Positions 1-64,000 of a stretch of 64,000 nucleotides of DNA are shown one piece after another (position 1 is the first letter of the stretch; every line of letters begins with the position of its first letter). Where the stretch lies: assembly GCF_024612015.1 (NCBI RefSeq), contig NZ_CP102512.1, forward strand, positions 1,798,001 to 1,862,000, in the 5' to 3' direction. The notes under the pieces are model-generated. The model saw only the letters and a program-made list of their open reading frames with translations, was not told the origin of the DNA and made no database searches. The DNA comes from Streptomyces sp. CA-210063 (GTDB lineage: Bacteria; Actinomycetota; Actinomycetes; Streptomycetales; Streptomycetaceae). The position numbers and the translations under genes were made by a program.

Positions 1-1427
1 TTGCGCATGGTCAGGCCGAGGGCGTCCGCGGCGACCTGCGTCATGGAGGTGTACGTGCCGGGGCCCATGTCGCTGGCCGAGCTCTCGACCAGTGCGGTGC
101 CGTCCGCGTCGAGCCGGACCGAGGCCTGGGCGGCGCTGCGTACGACGTCGTAGACGCCGGTGGCCACACCGGTGCCGAACAGCCAGTCGCCGTCGCGGCT
201 GGAGCGGGGCTCCGGGTTGCGGCGGTTCCAGCCGAACTCGCGGACGCCGACGCGGTAGCAGTCGCGCAGGCGTCGGGTGGAGAACGGCAGCCCGCTGGAC
301 GGGTCCTCCTCCGGTTCGTTGCGCAGCCTCAACTCAATGGGGTCGAGGCCCAGTTCGTGGGCAAGCTCGTCCAGCGCCGACTCCATGGGGAAGGCGGCGG
401 TGGCGTAGCCGGGGCCGCGCATCCAGGTGGCCGCGTTCACGTCCAGCGGCACCGAGCGGTGCGTCTGACGGACATTGGGCGTCGTGTAGAGCATCTGCCC
501 GATGCCCAGGACGGGCTCCCTGTGCGTCTCGTAACGGGAGGTCTCCGACCGCAGTTCGTGGATCACGGCGGTCAGGTGTCCGCGGCGATCACTGCCCAGA
601 CGTACCGAGTACTCGTAGGCGGGCCGGTAACCCGTGCCGAAGTACTGCTGCCTGCGGGTCAGGACGAGTTTGACCCGGCGGTCCGTCATACGGGCGGCGA
701 GAGCCGCGATGGTGACGTGCGGCCAGGTCCGCAACGCACTGCCGAACGCGCCGCCGACGAACGGCGAGATGACCCGCACCGACTCCCGCGGGATGCCGAA
801 GGCGCCCGCGAGCTGGTTCTGGGTGCCGACCACGTACTGGGTCTTGTCCCACACCGTGAGCCTGTCGCCGTCCCAGCGGGCGACGGTGGCGTGCGGCTCC
901 ATCGCGTTGTGGTGATTGCGGGCCAGCCGGTAGGTCGTCTCCAGCCGTACGGCGGCGGATCGCAACGCCTCGTCCGCGTCGCCGCGCGCGTAGGTCTCGG
1001 GGTCGTCGGCCGGAGGAGCCTCGGTCAGGTCGGTGGCGGGCTGCTCGGCGTCGTAGGTGACCTCGACCAGGCTCGCGGCGTGCTGCGCGGACTCCAGCGT
1101 GGTGGCCACCACGACGGCGACCGGCTGACCGTGGAAGAGGATCCGGTCGTCCTGGAACGCGAGCAGCCGCTCGAACGGGGTGTCGAGGTTCGGCAGCTCG
1201 GGTGCGTCGAGGTGGCTGATCACCGTCAGTACGCCGGGCTGGGCGAGGGCGGCGCGGGTGTCGATGCCAGTGATCCGTCCCAGGGCGACGGTGCTGTCGA
1301 CGACGACCGCGTGCACGACACCGTCAGGGTCGTGGTCGGCGGCGTACTTCGCCCGGCCGGTCACCTTCAGGCGTCCGTCCACGCGGGAGAGCGGTGCGCC
1401 GACGGCTGCTTGCGGCTGGGGGCTCAC
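1..1427 (-). CDS. Molybdopterin-binding subunit of a PaoC/YagR-type aldehyde oxidoreductase, second copy (3' end outside window)
   Basis: About 475 codons are visible, starting at a GTG at 1427; the C-terminal third, including the catalytic Glu of the family, lies beyond position 1. The protein aligns almost residue for residue with the complete copy at 1781-3979: both open with MSPQPQAAVGAPLSRVDGRL and share FVGGAFG, WMRGPGYATA and SDMGPGTYTSMTQ. It would bind the molybdenum cofactor and oxidise aldehydes or N-heterocycles. The start codon overlaps the stop of a small FAD-subunit relic (GTGA, 1424-1427), so translation is probably coupled. The two Mo subunits differ in their N-terminal 200 residues more than elsewhere, which could mean different substrates. 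No stop is seen in the visible part. Confidence 0.9.
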   Translation of the reverse strand, partial: MSPQPQAAVGAPLSRVDGRLKVTGRAKYAADHDPDGVVHAVVVDSTVALGRITGIDTRAALAQPGVLTVISHLDAPELPNLDTPFERLLAFQDDRILFHGQPVAVVVATTLESAQHAASLVEVTYDAEQPATDLTEAPPADDPETYARGDADEALRSAAVRLETTYRLARNHHNAMEPHATVARWDGDRLTVWDKTQYVVGTQNQLAGAFGIPRESVRVISPFVGGAFGSALRTWPHVTIAALAARMTDRRVKLVLTRRQQYFGTGYRPAYEYSVRLGSDRRGHLTAVIHELRSETSRYETHREPVLGIGQMLYTTPNVRQTHRSVPLDVNAATWMRGPGYATAAFPMESALDELAHELGLDPIELRLRNEPEEDPSSGLPFSTRRLRDCYRVGVREFGWNRRNPEPRSSRDGDWLFGTGVATGVYDVVRSAAQASVRLDADGTALVESSASDMGPGTYTSMTQVAADALGLTMR

Positions 1428-1588
1428 TTGGTACCTCCTACGATGCGCAGCTGGCGTTCGACGGCCCGCTGAAGCAACTCGACCTTGGACCTGTTGTGTT
1501 GGAAGGGACAGGCGCCATACTCGACGGCGGCCAGCTTCCACGGCACGGTGTCCACACCACCGGCGGCCACGCACGGGAGGCCCCTCAT
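1424..1588 (-). pseudogene. 54-codon relic of a second FAD-binding subunit gene
   Basis: Reading from an ATG at 1588, the peptide starts MRGLPCVAAGGVDTVPWKLA and ends VELLQRAVERQLRIVGGTK. These ends match the last 70 residues of the intact FAD subunit (VAAGGVGTVPWKLPAVE and KVELLRRTVERQLRIVGESE), with about 25 internal residues deleted. Everything upstream, including the FAD and 4Fe-4S binding parts, is gone. The frame is still open, has a GGAGA ribosome-binding sequence at a good distance, and overlaps the next gene by GTGA exactly as the intact pair overlaps by ATGA. It may therefore still be translated as a coupling leader, although it cannot bind FAD. Confidence 0.8.
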
Positions 1589-1780
1589 GCGCCGGGTCTC
1601 CGTAAGGGACGACGGATGGGGCGGGCCGCCGCCGCGCGCCGTGGGGGAACGGTTGGTCGCGGCAGCGGCCCTGGTGTCCGCCGGCGGTGCGTGGCCGGCC
1701 GCCGGACGGTTGTGGAGAGCACGCCGGGCGGCCGTTTCGCGACGAAACCGGCTGCCCGGGGTGCTCGTATCGGCCTCGGC

Positions 1781-3979
1781 TCAGAGCATCGCCTCGGCGG
1801 TGATGGGCAGTTCGCGGATCCGGCGCCCGGTGGCGTGGAACACGGCGTTGGCGACGGCCGGTGCCACGCCGACCTGCACGACCTCCCCGAGGCCCTTGAC
1901 GCCCAAGGGGTCGGCCTCCGTGTCCTCCCCTTCGAGGTAGATCGCTCGCAGGTCGGGGACGTCGGCGTTGACGGGCACTAGGTAGTCGGCGAGGTTGGCG
2001 TTCACGATCCGGCCGTCGCGGTGGTCGGTGACCGTGTGCTCAAGGAGAGCCGTGCCGATACCGCCCACCATGGCTCCGAGTGCCTGGCTGTCCGCGAGCT
2101 TGGGACTGATGATGCGGCCCGCGTCGTACACGCCGAGCATCCGCCGCACGCGAACCAGGCCCAGCCGGGCGTCCACGGCGACCTCGGCGAAGGTCGCCGC
2201 GTAGGCATGGGTGGAGAACCGTTCCACTTCCTCGCCCGGCGTGTAGGACCCGTTCGCCTCGAGGCGGGTGCGGTTGTTGCGGGCCAGGAGCTGACGGTAG
2301 GTCTCCCCGCGCGCCGGGTTGTCCTTCACGTGCAGCCGGCCGCCCCGTACGACGACATCGTCCGGGTCGACGCCGTACAGCGGCGATCCCTCGTCCGCGA
2401 CGGCCAGCCTGATCGCCTGCTGCCGCAGCTTGTCGCAGCCGTCCTGAACGGCGGAGCCGACGCTGGCCATGGTCTTCGAACCGCCCTGCAGCGGCGCCGG
2501 CGGCATGAGGGAGTCGCCGAGCCGGAAGGTCACGTTGCGCATGGTCAGGCCGAGGGCGTCCGCGGCGACCTGCGTCATGGAGGTGTACGTGCCCGGCCCC
2601 ATGTCACTGGCGGCGGACTGCACCAGCGCGGTGCCGTCGGCGTCCAGCCGGACCGAGGCCTGGGCCGGGTCCCGCCGGGTGTGGTAGGCGCCGGCGGCCA
2701 TGCCGGTGCCGATCAGCCAGTCGCCGTCGCGGGTGGAGCGCGGCCGGGGGTCGCGGCGGTTCCAGCCGAACTCGCGGGCGCCGGTGGCGAGGCACTCGCG
2801 CAGCCGCCGGGTGGAGAACGGCAGCCCGTCGGACGGGTCGTCCTCCGGTTCGTTGCGCAGCCGCAGCTCGATCGGGTCGACGCCCAGCTCGTACGCGAGT
2901 TCGTCCATCGCCGACTCGACGGCGTAGGAGGCGGTGGCGTAGCCGGGGCCGCGCATCCACGTCGGTGTGTTCACGTCCAACGGCACCGACCGGTGCGTCA
3001 TGCGGACGTTGGGCGTGTCGTAGAGCATCTGCCCGAGCGACAGGATGGGCTCGCCGTGCGTCTCGTAACGGGACGTCTCCGACCTCAGGTCGTGGATCAT
3101 CCCGGTCACCCGTCCGCGCCGGTCACTGCCCACCCGTACCCGGTACTCGTACGTGGGCCGGTAGCCCACATGGAAGTAGAGCTGCTCGCGGGTCAGCGCG
3201 AGCTTCACCGGACGCCCCGTCTCGCGAGCGGCGACGGCCGCGATGGTGGTCTGCGGCCAGACCCTCGACGCGTTGCCGAACGCGCCGCCGACGAACGGTG
3301 AGATCACGCGCACCGAGTCCTGCGGGATGCCGAACACGGCGGCGAGTTCGTTCCGGGTGCCCTGCACCCACTGCGTCTTGTCCCAGACGGTGAGCCGGTC
3401 GCCGTCCCAGCGGGCGACGGTGGCGTGCGGCTCCATCGCGTTGTGGTGATTGCGGGCGAGCCCGTAGGTCATCTCCATGCGTACGGCCGAGGAGTCCAGC
3501 GCCGCCTCCGCGTCGCCCCGGGCGTAGTTCTGGGGCTGGCCGCCGGCCGGGCTGCCGCTCATGTCGGTCGTGGGCTTCCGCGACTCGTACTCGACCTTCA
3601 CCAGGTCCGCGGCGTGCTGCGCGACCTCCAGGGTGGTGGCCACCACCACGGCGACCGGCTGACCGTGGAAGAGGATCTGGTCGTCCTGGAAGGCGCGCAG
3701 CCGTCTGCCGGGCGGGTTGTATCCCCCGGGGTTGTCGCGGTACTCCAGCGTGGGTGCGTTGAGGTGGCTGATCACCGTCAGTACGCCGGGCTGGGCTTCG
3801 GCGGCGCGGGTGTCGATGCCGGTGATCCGACCCAGGGCGACGGTGCTGTCGACGACGACCGCGTGCACGACGCCGTCGGGGTCGAAGTCGGCGGCGTACT
3901 GTGCCTTGCCGGTGACCTTGAGCCGCCCGTCCACCCGGGAGAGCGGTGCGCCGACGGCTGCCTGCGGCTGCGGGCTCAT
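1781..3979 (-). CDS. Molybdopterin-binding subunit of a PaoC/YagR-type aldehyde oxidoreductase (complete copy)
   Basis: 732 residues, the same length as E. coli PaoC as I recall it. Xanthine dehydrogenase family: an N-terminal a/b hammerhead domain, then the molybdopterin-binding core with FVGGAFGNASRVW near residue 230, WMRGPGYATASYA near 340 and DMGPGTYTSM near 455. The C-terminal KGLGE motif supplies the catalytic Glu at about residue 699. Starts at ATG 3979, overlapping the FAD-subunit stop by ATGA. With the upstream subunits it forms a three-part enzyme; because only the FeS subunit carries a Tat signal, the complex should be exported as a folded unit. Cofactor loading normally needs an XdhC/PaoD-type chaperone, which is not in this window. 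Confidence 0.93.
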   Translation of the reverse strand: MSPQPQAAVGAPLSRVDGRLKVTGKAQYAADFDPDGVVHAVVVDSTVALGRITGIDTRAAEAQPGVLTVISHLNAPTLEYRDNPGGYNPPGRRLRAFQDDQILFHGQPVAVVVATTLEVAQHAADLVKVEYESRKPTTDMSGSPAGGQPQNYARGDAEAALDSSAVRMEMTYGLARNHHNAMEPHATVARWDGDRLTVWDKTQWVQGTRNELAAVFGIPQDSVRVISPFVGGAFGNASRVWPQTTIAAVAARETGRPVKLALTREQLYFHVGYRPTYEYRVRVGSDRRGRVTGMIHDLRSETSRYETHGEPILSLGQMLYDTPNVRMTHRSVPLDVNTPTWMRGPGYATASYAVESAMDELAYELGVDPIELRLRNEPEDDPSDGLPFSTRRLRECLATGAREFGWNRRDPRPRSTRDGDWLIGTGMAAGAYHTRRDPAQASVRLDADGTALVQSAASDMGPGTYTSMTQVAADALGLTMRNVTFRLGDSLMPPAPLQGGSKTMASVGSAVQDGCDKLRQQAIRLAVADEGSPLYGVDPDDVVVRGGRLHVKDNPARGETYRQLLARNNRTRLEANGSYTPGEEVERFSTHAYAATFAEVAVDARLGLVRVRRMLGVYDAGRIISPKLADSQALGAMVGGIGTALLEHTVTDHRDGRIVNANLADYLVPVNADVPDLRAIYLEGEDTEADPLGVKGLGEVVQVGVAPAVANAVFHATGRRIRELPITAEAML

Positions 3980-4959
3980 TCACTCTCTCCTACGATGCGC
4001 AGCTGGCGCTCGACTGTTCGCCGGAGCAACTCGACCTTGAAACGGTTGTGTTGGAGGGGCCGGGCCCCGTCTGACGCCTCCCCGGCCGCCTCGGCCCACA
4101 ACGCGTCCGAGGGGCGCTCGCCGATGAGGCGGCGCTCGACGGCGGGCAGCTTCCAGGGCACGGTGCCGACGCCCCCGGCGGCCACCTTCGCCTCGCGGAT
4201 CACGCCGCCGCGGATGTGCAGGGCGACGGCGGCCGAGGTGAGGGCGAACTCGTACGACTGCCGGTCCCGCACCTTCAGGTAGCCGGACCTGAGCGGCCGC
4301 GGAAGGGCCGGTATCTCGACGGCGGTGATCAACTCACCCCGCTGGAGGGCCTGTTCGCGGTTCGGGGTGCTGCCGGGTTTGAGGAGGAAGTCGGCGAAGG
4401 GGACGGTGCGCTCACTTCCGTCCGGACCCAGCAGACGCACGCGCGCCTCCAGCGCGGCAAAGGCCACGGCGACGTCGGAGGGATGCGTGGCCACGCAGTC
4501 GTCGGAGGTGCCGAGGATCGCGTGGGTGCGGTTGAAGCCTTCGCGCGCGGCGCAACCAGAGCCAGGGTCCCGCTTGTTGCAGTCGGCGCTCACGTCCCGG
4601 AAGTACGTGCACCGGGTGCGCTGCATGATGTTGCCGCCGATGGTGGCCATGTTGCGCAGCTGGGGGGAGGCGCTCAGCTCCAGCGCCTGCGAGATGACCG
4701 GGTAGAGGGTGCGCACCTTGGGGTGGGCGGCGGCGTCCGTCATCCGTACGAGAGCGCCGATGCGCAGGCCGCCGCGCTCGGTGACGGTCACGTCCCGCAG
4801 CGGCAGGTCGCTGATGTCGACGAGCGTGTCGGGGCGCTCGACGGTCTCACGCATCAGGTCGACCAGGGTGGTGCCGCCGGCTATGTAACGCCCGCCGCGA
4901 CGCCCGGCGTTGAGTGCCTCACGGGTGTCGGAGGCCTTGGTGAAGGAGAAGGGGTACAT
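3976..4959 (-). CDS. FAD-binding subunit of PaoB/YagS-type aldehyde oxidoreductase
   Basis: 327 residues, CoxM/XdhB family. The flavin-binding signatures are YIAGGTTLVDLM (residues 25-36) and ATIGGNIMQRTRC (105-117). Four cysteines at 117, 127, 136 and 155 lie in the insertion that holds a [4Fe-4S] cluster in PaoB, which separates this branch from plain CoxM proteins. Role: pass electrons from the Mo and FeS centres through FAD to an acceptor. Starts at ATG 4959, 13 nt after the FeS-subunit stop, and overlaps the Mo subunit by ATGA. A shortened copy of its 3' end survives at 1424-1588. Confidence 0.92.
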   Translation of the reverse strand: MYPFSFTKASDTREALNAGRRGGRYIAGGTTLVDLMRETVERPDTLVDISDLPLRDVTVTERGGLRIGALVRMTDAAAHPKVRTLYPVISQALELSASPQLRNMATIGGNIMQRTRCTYFRDVSADCNKRDPGSGCAAREGFNRTHAILGTSDDCVATHPSDVAVAFAALEARVRLLGPDGSERTVPFADFLLKPGSTPNREQALQRGELITAVEIPALPRPLRSGYLKVRDRQSYEFALTSAAVALHIRGGVIREAKVAAGGVGTVPWKLPAVERRLIGERPSDALWAEAAGEASDGARPLQHNRFKVELLRRTVERQLRIVGESE

Positions 4960-4972
4960 GGGGGGGCGGGCC

Positions 4973-5611
4973 TCATTTCCCGTGGGCGGCCTGGTCGACC
5001 GCCTTGACGATCTTGACGTAGCAGCCGCAGCGGCAGATGTTGCCGCTCATCCACTCCCGGATCTCCTCGGCGGAGTCCGTGTGGCCTTCCTCGATACAGC
5101 CGACGCCGGACATGATCTGACCCGGGGTGCAGAACCCGCACTGGAAAGCGTCCTGTTCGACGAACGCCGCCTGCAGCGGGTGCAGCCGGTCGCCGTTGGC
5201 GAGTCCCTCGATCGTGGTGACCTCGGCACCCTCCAGACGCACAGCCAGCGTCAGACAGGAGTTGACCCGTTGCCCGTCGACCAGGACCGTGCAGGCCCCG
5301 CAGGCACCCGCGTTGCAGCCCTTCTTGGAACCGGTCAGCCCGAAGTGCTCACGCAGCAGGTCCAGCAGCGACGTCCGGTTGTCGATCGTGACCGTGCGCC
5401 GCTCGCCGTTGACGGTCAACGCGAGTCGACCGCTGGGCGGGGCCTCGGCGGCCGGCGACTCCTGGTCGGTCAGGACCGATCCCGCGGTCAGGCCACCCGC
5501 CGCGACCACACCACCGACGGCGGCTGTCGTCGCGATGAAGGTGCGCCGGGTGGGCACCGGCGCGGGTCCTTCGGACAGTTCGAGGGGTGTGTCCGGGAGT
5601 TCGGTGGTCAT
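4973..5611 (-). CDS. Tat-exported 2x[2Fe-2S] subunit of PaoA/YagT-type aldehyde oxidoreductase
   Basis: 212 residues from ATG 5611; a GTG two codons upstream is possible but places the start closer to the GAGAGAG ribosome-binding stretch. Residues 21-50 form a twin-arginine signal (TRRTFIATTA followed by a hydrophobic Ala/Gly-rich segment). The mature part has the plant-type [2Fe-2S] ligands C99, C104, C107 and C119 and the second cluster ligands C158, C161, C193 and C195 (QCGFCTPGQ, NICRCGC). It shuttles electrons from the Mo centre to FAD. First gene of the operon FeS-FAD-Mo-(FAD relic)-Mo. Export of the whole complex on this one signal is known for PaoABC and inferred here. Confidence 0.93.
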   Translation of the reverse strand: MTTELPDTPLELSEGPAPVPTRRTFIATTAAVGGVVAAGGLTAGSVLTDQESPAAEAPPSGRLALTVNGERRTVTIDNRTSLLDLLREHFGLTGSKKGCNAGACGACTVLVDGQRVNSCLTLAVRLEGAEVTTIEGLANGDRLHPLQAAFVEQDAFQCGFCTPGQIMSGVGCIEEGHTDSAEEIREWMSGNICRCGCYVKIVKAVDQAAHGK

Positions 5612-5996
5612 ACGCACTCTCTCGCTTTGGGGGATGCGGCGGAGGATCGGCCGTCTCGGGCTGGTACGCCACGACCGTCCGGCGACGCTGTGCGGTATGC
5701 GCGCAGGCGCCCGTCCGTCGACACCCGGCGGACGCGGGTCGTCGCCGGAAGCCCTTCGCGGAGGCCCGTTGTGGGGTGGGCCCTCGGCGTTCCGGCAGTG
5801 AGCCGAGATGCGGGACAGGCCGCGGTTACGGCTGTGATCTCGGCGCAGGGTCCAGCCTGTGCCGGGTGACGGAGAGCCGCCAGGGAGTACTTTGCGTACG
5901 ACTCCCGTGCCTACGTCCGGCAGTAGCAGTCAGTTCAAGCCAACGCCTGAGGCGATGGCTTGCTTGATGTTCTGGGTTCGCCGGTTCGCCGGTTCG
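5612..5996. other. Intergenic region upstream of the aldehyde oxidoreductase operon
   Basis: 385 bp with no convincing gene on either strand. It should hold the promoter of the minus-strand operon that starts at 5611. The regulator at 5997-6896 ends against it on the same strand. I saw no strong palindrome or terminator. Confidence 0.5.
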
Positions 5997-6896
5997 CTAT
6001 TGCGCGGGCGACGTCGACGGCTTTGAGGCCTTCTCCTGCGCGGCCTTGTCGAGGAGGACCATCGCGTCGTACTCGGGGGTGTCGGGTTCGGCGTAGAAGA
6101 CGACCAGGTGCTGGCTGTTGGTGCCGTTCAGCGTCAAGCCCTGGTAACCGAGGGCGAGTTCACCGACGTCGGGATGGTGGTACGTGTGGCGGCCACTGGT
6201 GTTTCCCTTGACGTCGTAGCGGTCCCACATGCGCGCGAACTCCGGGCTCTTGCTCAGGAGTTCGTCGACGATGAGCGCGAGGTCGGGGGCGTCCGGCTCG
6301 ATGCCGGCCAGCCCGCGCAGCCATGCGACGACGCTGCGGACCGCGCCGTCCCAGTCGGCGAACAGGTTGCGGGCGGCGGGGTGGAGGAAGACGTAGCGCG
6401 CGAGGTTGCGCTGCTCCCCCTGCCAGTCCTCGATCCCGGCGAACAGGCGCAGTCCGCCGGGGTTGGCGGCGAGCAGTTCGAAGGTGCGGCCGACGACGTA
6501 CGCGGGATTGGGCCGCAGGCTCTCCAGGATCAACTCGGTGCCCGGAGGTACGGACCGGCTCGGCACCGTCGTCGGCGCGGCCACGTTCCCGTCGGCGCTC
6601 GCCGCGAGTTCTCGCAGGTGCTTGTGCTCGGCCTCCCCCAGGCGCAGAGCGCGGGCGATGGCGTCGATCACGGACGGGCTGGGACGGGTCTCGGTCCCGC
6701 GCTCCAGACGTGCGTAGTAGTCGATGCTGATGCCGGCGAGCGTGGCCAGTTCCTCACGGCGCAGCCCCGGGGTGCGGCGCAATCCGGAGGAGGCCGGCAG
6801 GCCGACGTCGCCGGGCGTCACCCGGCTGCGGCGTGCGCGCAGAAAGCGTCCCAGCTCGGTGCCGCCGCTACCGCCACTGTGCTGCTCACGTGCCAT
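5997..6896 (-). CDS. MmyB-type helix-turn-helix transcriptional regulator (copy 1)
   Basis: 299 residues from ATG 6896 (start MAREQHSGG). This start is chosen because the paralogue at 20959 begins MDREQHSGG; an in-frame ATG at 6938 would add 14 unmatched residues. An N-terminal XRE-type HTH (LRREELATLAGISIDYYARL) is followed by the roughly 200-residue ligand-binding domain typical of MmyB-like regulators in actinobacteria, with W/Y-rich motifs such as RNLARYVFLHP and GRHTYHHPDVGELALGYQ. It probably controls itself or the divergent gene at 7204. Its upstream region carries a block also found before the paralogue at 20959. Confidence 0.85.
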   Translation of the reverse strand: MAREQHSGGSGGTELGRFLRARRSRVTPGDVGLPASSGLRRTPGLRREELATLAGISIDYYARLERGTETRPSPSVIDAIARALRLGEAEHKHLRELAASADGNVAAPTTVPSRSVPPGTELILESLRPNPAYVVGRTFELLAANPGGLRLFAGIEDWQGEQRNLARYVFLHPAARNLFADWDGAVRSVVAWLRGLAGIEPDAPDLALIVDELLSKSPEFARMWDRYDVKGNTSGRHTYHHPDVGELALGYQGLTLNGTNSQHLVVFYAEPDTPEYDAMVLLDKAAQEKASKPSTSPAQ

Positions 6897-7203
6897 ACCT
6901 TCCAGTGTGGCAGCCCCGTGACCCGTGTGGCGGTGCACACGACGTCGAGGGGTGCCCTGTCACAGCACTGAACACGGCTGCCTGGCACAACCCGGCCTGC
7001 CATCCGGCGCGTGCGGGCGGCAAGCTGAGGGCACGCGGATGTTCCCAGGTCCGCGGCGTGCGGGCGTGGCCAGTGGCCCACGGGGTGACGATTCCCGAGG
7101 ACCTGCGCGCCCGCTTGCCGGTCGTGACGGCGCTGCTCATCGTGACCTCGGCAGCCGCCCACCTGCGGCGAGGACCACATCCGTACGTACGAAGGAGACC
7201 CCG
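6897..7203. promoter_or_regulatory. Divergent intergenic region with duplicated upstream block
   Basis: 307 bp between the regulator (minus) and the DUF2255 gene (plus). Positions 6949-7002 match 20861-20914 in inverted orientation relative to the window (47 of 54 bases by eye), at a similar distance from the respective start codons (52 and 44 nt). Conserved cores include TGGCAGGCCGGG and CAGGGCACCCC. I read this as a promoter/operator segment duplicated together with the regulator gene. Confidence 0.6.
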
Positions 7204-7581
7204 ATGGCGACGGCATGGACGAACGACGAACTCGACAGGGTCGGGGCGGCGGAGGAGCTGGTGATCGCGTCCGTGCGCCGAAACGGTGTGCTGAGCAAGC
7301 CGCGGACCATCTGGGTCGTCCGCGTGGGTGACGGGATCTACGTCCGTTCGGTGTACGGCCCCACCTCCGACTGGTTCCGCACGACGCGTTCGCGTCAGGA
7401 GGGTCACATCCGGGCAGGTGGCGTGGACAAGGACGTCTCTTTCCTCGATGCCGACCACGACATCAATGGTCAGGTGGACGCCGCCTACCGCAGCAAGTAC
7501 GGGCACTACGCCGCGGAGATCATCGAGGCCATCACGAGCCCCAAGGCGTCCACCACGACGATGCAGCTCGTGCCGCGCTGA
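7204..7581 (+). CDS. DUF2255 family protein
   Basis: 125 residues from ATG 7204, with a clear AAGGAG ribosome-binding site ten bases upstream. The sequence TIWVVRVGDGIYVRSVYG, then RQEGHIRAGGVDKDV and a C-terminal MQLVPR, fits the DUF2255 family as I know it, a small single-domain protein of unknown function common in Streptomyces. There is no signal peptide or membrane segment. It is divergent from the MmyB-type regulator, which may control it, and lies 116 bp before the antiporter. Confidence 0.8.
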   Translation: MATAWTNDELDRVGAAEELVIASVRRNGVLSKPRTIWVVRVGDGIYVRSVYGPTSDWFRTTRSRQEGHIRAGGVDKDVSFLDADHDINGQVDAAYRSKYGHYAAEIIEAITSPKASTTTMQLVPR

Positions 7582-7697
7582 CCCCGGCTTCCGCAACGAG
7601 CCAGCCCGGATACCCCGACCAAGAACAGTCCCGCGCACCGCGCCGGGCCTCCTGCGGCCTCCCGCCGCACTTGCACCACCTGTCCAGGAGATGAAAC

Positions 7698-9281
7698 GTG
7701 CTCGGTCTCGAACTCGTCGTGGTCCTGTGCGCGACCGTGCTCGTGTGCCAGGTCGCGGGAGACCGGCTCCGTATCGCGCCGCCCGTCCTGCTGCTGGCCG
7801 CGGGGGCGCTGCTGGGATTCGTCCCGGCACTGCGCGAAGTGCATCTGCCGCCGGAGGCGATGCTGCTGCTGTTCCTCCCGGCGCTCCTGTACTGGGAGAG
7901 CCTGACGACCTCCCTGCGCGGGATCCGGCAGGACCTGCGCGGCATCATGCTGATGAGCACCGCGCTGGTCATCCTCACCGCCTGGGCCGTAGCAGCGGTC
8001 GCGCACGCCCTGGGGCTTCCCTGGGGGCCGGCCTGGGTACTCGGTGCGGCCGTCGCACCCACCGACGCGACGACGGTCGGCGTTCTCGCCCGCATGCTGC
8101 CCCGCCGCAGCATCACCCTGCTGCGCGCCGAAAGCCTGATCAACGACGGCACGGCCCTGGTCGTCTACGGACTCGCCGTCGGCATCACCGTCGGCGAGGA
8201 GCACTTCAGCGTGCCGCACGTCGGATGGCTCTTCCTCCTCGCCTACGTCGGCGGAGCCGCGGCCGGAGCCGTGACCGCCTGGGTCGGCATCCAGCTGCGC
8301 CGCCGCCTGGACGACCCCCTGCTGGGGAACGTGGTCACGATCGGTACGCCCTTCACCGCGTTCCTCCTCGCCGAGGAGATCGAGGCCTCCGGTGTCCTGG
8401 CCGTCGTGGTGGCCGGGCTGATCATGAGCCAGGTCGGCCCGCGTCTGATCGGGGCGGCGACGCGGCGGCAGGGGCAGGCGTTCTGGTCGCTGTCCACGTT
8501 CCTGCTCAACGCCTCCCTGTTCGTCCTCGTCGGCCTGGAGGTACAGTCCGCCGTCCGCGAACTGACCAGCGACGACCTCACCCACGCCCTGATCACCGTC
8601 GGAGTCGTGTCCGTCGTGCTCGTCGCCGTGCGCTTCGCCTTCCAGTTCGGCGCCGTGTACCTGATCCGTCTGCTGGACCGCCGCCCACAGCAGCGGCTGC
8701 GCCGGATGAGCCATCGGGCCCGGGTGGTCGGCGGGGTCACCGGATTCCGGGGGGCGGTGTCACTGGCCGTGGCGCTGTCGGTCCCGGAGACGTTGGATTC
8801 GGGCGCGCCCTTCCCCGACCGCGACGTGATCGTCTTCGTGACCTCCGGGGTCATCATGCTGACCCTGGTGGTGCAGGGCCTGCTCCTGCCGCGCGTGGTC
8901 CGCTGGGCCCGCCTCCCCCACGACACGTCCGCCGAGGAGGAGCGCTCCCTCGCCGAGACGACCGCCGCCGAGGAAGCCCTCAAGGCGCTGCCGGAGGTGG
9001 CCGCCGGTCTCGGCACCGCCCCGGAGGTCGCCGAATGGACGCGCCACGAGTACGAGACCCACCTGCGCGTCGTACGCGCCGACGACGATGCCGACGACGC
9101 CGTGGTCCTGCGCCACAAGGAGGACTACACCGCGCTGAGCCTCGCCCTCCTCGCCCGCAAACGCGCCAGCGTCGTCAGACTCCGCGACGAGAACCACATC
9201 GACGACACCGTGCTACGCCAGGTACAGGCCTACCTCGACATCGAGGAAGTACGCCTGTCCGGGGCCGAGTTGAGCGACTGA
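7698..9281 (+). CDS. CPA1-family Na+/H+ antiporter
   Basis: 527 residues from GTG 7698 (AGGAG ten bases upstream). About twelve hydrophobic segments cover residues 1-400. The family motifs APTDATTVGVLARMLP and AESLINDGTALV, carrying the acidic transport residues, sit near residues 115-155, and GFRGAVSLAVALSVP near 350. A charged cytoplasmic tail of about 130 residues follows. It exchanges monovalent cations for protons across the membrane and supports pH or salt tolerance. It stands alone, with a small hairpin after the stop. Confidence 0.9.
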   Translation: MLGLELVVVLCATVLVCQVAGDRLRIAPPVLLLAAGALLGFVPALREVHLPPEAMLLLFLPALLYWESLTTSLRGIRQDLRGIMLMSTALVILTAWAVAAVAHALGLPWGPAWVLGAAVAPTDATTVGVLARMLPRRSITLLRAESLINDGTALVVYGLAVGITVGEEHFSVPHVGWLFLLAYVGGAAAGAVTAWVGIQLRRRLDDPLLGNVVTIGTPFTAFLLAEEIEASGVLAVVVAGLIMSQVGPRLIGAATRRQGQAFWSLSTFLLNASLFVLVGLEVQSAVRELTSDDLTHALITVGVVSVVLVAVRFAFQFGAVYLIRLLDRRPQQRLRRMSHRARVVGGVTGFRGAVSLAVALSVPETLDSGAPFPDRDVIVFVTSGVIMLTLVVQGLLLPRVVRWARLPHDTSAEEERSLAETTAAEEALKALPEVAAGLGTAPEVAEWTRHEYETHLRVVRADDDADDAVVLRHKEDYTALSLALLARKRASVVRLRDENHIDDTVLRQVQAYLDIEEVRLSGAELSD

Positions 9282-9310
9282 CGCCCCCGGCCTTTCCTGC
9301 CCCACCCCAC

Positions 9311-9328
9311 GCGCAACCACAGTTGCGC
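9311..9328 (+). terminator. Short hairpin after the antiporter gene
   Basis: GCGCAAC, tetraloop CACA, GTTGCGC: a perfect 7-bp stem 30 bp after the antiporter stop and 18 bp before the next start. There is no T-tract, so it is a weak terminator candidate at best. Confidence 0.4.
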
Positions 9329-9345
9329 CCTTCAAGAAAAGTGCG

Positions 9346-10392
9346 ATGCACCCCATGGAAACCTCCATAGCAGTCCCCACCGCAACCCTCCTGAACAAGC
9401 GGTTCAGACTCGCGGCGGCGATCGCCGCGACGGCGGCCGTTCTCGTCTCGACGCCGTCCGCGTCCGCGTCCGCATTCGCATCCACGGCGACGGAGACATC
9501 CCCGAAGCCGGTCGTCACCGACGTGAAGACCCTCGCCTCCTTCGACTTCACCGCCGGAGACTCCCCGGAGAACATCACCGTCAACCCGGACAACTCACTG
9601 ACCGTCTCCATGCTCGGCAGCGTGGCGGGCAAGCGTCCGGCGCTGGTGCGGATCGCCCCGTCCGGGCGCAGCCAGGTGATCGTCGCCGGGCAGCCGGGCG
9701 ACACGTTCACCGGCAACACGCGCGACCGCGGCGGCAACATCTACTACAACGTGGCCTCCTCCAACTCCGCCCGGGCCGGCGTATGGACGCTGCCCCCCGG
9801 CGGCACCCCTCGCCGCATCGTCGCCCTGCCCACCGACGGACTCCCCAACGGCCTGGCCCTCGACCCGGCGGGGCGCACCCTGTACGCGGCCGACAGCAAC
9901 AAGGCCACCGTATGGAGCGTCCCGGTCTCCGGTGGAAAGGCGACCGCCTGGCTGACCGACCCCACCCTCGAAGGCGACCCGTCCGTACCCCTCGGTGCGA
10001 ACGGGCTCCGCTTCCACAAGGGCGCCGTCTGGGTCTCCAACCTCGCGAAGGGCACCCTGTTGCGCATCCCGGTCACCGCCACAGGCGCCCCCGGCCGGAT
10101 CCACACCGTGACCAGCAGCCTCACCGGCGTTGACGACTTCACCTTCCTCAACGACCGCTCCGACGTGGTGTTCGCCGCGCAGAACGGCCTCAACCAGGTC
10201 GCGCTCGTCCACCCCGACGGGACCACCGAGACCGTCCTGACCGCCTCGGACGGCCTCGCTTCCCCCACCTCCACCGCTGTGCGCGGAAACCGGCTCTACG
10301 TCACCAACGCCGGTCTCGCCGAGCCCCACGACGCGAAGGTGCAGCGCGGCACGATCGACCCCGCCGCGCTGAACTGTGGCCGGACCTCCTGA
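9346..10392 (+). CDS. Secreted SMP-30/gluconolactonase-like beta-propeller protein
   Basis: 348 residues from ATG 9346; ATG 9355 is an alternative. A signal peptide covers about residues 1-46 (basic start, then AAIAATAAVLVSTPSASASA). The mature part has repeated strand motifs of the six-bladed propeller type: GNIYYNV, PNGLALDPAGRTLYAAD, GANGLRFHKGAVWVSN, ASPTSTAVRGNRLYVTN. The family contains lactonases and binding proteins; the substrate cannot be told here. It is likely exported by Sec and free outside the cell. A strong hairpin follows the gene. Confidence 0.8.
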   Translation: MHPMETSIAVPTATLLNKRFRLAAAIAATAAVLVSTPSASASAFASTATETSPKPVVTDVKTLASFDFTAGDSPENITVNPDNSLTVSMLGSVAGKRPALVRIAPSGRSQVIVAGQPGDTFTGNTRDRGGNIYYNVASSNSARAGVWTLPPGGTPRRIVALPTDGLPNGLALDPAGRTLYAADSNKATVWSVPVSGGKATAWLTDPTLEGDPSVPLGANGLRFHKGAVWVSNLAKGTLLRIPVTATGAPGRIHTVTSSLTGVDDFTFLNDRSDVVFAAQNGLNQVALVHPDGTTETVLTASDGLASPTSTAVRGNRLYVTNAGLAEPHDAKVQRGTIDPAALNCGRTS

Positions 10393-10401
10393 ACTGGCGA
10401 A

Positions 10402-10438
10402 GCCGGTATCCGCGGCATGACCTGCTGCGGATACCGGC
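10402..10438 (+). terminator. Hairpin terminator after the beta-propeller gene
   Basis: Perfect 12-bp arms GCCGGTATCCGC (10402-10413) and GCGGATACCGGC (10427-10438) with a 13-base loop, starting 9 bp after the stop. No T-run follows, as is usual for Streptomyces terminators. Confidence 0.7.
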
Positions 10439-10472
10439 AGTCGGCAGCCGGCAGCCAGATGCGAACGGCGAC

Positions 10473-10817
10473 TCAGGTCGCCCGGCACCGGTTCAGACGA
10501 GGCTTGCGCCTCCGTCGACATTGACGCAGCGCCGTCCAGTCGCCTTCGTCGGCCGGGCGGGCGCGTACGGCGTCGGCGACCTGCCTGCCGTGGGCGTCGA
10601 GGACGCTGAGGACTGCCTCTTCCTTGCTGCCGAAGTACCGGCGGAAGGTAGTGCGGGACACCCCTGCAGCGGCAGCCAGGTCATCCGGCGTGACCTTGTC
10701 GAATCCCTCACGCAGGAACAGGTCCAACGCCACCTGGGCCAGTTCGGCCCGTATGGCGGTCCGGGCGATGGCACGGGTCTTCGCGCGCCCCGCTGCCACT
10801 TCCGCCGGCACCCCCAT
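10473..10817 (-). pseudogene. Truncated TetR-family regulator
   Basis: The first 80-odd residues are a good TetR DNA-binding domain (VTPDDLAAAAGVSRTTFRRYFGSKEEAV) closely related to the intact TetR at 10891-11484. The similarity stops abruptly after DEGDWTALRQ at about position 10526. The remaining codons are junk, and the ligand-binding domain is missing. Just past the break, in another frame, lies the tail of an SDR gene, so a deletion joined the two. Start taken as ATG 10817; upstream starts would run into the neighbour. A DNA-binding fragment could still be made. Confidence 0.75.
10493..10525 (-). pseudogene. Last ten codons of a lost SDR gene
   Basis: Read on the minus strand, 10525-10493 gives VNVDGGASLV and a stop, the typical end of a short-chain dehydrogenase. 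It directly abuts the truncated TetR in a different frame. This marks a deletion that removed most of a TetR gene and most of an SDR gene lying downstream of it. Confidence 0.55.
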
Positions 10818-10890
10818 CCCGTACTCCGGCCTTGGCCCAGCACTGTCTTCAAGAGCCGGCATGACACCCGGTTTCACGAAGGGGGCGCGC

Positions 10891-11484
10891 CTACCGCAAT
10901 GCGAATGCGGCGAAGGCCTCGTCGAGCAGGGCATCGAGGTCGAGGCGGCCGTCGGAGGCGGTCCAGCGGTCGACGGCGACGTTCAGGCAGTCCACCGCGG
11001 CGGCGGCACGCACCAGCGGAACCAGGAGCGAGGGCCAGGAGGGGTCGGCGCGCTCGGCGAGGGCCTGGGCGATGGCGGGGCGCCAGCCGTTCTGCTTCTC
11101 CAGCGTGCGGACGCCCAGCGCGGGCGTGCGCATGATCAGCTGGGACATCGCGAGTGCGCCGTCCGGGTCCCGGCGATGGACTTCGGTGACGGCGTCCAGC
11201 GCGCGCCGCAGTGCCGTCCAGTCACCCTCGTCGGCAGGCCGGGCGCGTAGAGCATCGGCGACCTGTTCGCCCTGGGCGTCGACGGCGCCGAGGACGGCGT
11301 CCTCCTTGCTGCCGAAATAGCGCAGGAAGGTACTGCGGGACACTCCCGCAGCCGCCGCCAGGTCATTGACGGTGACATTGTCGAAGCCCTCGCGGCGGAA
11401 CAGGTCGAAGGCCACCTGGGCCAGCTCGAACCGAATGGCGGCCCGCGCGATGTCTCTCGTGTTCGTACGTACTGCTCCACTCAC
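10891..11484 (-). CDS. TetR-family transcriptional regulator
   Basis: 197 residues from GTG 11484. An N-terminal TetR HTH (VNDLAAAAGVSRSTFLRYFGSKEDAV, residues 37-62) is followed by a helical ligand-binding domain of the MftR-like type. The gene is divergent from an SDR at 11612, with a perfect palindrome between them, so it most likely represses the SDR and itself. The ligand is unknown. A truncated paralogue follows on the same strand. Confidence 0.88.
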   Translation of the reverse strand: MSGAVRTNTRDIARAAIRFELAQVAFDLFRREGFDNVTVNDLAAAAGVSRSTFLRYFGSKEDAVLGAVDAQGEQVADALRARPADEGDWTALRRALDAVTEVHRRDPDGALAMSQLIMRTPALGVRTLEKQNGWRPAIAQALAERADPSWPSLLVPLVRAAAAVDCLNVAVDRWTASDGRLDLDALLDEAFAAFALR

Positions 11485-11528
11485 TTCTCGATCCTACCTC
11501 TCCCTTGACCTCGGCTCGCAACGATGAG

Positions 11529-11566
11529 CTACAGTTCCTGCTCTGACACCGAGTGTCACACTGTAG
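11529..11566. promoter_or_regulatory. Nested palindromic operator between TetR and SDR genes
   Basis: The core TGACAC-CGA-GTGTCA (11544-11558) is a perfect inverted repeat. An outer pair, CTACAGT (11529-11535) and ACTGTAG (11560-11566), surrounds it. The site lies in the 127-bp divergent gap, where a TetR dimer would be expected to bind. Confidence 0.75.
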
Positions 11567-11611
11567 CGATTGACGCAAGTGTGGCGCTCCAGCTCAGCAA
11601 GGGAGAGAACC

Positions 11612-12382
11612 ATGAGGGGTCTGCAGGGCAAGAGGATCGTCATTGCCGGGGGCGCGACCGGCATCGGCGCGGCCACGGCCGAGCGGCTCGCCGAGGAGGG
11701 GGCCTCGGTCGTCGTCGGCGACATCAATCTCGCTGGAGCGGAAGCCACTGCCAAGGACATCACCGAGTCGGGCGGCACCGCGATCGCCGTGGAGTTCGAC
11801 CTCGGTGACGAGGCCACGATTCAAGCGCTGGTCGACCGGACCGTCGCCGAGTTCGGCGGGGTCGACGGTCTCTTCAACGTCGGCGCCGACCTTTCGCCAG
11901 CCACTCTGGGCGGTGACGTCGACCTGCTGGAGATGGACCCGGCCGTGTGGCGCCGCACCCACGACGTGAACCTGCTCGGCTACGCCCTGACCTGCCGGGC
12001 AGTCCTCCCGCACCTGCTGGGCCAGGGCGGCGGCGTCATCGTCAACACCTCTTCCGGCGCGGCCTGGGGCGGCGAGCCCACGCGGCCCGCGTACGCCGCC
12101 TCCAAGGCCGGGATCAACGCGCTGACCCGCCACATCGCCTCCCGCTGGGGAAAGGAGGGCATCCGCTGCAATGTCGTCGCCCCCGGCCTGGTCATGGGCG
12201 AGACCCAGCAGGAGCAGGACGACCAGCAGTTGCAGGCCATGGCGTTGCAGTACGCCCGCAGCCCGCGGCTGGGCGAGCCCTCCGATCTGGCCGGCGCCGT
12301 CGCCTTCCTCTTCTCCGACGACGCGGCCTGGATCAGCGGCCAGGCCTGGTCGATCGACGGCGGCATGAGCCTGCGCGGCTGA
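11612..12382 (+). CDS. Short-chain dehydrogenase/reductase (SDR)
   Basis: 256 residues from ATG 11612, with GGGAGA upstream; an in-frame ATG at 11570 lies in the operator region and lacks a ribosome-binding site. The Rossmann motif GGATGIGAATAERLA is near residue 10, the catalytic Ser region at NTSSGAAWGG and the catalytic YAASK near 150. NVGAD stands in place of the usual NNAG, a small departure. The C-terminus WSIDGGMSLRG is typical. NAD(P)-dependent oxidation or reduction of an alcohol or ketone; the substrate is unknown. Probably under the divergent TetR. Confidence 0.88.
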   Translation: MRGLQGKRIVIAGGATGIGAATAERLAEEGASVVVGDINLAGAEATAKDITESGGTAIAVEFDLGDEATIQALVDRTVAEFGGVDGLFNVGADLSPATLGGDVDLLEMDPAVWRRTHDVNLLGYALTCRAVLPHLLGQGGGVIVNTSSGAAWGGEPTRPAYAASKAGINALTRHIASRWGKEGIRCNVVAPGLVMGETQQEQDDQQLQAMALQYARSPRLGEPSDLAGAVAFLFSDDAAWISGQAWSIDGGMSLRG

Positions 12383-12481
12383 CAGCAGCTGCTGCGGCTC
12401 CGCCACGCCCGGTCCCTCCAGGGACCCCATGCACCCTTCTCGTTCTCATTCACCTATGACCACTGACCGGAGACGTACCCC

Positions 12482-13234
12482 ATGACCAAGACCCTCGGAC
12501 TCATCGGCGCCGGCAACATCGGCAGTGCGCTGGCTCGCCTGGCCGTCGCCGCCGGCCTGAATGTCGTACTGAGCAACTCCCGCCGCCCGGAGGCCCTCGC
12601 CGACCTCGTCGCCGAACTCGGCGAGCAAGCGCGCGCGGCCACCCCCGCCGAGGCCGCGCAAGCCGGCGACCTGGTGGTGGCGACCATCCCGCTGAGCAGC
12701 TACGACAAGCTGCCGGCCGCCGCCCTGGCCGGGAAGATCGTCATCGACACCATGAACTACTACCCCGATCGCATCGGCCACATCGCCGAGTTGGACGCCG
12801 GCGGGCTGACCTCCAGCACTCTGGTGCAGCGGCACCTGGCCGACTCACGGGTGGTCAAGGCGTTCAACAACATCGACTTCGTGCGCCTGTTCACCGCAGC
12901 CAGGCCCGCCGGCGCCGACGACCGCAGTGCCCTGCCCATCGCCGGCGACGACACGGCCGCCAAGGCGCAGGTCGCCGAGCTGCTGGACGCGCTGGGCTAC
13001 GACGCCGTGGACACCGGCACCCTCGACGACAGCTGGCGCAGCGAGCCGGGCACTCCCGTCTATGTCCAGCCGTACCTGCCGGCGCAGCCCGAGGGGCTGA
13101 CCGACGAGGAGATGGGGCGCTGGTTCTTCGAGGCCGCAGGCGTCCCTGTGCCGGCCGCCAAAGTGAGGGAGCTGACCGAAACCGCCGTCCGGCGTACCGC
13201 GGGCGACACCCGCGCGACCCTCAGCCAGGACTGA
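12482..13234 (+). CDS. NAD(P)-binding F420-reductase-like oxidoreductase
   Basis: 250 residues from ATG 12482 (GGAG nine bases upstream). The N-terminus TLGLIGAGNIGSALARLAV is the nucleotide-binding motif of the NADPH-dependent F420 reductase / ProC-like fold, followed by VVLSNSRRPE, which points to NADP(H) preference. IVIDTMNYYP and VVKAFNNIDF match the family. The protein may exchange hydride between NADPH and F420, or act on a related substrate. It follows the SDR on the same strand and is next to relics of an F420-type LLM enzyme, so an F420-linked role fits. Confidence 0.8.
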   Translation: MTKTLGLIGAGNIGSALARLAVAAGLNVVLSNSRRPEALADLVAELGEQARAATPAEAAQAGDLVVATIPLSSYDKLPAAALAGKIVIDTMNYYPDRIGHIAELDAGGLTSSTLVQRHLADSRVVKAFNNIDFVRLFTAARPAGADDRSALPIAGDDTAAKAQVAELLDALGYDAVDTGTLDDSWRSEPGTPVYVQPYLPAQPEGLTDEEMGRWFFEAAGVPVPAAKVRELTETAVRRTAGDTRATLSQD

Positions 13235-13246
13235 CACGCGAGACGC

Positions 13247-13640
13247 GGACCAAGGTCTGCGGGGCTTCCAGATGGAGGTACTGGGCGGCGCCGAGAGCGC
13301 CATGCTGGAGTGCTGCACCACGCTCGGCCACCTCGCCGCGCACACCTCCACCGTGCGACTCGGGGCGCTGGTGACCGGGGTGACGTACCGCCATCCCGGC
13401 CTGCTGGCCAGGATCGTCACCACGCTCGACCACCTCTCCGGCGGCCGCGCCACCCCGGCATCGGGGCGGCCTGGTACGAGCGCGAACATCTCGGCCTGGG
13501 CGTGCCCTTCCCGCCGACGGCCGAGCGGTTCGAACGGCTGGAGGAGACCCTGCGGATCTGCCTGCAGATGTGGGATCCGCAGGACAGCGGGCCGTTCGAG
13601 GGCAGGCACTACCAGCTGGCCGAGACCGTGTGCGTGCCAC
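13247..13640 (+). pseudogene. LLM-class F420-dependent oxidoreductase fragment, frameshifted
   Basis: The first frame reads ECCTTLGHLAAHTSTVRLGA and continues to LDHLSGGRA near 13455. The sequence then continues one frame over as GIGAAWYEREHLGLGVPFPP through QMWDPQDSGPFEGRHYQLAE to about 13640. These are consecutive parts of the luciferase-like fold. About 80 N-terminal and 100 or more C-terminal residues are missing, and a frameshift splits what is left. It was probably part of the oxidoreductase cluster before decay. Confidence 0.8.
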
Positions 13641-13844
13641 CGCCGGGAGCGCGCCGCGCCAGCGGCACGACGGCTGGCCGAACTCGGCTGACAAGAGCCG
13701 TATCCGACCGGTCGAGGCCCACCCATGGTCATGGCGAACGAAGCAGCCCGTGCCTCGGCCCCGGCCCCGGCCCCGGTGGACAGCGCGCCTGGAAGCCTGC
13801 CGGCTCGGTGGCTGCCCGCCGCACGACTCACACAAGGGAGAGAA

Positions 13845-14909
13845 GTGTCTGATCACCAGCCCGGCAGGACACCGCCTGGACGCTACCGAGTCGCTCAATG
13901 GGCGACCGGTCACACCGGGGCACACGCCCTGCGATGCGTCATCGAGCACCCGCGGTACGACCTGGTCGGCGTGTACGTGTACGCCGACGCGAAGGTCGGC
14001 CGCGACGCCGGTGAACTGTGCGGCTTGGAGCCGACCGGCGTCCGTGCCACCGGCAGCATCGACGACATTCTCGCCGCCAGTCCCGACTGTGTGTTGTACA
14101 TGCCGGTGCTCGAGGCGGTCAGGATCGACGAGATCTGCCAACTCCTCGAGTCGGGCGCCAACGTCGTCACGAGCGTCACCGACTTCCACTACCCGGAGGG
14201 CCTCGACCCCGATGCACGGCAGCGGATCCAGGCCGCGTGCGAGCGCGGCGGTACATCGCTCCACGCCACGGGCTCCAGCCCGGGCTGGATCACCGAGGTC
14301 TTCCCGCTCGCGGTGACCGCCCTCCAGCGCCGGCTCGATCGCCTGACGATCGAGGAGTTCGCCGACATGACGACGCGCAACTCACCGGAGCTGCTCTCCC
14401 AGATGTTCGGCGGAGACCCCGCGGCGATGGACCTCACGCGGGTGGCCGCCGGCCTGGGCGAAGATTTCGGCACCTCGCTGCGCCAACTCGCCGACGGTCT
14501 TTCGGTACCTCTCGACGAGGTCACCGCGACAGGGATGGTGGGCACGGCGGCGAAACCGGTGAAGGTCGGCACCACGACCGTCGAGGCCGGCACGGTCGCC
14601 GCATGGCGGTTCGAGGTCACCGGCTGGCGAGACGGCAAGCCGTTCATGGTGGTCCGGCCCACCTGGTACCTCACCCAGGATCTCGAACAGGACTGGAAAG
14701 GGCAGGTGCGCGACACCGGCTGGCACGTCGTCGTCGAGGGTGACGCGCCCCTCGACATCGACATCCGTGTCCCGTCCGAGAACTACGCTGCCGTCTCACC
14801 CGGCTACAGCGCCCACATCGTCGTCAACGCCGTGCCCTTGGTCTGCGAGGCACCGCCCGGCATCAGGACCACCCTCGACCTGCCTCGGATGGTCGCGGAC
14901 CTGGCCTGA
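13845..14909 (+). CDS. 2,4-diaminopentanoate dehydrogenase-like / dihydrodipicolinate reductase-like oxidoreductase
   Basis: 354 residues from GTG 13845, five bases after AAGGGAGAG; the long frame upstream has no ribosome-binding site. RYRVAQWATGHTGAHALRCV is a dinucleotide-binding start, and NVVTSVTDFHYPEG, HATGSSPGWITEVFPL and RFEVTGWRDGKPFM fit the DapB-like family with N-terminal Rossmann and C-terminal domains. In actinobacteria such proteins are annotated as dihydrodipicolinate reductase family, often beside LLM and SDR enzymes of catabolic clusters. The substrate is unknown. Confidence 0.8.
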   Translation: MSDHQPGRTPPGRYRVAQWATGHTGAHALRCVIEHPRYDLVGVYVYADAKVGRDAGELCGLEPTGVRATGSIDDILAASPDCVLYMPVLEAVRIDEICQLLESGANVVTSVTDFHYPEGLDPDARQRIQAACERGGTSLHATGSSPGWITEVFPLAVTALQRRLDRLTIEEFADMTTRNSPELLSQMFGGDPAAMDLTRVAAGLGEDFGTSLRQLADGLSVPLDEVTATGMVGTAAKPVKVGTTTVEAGTVAAWRFEVTGWRDGKPFMVVRPTWYLTQDLEQDWKGQVRDTGWHVVVEGDAPLDIDIRVPSENYAAVSPGYSAHIVVNAVPLVCEAPPGIRTTLDLPRMVADLA

Positions 14910-14950
14910 ATATCCTCGTGCCGATCAACCCCGCCGCGTCGGCAACCCAA

Positions 14951-16402
14951 CTACACCTGCACCGAGGCCAGTTCGACGACGGTGATGTCGGACGGAGCGC
15001 CCACGCGCACCGGCGGGCCCCAGGCGCCGGCACCGCGGCTCACGTACAGCTGGGTGTCGCCGTAGCGCTCCAGGCCGGCGACCGTGGGGTTGGCCAGTTC
15101 GGCGAGGACGTTGCCCGGCCAGAGTTGACCGCCGTGGGTGTGGCCGGAGAGCTGGAGATCGACGCCGTGACGTACGGCGTCGTCGATGACGACGGGTTGG
15201 TGGGCGAGGAGGACGGCCGTGCGGGAACGGTCGCGGTCGCCAAGTGCTCTGCCGAAGTCGGGGCCTTGGCCCTCCTCTTCACCGCGGACGTCGTTGACGC
15301 CCGCCAGGTCGAAGCCGGGCAGCTCGGTGCGGGCGTTCTCCAGCGGGCGCAGTCCCAGCTCCCGTACCTTCTCCACCCATGGTTCGGCGCCGGAGATGTA
15401 CTCGTGGTTGCCGGTGACGAAGTAGGCGCCGTGCCGTGCCCGGAGCCCGGCGAGTGGTTCGACGGCAGGAGTGAGGTTCTCGACGCTGCCGTCCACCAGG
15501 TCGCCGACGACCGCGATCAGGTCGGGCTGGGTCGCGTTGATGGTGTCGACGACCCGCTGGGCGAAGCCACGGCCCAGGAGGGGACCGACGTGGATGTCGC
15601 TGACGACGGCGATCCGGAAACCGTGCGCACTGCGCGGCAGTTTGGCCAGCGGAACCGTGAGGCGCTTCACCTTGGGCCCGCGGAGGACACCGTACGTGCC
15701 GTAGCCGACGGTGCCGACGGCGACGGCCGCGGCGGCCCCGCCCACGACGCGGGAGACGAAGAGGCGGCGCGACGGGCCGGTGGGGGCGGTGCCGGCCGGC
15801 AGCGTCGGCTCCGATACGTGCGGAGGGTCCAGCACGGTGACGGGCGCGGTGCCTCGTGAGGCAGAGGCATCGGAATCGCCGCGATGCGCCGTCGCGGTCA
15901 GCGGCTCGTCGGCCGAAACCAGTTCCTCCGCATCGGAGTCGGTCGCTTGCACTTCCGCCACTTCCGCGGACTGCGCCGTCGGGAGAATCCGCTGCCGCGC
16001 GTCTGCCCCGGCGCCCCGATGCGCGAGCCACCGCCGCAGCACAGGCCGCACGGCCTCACCAACCAGCAACGCGAGCAGCAGGTACAGGAACAGCGCCAGC
16101 CACAGATACCCGGGCCAGGCCAGGATCCGCTGCAGAGGGAAAGGGACACCGTCGCCCTCCGCTGTCATGGCCGCCATCGACAGCAGGGGCCCGGCCACGA
16201 CGACGATGCTTCCGGCTCGTCGGAGGAACGACCCCTTGGGTGTGGTGTCCCGTATGAGGCGGCGCCATACGTACCAGTGGAGTGCGCCGAACAACGCCAG
16301 GACGAAGACGGATACGACGATGACCACGACTCTGCGCAGCCCTTCCCTTGTGGTGTCCGGGGGGCGGATGCGTCCCCGGCTGTCTGTGACCGGACCTGTC
16401 AC
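14951..16402 (-). CDS. Membrane-anchored metallophosphoesterase
   Basis: 483 residues. Three hydrophobic segments in the first 130 residues anchor it. A charged low-complexity linker (about 140-215) and a further hydrophobic stretch (VGGAAAAVAVGTVGYGTYGV) follow, then the calcineurin-like phosphoesterase domain. Metal and catalytic motifs are VVSDIHVGPLLGRG, VVGDLVDGS, VTGNHEYISGA and LSGHTHGGQLWPGN. By family it hydrolyses phosphoesters at the membrane face; the YkuE-like type acts on lipids or nucleotides, but the substrate is not visible. Convergent with the gene ending at 14909. Confidence 0.88.
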   Translation of the reverse strand: MTGPVTDSRGRIRPPDTTREGLRRVVVIVVSVFVLALFGALHWYVWRRLIRDTTPKGSFLRRAGSIVVVAGPLLSMAAMTAEGDGVPFPLQRILAWPGYLWLALFLYLLLALLVGEAVRPVLRRWLAHRGAGADARQRILPTAQSAEVAEVQATDSDAEELVSADEPLTATAHRGDSDASASRGTAPVTVLDPPHVSEPTLPAGTAPTGPSRRLFVSRVVGGAAAAVAVGTVGYGTYGVLRGPKVKRLTVPLAKLPRSAHGFRIAVVSDIHVGPLLGRGFAQRVVDTINATQPDLIAVVGDLVDGSVENLTPAVEPLAGLRARHGAYFVTGNHEYISGAEPWVEKVRELGLRPLENARTELPGFDLAGVNDVRGEEEGQGPDFGRALGDRDRSRTAVLLAHQPVVIDDAVRHGVDLQLSGHTHGGQLWPGNVLAELANPTVAGLERYGDTQLYVSRGAGAWGPPVRVGAPSDITVVELASVQV

Positions 16403-16420
16403 TTGACCAACGGCCGTCGG

Positions 16421-16849
16421 TCAGCTGGATGCCTCAGCCTTGATCTGCGCCAGAGCGTCGTTGAAGCCCTTCGGGGTTCCGCTGTTTCCGGCCACGCGGT
16501 CCAGGCGCACGCTGTCGATGTCCTTGCCGACGACGAGTCGTGGGACCGCGGCGGCGAAGCGCTTCTGCAGAGCGAGCGAGGTTTCGTCCGTTGCCCGGGG
16601 TGTGACCTTGACGGCGGTGATCCTGTCGTCTGCGAGGGTTACGGTCACTCCGATGCTCGAAGGCAGGTTCCCGTACCGGCCCTCGGCCTCGAACTCGCCG
16701 TCCTCGTAGGTCGAGGAAGTCGGTTCAGCCGCGGTGTCCGAAGCGGCCGGTGAGCTCGCGTTGTCCGCGTCCGTCGAGGCGCATCCGGTGAGGGCCGCGG
16801 TGAGTGAGAGCCCGATCGCGGCTGTGATCTTCTTGCTCGGTGCTGTCAT
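16421..16849 (-). CDS. FMN-binding-domain lipoprotein
   Basis: 142 residues from ATG 16849, with AAGGAGGA directly upstream; this beats the ATG at 16864. The signal peptide ends in the lipobox LTGC (Cys near residue 23). A Ser/Ala/Thr-rich linker and an FMN-binding domain (YGNLPSSIGVTVTLADDRIT) follow. The C-terminal stretch VAGNSGTPKGFNDALAQIKA sits where covalent FMN acceptors have S/T-G-A-T, but this copy lacks the canonical spacing. It lies 44 bp after apbE on the same strand. Inferred role: an extracytoplasmic electron carrier that receives FMN, covalently or not. Confidence 0.82.
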   Translation of the reverse strand: MTAPSKKITAAIGLSLTAALTGCASTDADNASSPAASDTAAEPTSSTYEDGEFEAEGRYGNLPSSIGVTVTLADDRITAVKVTPRATDETSLALQKRFAAAVPRLVVGKDIDSVRLDRVAGNSGTPKGFNDALAQIKAEASS

Positions 16850-16893
16850 GTTCCTCCTTGCCATGGTGCTCTGTACGAGGTCCGGTGCGCCGC

Positions 16894-17871
16894 TCAGGTG
16901 AACAGCCCGCCGTCGAAGTTCCGCGAGATCTCCGCGTGGCCGCTGGCGTACATGCGCACGTGGGCGAAGTCGAAGGTCTGCGCGAGCCGGCGCGCCTCGG
17001 TGAAGAACAGCGCCGTCGCCAGTCCGTCGGCCAGAGCGGCACTGTCGGCCACGACCCAGGTGGCCACCACCTTCCTGGCCGGACGACCGGTGCGAGCGTC
17101 GAGCAGGTGGTGCAGCCCGTCACCCCAGGCGCGTGCGCTGACCCCGGACGCGCACAGCGCTCGTCCCCGCAGGTGCGCCACGCCGACCACGAGCTGCGGG
17201 TCGAACGGATGCTCAAGGCCGACCCGGATGGCGCGGTCCCCCGCATGGCGCAAATCACCGCCGGCGTCGATGACGAACCGTGTGATTCCGGCATCCCGAA
17301 GGATCGCCGAGACGATGTCCACCAGGTAGCCCTTTCCCACCGCTCCCACGTCGATCACAACCGGGCGCGGGGTGACGAGGGTCCTGCCGTCCCGCACGAT
17401 GTCCGCCGCCCAGATCGCCCGGCCGCGGGCGCGTTCCTGGGCCCGAACCGTCTGCGGAGCGGGCGTGAGGGAGTACGAGGCGTCGTATCCGAGGAGTTCG
17501 AGCTCACGGCCGACGAGTGGGTCGACGGCACCGCCGGTCGCGGTGGCGAGGCGGTCGTAGAGGTCGAACAGGGCCAGTGAGTCCTCCGGGAACTCGAACC
17601 GGCCCCCGGCCGGGGCGTCCGAGATCCGGGACACCAGCGAGTCCGGGCGGAAGCGCGAGTAGGTGGCGTCGAATCGCCGGATGCGGTCCAGGACCCGGCG
17701 GCGCAGACTGCCGCTCAGCGGCTCGTCGGTGTCGATCTGCCAGCCGGTGCCGATGGCGTCGAAGGCGAAATGGATGCCTCCGGCGTCCGGTCTGCCGGCT
17801 TGGACTTCCGGTCCGACGGCGGTGGTCGGCCTGGAGCCCTCGCCCGGGTGTCGCGTGATGTGGTGGTGCAC
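16894..17871 (-). CDS. apbE: FAD:protein FMN transferase (ApbE family)
   Basis: 325 residues from GTG 17871; the true start may be slightly downstream because the ApbE domain begins at about residue 34 (FAFDAIGTGWQI). Motifs include FDATYSRFRPDSLVSR, GGAVDPLVG, VIDVGAVGKGYLVD and FVIDAGGDLRHAG. The last two line the Mg-FAD site. The enzyme moves FMN from FAD onto a Thr/Ser of exported flavoproteins. There is no clear signal peptide in the chosen frame. It is transcribed ahead of the FMN-binding lipoprotein, its likely substrate. Confidence 0.9.
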   Translation of the reverse strand: MHHHITRHPGEGSRPTTAVGPEVQAGRPDAGGIHFAFDAIGTGWQIDTDEPLSGSLRRRVLDRIRRFDATYSRFRPDSLVSRISDAPAGGRFEFPEDSLALFDLYDRLATATGGAVDPLVGRELELLGYDASYSLTPAPQTVRAQERARGRAIWAADIVRDGRTLVTPRPVVIDVGAVGKGYLVDIVSAILRDAGITRFVIDAGGDLRHAGDRAIRVGLEHPFDPQLVVGVAHLRGRALCASGVSARAWGDGLHHLLDARTGRPARKVVATWVVADSAALADGLATALFFTEARRLAQTFDFAHVRMYASGHAEISRNFDGGLFT

Positions 17872-17923
17872 GGTTGCCGCTCCGTACGGTTCGGTGGGCG
17901 ACTGCTGCCAGTGAGCAGGACCC

Positions 17924-17966
17924 CGGCGGGCTGTCCGGGCGAGGTGCGCGACCGGGCAGCCCGCCG
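17924..17966 (-). terminator. Hairpin after the aldo/keto reductase gene
   Basis: Arms CGGCGGGCTG (17924-17933) and CAGCCCGCCG (17957-17966) form a 10-bp GC stem with a 23-base loop. It lies 50 bp beyond the stop of the minus-strand gene at 18016 and before apbE. Confidence 0.55.
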
Positions 17967-18015
17967 AGGCAGCAAGCTGCTGTGGGGGGCCGCTTCGGCC
18001 TGCCCCGGGTGGGTG

Positions 18016-19059
18016 TCAGCCCAGCTGAGCGCCGCCATCGACGGTCCGGTGGCTCTGGGCGCGGCCGAACGGGCCGTAGGGGTAGGGCGTCGGGCTCGGG
18101 TCACTGGCCTTGTCGAGGAGGGCCGTGGCGTCCGCGTCGAGGTGCAGGTCGGCGGCGCCGAGGTTGTCGGTCAGCTGCCTCATGTCACGGGCGCCGATGA
18201 TGACCGAGGTGACACCTGTACGGTCGGCGACCCAGCTGAGCGCCACCTGGGCGGGCGAGGCACCGGTCTCCTTGGCCACCTGGACGACCGCGTCGACCGC
18301 GTCCCAGGTCCGGTCGGCGTTGGCGTAGTTGGCCGAGGTGTACTGGTACAGCGGATTGCCTCCCCCGGCCCGGGTGTCGGGCCCTGGCTGGACGCCGCGC
18401 GCGTACTTGCCCGTCAGGAATCCGCTCGCCAGGGGTGACCAGGGCAGTACGCCGAGGCCGTTGTGCGCCGCCGCCGGCAGAACCTCCCACTCCACCTCGC
18501 GGACGGCCAGGTTGTACTGCTCCTGCAGAGTCACCGGGACCGGCCAGCCGCCCGCGCGGGCGGTGGAGACCGCGAGCTGGAGCTGCCAGCCGGTGAAGTT
18601 CGACAGGCCCGCGTAGCGGATCTTGCCTGCCCGGACGGCGGAGTCGAAGAACGCCAGAGTTTCCTCGATCGGGGTCAGCGGGTCCCAGGCATGCACCTGG
18701 TACAGGTCGACGCTGTCCACGCCCAGTCGGCGAAGGGAACCGTCCAGCGCCCGGGAGAGATGGCGCCGGGACAGGCCGATGTCGTTGACGTCGTCGGTGA
18801 AGGGGAACCGGCCCTTGGTGGCGAGCACCACCCGGTCGGTGACGTCGCTCGGACGGCTCGCCAGCCACCGGCCGATGATCTCCTCGGTTACGCCGCGGTT
18901 GTAGAGGTCGGCGGTGTCCATGAGGTTTCCGCCCGCTTCCAGGAAGGCGTCCATCTGGACGAACGCCTCCTCCTGCGAGGTCTCGTCGCCGAAGGTCATC
19001 GTGCCGAGTGCAAGGTTCGACACGACCGTGCCGGTGTTGCCGAGTCGGCGGTATTCCAT
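18016..19059 (-). CDS. Aldo/keto reductase
   Basis: 347 residues from ATG 19059 (GGGAGAA upstream). (a/b)8 barrel of the AKR superfamily: ALGTMTFGDETS, GGNLMDTADLYNRGVTEE with the catalytic Asp and Tyr, the Lys in VVLATKGRF, and DLYQVHAWDPLTPIEET with the active-site His. The C-terminal nucleotide site is TSVIIGARDMRQL. It reduces aldehydes or ketones with NADPH; the substrate is unknown. It is the first gene after the DHA2 pump on the same strand, separated by 154 bp that hold a 26-bp tandem repeat. Confidence 0.9.
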   Translation of the reverse strand: MEYRRLGNTGTVVSNLALGTMTFGDETSQEEAFVQMDAFLEAGGNLMDTADLYNRGVTEEIIGRWLASRPSDVTDRVVLATKGRFPFTDDVNDIGLSRRHLSRALDGSLRRLGVDSVDLYQVHAWDPLTPIEETLAFFDSAVRAGKIRYAGLSNFTGWQLQLAVSTARAGGWPVPVTLQEQYNLAVREVEWEVLPAAAHNGLGVLPWSPLASGFLTGKYARGVQPGPDTRAGGGNPLYQYTSANYANADRTWDAVDAVVQVAKETGASPAQVALSWVADRTGVTSVIIGARDMRQLTDNLGAADLHLDADATALLDKASDPSPTPYPYGPFGRAQSHRTVDGGAQLG

Positions 19060-19079
19060 CGTGCGTTCTCCCTTGGGGG

Positions 19080-19131
19080 TCGGAGTGCGATGGGGCAAAG
19101 AGGAATCGGAGTGCGATGGGGCAAAGAGGAA
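19080..19131. repeat. Perfect 26-bp tandem direct repeat upstream of the aldo/keto reductase
   Basis: Two identical 26-bp units, 19080-19105 and 19106-19131, each beginning TCGGAGTGCGATGGGG. They end 21 bp before the aldo/keto reductase start on the minus-strand reading. They could be paired regulator sites or a recent slippage duplication. Confidence 0.9.
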
Positions 19132-19213
19132 GGTGACTTCACTGGAGGGCTGGTTCGGGCCCCGGGCACGGGGCCGTCCCGGTGGGGCGGGACGACGCGT
19201 CGCGCCCGGGCCG

Positions 19214-20728
19214 TCAGTGCGCGACGACCGGGATCGCGACCTGCTGCGCGGCCTCGCCGGAGGAGCCGGCCCCGCTGCGGCCGCCGCCGTTGACGAGGAC
19301 GAAGGCGATCAGCGCGGCCAGCGCCATGATGGCGGTGCCCCAGCCGAAGGCCACGGCGTAGCCGTGGACGGCGGCCTGCTCGGCGGCCGCCTCGGGGACG
19401 GAACCGGAGAACGCGCGTGCGGCGAGCCAACTGCTGGTGGCGCTGGCGGCGACGGTGTTCAGCAGCGCGGTACCGATGGAACCGCCGACCTGCTGCGAGA
19501 CGTTGACCATCGCGGAGGCGACACCCGCGTCCTGTGGCCGGACGCGGGAGGTGGCCAGGCTCATGCCGGGCATCGATGCCGTACCCATCCCCAGACCGAG
19601 CAGGATCTCGGAGGGCAGGACGTGGGTGACGAAGGAGCTGTCCACCTCGAGCTGTGTCAGGAGCGCCATGCCGATGGCGGCCAGCAGGAAGCCGGGCCCC
19701 ATCAGGAAGCGGGCCGGGACACGGTTGACCAGGCGGGTGCCGATCTGGGTGGACCCGATGACCAGGCAGACGACCAGGGGCAGGAAGGCGATGCCGCACA
19801 GGACCGGCGAGTAGCCCTTGTTCAGCTGAAGGAAGTAGGTCAGGAAGAGGAACTGACCGAACATGCCGATCATGGCCAGACCGATTGAGAGGTAGGCGCC
19901 GCCGCGGTTGCGATCCGTGATCACGCGAAGCGGCAGGAGGGGTGCCTTGACCCGGGTCTCGACCAGGGCGAACGCGGCGAGCAGCACGACCGCGGCGACG
20001 AACATGCCGATGGTGAGGCCGGAGCCCCAGCCGTCCTGCTCCGCCCGGGCGAAGCCGTAGACAAGGGCGACGAGTCCGACGGTGGCCAGCAGGGTGCCCA
20101 CGACGTCGAGCCGGTCGCGGTTGCGCTGGTCCCTGCGGTCGCTGATGTAGACGGTGGCACCGGCCGCGGCCACGACGGCGAAGACGATGTTGACGTACAT
20201 ACACCAGCGCCAGTTGATGTACTCGGTGAGCACACCGCCCAGGAGCAGGCCGACCGCACCGCCTGCCGCGGCGATGGCGCCGAAGATGCCGAACGCCTTG
20301 GCGCGTTCCTTGGCCTCGGTGAACGCCACGGTGAGCAGGGACAGCGCGGCGGGGGCGAGCAGGGCGCCGAACACGCCCTGGAGGGCGCGGGAGGCGAGGA
20401 GCATGCCGAGGTTGACGGCGGCGCCGCCGAGCGCGGAGGCCAGGGCGAAGCCGACCAGTCCCACCACGAAGGCGCGCTTGCGGCCCCACAGGTCGCCGAT
20501 CCGCCCGCCCAACAGGAGCAGACCGCCGAAGGCGAGGCTGTAGGCGGTGATCACCCACTGCCGGTTGCCGTCGGAGATGTTCAGGTCCGCCTGGGCGTGC
20601 GGCAGCGCGATGTTCACGACCGTCGCGTCCAGCACGACCATCAGCTGGGCTATCGCGATGACCGTCAGCGCCTTCCAGCGCCGGGGATCGGCTGCCGGCG
20701 CACCGGCGGAAGTGTGACGTGCAGACAT
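19214..20728 (-). CDS. DHA2-family (EmrB/QacA-type) drug efflux transporter
   Basis: 504 residues from ATG 20728; the frame is open upstream but lacks coding character and a ribosome-binding site there. Fourteen hydrophobic segments are visible. The first carries the DHA2 motif VVLDATVVNIALP and motif A is GGRIGDLWGRKRAFV. Proton-driven export of hydrophobic compounds is the family role. It is divergent from the MmyB-type regulator at 20959, its likely controller. Confidence 0.9.
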   Translation of the reverse strand: MSARHTSAGAPAADPRRWKALTVIAIAQLMVVLDATVVNIALPHAQADLNISDGNRQWVITAYSLAFGGLLLLGGRIGDLWGRKRAFVVGLVGFALASALGGAAVNLGMLLASRALQGVFGALLAPAALSLLTVAFTEAKERAKAFGIFGAIAAAGGAVGLLLGGVLTEYINWRWCMYVNIVFAVVAAAGATVYISDRRDQRNRDRLDVVGTLLATVGLVALVYGFARAEQDGWGSGLTIGMFVAAVVLLAAFALVETRVKAPLLPLRVITDRNRGGAYLSIGLAMIGMFGQFLFLTYFLQLNKGYSPVLCGIAFLPLVVCLVIGSTQIGTRLVNRVPARFLMGPGFLLAAIGMALLTQLEVDSSFVTHVLPSEILLGLGMGTASMPGMSLATSRVRPQDAGVASAMVNVSQQVGGSIGTALLNTVAASATSSWLAARAFSGSVPEAAAEQAAVHGYAVAFGWGTAIMALAALIAFVLVNGGGRSGAGSSGEAAQQVAIPVVAH

Positions 20729-20958
20729 GAGGAATGGCTCGGTTTCTGTGACGGATGGAACGAAGGGAAGTGCCGGACACCTCAGAGCGGGGACCACACT
20801 GTCGGCCGCGCGGGCAAGGCCCTCTTCCACGCGTCCAGCGTGCGGGCCGGCGGCGAGAGGTGGCAGGCCGGGCTGTGCCCTGGAGCCGCGTTCGGTGCTG
20901 TGGCAGGGCACCCCACACGCCTTCCGCCCAGGTCGCGGCATCCCCACACTTTGAACAC
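20729..20958. promoter_or_regulatory. Divergent promoter region with duplicated block
   Basis: 230 bp between the efflux pump and the MmyB-type regulator. Positions 20861-20914 match the block at 6949-7002 upstream of the paralogous regulator (about 47 of 54 bases). The shared position relative to the two regulator starts suggests autoregulation through a conserved operator. Confidence 0.6.
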
Positions 20959-21876
20959 ATGGATCGTGAGCAGCACAGCGGCGGCACCCGAGGTACGGAG
21001 CTGGGGCGCTTCCTGCGCGCCTGCCGTACCCGCCTGACGCCCGAAGAGGTCGGCTTGGCGGCCGGCGGCGGGCGGCGCCGCACTCCCGGACTGCGCCGGG
21101 AGGAGCTGGCCACGCTCGCCGGCATCAGCATCGACTACTACGCACGGCTGGAGCGCGGCACGGAGACCCGGCCCAGCCCGTCCGTGATCGACTCCCTCGC
21201 CCGCGCGCTCAAACTGGAAGAGGGCGAACGCGATCACCTGCGCGCTCTCGCGGCCCTCGCCGCCCGGTCGGCACCCGAACCCCCATCGGCGCCCAACCGC
21301 ACCGTGCGGCCCGGGGTCAAGCTGCTGCTGGAGAGCCTGCGCCCCTACCCCGCGCACGTGTTCAGCCGCACCGGCGACATGCTGGCGTACAACCCGGGCG
21401 GGCTGCGGTTGCTCCCCGGCATGGACGACTGGCCGGCCAAGCAGCGCAACATCGCCCGCTACGTCTTCCTGCATCCCGCCGCCCAAGGCCTGTTCGACGA
21501 CTGGTCGGGCCAGGTCCGCACCTGTGTCAACGGACTGCGCGCCCTGGCCGGCATGGAGCCGGACGCACCCGACCTGACGCAGCTGGTCGGCGAACTCCTG
21601 CTCAAGAGCCCCGAGTTCGCGCGCATGTGGGAGCGCTACGACGTCAAGGGCCACTCCTATGGCCGCAAGACGTTCCACCATCCCGAGGTCGGCGACCTGG
21701 CCCTGGGCTACCAGACCATGCAACTGCAGGGCACCCCGGGCCAGTGCATGGTCGTGTACTACGCCGAGGCCGGCACACCCGAACACGACGCGCTGACCCT
21801 GCTCGACCTGGCCGCCACCGAGTCCGAGCACGCCCCGAGACTCTCGCCCGACAGCCAGACCATCGAGAAGGCGTGA
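20959..21876 (+). CDS. MmyB-type helix-turn-helix transcriptional regulator (copy 2)
   Basis: 305 residues from ATG 20959 (MDREQHSGG). It is a close paralogue of the regulator at 5997-6896 along its whole length: the same HTH (LRREELATLAGISIDYYARL), the same RNIARYVFLHPAAQGLFDDW region and GRKTFHHPEVGDLALGYQ. There is no evident Shine-Dalgarno, so it may be leaderless or poorly translated. An aldo/keto reductase follows 17 bp later, with its ribosome-binding site next to this stop, so the two form an operon. Confidence 0.87.
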   Translation: MDREQHSGGTRGTELGRFLRACRTRLTPEEVGLAAGGGRRRTPGLRREELATLAGISIDYYARLERGTETRPSPSVIDSLARALKLEEGERDHLRALAALAARSAPEPPSAPNRTVRPGVKLLLESLRPYPAHVFSRTGDMLAYNPGGLRLLPGMDDWPAKQRNIARYVFLHPAAQGLFDDWSGQVRTCVNGLRALAGMEPDAPDLTQLVGELLLKSPEFARMWERYDVKGHSYGRKTFHHPEVGDLALGYQTMQLQGTPGQCMVVYYAEAGTPEHDALTLLDLAATESEHAPRLSPDSQTIEKA

Positions 21877-21892
21877 CGGAGGGAGCCCCCAC

Positions 21893-22871
21893 ATGGACTC
21901 CACCCGCCTGGGCACTTCAGGTCTCAAGGTCAGCCGTGTCGCCCTCGGGTGTATGAGCTTCGGCGCTCCCCGACCACAGACCCCGTGGACGCTCGACGAG
22001 GACGCCGCCCAACCACTGTTCCAGCAGGCGGTCGGACTCGGCATCACGTTCTGGGACACCGCGAACGCTTATGGCGACGGCACATCCGAGGAGATCGTCG
22101 GCCGAGCCGTCGACAAGTACACACGGCGCGACGACATCGTTCTGGCGACCAAGGTTTTCTCACGCATGCACGGCGGGCCGGGCGGTTCCGGCCTGTCCCG
22201 CAAAGCGATCATGGAGCAGATCGACGCCTCGCTGCGGCGCCTGGGCACCGACTACGTCGACCTGTACCAGATCCACCGCTTCGACCCCGAGACACCGGTC
22301 GAGGAGACGATGGAAGCGCTGCACGACGTGGTCAAGGCGGGCAAGGCCCGCTACCTCGGCGCCTCGTCGATGTGGGCGTGGCAGTTCGCCAAGATGCAGC
22401 ATGCCGCAGACGCGGGCGGCTGGACCCGGTTCGTGTCCATGCAGGACCAGTACAGCCTGGTCCACCGTGAGGAGGAGCGGGAGATGTTCGGCCTGCTCGC
22501 CGACCAGGGCGTGGGCAGCATCCCGTGGAGCCCCCTCGCCAAGGGCATGGCCACCAGGCCCTGGCAGCGGCGCGACACCGCGCGCCCGAGCCGACCCGGA
22601 CACCGATCCCTGGGGCCGGCCGCTCTTCCTCGACAGCGACAAGGCCATCGTCGACGCGGTCGAGGCCATCGCGAGAAGCCGCGGCGTGCCCATGGCACAG
22701 GTCGCCCTCGCCTGGGTGCTGAGGAATCCGATCGTCACCGCACCCGTTGTCGGAGCGACCCGACTCGGTCACCTCACCGACGCTGTCATGGCCGTCGGCA
22801 TCGTCCTCACCGATGACGAGATCCGCTCCCTGGAAAAGCCGTACGTCACGCGCATGCCCACGAACTTCTGA
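21893..22871 (+). pseudogene. Aldo/keto reductase broken by a single frameshift
   Basis: The first 220 residues are a normal AKR barrel (GITFWDTANAYGDGTSEEIVG, DIVLATKVFSRMHGG, YVDLYQIHRFDPETPVEE, GSIPWSPLAKG). After about 22555 the frame turns to nonsense, while a neighbouring frame continues correctly as DPWGRPLFLDSDKAIVDA through RSLEKPYVTRMPTNF to a stop at 22871. One base lost (or two gained) between about 22545 and 22590 explains this. Start ATG 21893 has a GGAGGG site. It is either a recent pseudogene or a sequencing error, as nothing else is damaged. Confidence 0.85.
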
Positions 22872-22903
22872 CTGCCCGGAACCCGGCCCCCACACGGACC
22901 CTC

Positions 22904-23833
22904 ATGCCTTCTCATGTCACGCCCAGAAGCGCGCAGCCGCCGTCGCGCCCACCGGTTGGGAGCAGTTCGGAGCCCGGCTTGGACCGGCGCGCCGAACTGC
23001 GGGAGTTCCTCCGATCCCGGCGTGCCCGGCTCAGACCCGAGGACGTGGGGCTGCCGTCATCCGGGCGACGCCGGGTGCCGGGCCTGCGCCGCGAGGAACT
23101 CGCACGGCTGGCGGGGGTGTCCTTCGCCTACTACACCCGTCTGGAACAGGGACACGGCGACACCATGTCACCCGAGGTGCTGGACGCCGTCGCCCGCGCC
23201 CTGCGCCTGAGTGGAGACGAGCACGCCCATCTGTTCCGCCTGGCCCGGCCGGAACTTCACGGGAAACGCCACGCCGTGCCCCAGAAGCAGAGGCTACGGC
23301 CAGGCGTCCAGCAACTGCTGGACGCGCTCGACGGGGTCCCTGCATACGTCTGCGGTCGGCGCCTGGACGTCCTGGGCTGGAACAGGCTCGCCACCACCGT
23401 GTTCGGCGACTGGTCCCGGCTACCGCCCCGGGAGCGCAACCTGTCCCGGCTGGTCTTCCTCTCCCCCGCGGCACGCGACCGTTTCACCGACCCGGAAGCC
23501 AGGATGCTGGACATCGTCAGCGTCCTGCGCGTGAACGCGGGCACACACCCGGAGGACGCGGAACTCGCCGCCCTGATAGGCGAGTTGGCGGAGCAGAGCA
23601 ACGACTTCCGGCGGCTGTGGGCCCGGCACGACGTGCGCCGCAGGGGCCACGGTGTCCAGCGGCTACGGCACCCGGTGGTGGGCGAACTCACCCTCGCCTT
23701 CGAAGCCATGGGGTTGCACGGCGACACAGACCAGACCCTCGTCGTCCATCACGCCGAACCCGGCTCGACGTCCCGGAAAGCCCTGGGGCTGCTCAAGGGT
23801 CTGGCGGCCCCACCCACCGAATCCGCCTCCTGA
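22904..23833 (+). CDS. MmyB-type helix-turn-helix transcriptional regulator (copy 3)
   Basis: 309 residues from ATG 22904. The HTH is LRREELARLAGVSFAYYTRL after a GRRRVPG hinge, followed by the C-terminal domain (RNLSRLVFLSPAARDRF, RLWARHDVRRRGHG, LTLAFEAMGLHGDTDQTLVV). It is more distant from the other two copies and lacks their MxREQHSGG start and shared upstream block. It may control the NTF2-like gene 50 bp downstream. Confidence 0.85.
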   Translation: MPSHVTPRSAQPPSRPPVGSSSEPGLDRRAELREFLRSRRARLRPEDVGLPSSGRRRVPGLRREELARLAGVSFAYYTRLEQGHGDTMSPEVLDAVARALRLSGDEHAHLFRLARPELHGKRHAVPQKQRLRPGVQQLLDALDGVPAYVCGRRLDVLGWNRLATTVFGDWSRLPPRERNLSRLVFLSPAARDRFTDPEARMLDIVSVLRVNAGTHPEDAELAALIGELAEQSNDFRRLWARHDVRRRGHGVQRLRHPVVGELTLAFEAMGLHGDTDQTLVVHHAEPGSTSRKALGLLKGLAAPPTESAS

Positions 23834-23883
23834 CAACAACAGGACACAGATCTCGACCGACCTGCCGAACAACAGGAGCCACC

Positions 23884-24267
23884 ATGCAACCGTCCCCCGA
23901 CCAGACCGCCCACGACGACGTCACCACGGCCTTCCGCGCCTACCTGCAAGCGATGCTCGACGGCGACACCGACACCCTGGACGACCTGCTCGCCGACGGC
24001 TGCACCCTCACCCACGTCACCGGCTACGTGCAGCCCAAGGACGAGTGGCTGTCGCAGATGCGTGCCGGCGAATTCCTCTACCACCGGATCCAGGAGAAGA
24101 GCCTGACTGTCGAGATCGAGGACAGCACAGCCCACGTCTCCGGCCGCTTCATCACCGACGCGACCGTGTACGGCACCCGCGCGAACTGGCGGCTGCTGAT
24201 GACCATGGACTACGCCCGCGAAGGCGACACGTGGTCCGTGGTCCGCTCAGCCGCCACGACCTGGTGA
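23884..24267 (+). CDS. NTF2-like (SnoaL/DUF4440) protein
   Basis: 127 residues from ATG 23884. DDVTTAFRAYLQAMLDGDTDTLDDLLADGC at the start and WRLLMTMDYAREGDTWSVVRSAATTW at the end are the usual helix and last strands of the NTF2-like cone fold. Members act as small enzymes or binding proteins in many pathways; nothing here identifies the substrate. It lies 50 bp after the MmyB-type regulator. Confidence 0.78.
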   Translation: MQPSPDQTAHDDVTTAFRAYLQAMLDGDTDTLDDLLADGCTLTHVTGYVQPKDEWLSQMRAGEFLYHRIQEKSLTVEIEDSTAHVSGRFITDATVYGTRANWRLLMTMDYAREGDTWSVVRSAATTW

Positions 24268-24402
24268 GCATGGGTCCTTGGTTCACCGGTCCGGCGAGCC
24301 GTTCGCCGTCGTGTCGAGCGTGTCGAGTCGGTGGGCTCTCCCCGAACTCGTCGCGCAGCCGCGTGAGTTCCTCCCGGTAGCGGTGTACGTTCCGCGCCTT
24401 GA

Positions 24403-24902
24403 TCAGTCACGGATGACGCTGAGCACGCCCGCGGCGGCCCAGGAGACGTGACCGCCGTAGCCGACGCCGAACAGGCCGAGCACCAGCGGTGAACAACCCC
24501 GCCCTGCCACCGGGAACTCGTCGCCGACCAGCGGCTTGATGATCGTCTCGGTGAAGGCAAGGCCGCGGACGCGGCCCGGGAGACGGGCGGCGCGGTGGAA
24601 GGCAAGCGCGCCGCCCCAGTCGTGGCCGACGAGGACGGCCTCGGCAGGGCCCAGGGCGTCGAACCAGGCGTCGAGGTAGCGGGCGTGGTCATCGAAGGAG
24701 TGGGCGAGGTCAGGCTGTCGGAGTCGCCCGTGCCAATGAGGCCGGGGGCCAGAAGGCGGCGGCCGGGCGCGGCCACACCCGGCAGGACGTTCCGCCCAGG
24801 TGGGAGGAGGTGGGGTTGCCGTGGAGGAAGACGAACGGCAGCCCGTCGGGTCGCCGGACTCGCGGTAGTGAGGGTGGAGTCGAGGACGGGGAGGGTGGGC
24901 AC
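24403..24902 (-). pseudogene. Haloalkane-dehalogenase-type alpha/beta hydrolase, multiple frameshifts
   Basis: Pieces of a haloalkane dehalogenase follow each other in changing frames: MPTLPVLDSTL, then HYRESGDPTG, then NVLPGVAAPGRRLLAPGLIG, then SFDDHARYLDAWFDALG and VLVGHDWGGALAFHRAARLPG with the nucleophile Asp, ending at TETIIKPLVGDEFPVAG. At least three frameshifts are needed. After about 24500 the similarity ends and an unrelated hydrophobic stretch leads to a stop, so the lid and the rest of the core are absent. Not functional. Confidence 0.82.
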
Positions 24903-24935
24903 GGCGGTGTTTCACTTCGCTTTCAGGACGGGGAT

Positions 24936-25340
24936 TCAGAGGTGGAGGCTCAGGACACGGTCGACGGCGATCTCGACGACGACCAGGTCCAGCGGGGCGG
25001 GCGGGGCCGCGCCGTAGCGGACGGTGTAGCGGCGGACCGCCTCGGCCAAGCGCGCGGGGTCGTCGGTGACGGCGGCCCGGCCTTCGAGGGTGACCCAGCG
25101 GAAGCCGTCCGCCTGGCAGAGCGCGACACGGGCCGTCGGGCCGCCCGCCACCACGTTCCGGGCCTTGCGCGCTCCCGCCCGGGTGGTCACCCGGACCAGG
25201 CCGGTGGCCGCGTCGAAGGTGAAGCAGACAGGGGTGACATGCGGGGTGCCGTCGGGGCGGAGGGTGGTGAGGGTGGCCGTGTGAGGGCGGGTGAGGAACG
25301 CCCGTGTGACGGCCGGGAGTTCGACGGTCGCCCGGCTCAC
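24936..25340 (-). CDS. Pyridoxamine 5'-phosphate oxidase-fold (PPOX class) protein
   Basis: 134 residues from GTG 25340. FLTRPHTATLTTLRPDGTPHVTPVCF, ARKARNVVAGGPTARVALCQ and WVTLEGRAAVTDDPA mark the split-barrel flavin/F420-binding family. It lies downstream of the NAD(P)-binding gene and overlaps it by GTGA, so both are co-translated. Actinobacterial members often use F420; which cofactor is used here is not visible. Confidence 0.82.
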   Translation of the reverse strand: MSRATVELPAVTRAFLTRPHTATLTTLRPDGTPHVTPVCFTFDAATGLVRVTTRAGARKARNVVAGGPTARVALCQADGFRWVTLEGRAAVTDDPARLAEAVRRYTVRYGAAPPAPLDLVVVEIAVDRVLSLHL

Positions 25341-26041
25341 TTCTTCTTCACGCCCTCGTTCCAGATCAGCTTGGCGATGTTCGGCTTCACGGCCGTGGTG
25401 ATGACACCCATGGCTGTACGGACGTACCGCCGCTCCTCCAGCTCGCGCAGCATGCTGGCGGCGAGGTCGGCACGGGCGGTGAAGACGCCGTCAGCGCTCG
25501 CCTCGGCGGTGTGATGGTCCGTGACGACGGGGTGCTCGAAGAGGCCCGAGGGCCGGACGAGGGTCCAGTCCAGGTCCGTCTGACGGATCACGGCCTCCAT
25601 GCGGCGCATGTCCTCGTGGAGGGTACGGCCGAGGCGTCGGTTCACCAGCGGGTCGAGCACATGGTTGAAGAAGTGCGCGCCGGTGGGACGCCAGTTCGGG
25701 TCGGCGATGCTGGAGCTGACGGCGAGCAGTCGCTTGATGCCGTGGCGGGCCATGGCCCCGGTGATGGCCGTGGCGCTCGCCGAGTACGTGGTGATGGTCT
25801 CCTTGCTGAAGCGCGCGCCCAATGCGGAGAGGACGGCGTCCGTCCCGGCGATCGCGGCGTCGACGGCCGCCGGGTCGGTGGCGTCGGCGACGGCCGAGGC
25901 GAGGCCGGGCCGCGCGGGGAGGGAGCCGGGGCGGCGGGTCACGGCGACGACCTCGTGGCCGGCGGCGAGGGCCTGGTCGGTGAGGTGGCGGCCGGTCGGT
26001 CCGTTGGCGCCGAAGACTGCGATGCGCATGGTGTCGGTCAT
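25337..26041 (-). CDS. NAD(P)H-binding SDR-like (NmrA/SDR_a5-type) protein
   Basis: 234 residues from ATG 26041. The N-terminal motif FGANGPTGRHLTDQALAAGH, then VVAVTRRPGSL, points to NADP(H). LLAVSSSIAD and DLDWTLVRPSGLFEHP are typical of atypical SDRs in which the YxxxK pair is lost; these act as redox sensors or flavin/biliverdin-type reductases. It is 63 bp from a divergent TetR gene, which probably controls this gene and the overlapping PPOX protein. Confidence 0.83.
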   Translation of the reverse strand: MTDTMRIAVFGANGPTGRHLTDQALAAGHEVVAVTRRPGSLPARPGLASAVADATDPAAVDAAIAGTDAVLSALGARFSKETITTYSASATAITGAMARHGIKRLLAVSSSIADPNWRPTGAHFFNHVLDPLVNRRLGRTLHEDMRRMEAVIRQTDLDWTLVRPSGLFEHPVVTDHHTAEASADGVFTARADLAASMLRELEERRYVRTAMGVITTAVKPNIAKLIWNEGVKKK

Positions 26042-26104
26042 CCCTTCGTGTGGTTCCCGGAACGCCCTTGACTGTGCCGATCACGAAACGCAGGCTCAAC
26101 GCTG

Positions 26105-26761
26105 ATGAATAACGCCGCCCCTGCCCCCGCCCGCACCCGAGGCCGCCCCCGCGGCAACCCGCCGACCCGTGAGTCGATCGTCCCGGCGGCCCGTGCGCTG
26201 TTCCTGGAGCGCGGCTACCGACGTACCACCCTGCGCGCGGTGGCCGGGGCTGCCGGGGTCGACCCGGCGCTCATCGCGTACCACTTCGGCTCGAAGAAGG
26301 GCCTGTTCGCGGAGGTGATGCAGTTCCAGTGCGCCAATGCGCTGGCCGTGGACGACGTCCTCGGCGGCGACCCGGCCACCCTCCCCGACCGCCTGATCGA
26401 CGCGGTGACGGACCTGTGGGAGGACGCCGACTTCCTACAGCTCACCACCCAGGGCGACGAGGCTGCCGAGGTGATCCGTGAATACCTGGAACGCGAGCTG
26501 CTGGCCCGGCTTGTTGAATTTCTCGGCGGCCTGGACGCGACCGCCCGCGCCACGGCCGTGGTGACGATCCTCGGCGGCCTGATCTACACCCGCTACCTCA
26601 ACCCCCTCCCCACCCCCGCCGCCCTCACCCCGTCCGAGACCCGCCACATCCTCACCCCGGCGCTGCGCGCGGCACTGGCCCCGAGGCCGCGCACCGCGGC
26701 CACCACCAGAGCGGGCCGTCGGGACTCGCCGACCTCCGGCGGAGGCGCCGTCCGGCCTTGA
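26105..26761 (+). CDS. TetR/AcrR-family transcriptional regulator
   Basis: 218 residues from ATG 26105. TetR HTH: RRTTLRAVAGAAGVDPALIAYHFGSKKGLF (split over residues 39-68). The C-terminal domain is helical, ending in a Pro/Arg-rich tail. It is divergent from the NAD(P)H-binding/PPOX pair across 63 bp, the standard layout for a local repressor. Confidence 0.87.
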   Translation: MNNAAPAPARTRGRPRGNPPTRESIVPAARALFLERGYRRTTLRAVAGAAGVDPALIAYHFGSKKGLFAEVMQFQCANALAVDDVLGGDPATLPDRLIDAVTDLWEDADFLQLTTQGDEAAEVIREYLERELLARLVEFLGGLDATARATAVVTILGGLIYTRYLNPLPTPAALTPSETRHILTPALRAALAPRPRTAATTRAGRRDSPTSGGGAVRP

Positions 26762-26798
26762 CCCCACCTCAGTAAGTATTTGAACCTTAAACTCGTCG

Positions 26799-27014
26799 GG
26801 CGATCTCATTGGGGACAAAGGCGTTGCCACCCTGGCGCTCGCCGAACTGATCAAGCTGGAGTGCACCCGACCACTGCACGCCGACGCCGCTGCTGACAAT
26901 GCCGGTTCCATCCGCGTCCTGGAGAAGTGTGGCTTTGTCGTCACGGGACGCAGCCGGTGCTTCGCGCAGGCTCGCGGCGAGGAGATCGACCTAGTGCACT
27001 TGACGTTGAGCTGA
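26799..27014 (+). pseudogene. C-terminal remnant of a GNAT acetyltransferase
   Basis: The frame reads GDKGVATLALAELIKLECTR and DNAGSIRVLEKCGFVVTGRS, ending at LVHLTLS and a stop at 27014. This is the acetyl-CoA-binding half of a GNAT enzyme. Upstream an in-frame TAA and unrelated, AT-richer sequence replace the N-terminal half. Confidence 0.75.
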
Positions 27015-27259
27015 GCGCGGCGGCTGCCTGAGGCAGGTGCCTGATCCGCAGTATCAGGCAGGCACGTCGGTCGCCGAGCCGCTGCAGGCACTCGCGCATC
27101 TGGTCGTGGCTGGTCCCGCCCGCGAAGAGGACGAGCCGCCCGTCCGGGTCATCACAATCCGCTGAAGCAGGGTCGCTCTCCGTTGCGTGAACTTTGAACA
27201 GGCGGGCAGCTTGTTCATGGCGGCAGGCTCATGCAGTTGATCGCCGATCAAGGGGGATC
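27015..27259. other. Intergenic stretch with a small hairpin
   Basis: No convincing gene. A perfect 7-bp hairpin, GCCTGAT-(7)-ATCAGGC, lies at 27039-27059. The remainder precedes the hypothetical gene at 27260, whose start has GGGGGA just before it. Confidence 0.4.
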
Positions 27260-27868
27260 ATGGAACTCAACATGCTCGAAGTCGCCCGCAAGGGCCCAGC
27301 TCCACTCGACGGAACTGTCGTTCTGCACGCGTGGAGGGGGTCTGATGGCTCCTGGTCGAAGGGAACCGCCGACCTGCGCCACGGACGTGTAACGTTCCCA
27401 CTCGATCCGGACTGCATCCCCTCACGCGTCCAGCAGAAAAACTGCCATTGGGCTGGCCTCGGCGTATCGGACACTGTGCCGGGGGCGCGGGTCCGGCTGA
27501 CCGGCGAGATCTACGACGATGACCGCAGCACCGCATGGACCTCGTGGCACGACGACGCAAACCCGACCACCACGTACTACTACGAGTGCGACGAGTGCGG
27601 CCTGAGGTTCTCCACCTCCATGGCACCAGACAAGACCACTCACCCGGTCAAGGCCGCCGTCATGACGACCGGCTTCGGGTTTGATGCTCAGCGTGGGCTG
27701 TTCACGGCTCGGCTTCGTCGGCCCTTGCTCATGAACGGTCGCCTTTGTGGTCTTCGGCCTCCACGACATCACGCCGTCCCGTGTTCGCCGCGTGTTCCCG
27801 CTTGGCGATGCCCGGGTAGTGCGGGTCGAAGGCCGGGGATTCCGAGCGGATGCGCGGCAGGGTGGTGA
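27260..27868 (+). CDS. Hypothetical protein, 3' end probably lost
   Basis: Not recognised. From ATG 27260 (GGGGGA upstream) about 150 residues look genuine: [40 protein letters not shown], then a Tyr/Cys segment [19 protein letters not shown] with a CxxC pair. The codons are less GC-rich than those of the neighbours. After about 27700 the frame runs into the opposite-strand remnant of a cytochrome oxidase gene and becomes basic junk, so the original C-terminus was replaced at that junction. No signal or membrane segment. Confidence 0.45.
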
Positions 27869-28052
27869 AGTTGTGCCGCGGAGACGGGCAGGAAGTGGCC
27901 CATGCGAGCGAGCGGCCGTATCCCCAGGGGTCGTCGACCTCGATCTTCTTGCCGATCTTGGCGGTCTTCCAGACGTTGTGGAGGAACGGCAGGGTGGACA
28001 GGCCCAGCAAGAAGGCCCCGATCGAGGAGAGCGTGTTCAGCCACGTGAATGG
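27729..28052 (-). pseudogene. C-terminal remnant of cytochrome c oxidase subunit I (ctaD)
   Basis: The minus strand reads [20 protein letters not shown], then [20 protein letters not shown], then [20 protein letters not shown], ending near KREHAANTG and a stop at 27729. This is the last transmembrane helix and cytoplasmic tail of actinobacterial CtaD. All haem- and copper-binding helices are missing; similarity begins abruptly at about 28052. A fragment of a core respiratory gene here implies a partial duplication and transposition of ctaD. Confidence 0.85.
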
Positions 28053-28252
28053 GGCTGAGTAGCTGATTTCTCTATCCTTCCGGGCGCATTGCCGGGGCCG
28101 GGTGAGACAGAGCCGCGGGTGCTGTTCCCGTGCCCCGAACCATCTGCCGGCAGGCCGTCCACGCCACCCGCGGCACGCCGCAAGACAGAATGCCGACCGC
28201 ATTGAGGGGTACGCCGTCGGCGTCGGCACTTACCTCCTGATCGGGAGGCACC

Positions 28253-28543
28253 ATGTCTTTGTCGTCATGGATCCGCGACCACCTGGGGCGTGGATCGACC
28301 GAACCCTCCGCACCTGCCCGAACCTCGGAGGTCCCTTCGGGTAGGCCGAAAGTCACGGGTGGTGAGCCGGTGGACGAGGCAGCGGACCAGCACAGCACGA
28401 CAGGAACGAGGCCCAACGACATCTTCGTGGGCCGGGTCGCCGGCGACGACCCCGGCTACCTGGAGACGGGCGCCGAGAAGCGCGCCGAAGCGGAGGCCGA
28501 ACCAGGCGGCGAGACCCCGAAGGAACGACGCCGGCATCGATGA
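28253..28543 (+). CDS. Small conserved hypothetical protein
   Basis: 96 residues from ATG 28253, with GGGAGG seven bases upstream. The C-terminal half NDIFVGRVAGDDPGYLETGA followed by a run of Glu/Ala/Arg (coiled or disordered) resembles short acidic proteins common in Streptomyces. No membrane segment. Function unknown. Confidence 0.55.
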   Translation: MSLSSWIRDHLGRGSTEPSAPARTSEVPSGRPKVTGGEPVDEAADQHSTTGTRPNDIFVGRVAGDDPGYLETGAEKRAEAEAEPGGETPKERRRHR

Positions 28544-28672
28544 TGGACCAGCGGCCCCTGCACTTGGCCGCACAGCGACACCCGGGCAGCGGCTGCGCCG
28601 GTGGCCGCGGTGATCGGGAGCCACGCCATTCGATAGGTCCGTTCGTGTGGGGGCGCCCTGAGCGAGGCAGTC

Positions 28673-28843
28673 ATGAGCAGTTCCGGAGATGCCCGACGCG
28701 AGCCCACGTCCCCGTTGGAGCGGGAGACCGATGAGCGGGACGTCCACCCGGAGGAGGAAGGGCGCCCCCAGCCCGATACCTCCGCCGAGCCCACCGAAGA
28801 GGCCCTGCGGGAACGCGCCGAGTCCGAGGAGGGTCCCGGTTGA
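28673..28843 (+). CDS. Small acidic hypothetical protein
   Basis: 56 residues from ATG 28673: MSSSGDARREPTSPLERETD followed by Glu/Pro-rich sequence ending SEEGPG. Good third-position GC and a weak GAGG upstream support it. Low complexity and probably disordered. Unknown function. Confidence 0.4.
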   Translation: MSSSGDARREPTSPLERETDERDVHPEEEGRPQPDTSAEPTEEALRERAESEEGPG

Positions 28844-28997
28844 CGCTCGCGAGGCGTTATCGCCTCGGAGAGCCTCGCCACCGGCCATGACGGTCACGCG
28901 GCCGCCTCCGCTGGCGAGGCCCGGGCCTCGACGGGAGCGTGGAAACGAACCCGACGTCCGGATATTTCCGCATTACTCGCGATGTACGGAGGACGCC

Positions 28998-29534
28998 ATG
29001 TCACTGGTGGAGAAGCTGCTCGATGCCTACCCCGCCGAGACCGGAATGCCGCCCAGGCTGCTGGGCGAGGCGGTCGACAAGCTCTACGAATGCGCCGGCG
29101 TCTGCCTCAGCTGCGCTGACGCGGCGGCCGCCGAGCAGGACCCGCAAAAGATCGTGATGTCCATCAAGTGCGTGCGGCTCGACAACGACTGCGCCGACCT
29201 GTGCACCGTCGCCGCCCGGCTCCTGGCCCGGCAGACGGGATACGACGCGCCCACGACCATGGCGATCATCGAGGCCACCCGAACCGTTCTGCGCGCGAGC
29301 GCGGACGCCGCCGACGAGTTCAAGGACACGACGTACTTCGAGCTGTCCGCACAGGCGTGCCGTGAGACGGAACAGCTGCTCGGCCGTCTCGTCGACCAGA
29401 TGGGCTCGAGCGAGGCGGGCGAGGGCTACCCCACGTCACCGCCGAGCGCCACGACCCGGCCGGAGCGTCCACGAGCGGTGAAACAGAGGCGTCCGGCAAG
29501 TCGGATCTCTCCGAGGAACGACTCGGCGAGATGA
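28998..29534 (+). CDS. Copper-storage-like four-helix bundle protein, Cys-depleted
   Basis: 178 residues from ATG 28998, with GGAGG five bases upstream. Helices carry YECAGVCLSCADA (C32, C36, C39), CVRLDNDCADLC (C58, C65, C69) and ACRETEQLL (C121), the pattern of the Csp/DUF326 family that binds Cu(I) inside a helical bundle. The third helix, normally rich in Cys, reads EATRTVLRASADAADEF without any, so copper capacity should be reduced. The last 40 residues have poor coding character; the better frame there leads into the Rho_N-like peptide ending at 29641, which suggests a frameshift around 29420-29440. Confidence 0.72.
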   Translation: MSLVEKLLDAYPAETGMPPRLLGEAVDKLYECAGVCLSCADAAAAEQDPQKIVMSIKCVRLDNDCADLCTVAARLLARQTGYDAPTTMAIIEATRTVLRASADAADEFKDTTYFELSAQACRETEQLLGRLVDQMGSSEAGEGYPTSPPSATTRPERPRAVKQRRPASRISPRNDSAR

Positions 29535-29641
29535 ATACGGACGAACTGCGCGACCTGGCCCGCGAGAAGGGCATCAGCGGGGTCCACGACATGCGCAAGG
29601 AAGAGCTCATCGACGCGATCAGCGGAAAGCGCGGCTCGTAA
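29531..29641 (+). CDS. Rho_N-like/SAP-like short peptide, possibly the displaced end of the preceding protein
   Basis: 36 residues from ATG 29531: MNTDELRDLAREKGISGVHD then MRKEELIDAISGKRGS, a Rho-termination-factor N-terminal motif (short helix-extended-helix that binds nucleic acid). The same frame is open upstream back to about 29430 with good third-position GC and reads SDLSEERLGEM into it. It may therefore be the true C-terminus of the copper-protein gene after a frameshift, or a separate small gene overlapping it by four bases. Confidence 0.5.
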   Translation: MNTDELRDLAREKGISGVHDMRKEELIDAISGKRGS

Positions 29642-29873
29642 CTCGCAGGAGATGTCCGGGCCCAGGACAAGCGCTGTTCGGCTACGAGACGGGCGCCGTC
29701 TTCAGCTATTCGCACGCCATGGGCAGGCTGCGCGGCAGCCACTCGAGTACGTGCGTGTCCGTGCGACGTGGAGTGCGCCTGCGCGAGCGGAGACGGAGAC
29801 GGGGACCGGTGAACGAACCCAGAACGGTCGGAAGCAAACCTGCGAAGAAGAGCGATGGAGGCGGGCCGAGTCC

Positions 29874-30173
29874 ATGGACAAGGCAGCGGTCACCAGTCCG
29901 CTGCGGGCGCCCTTCACGCAGTACGTCGGCCCGCAAGGCCCGGCCGAGCTGCATGAGGAGGCGCAGCCCGAGGACGGCAAGGAGACCGCCGGTGAGCTGG
30001 TGACCTGCCCCTTCTGCGTGAGCGTCTGGGTGGTCTCCACCCTGACCGCAGGCCGGCTGCTCTGGCCGCGCGCGACGCACACCGCCATGGGCTCCCTCGC
30101 GGCACTGGCCGGCGCGGACGCCCTGCAACTGGCGTACGGCGCGCTGATGAGCAAGGCGACAGGGAGCGATTGA
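29874..30173 (+). pseudogene. N-terminally truncated DUF1360 membrane protein
   Basis: 99 residues from ATG 29874: KAAVTSPLRAPFTQYVGPQG, then ELVTCPFCVSVWVVSTLTAG and a second hydrophobic stretch. DUF1360 proteins are usually longer, with an N-terminal membrane segment and a HKLSR-type motif before VTSPLRAPF. That part is missing and the upstream codons have no family likeness. The remaining piece could still be made as a one- or two-span protein. Confidence 0.6.
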
Positions 30174-30290
30174 GTGACGGCGGATCAAAAAATGACCCAC
30201 TTGGTGATCTTCGTCTGACTCCGACCTTGGCGCCTGCGACCTCTGCCGAGCGTGGACGGATGGCTCCCGCGCGCGGGACGATGACCGTGG

Positions 30291-30866
30291 CTACCGCTCA
30301 GGGCGGTCCACAGGCTCGAGCCTGACCACCTCGAACTCCACACGAACCTCGTCGGCCAGCCGCAACGCGCCCAGGAACGCGGCGTAGGGCTTGATGCCCC
30401 AGGTGGACTGCGTGACCGTCGCCCAGCCGCGCAGCAGACTGCCGCCATTGCCCTTCCCGTGCACCGTCACCGGATGGGTCCGGCCCTTGATGGTGAGGTC
30501 CCCGGCGATCTCGAACGACTCGGGCGTCCCCGTGACGCCGGTGGAACGGAAAGTGATCGTGGGGTGCTCCGCGATGTGCAGCAGGGCCCTGTCTCCCAGC
30601 GTCCGTTTGATTTCCGCCCGGTCGGCGTCAGTGAGCGGCTTCAGCCCACCCGTTCCCTCCCGGACCTCCAAGGAGCCGGTCTCCACACTCACGTGCACCG
30701 ACGACCCGCCCGGATCGCTCACGGCCACCACGGCCTCCCCCGACCATCGAGTGGCCTCGATGGTGAGGTCGTGCCCCGCCTTGCGGCCCAGGCCGGCGCG
30801 GCCGGTCTTGATCAGGAGGCGGCCGGTGGACGGTCCGAGCCGGTAGGTTCCGTCTGTAAGCGTCAC
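30291..30866 (-). CDS. YceI-family protein
   Basis: 191 residues from GTG 30866 (the frame is open far upstream, but that part is antisense to an enoyl-CoA hydratase remnant). GTYRLGPSTGRLLIKTGRAG, GHDLTIEATRWSGEA, HPTITFRSTGVTG and FEIAGDLTIKGRTHPVTV are the lipocalin-like barrel motifs of YceI, which binds isoprenoid or fatty-acid-like ligands. No signal peptide is present, so it is a cytoplasmic member. Confidence 0.85.
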   Translation of the reverse strand: MTLTDGTYRLGPSTGRLLIKTGRAGLGRKAGHDLTIEATRWSGEAVVAVSDPGGSSVHVSVETGSLEVREGTGGLKPLTDADRAEIKRTLGDRALLHIAEHPTITFRSTGVTGTPESFEIAGDLTIKGRTHPVTVHGKGNGGSLLRGWATVTQSTWGIKPYAAFLGALRLADEVRVEFEVVRLEPVDRPER

Positions 30867-30936
30867 GGCGCCGAGGATACGGCCCGGACACGGCCGGAGC
30901 GCTGGTTGGCTTCGGCGCCGCACCCGATGCAACCCG

Positions 30937-31260
30937 ATGGGGCGACTGGCCGAGTTGGTGGGCCGGGGCCGCGCGATGGAGATCGTGGTGGGAGGAGACG
31001 ACTTCCCGGCCCAGCTCGCCGCCGAATACGGATACGTCAATCGCGTTCTTCCCGAGGGCGAGCTGGACGACTTCGCCGACACCTTCGCCCGCCGCATCGC
31101 CGGCTTCAGCAAGGCCGGGGTCGCCGGCGCGAAGGAGTTCGTCGACGCGGCCACCGCCATCCCGGCGGGGGACCACGCAGCCGCTCTGGCCGCCTTCAGG
31201 CGCACGGCGATGCGTCCGGAGAACGCGGATCACCTGCGCAGCCTCGCTCGCCTACTGACC
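30937..31260 (+). pseudogene. C-terminal remnant of an enoyl-CoA hydratase/isomerase
   Basis: GRLAELVGRGRAMEIVVGGD, AAEYGYVNRVLPEGELDDF and RRIAGFSKAGVAGAKEFVD, then AMRPENADHLRSLARLL. This is the second half of a crotonase-fold enzyme. The N-terminal 130-150 residues with the oxyanion hole are absent and the extreme C-terminus is cut at about 31255, where an SDR remnant begins in another frame. Confidence 0.8.
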
Positions 31261-31261
31261 T

Positions 31262-31385
31262 CGGTCCCCGCAGCAGATGGCGGCGCTGTCCGCGCTGGGC
31301 CGGGTGGGGGAGACGGCCGACGTCGCGGATGTGGTGGAACTCTCATGGGGTGCCCCGGACTGGCTCGCCGATGCGGAGTCGAAGA
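31262..31385 (+). pseudogene. SDR remnant abutting the hydratase remnant
   Basis: QQMAALSALGRVGETADVAD, then VVELSWGAPDWLADAES, matches the late helix region of short-chain dehydrogenases (GRxGExxDVAxxV), with a corrupted end. It lacks the Rossmann and YxxxK parts. It runs in frame into the PEBP gene, forming a composite scar. Confidence 0.6.
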
Positions 31386-31492
31386 AAGCGCGGCCCCTCA
31401 GCGGTTGTTGGCGGGCCAAGGGGGGTGCGCGCATTGGGGAACCACTCGATCAGCGCCGTATGGCCGGTCGCGGCAAGGGGTACCCCAGCCGC

Positions 31493-31945
31493 ATGGCAGG
31501 CATCGAGCTGAGAAGCAGCGCGTTCAATGACCACTCCTTCGTCCCGCGCCGGTACGCGCGAGAGGGCGAGAACACCTCCCCTCCACTGACCTGGTCCGGT
31601 GTACCGGATGAGGCAGCCGAGCTGGTGCTGCTGTGCGAGGACCCCGACGCACCGTCGGGCACCTTCGTGCACTGGATCGTGGTCGGCATCGACCCACGCA
31701 GTGGCGGCGTGGAGGCGGGACAGTGTCCGCCGGGAGGCACGGAACTGACCAACGGCTTCGGCGAGCCCGGCTGGGGCGGACCGCACCCACCGGCCGGGGA
31801 TGAGGCGCACCGCTACTTCTTCCGCCTCTACGCCCTGTCCGAACCCTGCGCTCTGCCCGACGCCCCCGGCGCGGACCAGGTGCACCAGGCCGTCGAGAAA
31901 CACCAAATCGGCAGCGGGAACATCGTCGGGCTCTACCACCGCTGA
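31493..31945 (+). CDS. YbhB/YbcL (PEBP, Raf-kinase-inhibitor-like) protein
   Basis: 150 residues from ATG 31493. ELRSSAFNDHSFVPRRYARE, NTSPPLTWSGVPDEAAELVL, CEDPDAPSGTFVHWIVVGID and GWGGPHPPAGDEAHRYFFRL cover the whole phosphatidylethanolamine-binding fold, including the DPDAP and GxxxPP anion-site motifs. Family function in bacteria is unclear. The frame is open upstream through an SDR scar, but sequence likeness starts at this ATG. Convergent with the DHFR-like gene. Confidence 0.88.
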   Translation: MAGIELRSSAFNDHSFVPRRYAREGENTSPPLTWSGVPDEAAELVLLCEDPDAPSGTFVHWIVVGIDPRSGGVEAGQCPPGGTELTNGFGEPGWGGPHPPAGDEAHRYFFRLYALSEPCALPDAPGADQVHQAVEKHQIGSGNIVGLYHR

Positions 31946-32042
31946 GCGACCGCAGCAGGAGCACGCGGACACCGGTGTCGGTGCCACGCACGACCGTCGC
32001 GGAAGTCTTGACACCGCCGACCGCGGGCGGGCCCGTCGCAGG

Positions 32043-32669
32043 TCAGGCGTTCTCCGGGAGTTCGTACGTGCCGTACTCGGGCCGCCCCGCGAGCTCGTAC
32101 GTCTGGATCGAGACGCCGGTGCTCGTGATGCTGCCCCCGGCGTGACGGAACGCCGTCGGGAGGGCGCCCTCGGCGAAGAGGCGGCGGCCGGCACCGAGGA
32201 CGACCGGGAACGTCAGCAGATGCAAGGTGTCGACCAGGTCCAGGGCGAGCAGCGACTGGGCGAGGTCCCCGCTGCCGTGGACCTGCACCTCGCCGTCGGT
32301 GCGCTCCTTGAGGGCGGTGACCTCCTTGGCGAGGTCGCCGGAGAGCACGGTCGTACCGTTCCATTCGGGGTTCGTGATGGTGTTCGAAACGACGTACTTG
32401 GGCAGGGAGTTGAGCTTCCCGGCGACCGGGTCGGCCGGATCGGTGACCTTCGGCCAGTGGGCGGCGAAGATCTCGTACGTCCTGCGGCCCAGCAGGAAGG
32501 CGCCGACGCGGCCGAAGACTCCGTCGATGAACCGTCCGAAGTCCTCGTCCCCGTACGGGACGCTCCAGCCGCCGTGCTCGAAGCCGTCGCGGCGGTCCTC
32601 GTTGGGGCCGCCCGGGGCCTGGTAGACGCCGTCGAGGGTGACGAAGGAGGTGAGGGAGAGCTTGCCCAT
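32043..32669 (-). CDS. Dihydrofolate reductase / RibD C-terminal-domain family protein
   Basis: 208 residues from ATG 32669; an upstream in-frame ATG at 32756 adds unmatched sequence. FVTLDGVYQAPGGPNEDRRD, LLGRRTYEIFAAHWP, YVVSNTITNPEW, VHGSGDLAQSLL and FPVVLGAGRRLF are typical of the stand-alone RibD_C proteins of actinobacteria (NADPH-binding DHFR-like fold). Substrate unknown; not expected to be the housekeeping DHFR. Confidence 0.86.
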   Translation of the reverse strand: MGKLSLTSFVTLDGVYQAPGGPNEDRRDGFEHGGWSVPYGDEDFGRFIDGVFGRVGAFLLGRRTYEIFAAHWPKVTDPADPVAGKLNSLPKYVVSNTITNPEWNGTTVLSGDLAKEVTALKERTDGEVQVHGSGDLAQSLLALDLVDTLHLLTFPVVLGAGRRLFAEGALPTAFRHAGGSITSTGVSIQTYELAGRPEYGTYELPENA

Positions 32670-32869
32670 GGCAGGTGCCTGCTTTCGTGCCCCGTAGTGG
32701 GGTCTGTCGTCATCGGGGTCTGTTGTCATCAGGGCAGACCCCGGGGGCGCCCGCAACTCATCGGTGGGCCGAGGAATCGGGGCCCGGAAGCGTTCGGGAC
32801 GGCTCCGGCGGGAAGTCGACGTCCGTTCGCCGCCAGCGGTCGGGCGGGGTTGTCGGTGGGATGGGGGAC

Positions 32870-33673
32870 ATGACTACTGCGAACGGAAACCTGACTACTG
32901 AGAACGGAAACCTGACCGACAGCGACGTCTTGAACGGCGACACACCTCTGAACGGCAAGGTCGCCCTCGTGACCGGTGGCAGCCGTGGCATCGGGGCCGC
33001 GACGGCCGTACGGCTGGCCCGGGAGGGCGCGGACGTGGCCGTCACCTATGTGCGGGGCAAGGAGGCGGCCGAGGAGGTCGTACGGGCCGTGGAAGCCCTC
33101 GGGCGGCGGGGAGTGGCCCTGCGGGCGGACTCCGGGGACGCCGGGGAGGCGGCGGGCGCGGTGGGACTGGCGGCCGAGGCGCTGGGCGGGCTGGACGTGC
33201 TCGTGAACAACGCCGGTGTCGGTGTGCTGGGGCCGCTGGAGAGCCTGCCGCTCGCCGAGGTGGACCGGGTGCTCGCCGTGAATGTGCGGGGCGTGTTCCT
33301 GGCGTCCCGGGCCGCCGCGGCCCGGATGGGGCGCGGCGGTCAGATCATCACCGTCGGGACGTGTATGACGCAGCGGGTGCCGGGGCCCGGCGGGACGCTC
33401 TACGCGATGAGCAAGTCGGCGTTGGTCGGGTTGACGAAGGCGCTGGCCAGGGAGCTCGGTGGGCGGGGGATCAGCGCGAACATCGTGCATCCCGGGCCGA
33501 TCGATACGGATCTGAATCCGGCTGATGGGCCGTATGCGGCGGGGCAGGTGGCGATGACCGCGTTGGGGCGGTTCGGGACGGTGGCCGAGGTGGCGGGGAC
33601 GGTGGCGTATCTGGCGGGGGCGGAGTATGTGACCGGGGCGGAGTTCTCGGTGGACGGTGGGCACGCGGCGTGA
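32870..33673 (+). CDS. SDR-family oxidoreductase with repeat-containing N-terminus
   Basis: 267 residues from ATG 32870 (GGGGG before it; ATG 32861 is an alternative). After a 30-residue Asn/Thr-rich leader it has GGSRGIGAATAVRLA, VNNAGVGVLG, catalytic YAMSK and the end TGAEFSVDGGHAA. FabG-like classical SDR with NADPH preference (YVRGKE). The leader contains two 7-residue repeats (TTANGNL, TTENGNL) encoded by a 21-bp tandem duplication. Substrate unknown. Confidence 0.88.
   Translation: MTTANGNLTTENGNLTDSDVLNGDTPLNGKVALVTGGSRGIGAATAVRLAREGADVAVTYVRGKEAAEEVVRAVEALGRRGVALRADSGDAGEAAGAVGLAAEALGGLDVLVNNAGVGVLGPLESLPLAEVDRVLAVNVRGVFLASRAAAARMGRGGQIITVGTCMTQRVPGPGGTLYAMSKSALVGLTKALARELGGRGISANIVHPGPIDTDLNPADGPYAAGQVAMTALGRFGTVAEVAGTVAYLAGAEYVTGAEFSVDGGHAA
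32873..32914 (+). repeat. 21-bp tandem duplication inside the SDR 5' coding region
   Basis: Two 21-bp units, each starting ACTACTG and ending GAACGGAAACCTG, with one mismatch. They encode seven residues each, so the reading frame is kept. Confidence 0.85.
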
Positions 33674-33780
33674 GCGCTGCCGCTTCGGCCCCGGGACTGC
33701 CTATGGGGGCTGCCGCCCCCAGACCCCCGCTGGGGGGTGAGGGGGTGGCTGGTGTGCGTGGACACGTGCCGGAGCGTCGG

Positions 33781-33838
33781 GGCTTGTCGCGCAGTTCCCC
33801 GCGCCCCTGAAAGACGGGGCTTCGCCCCTGTCTTTCAG
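33781..33838. terminator. Terminator hairpin within a Streptomyces-type intergenic repeat
   Basis: The segment CGCGCAGTTCCCCGCGCCCC leads into CTGAAAGAC-GGGGC, loop TTC, GCCCC-T-GTCTTTCAG (33807-33838), a stem of about 14 bp with one bulge. It lies between the convergent SDR and allantoicase genes. A near-identical GC segment recurs inverted at 37683-37714, which fits the short intergenic repeats scattered in Streptomyces genomes. Confidence 0.75.
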
Positions 33839-33908
33839 CCCCCATCCCCCGTCACCCGTCCCCCGTCCCACATCCCACATCCCCCACCCGTCCCCCTTTG
33901 CTGTCCGC

Positions 33909-35039
33909 TCAGCCGCCCAGTTCCTGGTGGCGGGAGTGCAGGCGGGTCGCGCCCTCTTCCGTCAGGGAGCCGAAGAGGCGTAGGCGGGAGATGCCGCCGT
34001 CGGGGTAGATGTCGATGCGGGCGTGGGTGGCGACGGCGGGCGTGGGGAGGAGGAAGCGGTGGTCGGTGTCGGGCTGGAGGCGGGTGCGGGGGAGGATCTC
34101 CGTCCAGTCGCCGTCCTCGCCGTCCTTCACCGAGACCGTGGCCCAGCCCGCCGCGTTGCCCTTCAGATAGGCCGTGTCGATCTCCAGGGCGCGGATCTCG
34201 GCCTGGGCGGCCAGGCGGTAGCGGATCCAGTCGTTGCCCTGGTCGCGGCGGCGGCGGGTCTCCCAGCACTCGTGCATCACGCGGGCGCGGCCGGGCTGGA
34301 TGGTGTTGGTGGCGGGTGAGTAGAAGAGGTTGGACGCGTCCTCGGCCTGGCCGCCGTTCTCCAGGGCGACGACGTCGAAGGTGCCGAGGGCGGCCAGCCA
34401 GGCCGGGTCCGGGACCACCTCGCCGTGGACACGGAGGCGGGCGATGCCGCCGTCGGGGTGCTGGTTGACGCGGAGGTGGGTGAAGCGCTGCTCGACCGAG
34501 ACCGCGAAACCGTTCGCCGCGTGACCGCCGACCGGGGTGCGCGGGACGAGGGTCGTCCATTTCACGTCGTCGGCGAGCAGTTCCTCCGGCGACGGGGAAC
34601 CGGGCACACAGGCGCCCTCGACGGACACCGCCTGCGGGTAGTTGCCGCGGAAGTGGGCCGTGTCGACGATGATCCCCCGGATCACGCCGGGCGCGCCCAG
34701 GCGGACCAGCGCCCAGTCGTGGTCCTCGGCCGTCGGCCAGGGGTGCTCGGCCGAGGCGCCCCGGCGCCGCCGGGTCTCCCAGCCGTCCATGATCTTGCCC
34801 TTGTGCCCGAAGTGCTCGGGGTCGAACTCGGCGCGCTCGGGCACCAGCAGGTTCTCGCGCTGGGCGAAGAACTCGTCGTTGGCGGCGACGACACCCGCGC
34901 CGAGCCGGCGGTCGGCGAGGTCGGCGAACCGGGTGAAGGGGAAGTCGGCGGTGCGGTAGTCCGCGTACGGGTCACCGCCGCCGTACGGGTTCGCGTCGCC
35001 GGTGAAGCTCGCAGGCGGGGAGTGATGCTGCGCCGTCAC
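33909..35039 (-). CDS. alc: Allantoicase
   Basis: 376 residues. Two homologous jelly-roll halves are visible: the first carries HKGKIMDGWETRRRR near residue 80 and a HPDGGIARLRVHGEV strand, the second RVMHECWETRRRR near 255 and YPDGGISRLRLFG. This internal duplication is the hallmark of allantoicase. It hydrolyses allantoate to ureidoglycolate and urea, the step after allantoinase, whose gene lies 89 bp upstream on the same strand. Part of purine-nitrogen salvage, and probably controlled with allB by the IclR protein at 36744. Confidence 0.95.
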   Translation of the reverse strand: MTAQHHSPPASFTGDANPYGGGDPYADYRTADFPFTRFADLADRRLGAGVVAANDEFFAQRENLLVPERAEFDPEHFGHKGKIMDGWETRRRRGASAEHPWPTAEDHDWALVRLGAPGVIRGIIVDTAHFRGNYPQAVSVEGACVPGSPSPEELLADDVKWTTLVPRTPVGGHAANGFAVSVEQRFTHLRVNQHPDGGIARLRVHGEVVPDPAWLAALGTFDVVALENGGQAEDASNLFYSPATNTIQPGRARVMHECWETRRRRDQGNDWIRYRLAAQAEIRALEIDTAYLKGNAAGWATVSVKDGEDGDWTEILPRTRLQPDTDHRFLLPTPAVATHARIDIYPDGGISRLRLFGSLTEEGATRLHSRHQELGG

Positions 35040-35128
35040 GATGATCAGGTCTGCCTTTCGGTGGTCGGCCGCTGCGGGTGCGGATGGGGGTCCCCCTGGT
35101 CGAGCGAATCCGAGAGCTTGGGGGTGAA

Positions 35129-36469
35129 TCAGGGGGTGCGGGTGAGGAGTTGTCCCTTCGGGGCGGTGAACTCGCCGTCCACGACGATGCGTTGGCCGCG
35201 CAGCCAGGTGGACTTGACCACGCCGTACAGGGTCTTGCCGGCGTACGCCGTGACGCGGTTGCGGTGGTGGAGCGCGGCCGGGTCGACGGTGAAGGTCTCG
35301 TCGGGGGCGAGGACGGCGAAGTCGGCGTCGCGGCCCGCCTCGATCGCGCCCTTGCGGTCGTCGAGGCCGACCAGTTCGGCCGTGCGTGACGACATCCAGC
35401 GGACCACGTCCTCCAGGCCGTGGCCGCGCTCGCGGGCCTCCGTCCAGACCGCCGCGAGGCTCAGCTGCAGGCCGGAGATGCCGCCCCAGGCTGTGGCGAA
35501 GTCGTCGGTCTTCAGGTCGGCGGTCGACGGGGAGTGGTCGGTGACGACGCAGTCGATCGTGCCGTCGGCGAGGGCCTGCCAGAGGAGGTCCTGGTTGGCG
35601 GACTCACGGATGGGCGGGCAGCACTTGAACTCGCTTGCCCCGTCCGGGACTTCCTCGGCGGTGAGCGTGAGGTAGTGCGGGCAGGTCTCCACGGTGATCC
35701 GTACGCCGTCCCGCTTGGCCTCGGCGATCAGGGGGAGCGCGTCGCTGGAGGACAGGTGGAGGACGTGGACGCGTGCGTCGAGCCGCCGGGCCTGGGCGAT
35801 GAGGGCCGCGATCGCGGTGTCCTCGGCGTCGCGCGGGCGGGAGGCGAGGAAGTCGGCGTACTTGGGGCCGCCCTGCTGCGGGGCCGCCTCGAGGTGGTGC
35901 GGGTCCTCGGCGTGGACGATGAGCAGTCCGCCGAAGCCGGCGATCTCGGCCAGGGAGCGGGAGAGTCCGTCCTGGTCGAGGTGCGGGAACTCGTCCACGC
36001 CCGACGGCGACAGGAACGCCTTGAAGCCGAAGACCCCGGCGTCGTGCAGCGGCCGCAGATCCTTGACGTTGTCGGGCAGAGCCCCGCCCCAGAAGCCGAC
36101 GTCGATGTGGGCCTTGTCGGCGGCGACCTCACGTTTCGTCCGCAGGTGGTCGACCGTCGTGGTCGGCGGGAGGGAGTTGAGGGGCATGTCGACGAGGGTG
36201 GTGATGCCGCCGGCCGCCGCGGCGCGCGTGGCGGTCCAGAAACCCTCCCAGTGGGTACGGCCCGGGTCGTTCACATGCACATGGGTGTCGACGAGGCCGG
36301 GCAGCAGGACATGGTCGCCGAGGTCCTCCAGGCGCGCACCGGACGGCACGTCGGCGTCGTACGGGAGGACGGCCGTGATCCGGCCGTCCGCGACGGCGAC
36401 CGCGGCGGGGCGCGTCCCGTCGGGGGTGATGACGCGCGTCGAGCGCAGCACCAGTTCAGCCTCGGACAC
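35129..36469 (-). CDS. allB: Allantoinase
   Basis: 446 residues from GTG 36469, seven bases after GAGAGGGG. The longer GTG at 36499 is rejected because it abuts the operator and lacks a site. Cyclic amidohydrolase: metal-binding [10 protein letters not shown] near residue 55, [10 protein letters not shown] with the carbamylated Lys, [20 protein letters not shown] and VVTDHSPST with the last Asp. Opens the allantoin ring to allantoate. Two palindromes just upstream (36500-36534) suggest repression by the neighbouring IclR regulator. Confidence 0.95.
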
Positions 36470-36499
36470 CGGGACCCCTCTCGCCGTACCGCTGTTCAC

Positions 36500-36534
36500 T
36501 TCCGCTTAACGGTATTTACTTCCGCGTAACGGAA
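36500..36534. promoter_or_regulatory. Two palindromic operators upstream of allantoinase
   Basis: TTCCGCTTAACGGTA (36500-36514) and TTCCGCGTAACGGAA (36520-36534) are 15-bp palindromes spaced exactly 20 bp apart, two helical turns. The second is a perfect TTCCG-N5-CGGAA. They lie 30-65 bp before the allB start. Confidence 0.78.
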
Positions 36535-36648
36535 TTCAACGTTCTGTTGAAGGAGTTTTCACCCCTGCTCCCGCGCCGTCAAGGGCGCACCCCTCCACTC
36601 TGCCTCCCATGGACGCGCCCTGGATATTTTCACAACACGAAATTAAAC

Positions 36649-36663
36649 TTCCACTACGCAGAA
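36649..36663. promoter_or_regulatory. Third palindrome, upstream of the IclR gene
   Basis: TTCCACTACGCAGAA matches the minus-strand reading of the allB operator (TTCCGTTACGCGGAA) at 12 of 15 positions. It is 80 bp before the regulator start, within the divergent gap, consistent with autoregulation. Confidence 0.65.
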
Positions 36664-36743
36664 CGTAGTGACGCACAAGCAAGCAGTCAACGAACTGCCC
36701 GGTAGGCTGCGACCTTGCCCGCCACCCCGAAAGGACCGCGCCC

Positions 36744-37547
36744 GTGCCGACGTCCAGCGCCAGCGCCAGCACCACCGACTCCACCAAGTCGTCGACCGGT
36801 GGTGTCCAGTCCCTCGAGCGCGCCTTCGATCTGCTGGAGCGGATGGCGGACGCCGGCGGTGAGGTGGGCCTCAGCGAGCTGTCGGCGAGCAGCGGGCTGC
36901 CACTGCCGACCATCCACCGGCTGATGCGGACGCTGGTCGTCTGCGGCTACGTACGCCAGCAGCCCAACCGGCGGTACGCCCTCGGCCCGCGTCTGATCCG
37001 CCTCGGCGAGTCCGCGTCCCGGCTGCTCGGCACCTGGGCGCGCCCCTACCTCGCGCGCCTCGTCGAGGAGACCGGGGAGACGGCGAACATGGCGCTCCTC
37101 GACGGTGACGAGATCGTGTACGTCGCCCAGGTGCCGTCGAAGCACTCGATGCGGATGTTCACGGAGGTGGGCCGCCGGGTCCTGCCCCACTCCACCGGCG
37201 TCGGCAAGGCGCTGCTCGCCGGCTTCCCGGCCGACGAGGTCCGCGCCCTGCTGGCCCGTACGGGCATGCCGGCCGCGACGGAGAAGACGATCACCACGCC
37301 TGAGGGCTTCCTGACCGCCCTGGAGGACGTACGCCGGCTCGGCTACGCGGTCGACGACAACGAGCAGGAGATCGGCGTCCGCTGCCTCGCTGTCTCCGTC
37401 CCCAACTCCCCCACCGCCGCGGCCATTTCGATCTCCGGCCCCGCGGGCCGCGTCACCGAGACCGCGACGGACCGGATCGTGCCGGTGCTCCAGCAGGTGG
37501 CCGCGGAACTGTCGGAGGCCCTGGCGACTTCGGGTGCGAACGGCTGA
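36744..37547 (+). CDS. IclR-family repressor of the allantoin/glyoxylate genes (AllR-like)
   Basis: 267 residues from GTG 36744 (AAGGA upstream). N-terminal winged helix: SLERAFDLLERMADAGGEVG, SELSASSGLPLPTIHRLMRT. The effector domain has the YALGPRLIRLGESA hinge and LLAGF, DNEQEIGVRCLAVSVP motifs. It is divergent from allB and upstream of the block with aceB. By synteny with S. coelicolor, where an IclR protein next to allantoinase controls allantoin use, it should respond to an allantoin or glyoxylate pathway intermediate. Confidence 0.9.
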   Translation: MPTSSASASTTDSTKSSTGGVQSLERAFDLLERMADAGGEVGLSELSASSGLPLPTIHRLMRTLVVCGYVRQQPNRRYALGPRLIRLGESASRLLGTWARPYLARLVEETGETANMALLDGDEIVYVAQVPSKHSMRMFTEVGRRVLPHSTGVGKALLAGFPADEVRALLARTGMPAATEKTITTPEGFLTALEDVRRLGYAVDDNEQEIGVRCLAVSVPNSPTAAAISISGPAGRVTETATDRIVPVLQQVAAELSEALATSGANG

Positions 37548-37645
37548 GGGCTCTGGCATTCGGCTGCGCGTGCGGGTGCGGGCATTCGGCTGCGGGTGCG
37601 TGGGGGCTGGTCGCGCCCACGCGGCGGAGCCGCAGATCGACACAG

Positions 37646-37698
37646 CCCCGCGCCCCTTAACAGCATGGGGGGCACCCGGAGTTTTCAGGGGCGCGGGG
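37646..37698. terminator. Large hairpin between convergent genes
   Basis: CCCCGCGCCCCT (37646-37657) pairs perfectly with AGGGGCGCGGGG (37687-37698) across a 29-base loop. The right arm is part of the same repeat family as 33781-33812. It is placed between the IclR gene and the minus-strand DUF5955 gene, fit to end both transcripts. Confidence 0.7.
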
Positions 37699-37776
37699 AG
37701 CTGCGCGAGCAACCACGAACCACCCGCACTCGCCCGACCACAGTCGCCCCCAAGCTATTGGGCACAGAAACCCGGT

Positions 37777-38091
37777 TCAACGCCTCGGCGGCTCCCCGAA
37801 CAACTCCACCGCCGTACGCACCTCCGCCAGCCCCCTCGACAGCGCGCTCACCGAGCCGATGGAACCCGCGATCAGAAGCAACGAGCGACGCAACCGGGGA
37901 ACCTCGGGAATCCCGCTGACAGCCATCGCCGCGAGCGCCGCCAACTCGTCCTCGGCTATGCCCCGGTCGGGGAACTCAGCCGGATGCGCGGCGAGTTCAC
38001 GGCGCAGCCGGGACACGGCCGAGCGCAACTCCGCCACCCTCGGATCCTCGTCCATGCCGGTCACTGGCCTCTGCCCCAAGCTCCGCAACAC
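37777..38091 (-). CDS. DUF5955 family protein
   Basis: 104 residues from GTG 38091 (GGGAGAG five bases upstream). RVAELRSAVSRLRRELAAHP, AEDELAALAAMAVSG, RLRRSLLLIAGSIGSVSALS: a short helical protein matching, as I recall it, DUF5955, which in Streptomyces sits at this place beside the allantoin genes. A possible amphipathic or membrane-touching helix lies near residue 75. Function unknown. A longer upstream frame lacks family likeness. Confidence 0.75.
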   Translation of the reverse strand: MLRSLGQRPVTGMDEDPRVAELRSAVSRLRRELAAHPAEFPDRGIAEDELAALAAMAVSGIPEVPRLRRSLLLIAGSIGSVSALSRGLAEVRTAVELFGEPPRR

Positions 38092-38325
38092 AGCTCTCCC
38101 CCCTCGCGCACACCCTTGTGCGCGAGTCATGGCCGCACGCCCTCGCACGGCCGACCACCCCGTGGCGTGGGTCGGATGCCAGGGGCGGCGCGGGCCAGTA
38201 AACGCCAATCAGTGTGGCGAGCGCCACTCCGTGGACTGAATTTCAGTCCACGGCCATCACACAGCCGGCACACAGTGCGTCCGGCTTCACGCGCCGCCCA
38301 CACCGGGTCGGGTATGCAAGGGGAC

Positions 38326-38961
38326 ATGACGCACCACGAGGCCCAGAACGCAGCCCCTGACGCGGTTCACCACACGGGCGGGGTCGCCGGGCTGCTGCTG
38401 GCCGCCGGCGGCGGGCGGCGCCTCGGCGGCCGCCCCAAGGCCCTGCTGACCCACCACGGCCGCCCCCTGGTCGAACACGCGGTCGCGGTGCTGCGGGCGG
38501 GCGGCTGCACCCGGATCCATGTGGTCCTCGGTGCCGAGGCCGCGGCCGTACGCGCCCGGGCCGAACTGCCCGGCTGCGTACTGGTCGACAACCCGGAGTG
38601 GGTCGAGGGCATGGGCTCGTCACTGCGGGCCGGACTGGAGTCATTGGCCGGAACGGACGCCGAGGCCGCCCTGGTCTCGCTCGTCGACCAGCCGGGCATC
38701 GGACCGGCGGCGGTGGCCCGCGTCCTGGCGACGTACGAGTCGCGTGGATCGCTCGCGGCAGCCGCGTACAACGGCGAACGGGGCCATCCCGTCCTCTTCG
38801 GTGCCGATCACTGGGCGGAAATCGCCGCGACCGCCACCGGTGACCGAGGGGCACGCGTTTATCTGAGGGCCCACGGCGACGCGCTCACGCTCGTCGAGTG
38901 CGGTGACGTGGCGCAGCCGTACGACATCGACACGGAGGCCGACCTCGTCCACCTTGAGTGA
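38326..38961 (+). CDS. MocA/CoxI-like nucleotidyltransferase
   Basis: 211 residues from ATG 38326 (GGGGA upstream). GVAGLLLAAGGGRRLGGRPK is the NTP-binding start of the MobA-like fold. VLVDNPEWVEGMGSSLRAGL and ALVSLVDQPGIGPAAVARVL are the MocA-type motifs, followed by GHPVLFGADHW. It likely transfers CMP to molybdopterin to mature xanthine-dehydrogenase-type enzymes. This fits the purine catabolism context, and the product could also serve the molybdenum hydroxylase at 1-5611. Confidence 0.83.
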   Translation: MTHHEAQNAAPDAVHHTGGVAGLLLAAGGGRRLGGRPKALLTHHGRPLVEHAVAVLRAGGCTRIHVVLGAEAAAVRARAELPGCVLVDNPEWVEGMGSSLRAGLESLAGTDAEAALVSLVDQPGIGPAAVARVLATYESRGSLAAAAYNGERGHPVLFGADHWAEIAATATGDRGARVYLRAHGDALTLVECGDVAQPYDIDTEADLVHLE

Positions 38962-39027
38962 ACAGGGTGGCACTCAGCGCCACCTTGCCCCGACCCGAGG
39001 AATCTCGACGTCAACAAAACATTGAAC

Positions 39028-39042
39028 TTCCACCATGAGGAA
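39028..39042. promoter_or_regulatory. Palindrome upstream of malate synthase
   Basis: TTCCACCATGAGGAA has the same TTCC-N7-GGAA outline as the allB operators and shares the TTCCAC start with the site at 36649. It lies 106 bp before the aceB start, close to an AT-rich segment that may hold the promoter. Confidence 0.6.
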
Positions 39043-39148
39043 ACTAGTATCCACTGATCAGAAGCGCCCTCTCGATCCAAGGGCACTCACCGCCCTACCC
39101 GGGTCGACTGACACCCGGTGCCACGCCCGCTGAAGGAAGTGACAGCTC

Positions 39149-40783
39149 ATGTCCGCACCAGCGCCGTCCCCGCTGGCCATCGTCGACGCCGAGCCCCTGC
39201 CCCGCCAGGACGAGGTCCTCGACCCCGCCGCCCTCACCTTCGTGGCCGAGCTGCACCGGCGGTTCACGCCCCGACGTGACGAGTTGCTGGCCCGCCGCGC
39301 GGAGCGCCGCGCCGAGATCGCCCGCACCTCCACGCTCGACTTCCTGCCGGAGACCGCAGCGATCCGCGCCGACGACTCCTGGAAGGTGGCCCCCTCCCCC
39401 GCGGCCCTGGACGACCGCCGCGTGGAGATCACCGGCCCCACCGACCGCAAGATGACGATCAACGCCCTCAACTCCGGCGCGAAGATCTGGCTCGCGGACT
39501 TCGAGGACGCCTCCGCGCCCACCTGGGAGAACGTGGTCCTCGGCCAGGTCAACATGGCCGACGCCTACACCCGGAACATCGACTTCACGGACGCGCGCAC
39601 CGGCAAGTCGTACGCCCTACGTCCGAACGAGGAGCTGGCGACGGTCGTCATGCGCCCGCGCGGCTGGCACCTGAACGAGCGCCACCTCGTCGACGCCGAC
39701 GGCACGCCCGTCCCCGGCGCGCTCGTCGACTTCGGCCTGTACTTCTTCCACAACGCCCAGCGTCTGCTCGACCTCGGCAAGGGCCCGTACTTCTACCTCC
39801 CGAAGACGGAGTCGCACCTGGAGGCCCGCCTCTGGAACGACGTGTTCGTCTTCGCGCAGGACTACGTCGGCATCCCGCAGGGAACCGTCCGCGCCACCGT
39901 GCTCATCGAGACGATCACGGCCGCGTACGAGATGGAGGAGATCCTCTACGAACTCCGCGACCACGCCTCGGGGTTGAACGCCGGCCGCTGGGACTACCTC
40001 TTCTCGATCGTGAAGAACTTCCGTGACGGCGGCGCCAAGTTCGTCCTCCCGGACCGCAACGCGGTGACGATGACGGCCCCGTTCATGCGGGCGTACACCG
40101 AACTCCTCGTCCGCACCTGCCACAAGCGCGGCGCGCACGCGATCGGCGGCATGGCGGCGTTCATCCCGTCGCGGCGCGACAAGGAGGTCAACAAGGTCGC
40201 GTTCGAGAAGGTGAAGGCCGACAAGGACCGCGAGGCGAACGACGGTTTCGACGGGTCGTGGGTGGCCCACCCGGACCTGGTCCCGATCGCGATGGCTTCG
40301 TTCGACGCCGTCCTCGGCGACAAGCCGAACCAGAAGGACCGCCTCCGCGAGGACGTCGACGTGAAAGCCGCCGACCTGATCGCCGTCGACTCGCTGGACG
40401 CCAGGCCGACGTACGCCGGTCTCGTCAACGCCGTCCAGGTCGGTATCCGTTACATCGAGGCCTGGCTGCGCGGCCTCGGTGCCGTCGCCATTTTCAACCT
40501 CATGGAGGACGCGGCCACCGCCGAGATCTCCCGCTCCCAGATCTGGCAGTGGATCAACGCGGGCGTCGAGTTCGAGCACGCGGGAAACACAGTGAAGGCC
40601 ACGCCGGAGCTGGCCCGCGAGGTCGCCGCGGAGGAGCTCGCGAACATCCGCGCCGAACTGGGCGAGGAGGCGTTCGCCGCCGGGCACTGGCAGCAGGCCC
40701 ACGACCTGCTGCTGGAGGTCGCGCTGGACGAGAACTACGCGGACTTCCTGACGCTGCCGGCGTACGAGCAGCTCCAGGGCTGA
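39149..40783 (+). CDS. aceB: Malate synthase A
   Basis: 544 residues from ATG 39149 (GAAGGAAG upstream). It carries the malate synthase signature RDHASGLNAGRWDYLF near residue 270, TINALNSGAKIWLADFEDA and the C-terminal catalytic region FNLMEDAATAEISRSQIWQW. It joins glyoxylate and acetyl-CoA to malate. In this locus it consumes the glyoxylate released from ureidoglycolate, completing allantoin catabolism; the upstream palindrome suggests joint control with allB. Confidence 0.96.
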   Translation: MSAPAPSPLAIVDAEPLPRQDEVLDPAALTFVAELHRRFTPRRDELLARRAERRAEIARTSTLDFLPETAAIRADDSWKVAPSPAALDDRRVEITGPTDRKMTINALNSGAKIWLADFEDASAPTWENVVLGQVNMADAYTRNIDFTDARTGKSYALRPNEELATVVMRPRGWHLNERHLVDADGTPVPGALVDFGLYFFHNAQRLLDLGKGPYFYLPKTESHLEARLWNDVFVFAQDYVGIPQGTVRATVLIETITAAYEMEEILYELRDHASGLNAGRWDYLFSIVKNFRDGGAKFVLPDRNAVTMTAPFMRAYTELLVRTCHKRGAHAIGGMAAFIPSRRDKEVNKVAFEKVKADKDREANDGFDGSWVAHPDLVPIAMASFDAVLGDKPNQKDRLREDVDVKAADLIAVDSLDARPTYAGLVNAVQVGIRYIEAWLRGLGAVAIFNLMEDAATAEISRSQIWQWINAGVEFEHAGNTVKATPELAREVAAEELANIRAELGEEAFAAGHWQQAHDLLLEVALDENYADFLTLPAYEQLQG

Positions 40784-40822
40784 GGCTCAAGGGGGACCCA
40801 AGGAGGCCTCAAGGGCTGAGGC

Positions 40823-41107
40823 TCACGAAGCAGGCTTGTCCGAGTGGCCCAGGGACTTTCCCGGGGCCACTCGGTCGCGTACGGCCTGCTTCACCGCCGT
40901 CGGTTCCGGGAAGCCCTGGTCGCGGCGGTCCCAGACGACCTCGTCGTTGACACGGACGACGAAGATCCCGCCCTTGCCGGGCTTGAGAGCCAGCTCGGTC
41001 AGTTCGGCTTCGAAGGTGGTCAGGAGTTCCTGCGCCAGCCAGGCGGCACGCGGCAGCCAGCGGCACTGGGTGCAGTACTCGATCTCGACCCGCTGAACAT
41101 CTGTCAT
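40823..41107 (-). CDS. SelT/SelW/SelH (Rdx) family redox protein
   Basis: 94 residues from ATG 41107: RVEIEYCTQCRWLPRAAWLA carries the CxxC redox motif (Cys where eukaryotes have Sec), and KGGIFVVRVNDEVVWDRRDQ completes the thioredoxin-like fold. Start ATG overlaps the upstream kinase stop by ATGA. Thiol redox role inferred from the family. The last codons overlap a terminator hairpin. Confidence 0.87.
   Translation of the reverse strand: MTDVQRVEIEYCTQCRWLPRAAWLAQELLTTFEAELTELALKPGKGGIFVVRVNDEVVWDRRDQGFPEPTAVKQAVRDRVAPGKSLGHSDKPAS
40827..40892. terminator. Two-tier hairpin at the convergence of aceB and the SelW-like gene
   Basis: The inner stem CCGAGTGGCCC (40840-40850) pairs with GGGCCACTCGG (40864-40874). 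The outer stem GAAGCAGGC (40827-40835) pairs with GCCTGCTTC (40884-40892). It lies 44 bp after aceB but inside the last codons of the minus-strand gene, so one structure may end transcription from both sides. Confidence 0.72.
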
Positions 41108-42015
41108 CCCAGGTGTACCGACCAATCCTGTTCCGCCGCCGGTTTGCCGTGCAGGTCCGGGACCCGCTTGAGCCAGTTCGGACGGCCCTGCTGCGTCCTC
41201 GCCGCGCGGAGGGCCTCCTCTGCGGCGAGTTCCTCCCGGGTGGGGAAGTCGGTGGGGAGCCAGGCCGCGGAGGCCCGCACGCGCGCGTGGAGGTACTCCA
41301 CGTACGCCTCACGCGCCTTCTCCGGCGTCTCGAAGTCCGTGAGCCAGGCGTCGGGCACCTCCGCGACGATCCGCCGCAGCAGCTCCTCCGTCACCTTCGG
41401 CGCGAGTTCGGCGTCGGCCGCGCGTACGTCGGGGGCGTAGTGGCCGAGGGCATGATGGCGGAAGTCGTACGCCTTCGCGGGGTCCGAGGCGTCCCAGCGG
41501 TGGTGGAAGACGAGGGCCGCGCCGTGGTCGATCAGCCAGAGGCGCGGGGGTGTCGTGCCGAACGTGGGCCAGATCATGAGGTTCGAGCTGTGGACGGTGC
41601 GGTCGACGTTGACCGTCAGGGCGTCCAGCCAGATGACCCTCCCCGCCTCCAGCGGGTCGACGCGGAACTCCTTCGCGACCTCCGGCGTGAAGTCCTTCGC
41701 GCCCGGCAGGTAGTCCATGCCGAGGTTGAGGCCGGCGCTCGCGCCGTGGAGCTCCCGCACCTCCTGGTGCGGCTCGTGCTCGGCGATCGCCGGGTCGAAG
41801 TGCGCGAGGACCAGCTCGGGGAACCTCAGGCCGAGCGCCCGCGCCAGCTCCCCCACGATCACCTCGGCGACCAGCGCCTTGCGTCCCTGGGCCGAGCCCG
41901 TGAACTTCACGACGTAGGTGCCCAGGTCGTCGGCCTCGACGATTCCGGGGACGGAGCCGCCGGAGCGCAGGGGTTCGATATAGCGAGTAGCGGTGACCTT
42001 TCTCAGCATATTCAA
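41104..42015 (-). CDS. HipA-like kinase-fold protein
   Basis: 303 residues from ATG 42015 (ATG 42009 is equally possible; TGGGGGG lies upstream). YVVKFTGSAQGRKALVAEVI holds the ATP-binding Lys. DALTVNVDRTVHSSNLMIWP is the catalytic D-x-N-x-D-R...N segment and LWLIDHGAALVFHHRWD the metal-binding Asp motif. This is the stand-alone HipA_2 group, without a HipB antitoxin next to it, so a toxin role is not implied. Co-translated with the SelW-like protein. Confidence 0.82.
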   Translation of the reverse strand: MNMLRKVTATRYIEPLRSGGSVPGIVEADDLGTYVVKFTGSAQGRKALVAEVIVGELARALGLRFPELVLAHFDPAIAEHEPHQEVRELHGASAGLNLGMDYLPGAKDFTPEVAKEFRVDPLEAGRVIWLDALTVNVDRTVHSSNLMIWPTFGTTPPRLWLIDHGAALVFHHRWDASDPAKAYDFRHHALGHYAPDVRAADAELAPKVTEELLRRIVAEVPDAWLTDFETPEKAREAYVEYLHARVRASAAWLPTDFPTREELAAEEALRAARTQQGRPNWLKRVPDLHGKPAAEQDWSVHLG

Positions 42016-42031
42016 ATACCCCCCAAGCCAT

Positions 42032-42350
42032 TTACCTTACATTCCACGGACAGCTCCAAGGTGGTGCACTCCGGCAAACCTCCCCGATCAGTCCGTCGAT
42101 GGCGGTGCGCCCCTCACTTCGGGCCTGCGGCATGAAGTGAGCATAGTAACCAAGCGTGACAGCCGGGGAGGAGTGCCCGAGCCATCGAGCCATCGTCACC
42201 ACGGACTCCCCCACTCCCCCACTCCCCCACCTCCAGCGTGATCGAGGTGTAGGCGTGCCGCAGCACATGAAAGCCGTCTTTCGGCGTCGCATGCCGGCGG
42301 CGGCCGTACGCAGGCTCCGGCAGGCGGCCTCACGGGAGAAGCCTCCGGGT
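42032..42350 (-). pseudogene. C-terminal remnant of a tyrosine integrase, frameshifted by repeat expansion
   Basis: The minus strand reads ATPKDGFHVLRHAYTSITLE with the HxLRH box in one frame. After an octanucleotide repeat it continues in another frame as VVTMARWLGHSSPAVTLGYY, with the second His region and catalytic Tyr, to a stop at 42032. Removing two of the three repeat units (16 bp) restores a continuous integrase frame. The core-binding domain and most of the catalytic domain are missing. It is a relic of an integrated element; no tRNA or att site is seen beside it. Confidence 0.8.
42205..42228. repeat. Octanucleotide tandem repeat (ACTCCCCC)3
   Basis: Three perfect copies of ACTCCCCC inside the integrase relic. 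One copy corresponds to the expected coding sequence (GEWGS is inserted into EVGESVV); the extra two shift the frame. Confidence 0.9.
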
Positions 42351-42394
42351 GTGTGACCCGTTCGATGCGTTGCCCGGCCGGTCGGACGGGCGGA

Positions 42395-43228
42395 TCAGCG
42401 CAGTCCGGCGAAGAGATCGTTCTCGGGTATGGCCGCGCCGGTGGCGTCCTGGACACGTACGAAGGTCTCCATGCCCATCAGCTCGCCGAATCTCTCCTTG
42501 CCCATCTTGAGGAAGAAGATGTTCTCGCCCTGGCTGGCGTGCGCGGCCAACGCGTCGAACTTCTGACCGCTGAACGCGGTGGTGTCCACCCATGTGGTGA
42601 TCTCATCATCGGGGAGGCCGATCTCGGCCATCGCGGCGGCCTCGGCAGGATCCGGCTCCGGCATGTCCTCATGAAACTCGCGCATGACCTCGCCGAACCG
42701 CTGCATCATCGAGCGGGGCATCGTGGTCCAGTACACCTTCGGTGCCAGCGCGGTCATCTCCAGCGCCGCCATCGTGATGCGGTTGGCCTGGATGTGGTCG
42801 GGGTGGCCGTAGAAGCCGTTCTCGTCGTAGGTGACGACCACATCAGGTCGGTAGTGCCGCATGAGTTCCGCGAGTCGGGCCGCGCCTTCCTGCACGGGGG
42901 TCTGCCAGAAGGATCCGGGGGCGTCGTTGCCAGGCCAGCCCATCATCCCGGAGTCGGCATAATCCAACATCTCCAGATCGCTGACCTTCAGGACGTCACA
43001 GCTCGCCTCAAGTTCTTGGCGGCGCATCAAGGCGACCGCCGCCGGATCGTGCCCGGGATCGCCCGGCTTGACACCCCCCGGTCCGTCACCGCAACCGCCG
43101 TCGGTACACGTCACGAGAACCGTGCGGATGCCTTCCGCCGCGTACCGCGCGAGGACCCCTCCGGTTCCGGTGGCCTCGTCGTCGGGGTGGGCGTGTACCG
43201 CCATGAGCGTCAAGGGGCGGTCAGTCAT
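42395..43228 (-). CDS. PIG-L family deacetylase / mycothiol S-conjugate amidase-like
   Basis: 277 residues from ATG 43228 (AGGAGG eight bases upstream). LTLMAVHAHPDDEATGTGGV is the zinc-binding AHPDDE motif. VVTYDENGFYGHPDHIQANR supplies the third ligand and catalytic His. Length and sequence are closest to Mca, which cleaves mycothiol conjugates to mercapturic acids, or MshB. It is a single gene, consistent with mycothiol use in actinobacteria. Which of the two activities it has cannot be settled by eye. Confidence 0.85.
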   Translation of the reverse strand: MTDRPLTLMAVHAHPDDEATGTGGVLARYAAEGIRTVLVTCTDGGCGDGPGGVKPGDPGHDPAAVALMRRQELEASCDVLKVSDLEMLDYADSGMMGWPGNDAPGSFWQTPVQEGAARLAELMRHYRPDVVVTYDENGFYGHPDHIQANRITMAALEMTALAPKVYWTTMPRSMMQRFGEVMREFHEDMPEPDPAEAAAMAEIGLPDDEITTWVDTTAFSGQKFDALAAHASQGENIFFLKMGKERFGELMGMETFVRVQDATGAAIPENDLFAGLR

Positions 43229-43596
43229 GAAATCAGTCCTCCTGCAGAAATACGTCTCGGTCCGCGTGTGCGGCGGGCGTACCGCGATCCTGGTGGGCCG
43301 GACGACCTTGCGGTTCCGTGTTCCCAGCACGTGCGGCGCCGGTCCCTCGGTCGATGCAACCGTGCCGGCCGGACCGGCTGTTCCCGGCGCGGCCGCTTGG
43401 CCTACTGGGCGTTGGTGTCCCTTCTCATTCGATCTTGCCAGAGTGGAACTGTCGACTTGCGGGGTGACAGGTCGGATTGCGACTCACCGCAGGGCGAGAC
43501 AGGGTTCCTGAAAAAGGCTGCGGCCGGCGTCGAGAGCGTGACGCCGGACACCGAGCGCGTGGAGCCCACAAAGGCCCAAGGTTGGCCGAGCGTCAC
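43229..43596. other. Gene-free region ending in an orphan terminator
   Basis: 368 bp without a convincing protein gene. A plus-strand frame across 43500-43670 has weak coding character and no clear start. Because a strong plus-strand intrinsic terminator ends this region, a small RNA or short leader transcript is possible. Confidence 0.4.
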
Positions 43597-43634
43597 GTGG
43601 CCGACCGGATCCTCTTCCGGTCGGCCACATTTTT
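43597..43634 (+). terminator. Canonical intrinsic terminator with T-tract
   Basis: GTGGCCGACCGG (43597-43608), an 8-base loop, CCGGTCGGCCAC (43617-43628), then A and five T (43630-43634). A perfect 12-bp stem plus U-run is unusual in this GC-rich sequence. No plus-strand gene ends before it, so it may end an unannotated transcript or act as an attenuator of the operon at 43756. Confidence 0.85.
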
Positions 43635-43755
43635 ACGTGTTCATGCCATACTCGCCCCGAGACTCGTCAATCTGACGGATGGTCAAGTGGCGGGCCCGGC
43701 GGACTGAGAGAGATATGGACTGCGGGCGCCTTGGCAGGACGGGGGATCAGGGAGC

Positions 43756-44094
43756 ATGCATGATTCCACGCGCGGGGAGGGTGATCCGCCGCGCATCCAG
43801 GTCCGGCTGGTGGTAGCCGGCGGTGCATGTGGTGCGGTGCTGTTGGCGGCTTCGCTGGCCGTGAATCTCACTGGTGCGAACGACGTGACCTATCCGAGCG
43901 TCCCGACGCCGTCCGGGCTGTTGCCGACGTCCTTCCCGTCCGTCCCGGAGATGACTGGCCTGCCCACCGAGCTTCCGAGCTTCTCACCGCCCATGGATCT
44001 GCCCACGGACATGCCCACGGACATGCCCACGGACATGCCCACAGACCTGCCCAGCTTGCCGGACCTGTCGGGCCTGACGGGAGGTGGCTCGTGA
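43756..44094 (+). CDS. Single-span membrane protein with Pro/Thr/Asp repeat tail
   Basis: 112 residues from ATG 43756. Residues 17-38 are one hydrophobic span (VRLVVAGGACGAVLLAASLA). The rest is an extracytoplasmic Pro/Thr/Ser-rich tail containing the tetrapeptide repeat DLPT/DMPT five times. First gene of the four-gene module; its stop overlaps the next start by GTGA. Not recognised; the tail looks like a wall-spanning spacer. Confidence 0.72.
   Translation: MHDSTRGEGDPPRIQVRLVVAGGACGAVLLAASLAVNLTGANDVTYPSVPTPSGLLPTSFPSVPEMTGLPTELPSFSPPMDLPTDMPTDMPTDMPTDLPSLPDLSGLTGGGS
43996..44055 (+). repeat. 12-bp tandem repeat encoding the DMPT units
   Basis: Five units of consensus GACATGCCCACG, the inner ones identical or nearly so. 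The repeat is in frame, so copy-number change would lengthen or shorten the tail by four residues at a time. Confidence 0.9.
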
Positions 44095-45572
44095 AGGGTT
44101 CGCATTCCCCGCTGCTCCGGGACGACCCGCTGGTACGGGCGCGGGCGCTGCTGATCGCGCGTACCGCCATCGCCGTATATCTGGTCGAGTTGCTGCTCAA
44201 CCTGTCCCGGCCGCATCTACTGCCCGACGAGCCGGCTCTGTCGATCTTCTACGACTTGCCCGGATCATCCGGATCTTTCGGCCGACTCCTCTCCACGCCG
44301 GAGCTCGTCTTCTGGATCGTGCTGGTGGGCATCGTGGTGGGCGCGGGCATCCAGATCTTCGCCGCGGTGACGGCACGCCGACAAGGCGGCGCGAGCGATG
44401 GAGGGCGGCGTGCGATCGCGCTGACCTGGTTCACCCTGGGCTGCCTGCTGCTGCCGTTCGGGCTGATATCCCTGACCGTCGTCTTCGAGTTCTTCCCGAT
44501 CGCCCTGCTGTGCGTGCCCAGCACCGTACTGGTCCTGCTCCTGCTGCGCGCGGTAGTGCGGTTCGGCGCGGTGTCATGGACGGCGCTACTGCTCGCGTTC
44601 GCCTGGGGCGCGCTGATCGTCTTCGGGCTCGGACGGGCATACACCAGCCTGGCGTTCGGCACGGTCTACGGCTACCTGGGCCCCAGCGCCGACACCGACT
44701 TCAGTGGCGTGACCGACCTCAGCGCCTTCACCAAGGGGCTCGACCACACCATCGACCTGCTGATCGTCCACCTCGGCGTCGTCAACGAGTGCATCGTCGC
44801 GGCCGGTGTCGTCCTGCTGCTGACGCTGCTGCGCCATCGCATCACCGATGCGGTGACCGGTTTGGTCCTCGGCGCCGCGATCGGACTCGGGCACACCTTC
44901 GTGGAAAGCGTCCTGATCATCAAGCTCTACGGCTCGCTGGGCGTCTTCTTCGGGCCCACCAGCGGCTTTGAGTACTGGATCCGCCAGTCGATCGGCCTGC
45001 TCGGCGGGCCGGTGACGTTCGGGGCGCTGATCGGGGCCGGGTTCGGCGCGGCGGTGGGTGCCCAGCGGCGCGGGAGGCTCGTCGTGGCGAGCCTGGTCGC
45101 GGCCATCGGCGGGGCGATCGCGGCCGAGGTCCTGTCGGGCTGGCTGGCGGGCGAGGTCAGTGGCCACGTTGAGGTCGGCAGCGCGTTCGACACCCTGGTG
45201 GTCTCGCCGTTCTTCTGGCTGCTGCCACAACTGCCGTTCATCGCGCTGGCCGTGGCCCTCCTCGTGACAGGCCTGCGCTCGCGCGCGCTGGTGCTGCGGA
45301 ACGCGGTGGTGGCCGAGACCACGGCGGAGGGGCCCATCACCGAGGCGGAGGCGCCGGTCCTCGTCTCGCCCGTGCTGCGGTTCTGGGCGGTGGTGAGCAC
45401 CTGGCGCGTGTACGGCCGGAGCACGGCGCTGGCCCTGCACCGCCTGCAGTCCGCCCAGTTGGAACTCGCGAGCTGGCGGGTGCGACAGGATCCGGAAACC
45501 GAGGCCGAGGGGGACGAGTTGAGGGCACGCGTCATACGAGGGAAGGTCCGGCTCCAGGTGATGAACCCGTGA
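44091..45572 (+). CDS. Polytopic membrane protein, possibly PrsW-like
   Basis: 493 residues from GTG 44091 (GGGAGG eight bases upstream, GTGA overlap with the previous gene). About nine hydrophobic segments between residues 20 and 395, then a 95-residue charged tail likely in the cytoplasm. IGLGHTFVESVLIIKLYGSL (265-284) recalls the intramembrane Glu motif of PrsW proteases, but I do not see the EExxK motif, so a protease role is only a guess. The next gene overlaps its stop by GTGA. Confidence 0.7.
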   Translation: MKGSHSPLLRDDPLVRARALLIARTAIAVYLVELLLNLSRPHLLPDEPALSIFYDLPGSSGSFGRLLSTPELVFWIVLVGIVVGAGIQIFAAVTARRQGGASDGGRRAIALTWFTLGCLLLPFGLISLTVVFEFFPIALLCVPSTVLVLLLLRAVVRFGAVSWTALLLAFAWGALIVFGLGRAYTSLAFGTVYGYLGPSADTDFSGVTDLSAFTKGLDHTIDLLIVHLGVVNECIVAAGVVLLLTLLRHRITDAVTGLVLGAAIGLGHTFVESVLIIKLYGSLGVFFGPTSGFEYWIRQSIGLLGGPVTFGALIGAGFGAAVGAQRRGRLVVASLVAAIGGAIAAEVLSGWLAGEVSGHVEVGSAFDTLVVSPFFWLLPQLPFIALAVALLVTGLRSRALVLRNAVVAETTAEGPITEAEAPVLVSPVLRFWAVVSTWRVYGRSTALALHRLQSAQLELASWRVRQDPETEAEGDELRARVIRGKVRLQVMNP

Positions 45573-45928
45573 GCCGCGCCGGTCGCGGCCGGAGGGCCGC
45601 CGCGAGGCTGGCCGCGGGTGCGGTACTGGCGGGCTGCGCCCTGCTGACGGCCCCGCAGCCGGCGTCCGCCTGTGCCGTCGGTATCGGCTACAAGCCGTCA
45701 GTGAGCATGGACGACCTGACCCACCGCAGGACGTGCTCGACCGGCTCTTCCGCGGTCGGCGTCGCCGGCTTCACCGCCCTGGCACTGGGAGCCCTGGCGA
45801 CGGCTGGTGTCGTCGTCTTCCGCAGGGGTGAGCGGGAGACGAGCGCGAACCCATGGGCCCTGGCCGACTACTTGGACGCCGCGGGTGTCGTGCCTTCGGC
45901 CCGGGGAGACGACGACCATGCGCCGTGA
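45569..45928 (+). CDS. Small exported membrane-anchored protein
   Basis: 119 residues from GTG 45569. A signal-type N-terminus (RRAAARLAAGAVLAGCALLT) ends near PASA, a short loop carries three Cys overall (two after the likely cleavage), and a second hydrophobic span covers about 63-84, followed by a charged cytoplasmic tail. Its reading frame overlaps the gene before it by GTGA. No family recognised. Probably an accessory of the module. Confidence 0.65.
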   Translation: MSRAGRGRRAAARLAAGAVLAGCALLTAPQPASACAVGIGYKPSVSMDDLTHRRTCSTGSSAVGVAGFTALALGALATAGVVVFRRGERETSANPWALADYLDAAGVVPSARGDDDHAP

Positions 45929-45997
45929 CGTACTACGTCTCAGCGCGCTGTTGGCGCGGTTGTTCCTCGCCGGGGACGCCGGGACGCCAAGGGGGAG

Positions 45998-48376
45998 ATG
46001 ATGGTGCCGATACGTGCTCGGTTGTGTCGCCGCGCCCTGTCCGTTGGACTGGCCCTGTTGCTGGGTGCGTCGGCGCCGGCCTGCAACACCGTCGCGGGGG
46101 CCGGCGACCCTTCCCCTCGCGGCGACAACAAGGCCAAGGTCTCCGCAGCCGGCTACGAGGCGTCGGCCCGCAGCACCACCCCCGACTACGCAGGCCAGGT
46201 GGCGCGCGAGTCGCCGCAGACGGATCTCGAAGCCAGCGCCGACAGGGCGAAGGCTGCTCTCCGGGAGAGCGGCTCCTCGGTGCCGAACGACCAGATCGAC
46301 GGGCTGGTCGACCGGGCCAAAGACCACCCCGACCCGAGCAAGGGCGAGATCAGCAAGAAGGACGCGGCCGATGCTCTCGACGAGATCACTGATGTCGCGC
46401 GCCGCAGGAACGTCAACGCCAACGCCGCGGCGGCGTTGGTGGGCAAGGTTGCCAACGCCCCCAACGCCAACAAGCTCGCCGAGGCCCGCGCGGAAGTGAA
46501 CGCCGTACGGCGCGCCGCCGACAACGCGGCACCCGGCACCCAGGTGGACGCCGCGGTCGGCGTCAACATGCGCCGCAAGGAAGCTGACCTCGGCAACGGG
46601 CAGAAGGTGGATCTCGACGAGATCCCGGACGCCGACGTGGTCTACAAGGACAAGAGCAGCACCGTGCACGTCAAGGAGGTCAAGAACGCCGGTTCGGCCA
46701 CGCGCAAGGAGGACTTCGCCAACCAGGTCGAGCGGCTCACGAAGTGGGCAGACAAGGAGCCGGGCCGCAAGGCCGCCGTGGAGATCGAGACGACGGACCG
46801 CTGGACGGAGATCTTCAGCCAGTTCAAGCCCGCCCGGGACGGGAAGCCGCCCAAGGACACCCGGACGGCGGCCGGCGAGATGGCCAAGAACGGCGTGGAC
46901 CTGAAGATCGCAGGTCAGAGTCTTTCTGCCGACCAGCTCGGCAGGATGCAGAGCGCTATAGACGAGCGCACGAAGAACGGCACGATGGACTGGCCGGAGA
47001 TGCAGGACCCGGAGAGCGCCAAGGCGTACTTGGGCATCGCGGCGCAAGAGGCCACCGCGGTCAAAGAAGCAGTCGAAGAGGCCAATAAAAACCTGGGGAT
47101 GACGCATCCATGCCCAGGACAAGACGGTTCCCAGGATCTCGGCATCGCGGCACTGTCCAAAGCCGCACCCTGCGGCGGCGAGGAGAGCGGGCTGAGTAGT
47201 GCGCTGTCCTCTCCCACCTACGGCGGCGTCGACTTCTCCAGTCTTCAACTGCGCTACCTGTCGGACCACGCCGGCTCCGGCGTGCAATACGCCTTCTCGG
47301 CGAAAGCCGCCCAGAAGGGACTGGAACAGGATTCCAGCTCGGGACTCAGCGCGCTGACGGAGAGCATGGCCGATCTCCGCACCTGGCTGGTGCTGAGCCC
47401 GGACACATTCTGGGTGAACCTGAGCCCGGACGAGCCGGACCGCATCATCGACACGAAACTCGGCCAGACGAACGCCGGCCGTGCGCTGCTGGAGGCGGAC
47501 TGGCGGATGAAGCAGACGCAAGGGGCCCTGCTCGACCCCAAGACGTCTTTCGGTGCCGAGTACTGGAGACGGCTCGGCGGTTCGTCGGGGCAGGTTTGCT
47601 ATTCGTCGCGGATGTGGATCGTTCCGGGCGACGTGGAGATACGCGAGGACGGAGACTCGCTCTACGTCCTGAAAGCCACGCTCGACGTCAAGGCGAAGGC
47701 GGAAGACGTCGCCGGGCTGGGCCAAAGCTCCTGTAACGCGGATCCTGCGGAAACGGCACGCAATGAGCGGTTGGAACAGGAAATGCTGGTCCCGAAGATC
47801 GTGAAGGCGGTCAACTCGGAGCCCGAGTACGGGCCGTTGCGCAGGGCGTTCCTGGCCCGTGTCGTCGCACAGTGGATACGCGACCGGCACGCCGGCGGCC
47901 ACAGCACCTCGTTCGACAAGCTGATCGATTCCGGTGACCTGGGCCCCGCATCCCTGCGCGGATCATGGCAGCCGAAGCAGGTCTACGACGCGTATCTCCG
48001 TTCCATAAACGAAGGGGATTTCACCTACGAGCGGACGACCCGAGTCGGCAACACCACCGTCACCTACGTGATGCGGACCGGCGGCGTCGACTTCGGCAAA
48101 CTGCCGTCGGAAAAGCTCAGTTCGGCGGAAATGGACCAAAAGGTGCCAAGACTGGCTGAAACCATACGGCAAGCGGCCGGACAGCCCGCGACGGCGTCGG
48201 ACGGTTCGGTCTGGCTGGGGGACACAGCAGCGGCACCCCAGATCGGCACGTGGGACAGGATCAGTACCTATCTGGGCGGCCGCACCGGAATACTCGTCAT
48301 CGTGGTGGTGGCCTTGGCGATCCTGCTGCTGTTCGTCCGCGACGGTTCCGCGCTACGACGCAAGAGCTCCGGATGA
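45998..48376 (+). CDS. Large exported protein with C-terminal membrane anchor, unknown function
   Basis: 792 residues from ATG 45998 (GGGGGAG before it). An N-terminal export signal ends near C29 (SAPACN, an imperfect lipobox). Residues 75-180 are helical and Ala/Asp-rich. Residues 205-270 contain EIPDADVVYKDK and HVKEVKN: PD at 210-211, D213 and E227-x-K229, an arrangement like PD-(D/E)XK nucleases. Residues 408-700 form a second region with LSPDTFWVNLSPDEPDRIID, TNAGRALLEADWRMK, QVYDAYLRSINEGDFTY and RTGGVDFG, which I recall from long unannotated proteins in distant bacteria. A membrane span at 764-780 and a short basic tail end it. An exported nuclease-like or binding protein displayed at the membrane is inferred; no function is proven. 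Confidence 0.75.
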   Translation: MMVPIRARLCRRALSVGLALLLGASAPACNTVAGAGDPSPRGDNKAKVSAAGYEASARSTTPDYAGQVARESPQTDLEASADRAKAALRESGSSVPNDQIDGLVDRAKDHPDPSKGEISKKDAADALDEITDVARRRNVNANAAAALVGKVANAPNANKLAEARAEVNAVRRAADNAAPGTQVDAAVGVNMRRKEADLGNGQKVDLDEIPDADVVYKDKSSTVHVKEVKNAGSATRKEDFANQVERLTKWADKEPGRKAAVEIETTDRWTEIFSQFKPARDGKPPKDTRTAAGEMAKNGVDLKIAGQSLSADQLGRMQSAIDERTKNGTMDWPEMQDPESAKAYLGIAAQEATAVKEAVEEANKNLGMTHPCPGQDGSQDLGIAALSKAAPCGGEESGLSSALSSPTYGGVDFSSLQLRYLSDHAGSGVQYAFSAKAAQKGLEQDSSSGLSALTESMADLRTWLVLSPDTFWVNLSPDEPDRIIDTKLGQTNAGRALLEADWRMKQTQGALLDPKTSFGAEYWRRLGGSSGQVCYSSRMWIVPGDVEIREDGDSLYVLKATLDVKAKAEDVAGLGQSSCNADPAETARNERLEQEMLVPKIVKAVNSEPEYGPLRRAFLARVVAQWIRDRHAGGHSTSFDKLIDSGDLGPASLRGSWQPKQVYDAYLRSINEGDFTYERTTRVGNTTVTYVMRTGGVDFGKLPSEKLSSAEMDQKVPRLAETIRQAAGQPATASDGSVWLGDTAAAPQIGTWDRISTYLGGRTGILVIVVVALAILLLFVRDGSALRRKSSG

Positions 48377-48393
48377 CGACGCCGTGCAGGGCG

Positions 48394-49116
48394 CTACCGC
48401 CTCGTTCTTCCGTTTCCCAAGTCGGCGAGCATCCCCAGTGCGGCGTCCGCGTTGTCCCAACTCGCCGGACCACCCGGCTTCACCGAGAGACGCTCCAGCG
48501 CCGCCCTGGCCTCCGTACCGCCCATCGCGCCCAGCAACTCGATGGCCATGTCGGCACCGATGTCCTCGATCACGCACCGCTCAGCCAGCTCCACCGCCCA
48601 CTCGGCGAAACGGCCCGGATCAGGGTCGAGAGCCAACCAGCGGAACACCGAGTCGGCCGTGTCATCCCGCAGGAACGGGATCAGTGCCAGCATCACCACT
48701 TCGACATGATCCACGACGTGTCGTTGCAGCGGGTACAGCTTCTCCCGCCCCCGCCACTCACGCACCAGCTCATCCACACCGGCCCACGTCACCTGGCTCG
48801 TGCGGGGCATCCTCATACCGACCGCTTGATGGAATTCCTCCCACACGTGCCACAACGTGCCAGGCGGTGGCGGCTCCGGCACACGAGGCGCCAATTCCGA
48901 ATCCTCCAGCAGCACGGTTACCACCCGCCGGGCCTCCGCCACCCGCTCGTCGGTGCGCGGCAGGTCCACAATCCGGCTCCAGTCGCATGCGTCCCAGGGC
49001 TGCGGCAAGGATCGCAGGGCGTGGGGCAGGACATAGTCACCTTCTGGATCACGCCACCGCGCGACCTGCGGATCCCACATCTCCTCGGCACTTGGCTCCG
49101 TGTCCGATTCACGCAT
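48394..49116 (-). CDS. Hypothetical protein (helical, possibly HEAT-like C-terminus)
   Basis: 240 residues from ATG 49116; an in-frame ATG at 49173 is possible. An acidic start (MRESDTEPSAEEMWDPQVAR), Trp-rich middle (LWHVWEEFHQAVGMRMPRTS), then regular helices (VVDHVEVVMLALIPFLRDD, AIELLGAMGGTEARAALERL) that look like helical repeats. No signal or membrane span. Convergent with the large exported gene, 17 bp apart. Not recognised. Confidence 0.65.
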   Translation of the reverse strand: MRESDTEPSAEEMWDPQVARWRDPEGDYVLPHALRSLPQPWDACDWSRIVDLPRTDERVAEARRVVTVLLEDSELAPRVPEPPPPGTLWHVWEEFHQAVGMRMPRTSQVTWAGVDELVREWRGREKLYPLQRHVVDHVEVVMLALIPFLRDDTADSVFRWLALDPDPGRFAEWAVELAERCVIEDIGADMAIELLGAMGGTEARAALERLSVKPGGPASWDNADAALGMLADLGNGRTRR

Positions 49117-49474
49117 TCCGCTGTCCCGCCAACCTCTCGCATCGGTCGTCCGCTCATGGATACCCGGGTACATTTTGGCGCTCTCCGGGTCGTCCAGGCG
49201 TGTGCATGGCCTTCATCTCTGGACCTGGCCGATGTGGCGGTCGACGGGCGGCGGGTGCGGTGAGGATCACCGAACTGGTCCTCGCTCAGTGCATCGAGTC
49301 GCCGGCTCCAACTCCGCCGAAGCAGCTCGCTCCCACCCTCGGCGGTGAACCACCTGGTCAGGCGGTCGCGGGCGGATGCCGTGAGAAAGCCACATGGAAC
49401 GGGACGACAGTCATCCAAGTGGGTCGCGCCCAGGCGGAGGCCACCGGCGGTGAGGCCGCCGGGGCCGAGGTCAA
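49117..49474. other. Gene-free region
   Basis: About 358 bp without a supported gene. A minus-strand frame across 49260-49420 (TASARDRLTRWFTAEGGSEL) has decent codon use but no start context or family likeness, and may be debris. Confidence 0.35.
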
Positions 49475-49717
49475 GTGGGCCCAGGCCCACGGCCGGCACC
49501 TGCCGAGGGGGTCGGCAAGCGGCACTCGGCCCGCAGGCACGGTGCCGGATTCCGGCTGATCGCCTCGGGGGTCGTCACGGCCATGGCGTTCTCCACCGTC
49601 CCGACGTCGCTGTACCCCCTGTACCAGGCACGAGACGGCTTCTCCACGTTCCCCGTCACGATCGTCTTCGCCGTCTACGCCGTCGGCGTGCTCGCCGGGC
49701 CGGCAGGTCGGCGATGA
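49475..49717 (+). pseudogene. N-terminal remnant of an MFS transporter
   Basis: GAGFRLIASGVVTAMAFSTV, PTSLYPLYQARDGFSTFPV, TIVFAVYAVGVLAG, then a stop within a few codons. This is the first two membrane helices of a major facilitator; the rest is absent. It begins at a palindromic GTGGGCC-CA-GGCCCAC whose GTG may be the old or a chance start. Confidence 0.75.
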
Positions 49718-49751
49718 ACTTCGTCGCAAGAGCCCGGCCGCTGCTGACGGC

Positions 49752-49955
49752 TCAGGCCGCTCCGTACGCTCCCCCGGCCCGGCTGACCGCCGCCACGGCT
49801 GTCCGGGCCTTCGCCGGCGCGCAGACCACCGTGACCGCCCGCGCCGGATCGACGACGTACCACTGAAGGATCACGTGCCGGCCGATCGGCGAGCCGGTGC
49901 AGAAGACGAACCGAGCTCCCTGGAATGTCAACCGATAGTCACAGGCAGGCCGGCG
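49752..49955 (-). pseudogene. Unidentified coding-like fragment
   Basis: The minus strand reads CDYRLTFQGARFVFCTGSPI, then HVILQWYVVDPARAVTVVCA, ending SRAGGAYGAA and a stop at 49752. High third-position GC suggests it was coding. There is no start codon or ribosome-binding site, and I do not recognise the family. Likely a 3' remnant. Confidence 0.35.
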
Positions 49956-49990
49956 CCCGGCCGGTTGCCTGCTCCGCCGCTGATGCGCCA

Positions 49991-50025
49991 ATGCCCGGTG
50001 CCCACGAAATGTGGGCACCGGGCAT
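49991..50025 (-). terminator. Terminator hairpin of the cold shock gene
   Basis: A perfect 15-bp stem: ATGCCCGGTGCCCAC (49991-50005), loop GAAAT, GTGGGCACCGGGCAT (50011-50025), beginning 18 bp after the minus-strand stop. Confidence 0.85.
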
Positions 50026-50043
50026 CCCCAACAATGGGCGCGG

Positions 50044-50247
50044 TCAGGCCGGGCGGATGTTCTCTGCCTGCGGGCCCTTCTGGCCCTGGGTGACGTCGAA
50101 CTCGACCTTCTGGCCTTCCTGCAGCTCACGGTAGCCCTGGCTGGCGATGTTGGAGTAGTGGGCGAAGACGTCGGGGCCTCCGCCCTCCTGCTCGATGAAG
50201 CCGAAGCCCTTCTCGCTGTTGAACCACTTGACAGTGCCCTTGGCCAT
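50044..50247 (-). CDS. Cold shock protein (CspA family)
   Basis: 67 residues from ATG 50247 (AAGGAGA seven bases upstream). The single OB-fold domain has both RNA-binding motifs, [14 protein letters not shown] and [10 protein letters not shown]. It binds single-stranded RNA/DNA and acts as an RNA chaperone. Monocistronic, with a strong terminator after it and a long leader before it, as usual for csp genes regulated at the mRNA level. Confidence 0.96.
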
Positions 50248-50400
50248 GACTGTCTCCTTCGAGGGAATACCGGGCTCGCACCTTGCGCGCCCGGGAGGTG
50301 ATCGCCCTGGTCCGGAGAGGCGCTGAACAGCAAGAACGCCCGTGATTGCGATCACGGGCGAACGGACTTCGGAACCACGACTGCTGAATCACAACGCTAT
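50248..50400 (-). promoter_or_regulatory. Leader of the cold shock gene with a hairpin
   Basis: The region between the start codon and about 50400 is AT-richer than its surroundings. It holds a perfect 10-bp hairpin, CGCCCGTGAT-TGCG-ATCACGGGCG (50337-50360), about 90 bp before the start. In an mRNA this would form a stable 5' structure. Confidence 0.6.
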
Positions 50401-50768
50401 ACCGGCGCAGCGGCAGCCGCTAGCGGTAACACGGCAGTATCGACGCCCGACCTGTAGGCGGACGCCTGGCATCGGCCAGACGCCCAGTTACGGAATGGGG
50501 CGGAACCGGTGCTGATCGCCACCCACCAGGCAGCGACCGGGGGCGCGGGAGAGAAATGCGCGTCTGAAAGACACTGCTGGACGCGGCAGCCGTCTCCAGT
50601 GCCGGCCTGGTCTTACTGACACCACCTGCCCCAGTGAGCGTCAGGAGCGTCGCGGCACCGCTTCGTCCCTTGGAATGCTCGGCGTACAGCCGGTGGTCTG
50701 TCCCGGAAAACCGTGCGAACCGTCCCCGGCAGAGGGCGGCCGCTCGGGACCGCCCCGGCTCAGCTGGA
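50401..50768. other. Gene-free region
   Basis: About 368 bp between the cold shock leader and the end of the hydrolase gene. I see no supported gene, repeat or hairpin of note. Confidence 0.4.
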
Positions 50769-52145
50769 TCAGGGTGTTTGCGTGACCCGGTTGAAGAGCC
50801 GGCCGGCGAGATCGACGCCGATGACCGCGCCGTTGTCGTCGCGGGAGAAGTAGCCGCGCTGCCCCTTGAGGCCGCCTTCGGTGACGATGTACTCGTCACC
50901 GTCGTGGGTGAGGAAACCGATCGCTGCGGGCGGGTAGCCGGGCGGCATTTCCTCGTCCGATGCCTCACGGATCTCCGGCTTGATATCGACGGCCAGGGTG
51001 AGGCGGGTGCCGTCGGCGGCGATGTCGAGGCTCATGGCGTCGATCTCGTAGCGGCCGACGACCTGCCGGGCCAGCTCCTCGCCGTACGGGACCGGCTCCG
51101 CTTCCTGCTCGACGACGCCGAGGTAGTGCTCCAGCGTCCACTGCACGACGGACTGGTTGAAGGAGTAGCCGTCCGGCCCGGCGTTGGCCAGGCAGACCAC
51201 CGCGAAGTCGCGTTCCGGCGCGATGAGGAGTTCGGCGAACTGGCCGTTGCCCGAGCCGCCGTGCCCGATCCCGAGAATGCCGTCCAGGTCGTGCAGGAAC
51301 CAGCAGATGCCCAGACCGTCCCCGAGCGAGCTGGCACGCAGCTTGACGGTCTGCTCCCGCATGCGCCGCAGCACTGGTGCGGGCAACACGCCGTCACCGT
51401 GGCCGAGTTGGAATCGCGCCCAGCGCAGCAGATCGCTCACCGAGGAAGCCAGGCCGCCGCCGGGGTTGTCTGCGCGCCCGCCCTCCTTGAACGCCCCCCA
51501 CGGCCGGGCGGGGTGCAGTTCGCCGTTCTCGCCGCGGTTGTAGCCCACCGCGAACTTGCGGACCATCACCTCGGCCAGGCCGTACACGGTGTCGGAAAGG
51601 CCCACCGGCTCCAGGATGAGCGAGGCCATGGCCTGCTCGAAGGGCAGGTCCGTGACCTTCTCGATGACCCGTCCGGCCAGGTTGTATCCGGCCTGGCTGT
51701 ACGAGGCGCGGGCGCCGGGCGGTGCGATCAGCGGCAGCTCGGGCAGCTTCGCCACGAGTCCGGCCAGGGAGCGGTCGCCCTTGCCGTCGTCGACCAGGTT
51801 CCAGTCCAGGCCCGCGGTGTGGTTGAGCAGGTTCAGGACGGTGATCTGCGCCGCGGCTTGCTCGTCGGCGAGCTTCAGCTCGGGGACGTAGCGCCGCACC
51901 GGCGCGTCCAGGTCCACCTTCCCCTCCGCGGCCAGGCGCATCAGCGCGGTCGCGGTGAAGGTCTTGGACACCGATGCCAGATGGAACAGCGTCTTCTCAT
52001 CGACCGGCAGCGGGTTGGCGAGGCTCGTCACCCCGTGCGACGCGTAGATCTCCTGATCGCCCAGCAGCACCCCGACGGCGACACCGGGAACCCCGAATTC
52101 CTTGGCCTGCGCTTCGACGAAATCCAACAGCTTCTGCTGCGACAT
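50769..52145 (-). CDS. Serine hydrolase of the beta-lactamase (class C) family
   Basis: 458 residues from ATG 52145 (GGAGGGGG upstream); the frame is open further but crosses the operators. Catalytic ASVSKTF (SxxK) near residue 60, YSQAGYN (YxN) near 155 and a HGGSG motif near 300. A C-terminal barrel-like domain of about 110 residues (VVGRYEIDAMSLDIAADGTR) follows. No signal peptide, so it is a cytoplasmic esterase/peptidase type rather than a secreted beta-lactamase. Divergent from a TetR gene that probably controls it. Confidence 0.87.
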   Translation of the reverse strand: MSQQKLLDFVEAQAKEFGVPGVAVGVLLGDQEIYASHGVTSLANPLPVDEKTLFHLASVSKTFTATALMRLAAEGKVDLDAPVRRYVPELKLADEQAAAQITVLNLLNHTAGLDWNLVDDGKGDRSLAGLVAKLPELPLIAPPGARASYSQAGYNLAGRVIEKVTDLPFEQAMASLILEPVGLSDTVYGLAEVMVRKFAVGYNRGENGELHPARPWGAFKEGGRADNPGGGLASSVSDLLRWARFQLGHGDGVLPAPVLRRMREQTVKLRASSLGDGLGICWFLHDLDGILGIGHGGSGNGQFAELLIAPERDFAVVCLANAGPDGYSFNQSVVQWTLEHYLGVVEQEAEPVPYGEELARQVVGRYEIDAMSLDIAADGTRLTLAVDIKPEIREASDEEMPPGYPPAAIGFLTHDGDEYIVTEGGLKGQRGYFSRDDNGAVIGVDLAGRLFNRVTQTP

Positions 52146-52160
52146 CGCTCCCCCTCCATG

Positions 52161-52233
52161 ACTTGAACTAAGTACGAGGAGGAGCGTAGGCCGCCACTTG
52201 AACAAAGTGCAAGACCTCGCCCGAACTAAGTGC
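52161..52233. promoter_or_regulatory. Three repeated operators between hydrolase and TetR genes
   Basis: ACTTGAACTAAGTAC (52161-52175), ACTTGAACAAAGTGC (52196-52210) and GCCCGAACTAAGTGC (52219-52233). The first two contain ACTT-N5-AAGT inverted arms; all share GAACTAAGT or a one-base variant. They fill the 104-bp divergent gap and are the likely TetR sites. Confidence 0.75.
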
Positions 52234-52249
52234 AACTAAGGTGGCGGTC

Positions 52250-52945
52250 ATGCCGAGAGACACGCTGACCGCAGACCGGATCGTCCACGCGGCCATCGAG
52301 CTGCTGGACGACGAGGGACTGGACGGCCTCAACATGCGCAGCCTGGCCCAACGGCTCGGCTCGGCCGCCACGGCCGTCTACTGGCACATCAAGACCAAGG
52401 ACGAGCTGGTCCGGCTCGCCGGCGACGCGATCTGGTACGAGATCGAGCAGCCCGATCTCGACGCCACCGACTGGCGTACGGCCGCTGCCGTCCAGGCCGC
52501 CGGCATGCACGCGATGCTCACCCGGCACCCCTGGCTCGGCCAGGCGTTCGGCAGCCATCTCATGCACGGCCCCGGCCAGGCCCGCCATGACGATCTCAGT
52601 CTCGCCATCTACGAAAAGGCGGGCTTCACCGCCGCCGACGCGGACCGGGCAGCCGCCACCGTGCTCACCTTCGTGCTCGGCAACGCGCTCGGCCCCGCCG
52701 CAGAGGTGTCGCTGAAGCGCCGGCTCGGCAAGAACGGCGCGGATGCCGAGCAATTGATGACCGAGGCCATGACACGGGCTGTCGAGACCGCCCAGCAGTA
52801 CCCGCGGCTGCGCGAACGCCTCGGCACCCCCGCCGCCTCGCAGTACATCGCAGCCCCCGACAACACCTTCGAATTCGGTCTGCAGTCCATCCTCGACGGC
52901 TTCGAGGCCCGCCTCACCGCCGACCGCACCAGCCGGCGCGAGTGA
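52250..52945 (+). CDS. TetR-family transcriptional regulator
   Basis: 231 residues from ATG 52250. HTH: LNMRSLAQRLGSAATAVYWHIKTKDELVRL (split over residues 26-55), characteristic of the TetR/TetR_C subgroup. The C-terminal helical domain has the AxLTRHPWLG, VLGNALGPAAE pattern of that subgroup. Divergent from the beta-lactamase-fold hydrolase, with three repeated sites between them. Confidence 0.87.
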   Translation: MPRDTLTADRIVHAAIELLDDEGLDGLNMRSLAQRLGSAATAVYWHIKTKDELVRLAGDAIWYEIEQPDLDATDWRTAAAVQAAGMHAMLTRHPWLGQAFGSHLMHGPGQARHDDLSLAIYEKAGFTAADADRAAATVLTFVLGNALGPAAEVSLKRRLGKNGADAEQLMTEAMTRAVETAQQYPRLRERLGTPAASQYIAAPDNTFEFGLQSILDGFEARLTADRTSRRE

Positions 52946-53038
52946 CCTACACCCGACAACACCCGCCCGACCAGCCCATGACAACCTCGCGGCTTTGCCC
53001 CGGCCCTCTTCGCGCTCGGCGGTTCGCCCACCAGACTT

Positions 53039-53524
53039 TCAGCCGGGCGGGCCAGTTGTGATCAGTGGTTCTCGTCCCCCTCGCCCCGGCGCTCCCGCTT
53101 GCCCCCCTTCCCGGGCGCCTTTTCCTGGGACCGCGACCGGCACGGGCTCTTCCTCGGGCCCGTCGGTGAGGCCCAGGTGCAGGTGCTCGATGTGATACAG
53201 GGCCTGGTCGAGCAGTCCGGCGACATGGCTGTCGTGCAGGGCGTAGACGACGGAGCGGCCCTGACGGGTGCCGGTGACCAGGCCGAGGTTGCGCAGCACG
53301 CGCAGCTGGTGGGAGCAGGCGGACTGTTCCATGCCGACGGCGTCGGCGAGTTCGGTGGCCGCGCAGGGGCCTTCCCGCAGCCGGGCCAGGATCAGCAGCC
53401 GGGAGGGGGTGGCGAGGGCCTGGAGCGTCTCGGCGACCTTCGGCGCGTTCTCCGGCGTCAGCCGGGTGCGCGGGGCGGCGTAGTCGCTCGCGGGGGGTTT
53501 CTGTCCGTGGCCCATGGGGGTCAT
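53039..53524 (-). CDS. ArsR/SmtB-family metal-sensing repressor (NmtR-like alpha5 site)
   Basis: 161 residues from ATG 53524. Winged helix: ALATPSRLLILARLREGPCA, TELADAVGMEQSACSHQLRV. The last helix has D98-x-H100-x10-H111-x2-H114, the alpha5 ligand set known for Ni/Co or Zn sensors such as NmtR. The C-terminal 45 residues are Pro/Gly/Glu-rich. Divergent from a P1B-4 ATPase with a palindrome between, so metal should release it and induce efflux. The minus-strand frame continues far upstream but only as antisense of the ATPase. Confidence 0.9.
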   Translation of the reverse strand: MTPMGHGQKPPASDYAAPRTRLTPENAPKVAETLQALATPSRLLILARLREGPCAATELADAVGMEQSACSHQLRVLRNLGLVTGTRQGRSVVYALHDSHVAGLLDQALYHIEHLHLGLTDGPEEEPVPVAVPGKGAREGGQAGAPGRGGREPLITTGPPG

Positions 53525-53525
53525 C

Positions 53526-53569
53526 GTACGGGAATGAATACATGAATAGCTGTTCAGATGTTCCTGTAC
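53526..53569. promoter_or_regulatory. Operator region between the ArsR gene and the metal ATPase
   Basis: TGAATAGCTGTTCA (53543-53556) has TGAA/TTCA arms. It is enclosed by roughly symmetric GTACGGGAA (53526-53534) and TTCCTGTAC (53561-53569). The 90-bp gap is otherwise featureless. Typical of ArsR-family sites. Confidence 0.7.
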
Positions 53570-53614
53570 GGTGGAAGGGTCGGAAACCCCGTCCCCATCG
53601 AAGGCACCCGTCTG

Positions 53615-55585
53615 ATGACTTCCACGCTGACCGCCCCCGCGCCGCCGGGGCACCGCGTCGCCGGTTCCCCACCGCGTCGGCGCACCCGGATCCTGGCGCT
53701 TCCCGAGGCCCGCTGGGCGCTCGCGGCCCTGGTCCTGTTCCTGATCGCGCTGCCGCTGCATCTGCTCGGCGCCCCGGTGTGGCTGTGGGGGCCGCTGTAT
53801 GCCGCCGTCTACGTCACCGGTGGCTGGGAGCCGGGCTGGGAGGGCCTGAAGGCCCTGAAGGACAAGACCCTGGACGTGGATCTGCTGATGGTGGTCGCCG
53901 CGCTCGGCGCCGCCGCCATCGGCCAGGTCCTGGACGGCGCGCTGCTGATCGTCATCTTCGCCACCTCCGGCGCCCTGGAGGCGGTGGCGACCGCCCGGAC
54001 CGCGGACTCGGTGCGCGGCCTGCTCGACCTGGCCCCCTCCACCGCGACCCGGCTGCTGCCCGACGGCAGCGAGGAGAGTGTGCCGGCCGAACAGTTGGCG
54101 GTCGGGGACGTGATCCTGGTGAGGCCCGGCGAGCGGGTCGGCGGGGACGGCCGGGTCGTGACCGGTCAGAGCGAGGTGGACCAGGCCACCATCACCGGCG
54201 AGCCGCTGCCGGTGGCCAAGGAGGCGGGCGACGAGGTGTTCGCCGGCACGGTCAACGGCACGGGCGCCCTGCGGGTGCGGGTGGAGCGGGATCCGTCGGA
54301 CTCGGTGATCGCCCGGATCGTGAAGATGGTCGAGGAAGCCTCCGAGACCAAGGCACCGACGCAGCTGTTCATCGAGAAGATCGAGCAGCGCTACTCGGTC
54401 GGGATGGTCGCCGCCACGCTGGCGGTCTTCGCCGTGCCGCTGCTCTTCGGCGACGAGTTGCAGTCGGCGCTGCTGCGCGCGATGACCTTCATGATCGTGG
54501 CGTCGCCGTGCGCGGTGGTGCTGTCCACGATGCCACCGCTGCTGTCGGCCATCGCCAACGCCGGACGCCACGGCGTGCTCGCCAAGTCCGCCGTCGCCAT
54601 GGAACGCCTGGGCCAGATCGACACCGTCGCCCTGGACAAGACCGGCACCCTCACCGAGGGCACGCCCCGCGTCACCGACATCCGCCCGCTGACCGGCAGC
54701 GGTCTGACCGAGGACGAGCTGCTGGCCCTGGCGGCCGCCGCCGAGCACCCCAGCGAGCACCCGCTGGCCCGTGCCGTCGTCGACGCCGCCCGCGAGCGCC
54801 GACTGACCCTTGCCGACGCGGACGGCTTCACCTCCGTGCCGGGTCACGGCGTCACCGCCACCGTCGAGGACCGCACCGTCCAGGTCGGCTCCCCGGACCG
54901 GCTCCTGCCCGCCGCCACGGGCCGGGCCCATGCCGTCGTCCAGGGGCTGGAGGATGCCGGGCGTACCGCCGTGGTGGTCCTGATCGACGGGGAACCGGCC
55001 GGAGTGCTGGGTATCTCCGACCGGCTGCGACCCGATGCCGCCGCGACCGTCGCCGCGCTCACCGCCCTGACCGGCCGCGCCCCGACCCTGCTGACCGGCG
55101 ACAACGAACGCGCCGCACGGCAGCTGGCCGCCGAGGTCGGCATCACCGATGTCCGCGCCGGGCTGCTGCCCCAGGAGAAGGTGGCCGCCGTCCGCGCGTG
55201 GGAGCGGGAAGGCCGGAAGGTGCTGGTCGTCGGCGACGGCGTGAACGACGCGCCGGCCCTGGCCGCCGCGCACACCGGCATCGCCATGGGCAAGGCCGGC
55301 TCCGACCTCGCCCTGGAGACCGCCGACGCCGTCGTGGTCCGCGACGAACTCGCCACCATCCCCACCGTCGTACGGCTGTCCCGCACCGCCCGGCGCCTGG
55401 TGATCCAGAACCTCGTCATCGCCGGGGCGTTCATCACCGTACTGGTCGCCTGGGACCTGATCGGTACGCTGCCGCTGCCGCTCGGCGTCGCCGGGCACGA
55501 GGGCTCCACCGTCATCGTCGGCCTCAACGGCCTGCGCCTGCTGCGCGAGGCCGCCTGGACCAGCCCTGGGAAGGACACCGCGTGA
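53615..55585 (+). CDS. P1B-4-type heavy-metal-translocating ATPase (Co/Ni/Zn-type)
   Basis: 656 residues from ATG 53615. No N-terminal metal-binding domain. Actuator TGEP (194-197), the transmembrane metal motif SPC (297-299) in place of CPC, phosphorylation site DKTGT (341-345), GDGVNDAP in the hinge, and HEGST at 628-632 in the last helix. SPC plus HEGxT define subgroup P1B-4 (CoaT/CtpD), which exports Co and, in some cases, Ni, Zn or Fe. Divergent from the NmtR-like sensor; the next gene overlaps its stop by GTGA. Confidence 0.93.
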   Translation: MTSTLTAPAPPGHRVAGSPPRRRTRILALPEARWALAALVLFLIALPLHLLGAPVWLWGPLYAAVYVTGGWEPGWEGLKALKDKTLDVDLLMVVAALGAAAIGQVLDGALLIVIFATSGALEAVATARTADSVRGLLDLAPSTATRLLPDGSEESVPAEQLAVGDVILVRPGERVGGDGRVVTGQSEVDQATITGEPLPVAKEAGDEVFAGTVNGTGALRVRVERDPSDSVIARIVKMVEEASETKAPTQLFIEKIEQRYSVGMVAATLAVFAVPLLFGDELQSALLRAMTFMIVASPCAVVLSTMPPLLSAIANAGRHGVLAKSAVAMERLGQIDTVALDKTGTLTEGTPRVTDIRPLTGSGLTEDELLALAAAAEHPSEHPLARAVVDAARERRLTLADADGFTSVPGHGVTATVEDRTVQVGSPDRLLPAATGRAHAVVQGLEDAGRTAVVVLIDGEPAGVLGISDRLRPDAAATVAALTALTGRAPTLLTGDNERAARQLAAEVGITDVRAGLLPQEKVAAVRAWEREGRKVLVVGDGVNDAPALAAAHTGIAMGKAGSDLALETADAVVVRDELATIPTVVRLSRTARRLVIQNLVIAGAFITVLVAWDLIGTLPLPLGVAGHEGSTVIVGLNGLRLLREAAWTSPGKDTA

Positions 55586-56001
55586 GCAAGCGCTCCCGCC
55601 GTACTGCCGCTGCCGCCTCCGCCCCGTCGGCCGGGGCGGCGCGGTGCACGGTCACCGTGTGCCGGGGCTGCTGCTGCGGCACGCCGAAGATCCCCGGCCT
55701 CGACCACGCGGCTCAGCTGCGCGGCCTGCGCCAAGCCCTCGACGGCACCGCCACCGTCCGCGTCACCGACTGCCTCGACGCGTGCGAGCACGCCAACGTC
55801 GTCGTCGTGCAGCCCTCGCCCGCCGGCCGCACGGCAGGCGGACGGCCCGTGTGGCTCGGCCTGGTCAACGACCCCGACGCCACCACCGACATCGCCACCT
55901 GGATCGAGCAGGGCGGGCCCGGCCTCGCCGAACCACCCGGCATCCTCGACCTGTACGGCTTCACTCCCTCCCGCCGCGTGCGGGGGCAGGTGGAGGGCTG
56001 A
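55582..56001 (+). CDS. (2Fe-2S) ferredoxin-domain (thioredoxin-like) protein
   Basis: 139 residues from GTG 55582, overlapping the ATPase stop by GTGA. CTVTVCRGCCCGTPKIPG and VRVTDCLDACEHANVVVVQP carry the cysteines of the thioredoxin-like [2Fe-2S] ferredoxin fold. An Arg/Ala-rich start (18 residues) may be disordered. Co-translation with a metal exporter suggests a role in sensing or buffering the same metal or in repair of Fe-S damage; this is inference. Confidence 0.8.
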   Translation: MSKRSRRTAAAASAPSAGAARCTVTVCRGCCCGTPKIPGLDHAAQLRGLRQALDGTATVRVTDCLDACEHANVVVVQPSPAGRTAGGRPVWLGLVNDPDATTDIATWIEQGGPGLAEPPGILDLYGFTPSRRVRGQVEG

Positions 56002-56270
56002 CGCACGAGACCCGGCGACCGTGACGAGCAGCCCCGCAGGCGTACTCGGGTTGTTCGTTCGGCGGTCACGGTCCGGCAGGGAGGGCAGCGGAGGAATCCG
56101 GCCGCCGTACAAGCTTCGCGAGCGATCCGTGGCGCGGTGTCAGGCACCGGGTGAGGTCGAACATGCCGGTGAGGACCACGACCACGGAGCCGCCCGCCGT
56201 CTGTGGGTACGGGCAATGAGATTGCTCGCCTGCGTCTTCCGTGTCCGGGGCAGGAGCGCGCACGCGTTGG

Positions 56271-57152
56271 TCAGCCCGGCTCGGGAGCTGGTCTTCCGGC
56301 TCCCCACTGCCGGGTCCGGTAGGTGCCCACCAGTCGGCAGACGATGTAGATCGTGAACGAGATGGTGGTGACGTAGGGGCTGATGGGGATGCTGCTGCCC
56401 AGGGCGAGCAGGATCCCGCCCTCGATGGAGGCCACCGCGAAGACCACGCTCAGCACGGGCAGCAGCACCGGTGAGGCCGTGATCCGGGCCGCGGCGGCCG
56501 CCGGGGTGACGACGAGGGTGAGGACCAGCAGCGCCCCGACGATCTGCACCGACAGGGCGACCGCGAGCCCCAGTACGATCATGAAGGCGAAGGACAGGGC
56601 GCGGACCGGCACGCCGCGCGCCTCGGCCACCTCCGGGTCGGCACTGGCGAACGCCAGCGGCCGCCACATGACCGCCAGCGCCACCAGCACCAGGGCCGAT
56701 GTGCCGAGCAGCCAGGACATCTGCGGGGTGTCGACGGCGACGATCTGCCCGGTGAGGATGCCGAACTTGTTCGCCGCCCGCCCCTCGTACAGGGCGAGGA
56801 AGAGCACGCCGAGGCCGAGGCCGAAGGGCATGATGGTGCCGATCACCGAGTTGCGGTCCCGGGCGCGGGAGCCCAGGACGCCGATGGTGCCGGCCGCGGT
56901 CAGCGATCCGACGATCGAGCCGGCCACGATGTTCACGCCCAGCAGCAGCGCGGCCGAGGCGCCGGCGAACGACAGCTCGCTGATCCCGTGCACCGCGAAC
57001 GGCAGGTCCCGCATGATCACGAAGACCCCGACCAGGCCGCCGACCAGGCCGAGTGCGACGCCGGCGATGAGGGAGTTGCGGACCAGGGCGAGCAGTTCGC
57101 CGTAGTTGTCGAAGGTGAAGATCTGCTGCCAGATCCCGTCGGCGAGGGTCAT
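56271..57152 (-). CDS. Zn/Mn ABC transporter permease (ZnuB-type)
   Basis: 293 residues from ATG 57152, overlapping the ATPase stop by ATGA. ABC-3 family: about eight membrane spans, with FAVHGISELSFAGASAALLL near residue 55 and the coupling region EVAEARGVPVRALSFAFM near 180. It forms the membrane channel of the uptake system encoded by the two genes upstream. Confidence 0.92.
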   Translation of the reverse strand: MTLADGIWQQIFTFDNYGELLALVRNSLIAGVALGLVGGLVGVFVIMRDLPFAVHGISELSFAGASAALLLGVNIVAGSIVGSLTAAGTIGVLGSRARDRNSVIGTIMPFGLGLGVLFLALYEGRAANKFGILTGQIVAVDTPQMSWLLGTSALVLVALAVMWRPLAFASADPEVAEARGVPVRALSFAFMIVLGLAVALSVQIVGALLVLTLVVTPAAAAARITASPVLLPVLSVVFAVASIEGGILLALGSSIPISPYVTTISFTIYIVCRLVGTYRTRQWGAGRPAPEPG

Positions 57153-58036
57153 GGCCGTACTCCGTGCGGCAGTTCGGGGTGGTGCGGCGGCTCGGCCACC
57201 TCGTCGGGTACGCCCACGACCGTGATCCGGTCCCGGACGCGGATGACGTCGACCTGCGTGCCGTACAGCTGCGACAGCGCCTCGGAGGTCAGCACCTCGT
57301 CCGGTGTGCCGACCCGGTAGCCGCCGCGGGCGAGGTACAGCACCCGGTCCACGAGCCCCAGCACGGGGTTGATCTCGTGGGTCACGAACACGACGGCCGT
57401 GCCGTGGGAGCGGCGCCGGGCGTCCACCAGTTCCGTCACGGCCCGCTGATGGTGCAGGTCGAGGGAGAGCAACGGCTCGTCACAGAGCAGGATCCGCGGG
57501 TCGGTCGCCATCGCCTGCCCGATGCGTACGCGCTGCCGCTCCCCGCCGGAGAGCAGCCCGACGGGGACGTCCGCGTACTCGGTGGCCCCGACCGATGCGA
57601 GGACCTCGTCCACCCGGTGGCGGACGGCGCTCGTGCGCAGCCGGGGTCCGAAGCCGTGTCCGTCGATGCCGAAGCGGACCAGATCCCGGGCGCGCAGCAT
57701 CGCGTGCGCGGACAGCGTCGCCTGCTGCGGGACGTAGCCGATGTACCGGCTGCCCTTGCGGGGCGGGCGGCCCAGGACCGTCAACGTGCCGGCGGACAGG
57801 GGCCGCCGGCCGAGCAGGGCACGTACGAAGCTGGTCTTGCCCGAGCCGTTCGGCCCGAGTACGGCCAGGAACTCCCCGGGCCGTACGTCGAGATCGAGGC
57901 CCTGCCACAGCACACGCTCGCCGTAGGACAGGGCAGCGCCGCGCAGGCTGATCACCGCGGCGTCCGCGCCACGGTCCGGCTCCTCGGTCCTGCCCTCGCG
58001 GGCACGGAGAACGGAGGCCACCGTGGGCCGCCTCAC
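57149..58036 (-). CDS. Zn/Mn ABC transporter ATP-binding protein (ZnuC-type)
   Basis: 295 residues from GTG 58036 (GTGA overlap with the binding-protein stop). Walker A GPNGSGKTS near residue 61, Q-loop YVPQQATLS, signature LLSGGERQRVRIGQA, Walker B ILLCDEPLLSLD and H-loop VTHEIN. A 30-residue N-terminal extension precedes the domain. Energises uptake with the permease and binding protein. Confidence 0.93.
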   Translation of the reverse strand: MRRPTVASVLRAREGRTEEPDRGADAAVISLRGAALSYGERVLWQGLDLDVRPGEFLAVLGPNGSGKTSFVRALLGRRPLSAGTLTVLGRPPRKGSRYIGYVPQQATLSAHAMLRARDLVRFGIDGHGFGPRLRTSAVRHRVDEVLASVGATEYADVPVGLLSGGERQRVRIGQAMATDPRILLCDEPLLSLDLHHQRAVTELVDARRRSHGTAVVFVTHEINPVLGLVDRVLYLARGGYRVGTPDEVLTSEALSQLYGTQVDVIRVRDRITVVGVPDEVAEPPHHPELPHGVRP

Positions 58037-58983
58037 TTACCCAGCGCGCTCGCGAGCGCGTCGACGTTGGCGGTCATCCAGCCGACGTAGTCCTTGCCGT
58101 CCTTGCCCTCGGGCAGGGTCTCCGTCACGGGAACGACGGGGATTCCGGCGGTCCTGGCCGCCTCCTCGACCTTCTCGGTCTGCGGGCCGGAGGTCTGCTC
58201 GTTGTAGACCAGCGCCCTGACCTTCTTGTCGGTGAACAGAGCCAGCGTGTCCTGCAGGTCCCGTGGGGAGACGTCGTCGCCCTCTTCGATGGCCTCGCTG
58301 AATGCCTCGGGTGTCGCGTCCCTGAGGCCGGCGGCCTCGATCATGTACAGCGGCACCGGCTCGGTGACGGCCACCTCCTCGCCGCCGTGGTCGCTCTTGA
58401 TCTGCGCTTCCTTCTCCTGAAGCGGCTTGAGCCTCGCCTTGAAGTCCTCCGCGTTCCTGGTGAAGGTGGCGGCATCGTCGGGATCGGCCTTGCCCAGGGC
58501 GGTGGCGATGCTGTCGGCGAGCTTGCCGACCGTGGGGAAGTCGTACCAGACGTGCTCGTTGAGCTCCCCGCCTGCCGGGGCGGTCTTCCCGGAGACCTCG
58601 ACCGCGTTGATCACCTCGGTGGAGGAGTTGTCGCTGCTCTTCAGCATGCGGTCGATGAAGTCGTCGTAACCGCCGCCGTTTTCGATGACCACCTTCGCCT
58701 TGGACAGCGCCAACTGGTTCTGGGTGTCGGCCTCGTAGGAGTGCGGGTCCTGGTCGGGGTCGCTGATGATGGAGGTGACCTTCACCCTCCCGCCGCCTAT
58801 CTGCTCAACCACGTCCCCATAGACGTTCGTTGAGGCCACCACCGGAATGGTCGCCGAGGAGGCGGGGCTCTGTGAGGCGCCGGTGTCGCTTCCGGAGGCG
58901 GACGAGTTGCCGCAACCGGCCAGGAGGGCCAGGGAGAGGCCGGTCATCAGCGGCGCCAGACGCCGGGAGGAGGACGCACGCAT
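58033..58983 (-). CDS. Zn/Mn ABC transporter substrate-binding lipoprotein (ZnuA-type)
   Basis: 316 residues from ATG 58983. Signal peptide with lipobox LLAGC (Cys near 24). Cluster A-I fold: DPHSYEADTQNQLALSKAKV and NEHVWYDFPTVGKLADSI give two His ligands. EPVPLYMIEAAGLRDATPEA stands where many ZnuA proteins have the third His, so coordination may use an acidic residue. First gene of the uptake operon. GGAGG upstream lies in a small palindrome next to the start. Confidence 0.92.
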   Translation of the reverse strand: MRASSSRRLAPLMTGLSLALLAGCGNSSASGSDTGASQSPASSATIPVVASTNVYGDVVEQIGGGRVKVTSIISDPDQDPHSYEADTQNQLALSKAKVVIENGGGYDDFIDRMLKSSDNSSTEVINAVEVSGKTAPAGGELNEHVWYDFPTVGKLADSIATALGKADPDDAATFTRNAEDFKARLKPLQEKEAQIKSDHGGEEVAVTEPVPLYMIEAAGLRDATPEAFSEAIEEGDDVSPRDLQDTLALFTDKKVRALVYNEQTSGPQTEKVEEAARTAGIPVVPVTETLPEGKDGKDYVGWMTANVDALASALGK

Positions 58984-59241
58984 GGAGGATCCCTCCGCAC
59001 TGGGGTGAGTTGTCCGCCGAGCTCAGCCTGCCCCGGCCGCGGCACACGCTGGATGGGAACAGATGGCAATGACATCTTCCGGGCCAGCCGATATGGAAAT
59101 CCTTGCCAATAACTTAACCCCCCTGGCCTCGGCCTGCGCGGCCAGAGCGTGATCCGGAACGGCTGGTGCGCGATGTCCGCTCCGGGGTGAGAATGGATGT
59201 ACCGCGTCGAGTACGGAGGAATCCGCCCGCGGAAGGAGAGC
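58984..59241. promoter_or_regulatory. Divergent promoter region between metal uptake and metal export operons
   Basis: 258 bp. TGGAAATCCTTGCCA (59094-59108) is a 15-bp imperfect palindrome (TGG-x-AA...TT-x-CCA) with the layout of actinobacterial Zur boxes. A related TGGCAATGACATC begins at 59074. GGAGG-ATC-CCTCC (58984-58996) overlaps the ribosome-binding site of the lipoprotein gene. One metal regulator may act on both directions. Confidence 0.5.
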
Positions 59242-59556
59242 ATGATGCATCCCGCCGCTTTCGCAGGTGTGGTCGTGGGCCGCATCACGCATTACGCCTT
59301 GTCCGGAACCGCCGGTGTCCTGGTTCTGCGGGGAGCCGCCAAGGCCGCACCCAGGGCGAAGCCCGCGGCCCGCAGGCTCATGGTCAGCGGTATTGCCGGC
59401 GGCATCACGACGGGACGACGGCTCGGGGCGGCTGCCGAGGAGGCCCGCCTGAAAGCCGGAGACCTGCTGGCGGAGGCCAGGGAGCAGCTGGGTGAGGAGG
59501 CGCCGCCGCCGTCGGCGGTCGGTGTCGAGGGGCACGACCACGACCACGAGCACTGA
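59242..59556 (+). CDS. DUF1490 / PacL-like metal chaperone
   Basis: 104 residues from ATG 59242 (AAGGAGA three bases upstream; ATG 59245 possible). A hydrophobic N-terminal segment (HPAAFAGVVVGRITHYALSG), a basic/Ala middle helix and a metal-binding His/Asp/Glu end, HDHDHEH. This is the layout of mycobacterial PacL1, a membrane partner of the ATPase CtpC that binds zinc through its C-terminus and steadies the pump. The next gene, 12 bp downstream, is a CtpC-like ATPase. Confidence 0.85.
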   Translation: MMHPAAFAGVVVGRITHYALSGTAGVLVLRGAAKAAPRAKPAARRLMVSGIAGGITTGRRLGAAAEEARLKAGDLLAEAREQLGEEAPPPSAVGVEGHDHDHEH

Positions 59557-59568
59557 GGGGCGTGCGCC

Positions 59569-61806
59569 ATGTCCGGCTCGTCCGCCCCCGGTGACGTTGT
59601 TGTGCCTGGTCCCGCCTCCGGCTCCGGGGTGGTGGTGCGGTCCGCCGCCGCGGGCCGCGTACGGCTGATGGTTCCCTGGCTGCGGGCGCGCCCGGGCTGT
59701 GCCGGGATCGTCGATGAGCGGTTCACCGATCTGCCGGGGTTCAGGGCGCTGCGTATTTTCCCGCGTACCGGTGCGGTGATCGTCTGGGTGCAGCCTGATG
59801 TCGTCGATGTGGGTCGGCTGGTCGCCGCCCTCACCGAGGCGCCGCCGCCGGGCATGCCCGCCAGGGCCAGCCGGTCCGTGCCCGACTCCTCCACCGGGGA
59901 GGTCGCGCGGCTGGTGGTCGGCGGTGCGGTGCTCGCCCTCGTGGGACTGCGGCGGCTGCTCGGCCGGCCCCCATGGACCCCCGGGGGCTCAGCCGGATTC
60001 CTCGGCGCGGTCACCGTCTTCACCGGGCTGCCGTTCTTCCGGGGCGCCGCACGCACCCTCGGCGGCAGACGCCACGCGGGCACCGATCTGCTGGTGACCA
60101 CGGCGACCGTGATCTCGCTCGTGCTGCGTGAGAACGTGGTCGCGCTGATGGTGCTGTGGCTGCTCAACATCGGTGAGTTCCTCCAGGCCGTCACCCTGCG
60201 GCGGACCCGGCGCGCGATCGAGGAGCTGCTCTCCATCGGCGAGGAGCGGGTCTGGCTGGTCCGTGACGGCGTGGAGGCGGAGGTCGACCTCGCGGAGGTC
60301 AGGGCCGGGGACCTGGTCGCCGTGTACGAGCACCACCGGATCCCCGTCGACGGCACCGCCGAGTCCGGCGAGGCACTGGTGGACCAGGCGGCGATCACCG
60401 GCGAGGCGCTCCCGGTGTATGTGCAGCCCGGCAGCGAGGTGTACGCGGGCACGGTCGTCTCCACCGGCTCCCTGACCGTGCGGGCCACCTCGGTCGGACA
60501 GGACACCGTCGTCGGGCGGATCATCACCCGGGTCGAGGAGGCTCAGGCCGACCGGGCCCCGATCCAGACCGTCGCCGCCGCCTTCACCCGCCGCTTCGTG
60601 CCCGTCTCCTTCGCCCTCGCGGGGATCACCTACGTGCTGACCCGGGACGCCCGACGCGCGATGACCATGCTGCTGATCGCCTGCCCCTGCGCCGCCGGCC
60701 TGGCCACCCCCACCGCGATCAGCGCGGCCATCGGCAACGGCGCCCGCCGGGGCACCCTCATCAAGGGCGGCACCCACCTGGAAGGCATCGGCCGCGTCAC
60801 CGCCGTCGTCTTCGACAAGACCGGCACCCTCACCCTCGGCCGCCCCCTGGTCACGAGCGTGGTGACGCTCGACGAAACGGTCACCGCCGACGAGGTACTG
60901 AGCCTGGCGGCTTCCGGGGAACTGCACGCACGCCACCCCCTCGCCGAAGCCATCGTCCGGCGCACCGAGGAACAGCACCTGCACATCCCCATCCACCAAG
61001 CCTGCGAGGTCGTCCTCGGCATGGGCGTACGCGCCGAACTCGACGGCAGCCGCCTGCTGGTGGGCAGCCCCGCCCTGCTGCGCCGCCACGGCCTGGAACT
61101 CTCCGAGGTGGCCCAGGAGTGGACGAGCCGCCTGCGCGCCGGCGGGGAGACCGTCATCTGCCTGGCCCACGACGAGAAACTGATCGGCATGCTCGGTCTG
61201 TCCGACGCGGTGCGCGGCGGAGCCGACACCGTCGTCCGCCAACTGACCGAACTCGGCGTGACCCGTATCGTGCTGCTGACCGGCGACGCACCCGAGACCG
61301 CCCAGGCCGTGGCCGACGCTCTCGGCATCACCGAAGTCCACGCCCACGCCCTGCCCGAGGCCAAACTCCAGCTGATCCGGGACCTCCAGGCCGAGGGCCA
61401 CAGCGTGGCCATGGTCGGCGACGGCACCAACGACGCCCCCGCGCTGGCCCTCGCCGACGTCGGCATCGTCATGGGCTCCCACTCCTCCCACGTCGCACTC
61501 GAAACCGCAGACATCGCCCTGGCCGGAAACGACCTGCGTAACGTCGCCGCCGTCGTGGAACTCAGCCGGCACACCCTGCGCGTCGTACGGCAGAACTACA
61601 CGCTCGCCATCGGCGTGAACCTCGCCGGCCTCATCGCGAGCGCCGGCGGCTCCATCAACCCCGTCCTGGCCGCCCTGCTGCACAACACCAGCAGCATCGC
61701 CGTGGTCGCCAACTCCGCCCGGCTCGTCGGCCACACCCCGCACCTGCCGAGCGAGGCCGCCGCACGGCTGCGGGCGGCGCCGCTCGAGGAACGGCGAGTG
61801 CGCTGA
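59569..61806 (+). CDS. CtpC-like P1-type metal-translocating ATPase
   Basis: 745 residues from ATG 59569. An N-terminal region of about 95 residues resembles a degenerate HMA fold without the CxxC pair (SAAAGRVRLMVPWLRARPGC). Then eight membrane spans, actuator TGEA (278-281), metal motif CPC (372-374) followed by PTAISAAIGNGARRGTLIKG, DKTGT (416-420) and GDGTNDAP. The NGARRG(T/I)LIKGG segment is characteristic of CtpC, which exports Mn or Zn. Co-transcribed with the PacL-like partner, divergent from the uptake operon. Confidence 0.92.
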   Translation: MSGSSAPGDVVVPGPASGSGVVVRSAAAGRVRLMVPWLRARPGCAGIVDERFTDLPGFRALRIFPRTGAVIVWVQPDVVDVGRLVAALTEAPPPGMPARASRSVPDSSTGEVARLVVGGAVLALVGLRRLLGRPPWTPGGSAGFLGAVTVFTGLPFFRGAARTLGGRRHAGTDLLVTTATVISLVLRENVVALMVLWLLNIGEFLQAVTLRRTRRAIEELLSIGEERVWLVRDGVEAEVDLAEVRAGDLVAVYEHHRIPVDGTAESGEALVDQAAITGEALPVYVQPGSEVYAGTVVSTGSLTVRATSVGQDTVVGRIITRVEEAQADRAPIQTVAAAFTRRFVPVSFALAGITYVLTRDARRAMTMLLIACPCAAGLATPTAISAAIGNGARRGTLIKGGTHLEGIGRVTAVVFDKTGTLTLGRPLVTSVVTLDETVTADEVLSLAASGELHARHPLAEAIVRRTEEQHLHIPIHQACEVVLGMGVRAELDGSRLLVGSPALLRRHGLELSEVAQEWTSRLRAGGETVICLAHDEKLIGMLGLSDAVRGGADTVVRQLTELGVTRIVLLTGDAPETAQAVADALGITEVHAHALPEAKLQLIRDLQAEGHSVAMVGDGTNDAPALALADVGIVMGSHSSHVALETADIALAGNDLRNVAAVVELSRHTLRVVRQNYTLAIGVNLAGLIASAGGSINPVLAALLHNTSSIAVVANSARLVGHTPHLPSEAAARLRAAPLEERRVR

Positions 61807-61967
61807 CGTCGAGCAGGCGCAGGTCGGGGCGGTCAGTTGAGGTGGGCTGCGTGCTGCGGCGCGGGGGCCACCCGCAGCCGGTCACGTACAGCCCACCCCG
61901 CCGACGGCAGTGCAGGACCATCTCGACGACGACACCGCCGTCGTGATCCGTCGGCTCGCCTGCCGAC

Positions 61968-63095
61968 TCATCGGCGTTGCCACTCTTCTGCCAGGAGGCG
62001 GTAGGAGCGCACCCGGTCGGCGTGGTCGTGGGTGATGGTGGTGAGGATCAACTCGTCGGCGCCGGTGGCCTCCTGCAGTTGTTCGAGCTGGTCGGCGACG
62101 CGCCCCGGAGAGCCGACGAACTGGGTGTCGACGCGGTCGGCGACCAGGGCCCGGTCCGCTTCGGTCCAGGTGTGGGCGCGGGCCTGGTCCGGGGTCGGGA
62201 AGGGGATGGCGCCCTCGGCGGTGCGGATGCCGCGGACCCACAGGCCGTAGCCGGTGGCCAGTTCGCGGGCGGTCGCGTCGTCCTCGGCGACGACGACGTC
62301 GGCGGAGACGCTGACGTAGGGCTTGTCGAGGTGGTCGGACGGCTGGAACGCGGCGCGGTAGCCCTCGGCCGCCTCCAGTACGGTGGCCGGGCTGACGTGG
62401 TAGTTGGCGGCGAAGCGCAGGCCGTTGCGGCCCGCGACGTCGGCGCTCTGTCCGCCGCTGCTGCCGAGGATCCATATCTGCGTCTCGGCGCCCTCGCCGG
62501 GGACGGCGTGCGCTTCGATCCCGTCCGCCGAGCGGTAGTCGCCGCGCAGGAGCGCGAGGATGTCGTCGACCTGCTCGCCGTAGTCCTGGGGGGCGGCGCC
62601 GGGCTGGTGCAGGAGCTGCTGCTGGAGCAGGAAACGGGGCGAACCGATCAGGTGCTCGGGGGAGAACCGTGGTGGGATCTTCAGCCCGTTGGGGGCTCGC
62701 CCGTCGACGACGGGGGTCGTGGTCGGCCGCGGCCCCGCTGCCTGCCCGGGGGGACGTCCGCCCGAGCGGCCGAGGCCCAGGTCTAGTCGCCCGGGGTGCA
62801 GGGCGTCGATCAGTCCGAACTCCTCCACGGTCGACAGGGCGGTGCGGTGACCGAGCTGTACGGCCCCGGAGCCGATCCTGATCGTGGAGGTCGCGGAGGC
62901 GGTCAGGGCCAGCACGACGGCGGGAGAGGTCCCGGCCACGCCGGGGTTGAGGTGGTGCTCGGCGAACCAGTAACGGGTGTAGCCGAAACGCTCGGTCTGC
63001 TGGGCGAGGTCGATGGTGTTGCGCAGGGCGTCGGCGGCGGTGGAGCCGGACGAGATCGGGACGAGGTCGAGGACCCCGAGAGGGATGCCGGACAT
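61968..63095 (-). CDS. LLM-class flavin-dependent oxidoreductase (MsnO8-like)
   Basis: 375 residues from ATG 63095 (GAGGAG upstream); longer frames upstream are the tail of the next gene. [60 protein letters not shown] and [20 protein letters not shown] are the (a/b)8 luciferase-like motifs with flavin contacts. Long-chain-monooxygenase-type reaction with FMN; substrate unknown. Follows another LLM gene by 16 bp. Confidence 0.88.
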
Positions 63096-63111
63096 GGTCG
63101 GGTGTTGCTCC

Positions 63112-64000
63112 TCAGCGGTCGGTGGACGCGGGTGCCGATGCGGGCGCGGATGCGGACTCGGGCTCAAGTGGGGGCCCGGGCCCGGGCCCGGATCCAGGTC
63201 CGGGTTCGGGTTCGGCCATGACCGGAGCCCAGGGGAATGGCGGGTCGGGGATGTCGCGTCGCAGAACGGGGGCGATGTCGGACTGGAAGAGTTCCAGCGA
63301 GGCACGGTGCTGGGCCTGGGTGAGCCCGCCCGCGTCGGCGTGCAGGTGGAGCACGCTGTGGCCGAACTGCTCGTGGTAGCGGTGCACCTTGTCGATCACC
63401 TGTTGAGGGCTGCCGATCAGCGCCGAGCTGCGTTCGACGAAGTCCTCCAGGGTGGCGAACACCGGCTCGACGCCCAGGTGTTTCTGGAACGCGAGACGGC
63501 CCTCGAAGACCGGCCGGTACGCGGCGATGGCCTCCTGTGAGGTGCGGGCCGCGTAGTAGCCGGCCGTTCCCGCGCCGACGACGGCCCCTGCCGGGTCATG
63601 GCCGTACTGCTCCCAGCGCTCCCGGTAGTAGCGGATGAGTTCGGCGTACGGCTCGATCGGGTGGGTGACGTTGGCCGAGAAGAGCGGATCTCCGTAGCGG
63701 GCGGCGAGGTCGACCGATTCGCGGCTGGTCGCGCTGCCGTGCCAGACCCGGATGGGCTGCTGAAGCGGTCTCGGCCACACCTCGGCGTCGGTCAGCTCGG
63801 GTCGGAAGCGCGGGGAGACGCTCACCTTGTCCTGCCGCCAGATCCGGCGGAACAGCTCGTAGCTCTCGGCGTTGCGGTCCCACTGGTCCTCGGGCGTGAC
63901 GTGGAACAGCTCGCGCTGGGCGGTGCCGTTGCCCTTGCCGATGATCAGGTCGAGTCGGCCCGCGGACAGGTGGTCCAGGGTCGCGTAGTCCTCGTACGCG
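63112..64000 (-). CDS. LLM-class flavin-dependent oxidoreductase, 5' end outside window
   Basis: About 295 codons are visible in one open frame to the window edge. [20 protein letters not shown] and [20 protein letters not shown] are the early barrel motifs. [20 protein letters not shown] and [20 protein letters not shown] are late ones. The enzyme domain ends near [12 protein letters not shown]; a 33-residue tail of Pro/Gly then Ala/Ser repeats follows, encoded by GC-rich short repeats (63115-63215). Probably co-transcribed with the LLM gene after it. Confidence 0.87.

Follow-up and report, generated by a model that had tools for sequence, protein, structure and literature searches.

Polymorphic toxins, as set out by Zhang et al. 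(2012, PMC3482391), as a rule pair a constant N-terminal part with a C-terminal toxin, so that a single recombination event at the 3' end can swap toxin and immunity gene jointly. As described there, PrsW forms the N-terminal domain of a fusion protein whose C-terminal part is the toxin, and it is presumed to be active. The type VII-secreted lipase toxin TslA is reported to have the reverse domain arrangement (PMC10730906). Polymorphic toxin domains linked to Flp pilins have also been described (PMC12605009), and Streptomyces forms umbrella toxins, which are antibacterial protein complexes with polymorphic toxin domains (PMC11062931, PMC13274773).

The window analyzed here, a 64,000-nucleotide stretch of DNA from Streptomyces sp. 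CA-210063, carries a locus of four genes, g1 to g4, that an earlier note had singled out as an envelope module. All four open reading frames were found where that note had placed them (Table 1). The GTGA overlaps between genes 1 and 2 and between genes 2 and 3 were confirmed, and 69 bases separate gene 3 from gene 4. These findings confirm the four genes and their operon-like layout. The gene order recurs at three other loci, L022, L095, and L170, in which the proteins outside the toxin cassette are 48-85% identical to those of the window.

We consider it probable, at about 0.77, that this locus specifies an antibacterial polymorphic toxin that is displayed on the surface and built in reversed domain order, accompanied by a g1-g3 display module and a convergent immunity gene. 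An N-terminal signal would export g4, exposing a PD-(D/E)XK nuclease toxin at the N-terminus, and the C-terminal span, standing behind a constant carrier of about 345 residues, would hold the protein on the membrane. The Pro-rich one-span g1, the inactive-looking PrsW homolog g2, and the small g3 would form a membrane display or assembly module common to other toxins, and the soluble product of the convergent gene would shield the producer from the nuclease. Activity would be antibacterial and delivery contact-dependent, with the carrier perhaps acting in delivery or binding and gene 2 perhaps acting in a non-proteolytic role. A surface effector, as the earlier note had proposed, remains the best reading. 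An integrase-like fragment suspected by eye at 42032-42292 gained no support from Pfam.

Table 1. Features of the g1-g4 locus and its convergent neighbor (positions in the window)
Feature	Position	Strand	Description
g1	43756..44094	+	112 aa; one span (18-36) followed by a Pro-rich, outside-looking tail that carries DMPT/DLPT repeats
g2	44091..45572	+	493 aa; 8 spans (hydropathy); PF13367 at 34.8 bits; degenerate catalytic motifs
g3	45569..45928	+	119 aa; signal sequence, a short ectodomain with Cys, and one more span
27-codon remnant	45918..46001	+	Other frame; resembles the g4 start of L095 and L022
g4	45998..48376	+	792 aa; signal, toxin, carrier, C-terminal membrane anchor; putative reversed-polarity toxin
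Signal peptide of g4	45998..46075	+	About residues 1-26, ASA ahead of P27; read from the sequence
Toxin domain of g4	46208..47041	+	About residues 71-348; PD-(D/E)XK-type nuclease motif; C-terminal toxin domain elsewhere
Predicted active site of g4	46628..46684	+	D211, D213, E227-x-K229; Q243 also conserved
Linker of g4 with Cys pair	47111..47173	+	C372...C392; by eye, the invariant Cys pair of deaminase-type relatives
Constant carrier domain of g4	47183..48232	+	About residues 396-745 (WVNLSPDEPDRIID ... TGGVDFG)
C-terminal membrane span of g4	48281..48337	+	Residues 762-780 (hydropathy), basic tail
Predicted immunity protein	48394..49173	-	259 aa; convergent with g4, directly past the toxin gene

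For such an operon the natural reading is that gene 2 works as an active PrsW peptidase, cleaving g4 so that a diffusible toxin is released in the manner of the PrsW-dependent pathway described by Zhang et al. (2012). The suggestion of a PrsW-family partner held up: gene 2 matches Pfam PF13367 (E 1.5e-8), its score of 34.8 bits exceeds the family cut-off of 23.5, and it has the roughly eight spans of PrsW. The motifs EE..K, FxxxE, H, and H were compared with those of the canonical paralog in the same genome. Of these residues, g2 keeps the FxxxE Glu and one member of the Glu pair but has neither the Lys nor either His. In the window clade, 6/6 proteins lack the first Glu, the Lys, and the two His, and 5/6 also lack the second Glu, g2 of the window being the exception; the FxxxE Glu is retained in the clade. 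Other homologs speak for release, as the toxin-linked L205 and L206 keep the full EE..K set and L023, L131, L140, and L145 retain one Glu, the Lys, and both His, yet the PrsW score declines from 93-96 bits in L205 and L206 through 82 in L023 to 34.8 in the window. Given these losses across the clade, we judge release by gene 2 unlikely, and the proteolytic shedding that the earlier note had offered was set back by this alignment. By its residue losses, g2 is a probable pseudoprotease of the PrsW family.

The genes around g2 travel with it. A g1-like gene lies upstream of g2 in all 12 g2 loci examined (11 plus L140), and a g3-like gene, which in the window has two hydrophobic spans by hydropathy, directly follows g2 in all 10 g2-carrier loci examined. 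Close relatives of g2 (at least 355 bits) occur in 10 of 392 genomes, that of the window included; eight of these ten adjoin a carrier gene, and in a ninth genome the strong g2 relative precedes an RHS/HNH toxin gene. Related g1-g2-g3 modules accompany an RHS toxin. By eye, a g3-like stretch forms the N-terminus of the proteins L205:8719-9420 and L206:8633-12598.

The export signal and C-terminal anchor proposed for the 792-residue protein are both supported by sequence predictions. The residues that had been named in it, P210, D211, D213, E227, and K229, are correctly numbered, and the suspected PD-(D/E)XK arrangement gained weight from the alignment of the domain with its relatives: D211, D213, E227, and K229 are invariant in 17/17 and Q243 is conserved in at least 90%, so that the Asp and (D/E)xK elements of PD-(D/E)XK nucleases are present. 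Since these four positions are invariant and the gene order is kept in L022, L095, and L170, the four-gene observation is not a product of chance. The Pfam family Hjc, which we take to be a PD-(D/E)XK family, matched two of the 17 members (best E 0.0011); most Pfam matches lie below curated cut-offs. Structure models built from 2-3 sequences reached mean pLDDT values of 38.2 and 57.5. A predicted helix-strand-strand-helix order is compatible with a restriction-endonuclease-like fold, but pLDDT in that part was 36-57, and a Foldseek search with the better, still poor, toxin model returned no match below E 0.001. Because the models are poor, the nuclease fold is argued from the motifs and the weak profile matches. 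Residues of about 71-348 are best read as a putative PD-(D/E)XK-type nuclease toxin.

This toxin domain is present in 16/392 same-genus genomes, that of the window counted. In the 16 copies outside the window and L021 it stops 0-1 residues short of the stop codon of the frame, as is usual for toxin domains; L157 and L160 stand in short frames, the fragments L164 and L168 and other fragments were omitted, and a broken copy in G009, found in two pieces, was taken as one locus. In g4 the toxin is not at the C-terminus: carrier and anchor stand behind it. The protein is therefore best read, from its domain order, as a reversed-polarity variant of a polymorphic toxin.

Profile searches of the carrier against Pfam and PDB gave no match. 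We assembled 92 carrier copies (the window, L021, L022, L023-L031, and L069-L148) from wide stretches around 80 full-length or near-full-length matches and from nine sites already in hand. Outside this set are short fragments in G393, G016, G196, and G213, which are the sole matches of those four genomes, second pieces in G027, G161, G218, and G325, the match G218:C2, and one member of a duplicated pair in G277. Toxin-like domains precede the carrier: two nuclease types, several deaminase types, and one further type. By blastp the N-terminal parts fall into six clusters of 68, 12, 5, 4, 2, and 1 members, the cluster of 12 including a separate pair, L142/L144, attached solely through one 75-residue match outside the motif. 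The Pfam XOO_2897-deaminase profile matched 8/22 tested N-terminal parts at E<=0.1 (best 8.7e-19, in L137), and an H-S/T-E...C..C motif was found in 20/22 of the deaminase-tested carrier proteins. Tox-REase-9 matched 1/8 tested members of the 68-member cluster (E 0.0013). Outside that large cluster, a hydrophobic span ends 23 of the 24 carrier proteins, the exception being L135, and neither g4 nor any of the 24 has an LAxTG/LPxTG sorting signal.

A constant part with exchangeable toxin domains is thus apparent both in these six clusters on one carrier and in a cassette swap between syntenic operons. DNA of the window aligned to that of L095 at 43734-45952 (75%) and 47216-48361 (86%), with nothing between. 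The pattern with L022 was the same, and L170 aligned over g2 and the carrier. By this comparison of syntenic operons it is the N-terminal cassette that is exchanged, a property of the nuclease part that the earlier note had missed. Residual N-terminal similarity to L095 and L022 exceeds that of shuffled sequences (scores of 75 and 96 versus 39 and 38) and probably reflects the linker. The 27-codon remnant is, from its resemblance to those g4 starts, probably a scar of the swap; in L021 the same stretch runs on into the toxin frame.

The 68-member class, a sister class with a sorting signal (LAxTG/LPxTG) in 64/68, has a single N-terminal family and, which counts against the toxin reading, shows no visible polymorphism. 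One of two mutually exclusive gene families adjoins 66/68 of its genes, nearly always on the 5' side. The first was found by called genes at 39 loci, all upstream and divergent, and by profile at 42, of which 35 are upstream-divergent by a frame test and 7 are placed otherwise; in the second, the member L099 is merely a 78-residue frame. The candidate immunity type tracks the carrier (nearest neighbor in 59/65) as well as the toxin part (57/65).

Just beyond the four genes treated by the earlier note lies an immunity-like gene that it had missed. Its product has no membrane span by hydropathy and is predicted to protect, probably, the producer from the toxin. This predicted immunity family stands beside the toxin gene at the window and L021 and comes next after 15/17 related toxin loci (missing at L158 and L163). 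Of the 1175 genes called across the 92 carrier loci, it matched only two, those beside the g4 genes of the window and L021; by called genes, the family is found at 2/2 carrier loci with this toxin domain versus 0/90 without. Neighboring genes outside annotated records were called with a simple gene finder that overlooked some of them (g2 of L022, for instance, was recovered from the list of open reading frames), so that a family unseen in these calls is not necessarily absent. In the window the immunity gene lies at the 3' end of g4 rather than by the toxin-coding end, a placement that counts against the best explanation. The deaminase-type relatives have no shared immunity-like neighbor within 1.5 kb, and so an antibacterial toxin function need not extend to all members.

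The last point would also suit a protein that is no weapon. In favor of a surface nuclease that scavenges or remodels extracellular DNA, with an incidental soluble neighbor, are the predicted export and anchoring of g4, the single nuclease-like family kept by the 68-member class, and the lack of a visible immunity gene in deaminase types. However, other long proteins end in the same domain with the same immunity family adjoining, and deaminase-like domains, which have no obvious scavenging role, occupy the slot in relatives; we regard this explanation as distinctly unlikely. Another possibility, in which the effector proper is the carrier (residues 396-745) and the N-terminal domains merely modulate it, is very improbable, for although the carrier is the conserved half of the protein, the immunity family tracks the N-terminal domain, and a constant carrier with swapped enzyme domains and domain-specific immunity genes follows polymorphic-toxin logic.

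The carrier matched in 82/392 same-genus genomes. In a sample of the order it was found in 45/245 genomes; 42 of these belong to the window's genus, and beyond that genus there were one full copy and two weak, short matches. In a sample of the phylum it was found in 3/296 genomes, all of the window's own genus. Six plasmid records carry it, all from Streptomyces; viral contigs gave no confirmed match, and it was not found in phages. A spread over distant bacteria, as the earlier note had suggested, with relatives in other phyla, gained no support within what was searched, namely the samples of the order and the phylum, the viral contigs, the phages, and the plasmids.

The reversed polymorphic toxin favored here may, more tentatively, belong to something larger. 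It is possible, at somewhat less than an even chance, that the carrier and g1-g2-g3 constitute an undescribed system of toxin surface delivery in Streptomyces, with N-terminal toxins facing outward from a C-terminal anchor, a PrsW protein stripped of its protease residues serving as a membrane chaperone or channel and not as a peptidase, and cassette exchange at the 5' rather than the 3' end of the gene. About one in five of the sampled genomes in this antibiotic-producing genus has a match to the domain of about 345 residues, for which Pfam and PDB gave none, and the analysis suggests a function for "hypothetical" surface proteins in Streptomyces. The series of PrsW homologs from intact to degenerate motifs offers a setting in which to ask about a non-proteolytic role in toxin export.

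Compared with the PrsW pathway as outlined in PMC3482391, the locus shares a constant trafficking part with an exchangeable nuclease or deaminase toxin, a PrsW-family partner, a nearby immunity gene, and Tox-REase- and XOO_2897-like domains on the carrier proteins. Unlike in that pathway, PrsW and toxin are encoded by separate genes here, the PrsW motifs are degenerate, and the toxin stands at the N-terminus with the constant part at the C-terminus. Same-genus C-terminal toxins (L032, L033, L209, and others) have a homologous toxin domain and immunity family, as does g4, but place the toxin behind several hydrophobic spans and lack the carrier; a weak Flp-pilin-like segment was seen in such toxins (Flp_Fap 0.033 in L153). 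Umbrella toxins, as reported in PMC11062931 and PMC13274773, share with the g4 system an origin in Streptomyces and polymorphic toxin domains. TslA, as presented in PMC10730906, likewise has an N-terminal toxin, a C-terminal constant part (its targeting part), and small helper proteins, and its immunity gene lies 5', next to the toxin-coding end, an arrangement shared by the immunity candidates found in the sortase class. In contrast, TslA is a type VII substrate with a C-terminal helical LXG-like domain, whereas g4 carries a signal at its N-terminus and a membrane anchor at its C-terminus; TslA is a lipase, whereas the g4 toxin bears a nuclease motif and its carrier has no sequence match in Pfam or PDB. 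The N-terminal swap seen here would thus break the polymorphic-toxin rule and provide a second reversed case beside the type VII toxin TslA.

The four genes claimed by the earlier note are present as described, encoding proteins of 112 (g1), 493 (g2), 119 (g3), and 792 (g4) residues. GTGA overlaps join g1 to g2 and g2 to g3, and 69 bases separate g3 from g4; hydropathy placed one membrane span in g1, eight in g2, two in g3, and one in g4. The locus is real, and a minority of the genus has conserved it; its sequence is best explained if g4 is a surface-anchored polymorphic nuclease toxin of reversed polarity with a linked immunity gene. We infer this function from sequence only. Upstream of the operon, a HipA-like kinase gene (PF20613) adjoins an Rdx-family (PF10262) gene. 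The window spans positions 1798001-1862000 of contig C1 of G000, which is a 10.86 Mb genome in one contig.

Locations of the genes and loci discussed
Feature	Location	Strand
Operon g1 to g4	window 43756..48376	+
Predicted immunity gene	window 48394-49173	minus
HipA-like kinase gene	window 40823-42015	minus
Own-genome paralog, sortase class	L028:8646-10997	
g1, g2, and RHS protein gene, G307	L206:6601-12598	
g1, g2, and following genes, G218	L205:6699-9956	
PQQ-type propeller genes	L205:5663-6841; L206:5185-6597; L146:1480-3693	
Relic locus, G196	L207:6821-7355	
Perhaps Tad-type pilus route	L209:2892-8447	
Orphan g4N domain, G009	L032:14015-15462	
Carrier gene copies, G277	C1:52519-53511; C1:11487323-11488315	

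When g4 was searched against 61 related genomes, its own among them, 12 had matches, and close relatives of g4 are encoded in two named genomes, both Streptomyces. Outside its own locus, the matches were mostly to the C-terminal or the N-terminal half alone, because each half closes different other proteins. In gene neighbourhoods, the C-terminal 345 residues, here termed the carrier, also stand at the C-terminus of further exported proteins, which are roughly 700-860 residues long, and the predicted nuclease domain at about residues 71-348, g4N, is the C-terminal end of 835-838-residue proteins in genomes G009 and G034. The sequences thus indicate that the two halves of g4 have different histories.

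The window DNA aligned with locus L095 over g1-g3 (75%) and from ~47216 to the end of g4 (86%), and with L022 over the same two stretches (72.5% and 76.8%), the DNA in between remaining unaligned in both cases, a pattern that indicates exchange of the N-terminal part. Alignment with the plasmid locus L170 covered most of g2 (66%) and the carrier (69%). The leftover N-terminal protein similarity exceeded that of shuffled sequences for L095 and L022, not for L170, and probably represents a Cys-containing linker. With L021, alignment extended over the whole of g4 (81%) and over the predicted immunity gene (84%). A 27-codon stretch directly 5' of the window g4 resembles the start of related g4 genes, and in L021 it continues in frame into the toxin; it appears to be a scar left by a cassette insertion common to the two loci.

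The g4N domain was present in 16 of 392 same-genus genomes, own genome included. With the window and L021 left aside, 16 copies were counted, two of them (L157 and L160) in short frames; in these 16 the domain lies at the very end of the frame, with 0-1 residues left. The motif numbering in the earlier note proved exact, and D211, D213, E227, and K229 were kept in all 17 aligned copies, with Q243 in at least 90%. Pfam gave weak matches only (Hjc in 2 of 17 members, best 0.0011), and the three matches in a PDB sequence search were of no weight (best E 0.16). Because only two or three sequences went in, the AlphaFold models were of low quality: mean pLDDT was 38.2 for the whole of g4 and 57.5 for g4N alone. 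The helix-strand-strand-helix order predicted around the motif is compatible with a PD-(D/E)XK core, a fit and not a proof. In L209, the g4N gene comes after a gene for a Flp-pilin-like protein (Flp_Fap, under cut-off) and after Tad-like and OmpA-like genes, and C-terminal g4N toxins in part of the genus perhaps follow a Tad-type pilus route. By eye, L032 and L210 resemble this neighbourhood, and L033 and L211 are without such neighbours. G009 holds an orphan, interrupted g4N domain with an intact-looking immunity gene.

The predicted immunity gene begins 17 bases past g4, in convergent orientation, and encodes 259 residues without a membrane span. Close relatives of its product lie 3' of g4N loci in G009, G221, G283, and G229 (phmmer 1e-130 to 2e-52), and an iterated profile placed the family after 15 of 17 g4N loci, the exceptions being L158 and L163. 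Among the 1175 called genes of 92 carrier loci, the profile matched only two, which adjoin the g4N-bearing g4 of the window and of L021, the only carriers of g4N among the 92 collected proteins. At these two loci the immunity-family gene lies past the carrier, at the 3' end and in convergent orientation, and not beside the toxin-coding end.

The carrier was matched in 82 of 392 same-genus genomes (four by fragments only), in 45 of 245 genomes of the order, and in 3 of 296 genomes of the phylum, all of the own genus; the three samples overlap. In the order sample, 42 matched genomes were of the own genus; beyond it, the carrier was present once in full and twice as a short, weak match. Six plasmid records, all Streptomyces, also carried it. 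G277 has two equal-scoring carrier gene copies near both ends of its 11.54 Mb contig, and these are therefore probably in terminal inverted repeats. Pfam matched none of 12 carrier members searched, and no PDB sequence match was found.

By blastp, the N-terminal parts of the 92 proteins fell into clusters of 68, 12, 5, 4, 2, and 1; within the 12-member cluster, L142 and L144 form their own type, connected with the other members through a single 75-residue match. An LAxTG-type sorting signal ended 64 of the 68 largest-cluster proteins (the sortase class) versus 0 of the 24 others, 23 of which have a C-terminal hydrophobic span. The own-genome paralog scored 27.6 bits with NCBIfam strep_LAETG, under the cut-off of 30. 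Eight aligned sortase-class members share an R..DA.N...E.KS-like pattern, and Pfam Tox-REase-9 matched one of eight (0.0013). With the window and L021 set aside, 20 of the 22 proteins outside this class have an H-S/T-E ... C..C motif, and eight matched XOO_2897-deaminase at E<=0.1 (L137, 8.7e-19). The top three PDB matches of a joint profile were deaminases (dCMP deaminase, 0.022; APOBEC-3F, 0.25 and 0.29); for weaker-scoring members, the putative assignment rests on the motif.

Clustering of adjacent genes revealed two mutually exclusive families, nearly always 5', beside 66 of the 68 sortase-class genes (L024-L031, L069-L094, and L096-L129). The first, of about 180 residues, was found at 42 loci by profile, 35 of them upstream and divergent in a frame test, and at 39 by called genes, all upstream and divergent; Pfam matched none of four members and one long homolog. 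The second, of about 241 residues, lies 5' in 24 of the other 26 loci, 20 in the direction of the carrier gene and 4 opposite. The two families, placed at the toxin-coding end, are immunity gene candidates, and neither turned up in the 24 other loci. Among the 16 largest neighbour families listed, only g1 and g2 were common to more than two of those 24, so the deaminase type is without a visible shared immunity gene, the chief gap in this account.

The g2 profile matched 367 of 392 genomes. Among the matches listed, ten scored at least 355 bits and all others at most 63 bits; the latter are ordinary PrsW, a membrane protease family, and a relic. Eight of the ten strong matches adjoin carrier genes; adding L022 and L170 gives ten loci at which g1, g2, and g3 occur with a carrier gene, and this gene precedes the module in L023 and L140. 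No g2 match was seen among the called genes of the 68 sortase-class loci. In G307, g1 and g2 are followed by an RHS protein ending in Tox-HNH-EHHH. In G218, they are followed by a small gene that by eye resembles a toxin gene and by a gene with weak SUKH similarity (0.0049, under cut-off). In both genomes the protein that comes next starts, by eye, with a g3-like stretch. PQQ-type propeller genes (Pfam PQQ_2) lie just 5' of g1-g2 at three loci and are possible regulators; the L146 propeller gene is joined to a protein kinase in a fusion. G196 retains a broken copy of a g1-g2-carrier locus.

Catalytic residues were compared with the canonical PrsW of the own genome. By eye, EE..K, E, H, and H are kept in G307 and G218. 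The L023/L131/L140/L145 clade has lost the first Glu and kept the others. In the window clade, the first Glu, Lys, and both His are lost in 6 of 6 proteins, and the second Glu in all except the window. Because of these losses, g2 of the window is probably not a protease, and the toxin would be displayed together with a PrsW-like, probably inactive membrane partner.

Among the mostly open-access papers listed on polymorphic toxins, PrsW, sortase, and Flp pilin, none had a title or abstract opening on this family. The general rule of Zhang et al. 2012 (PMC3482391) places the trafficking part N-terminally and the toxin C-terminally. In their description, PrsW is joined at the N-terminal side to a toxin that ends the protein. 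In the first 300,000 characters of that paper, the words LPXTG, sortase, and inverted were not found, and the one mention of an 'N-terminal toxin' concerns archaeal and fungal PrsW fusions. Reversed polarity is already known in type VII secretion from TslA (PMC10730906); its authors likewise place the immunity gene of the reverse locus at the toxin-coding end.
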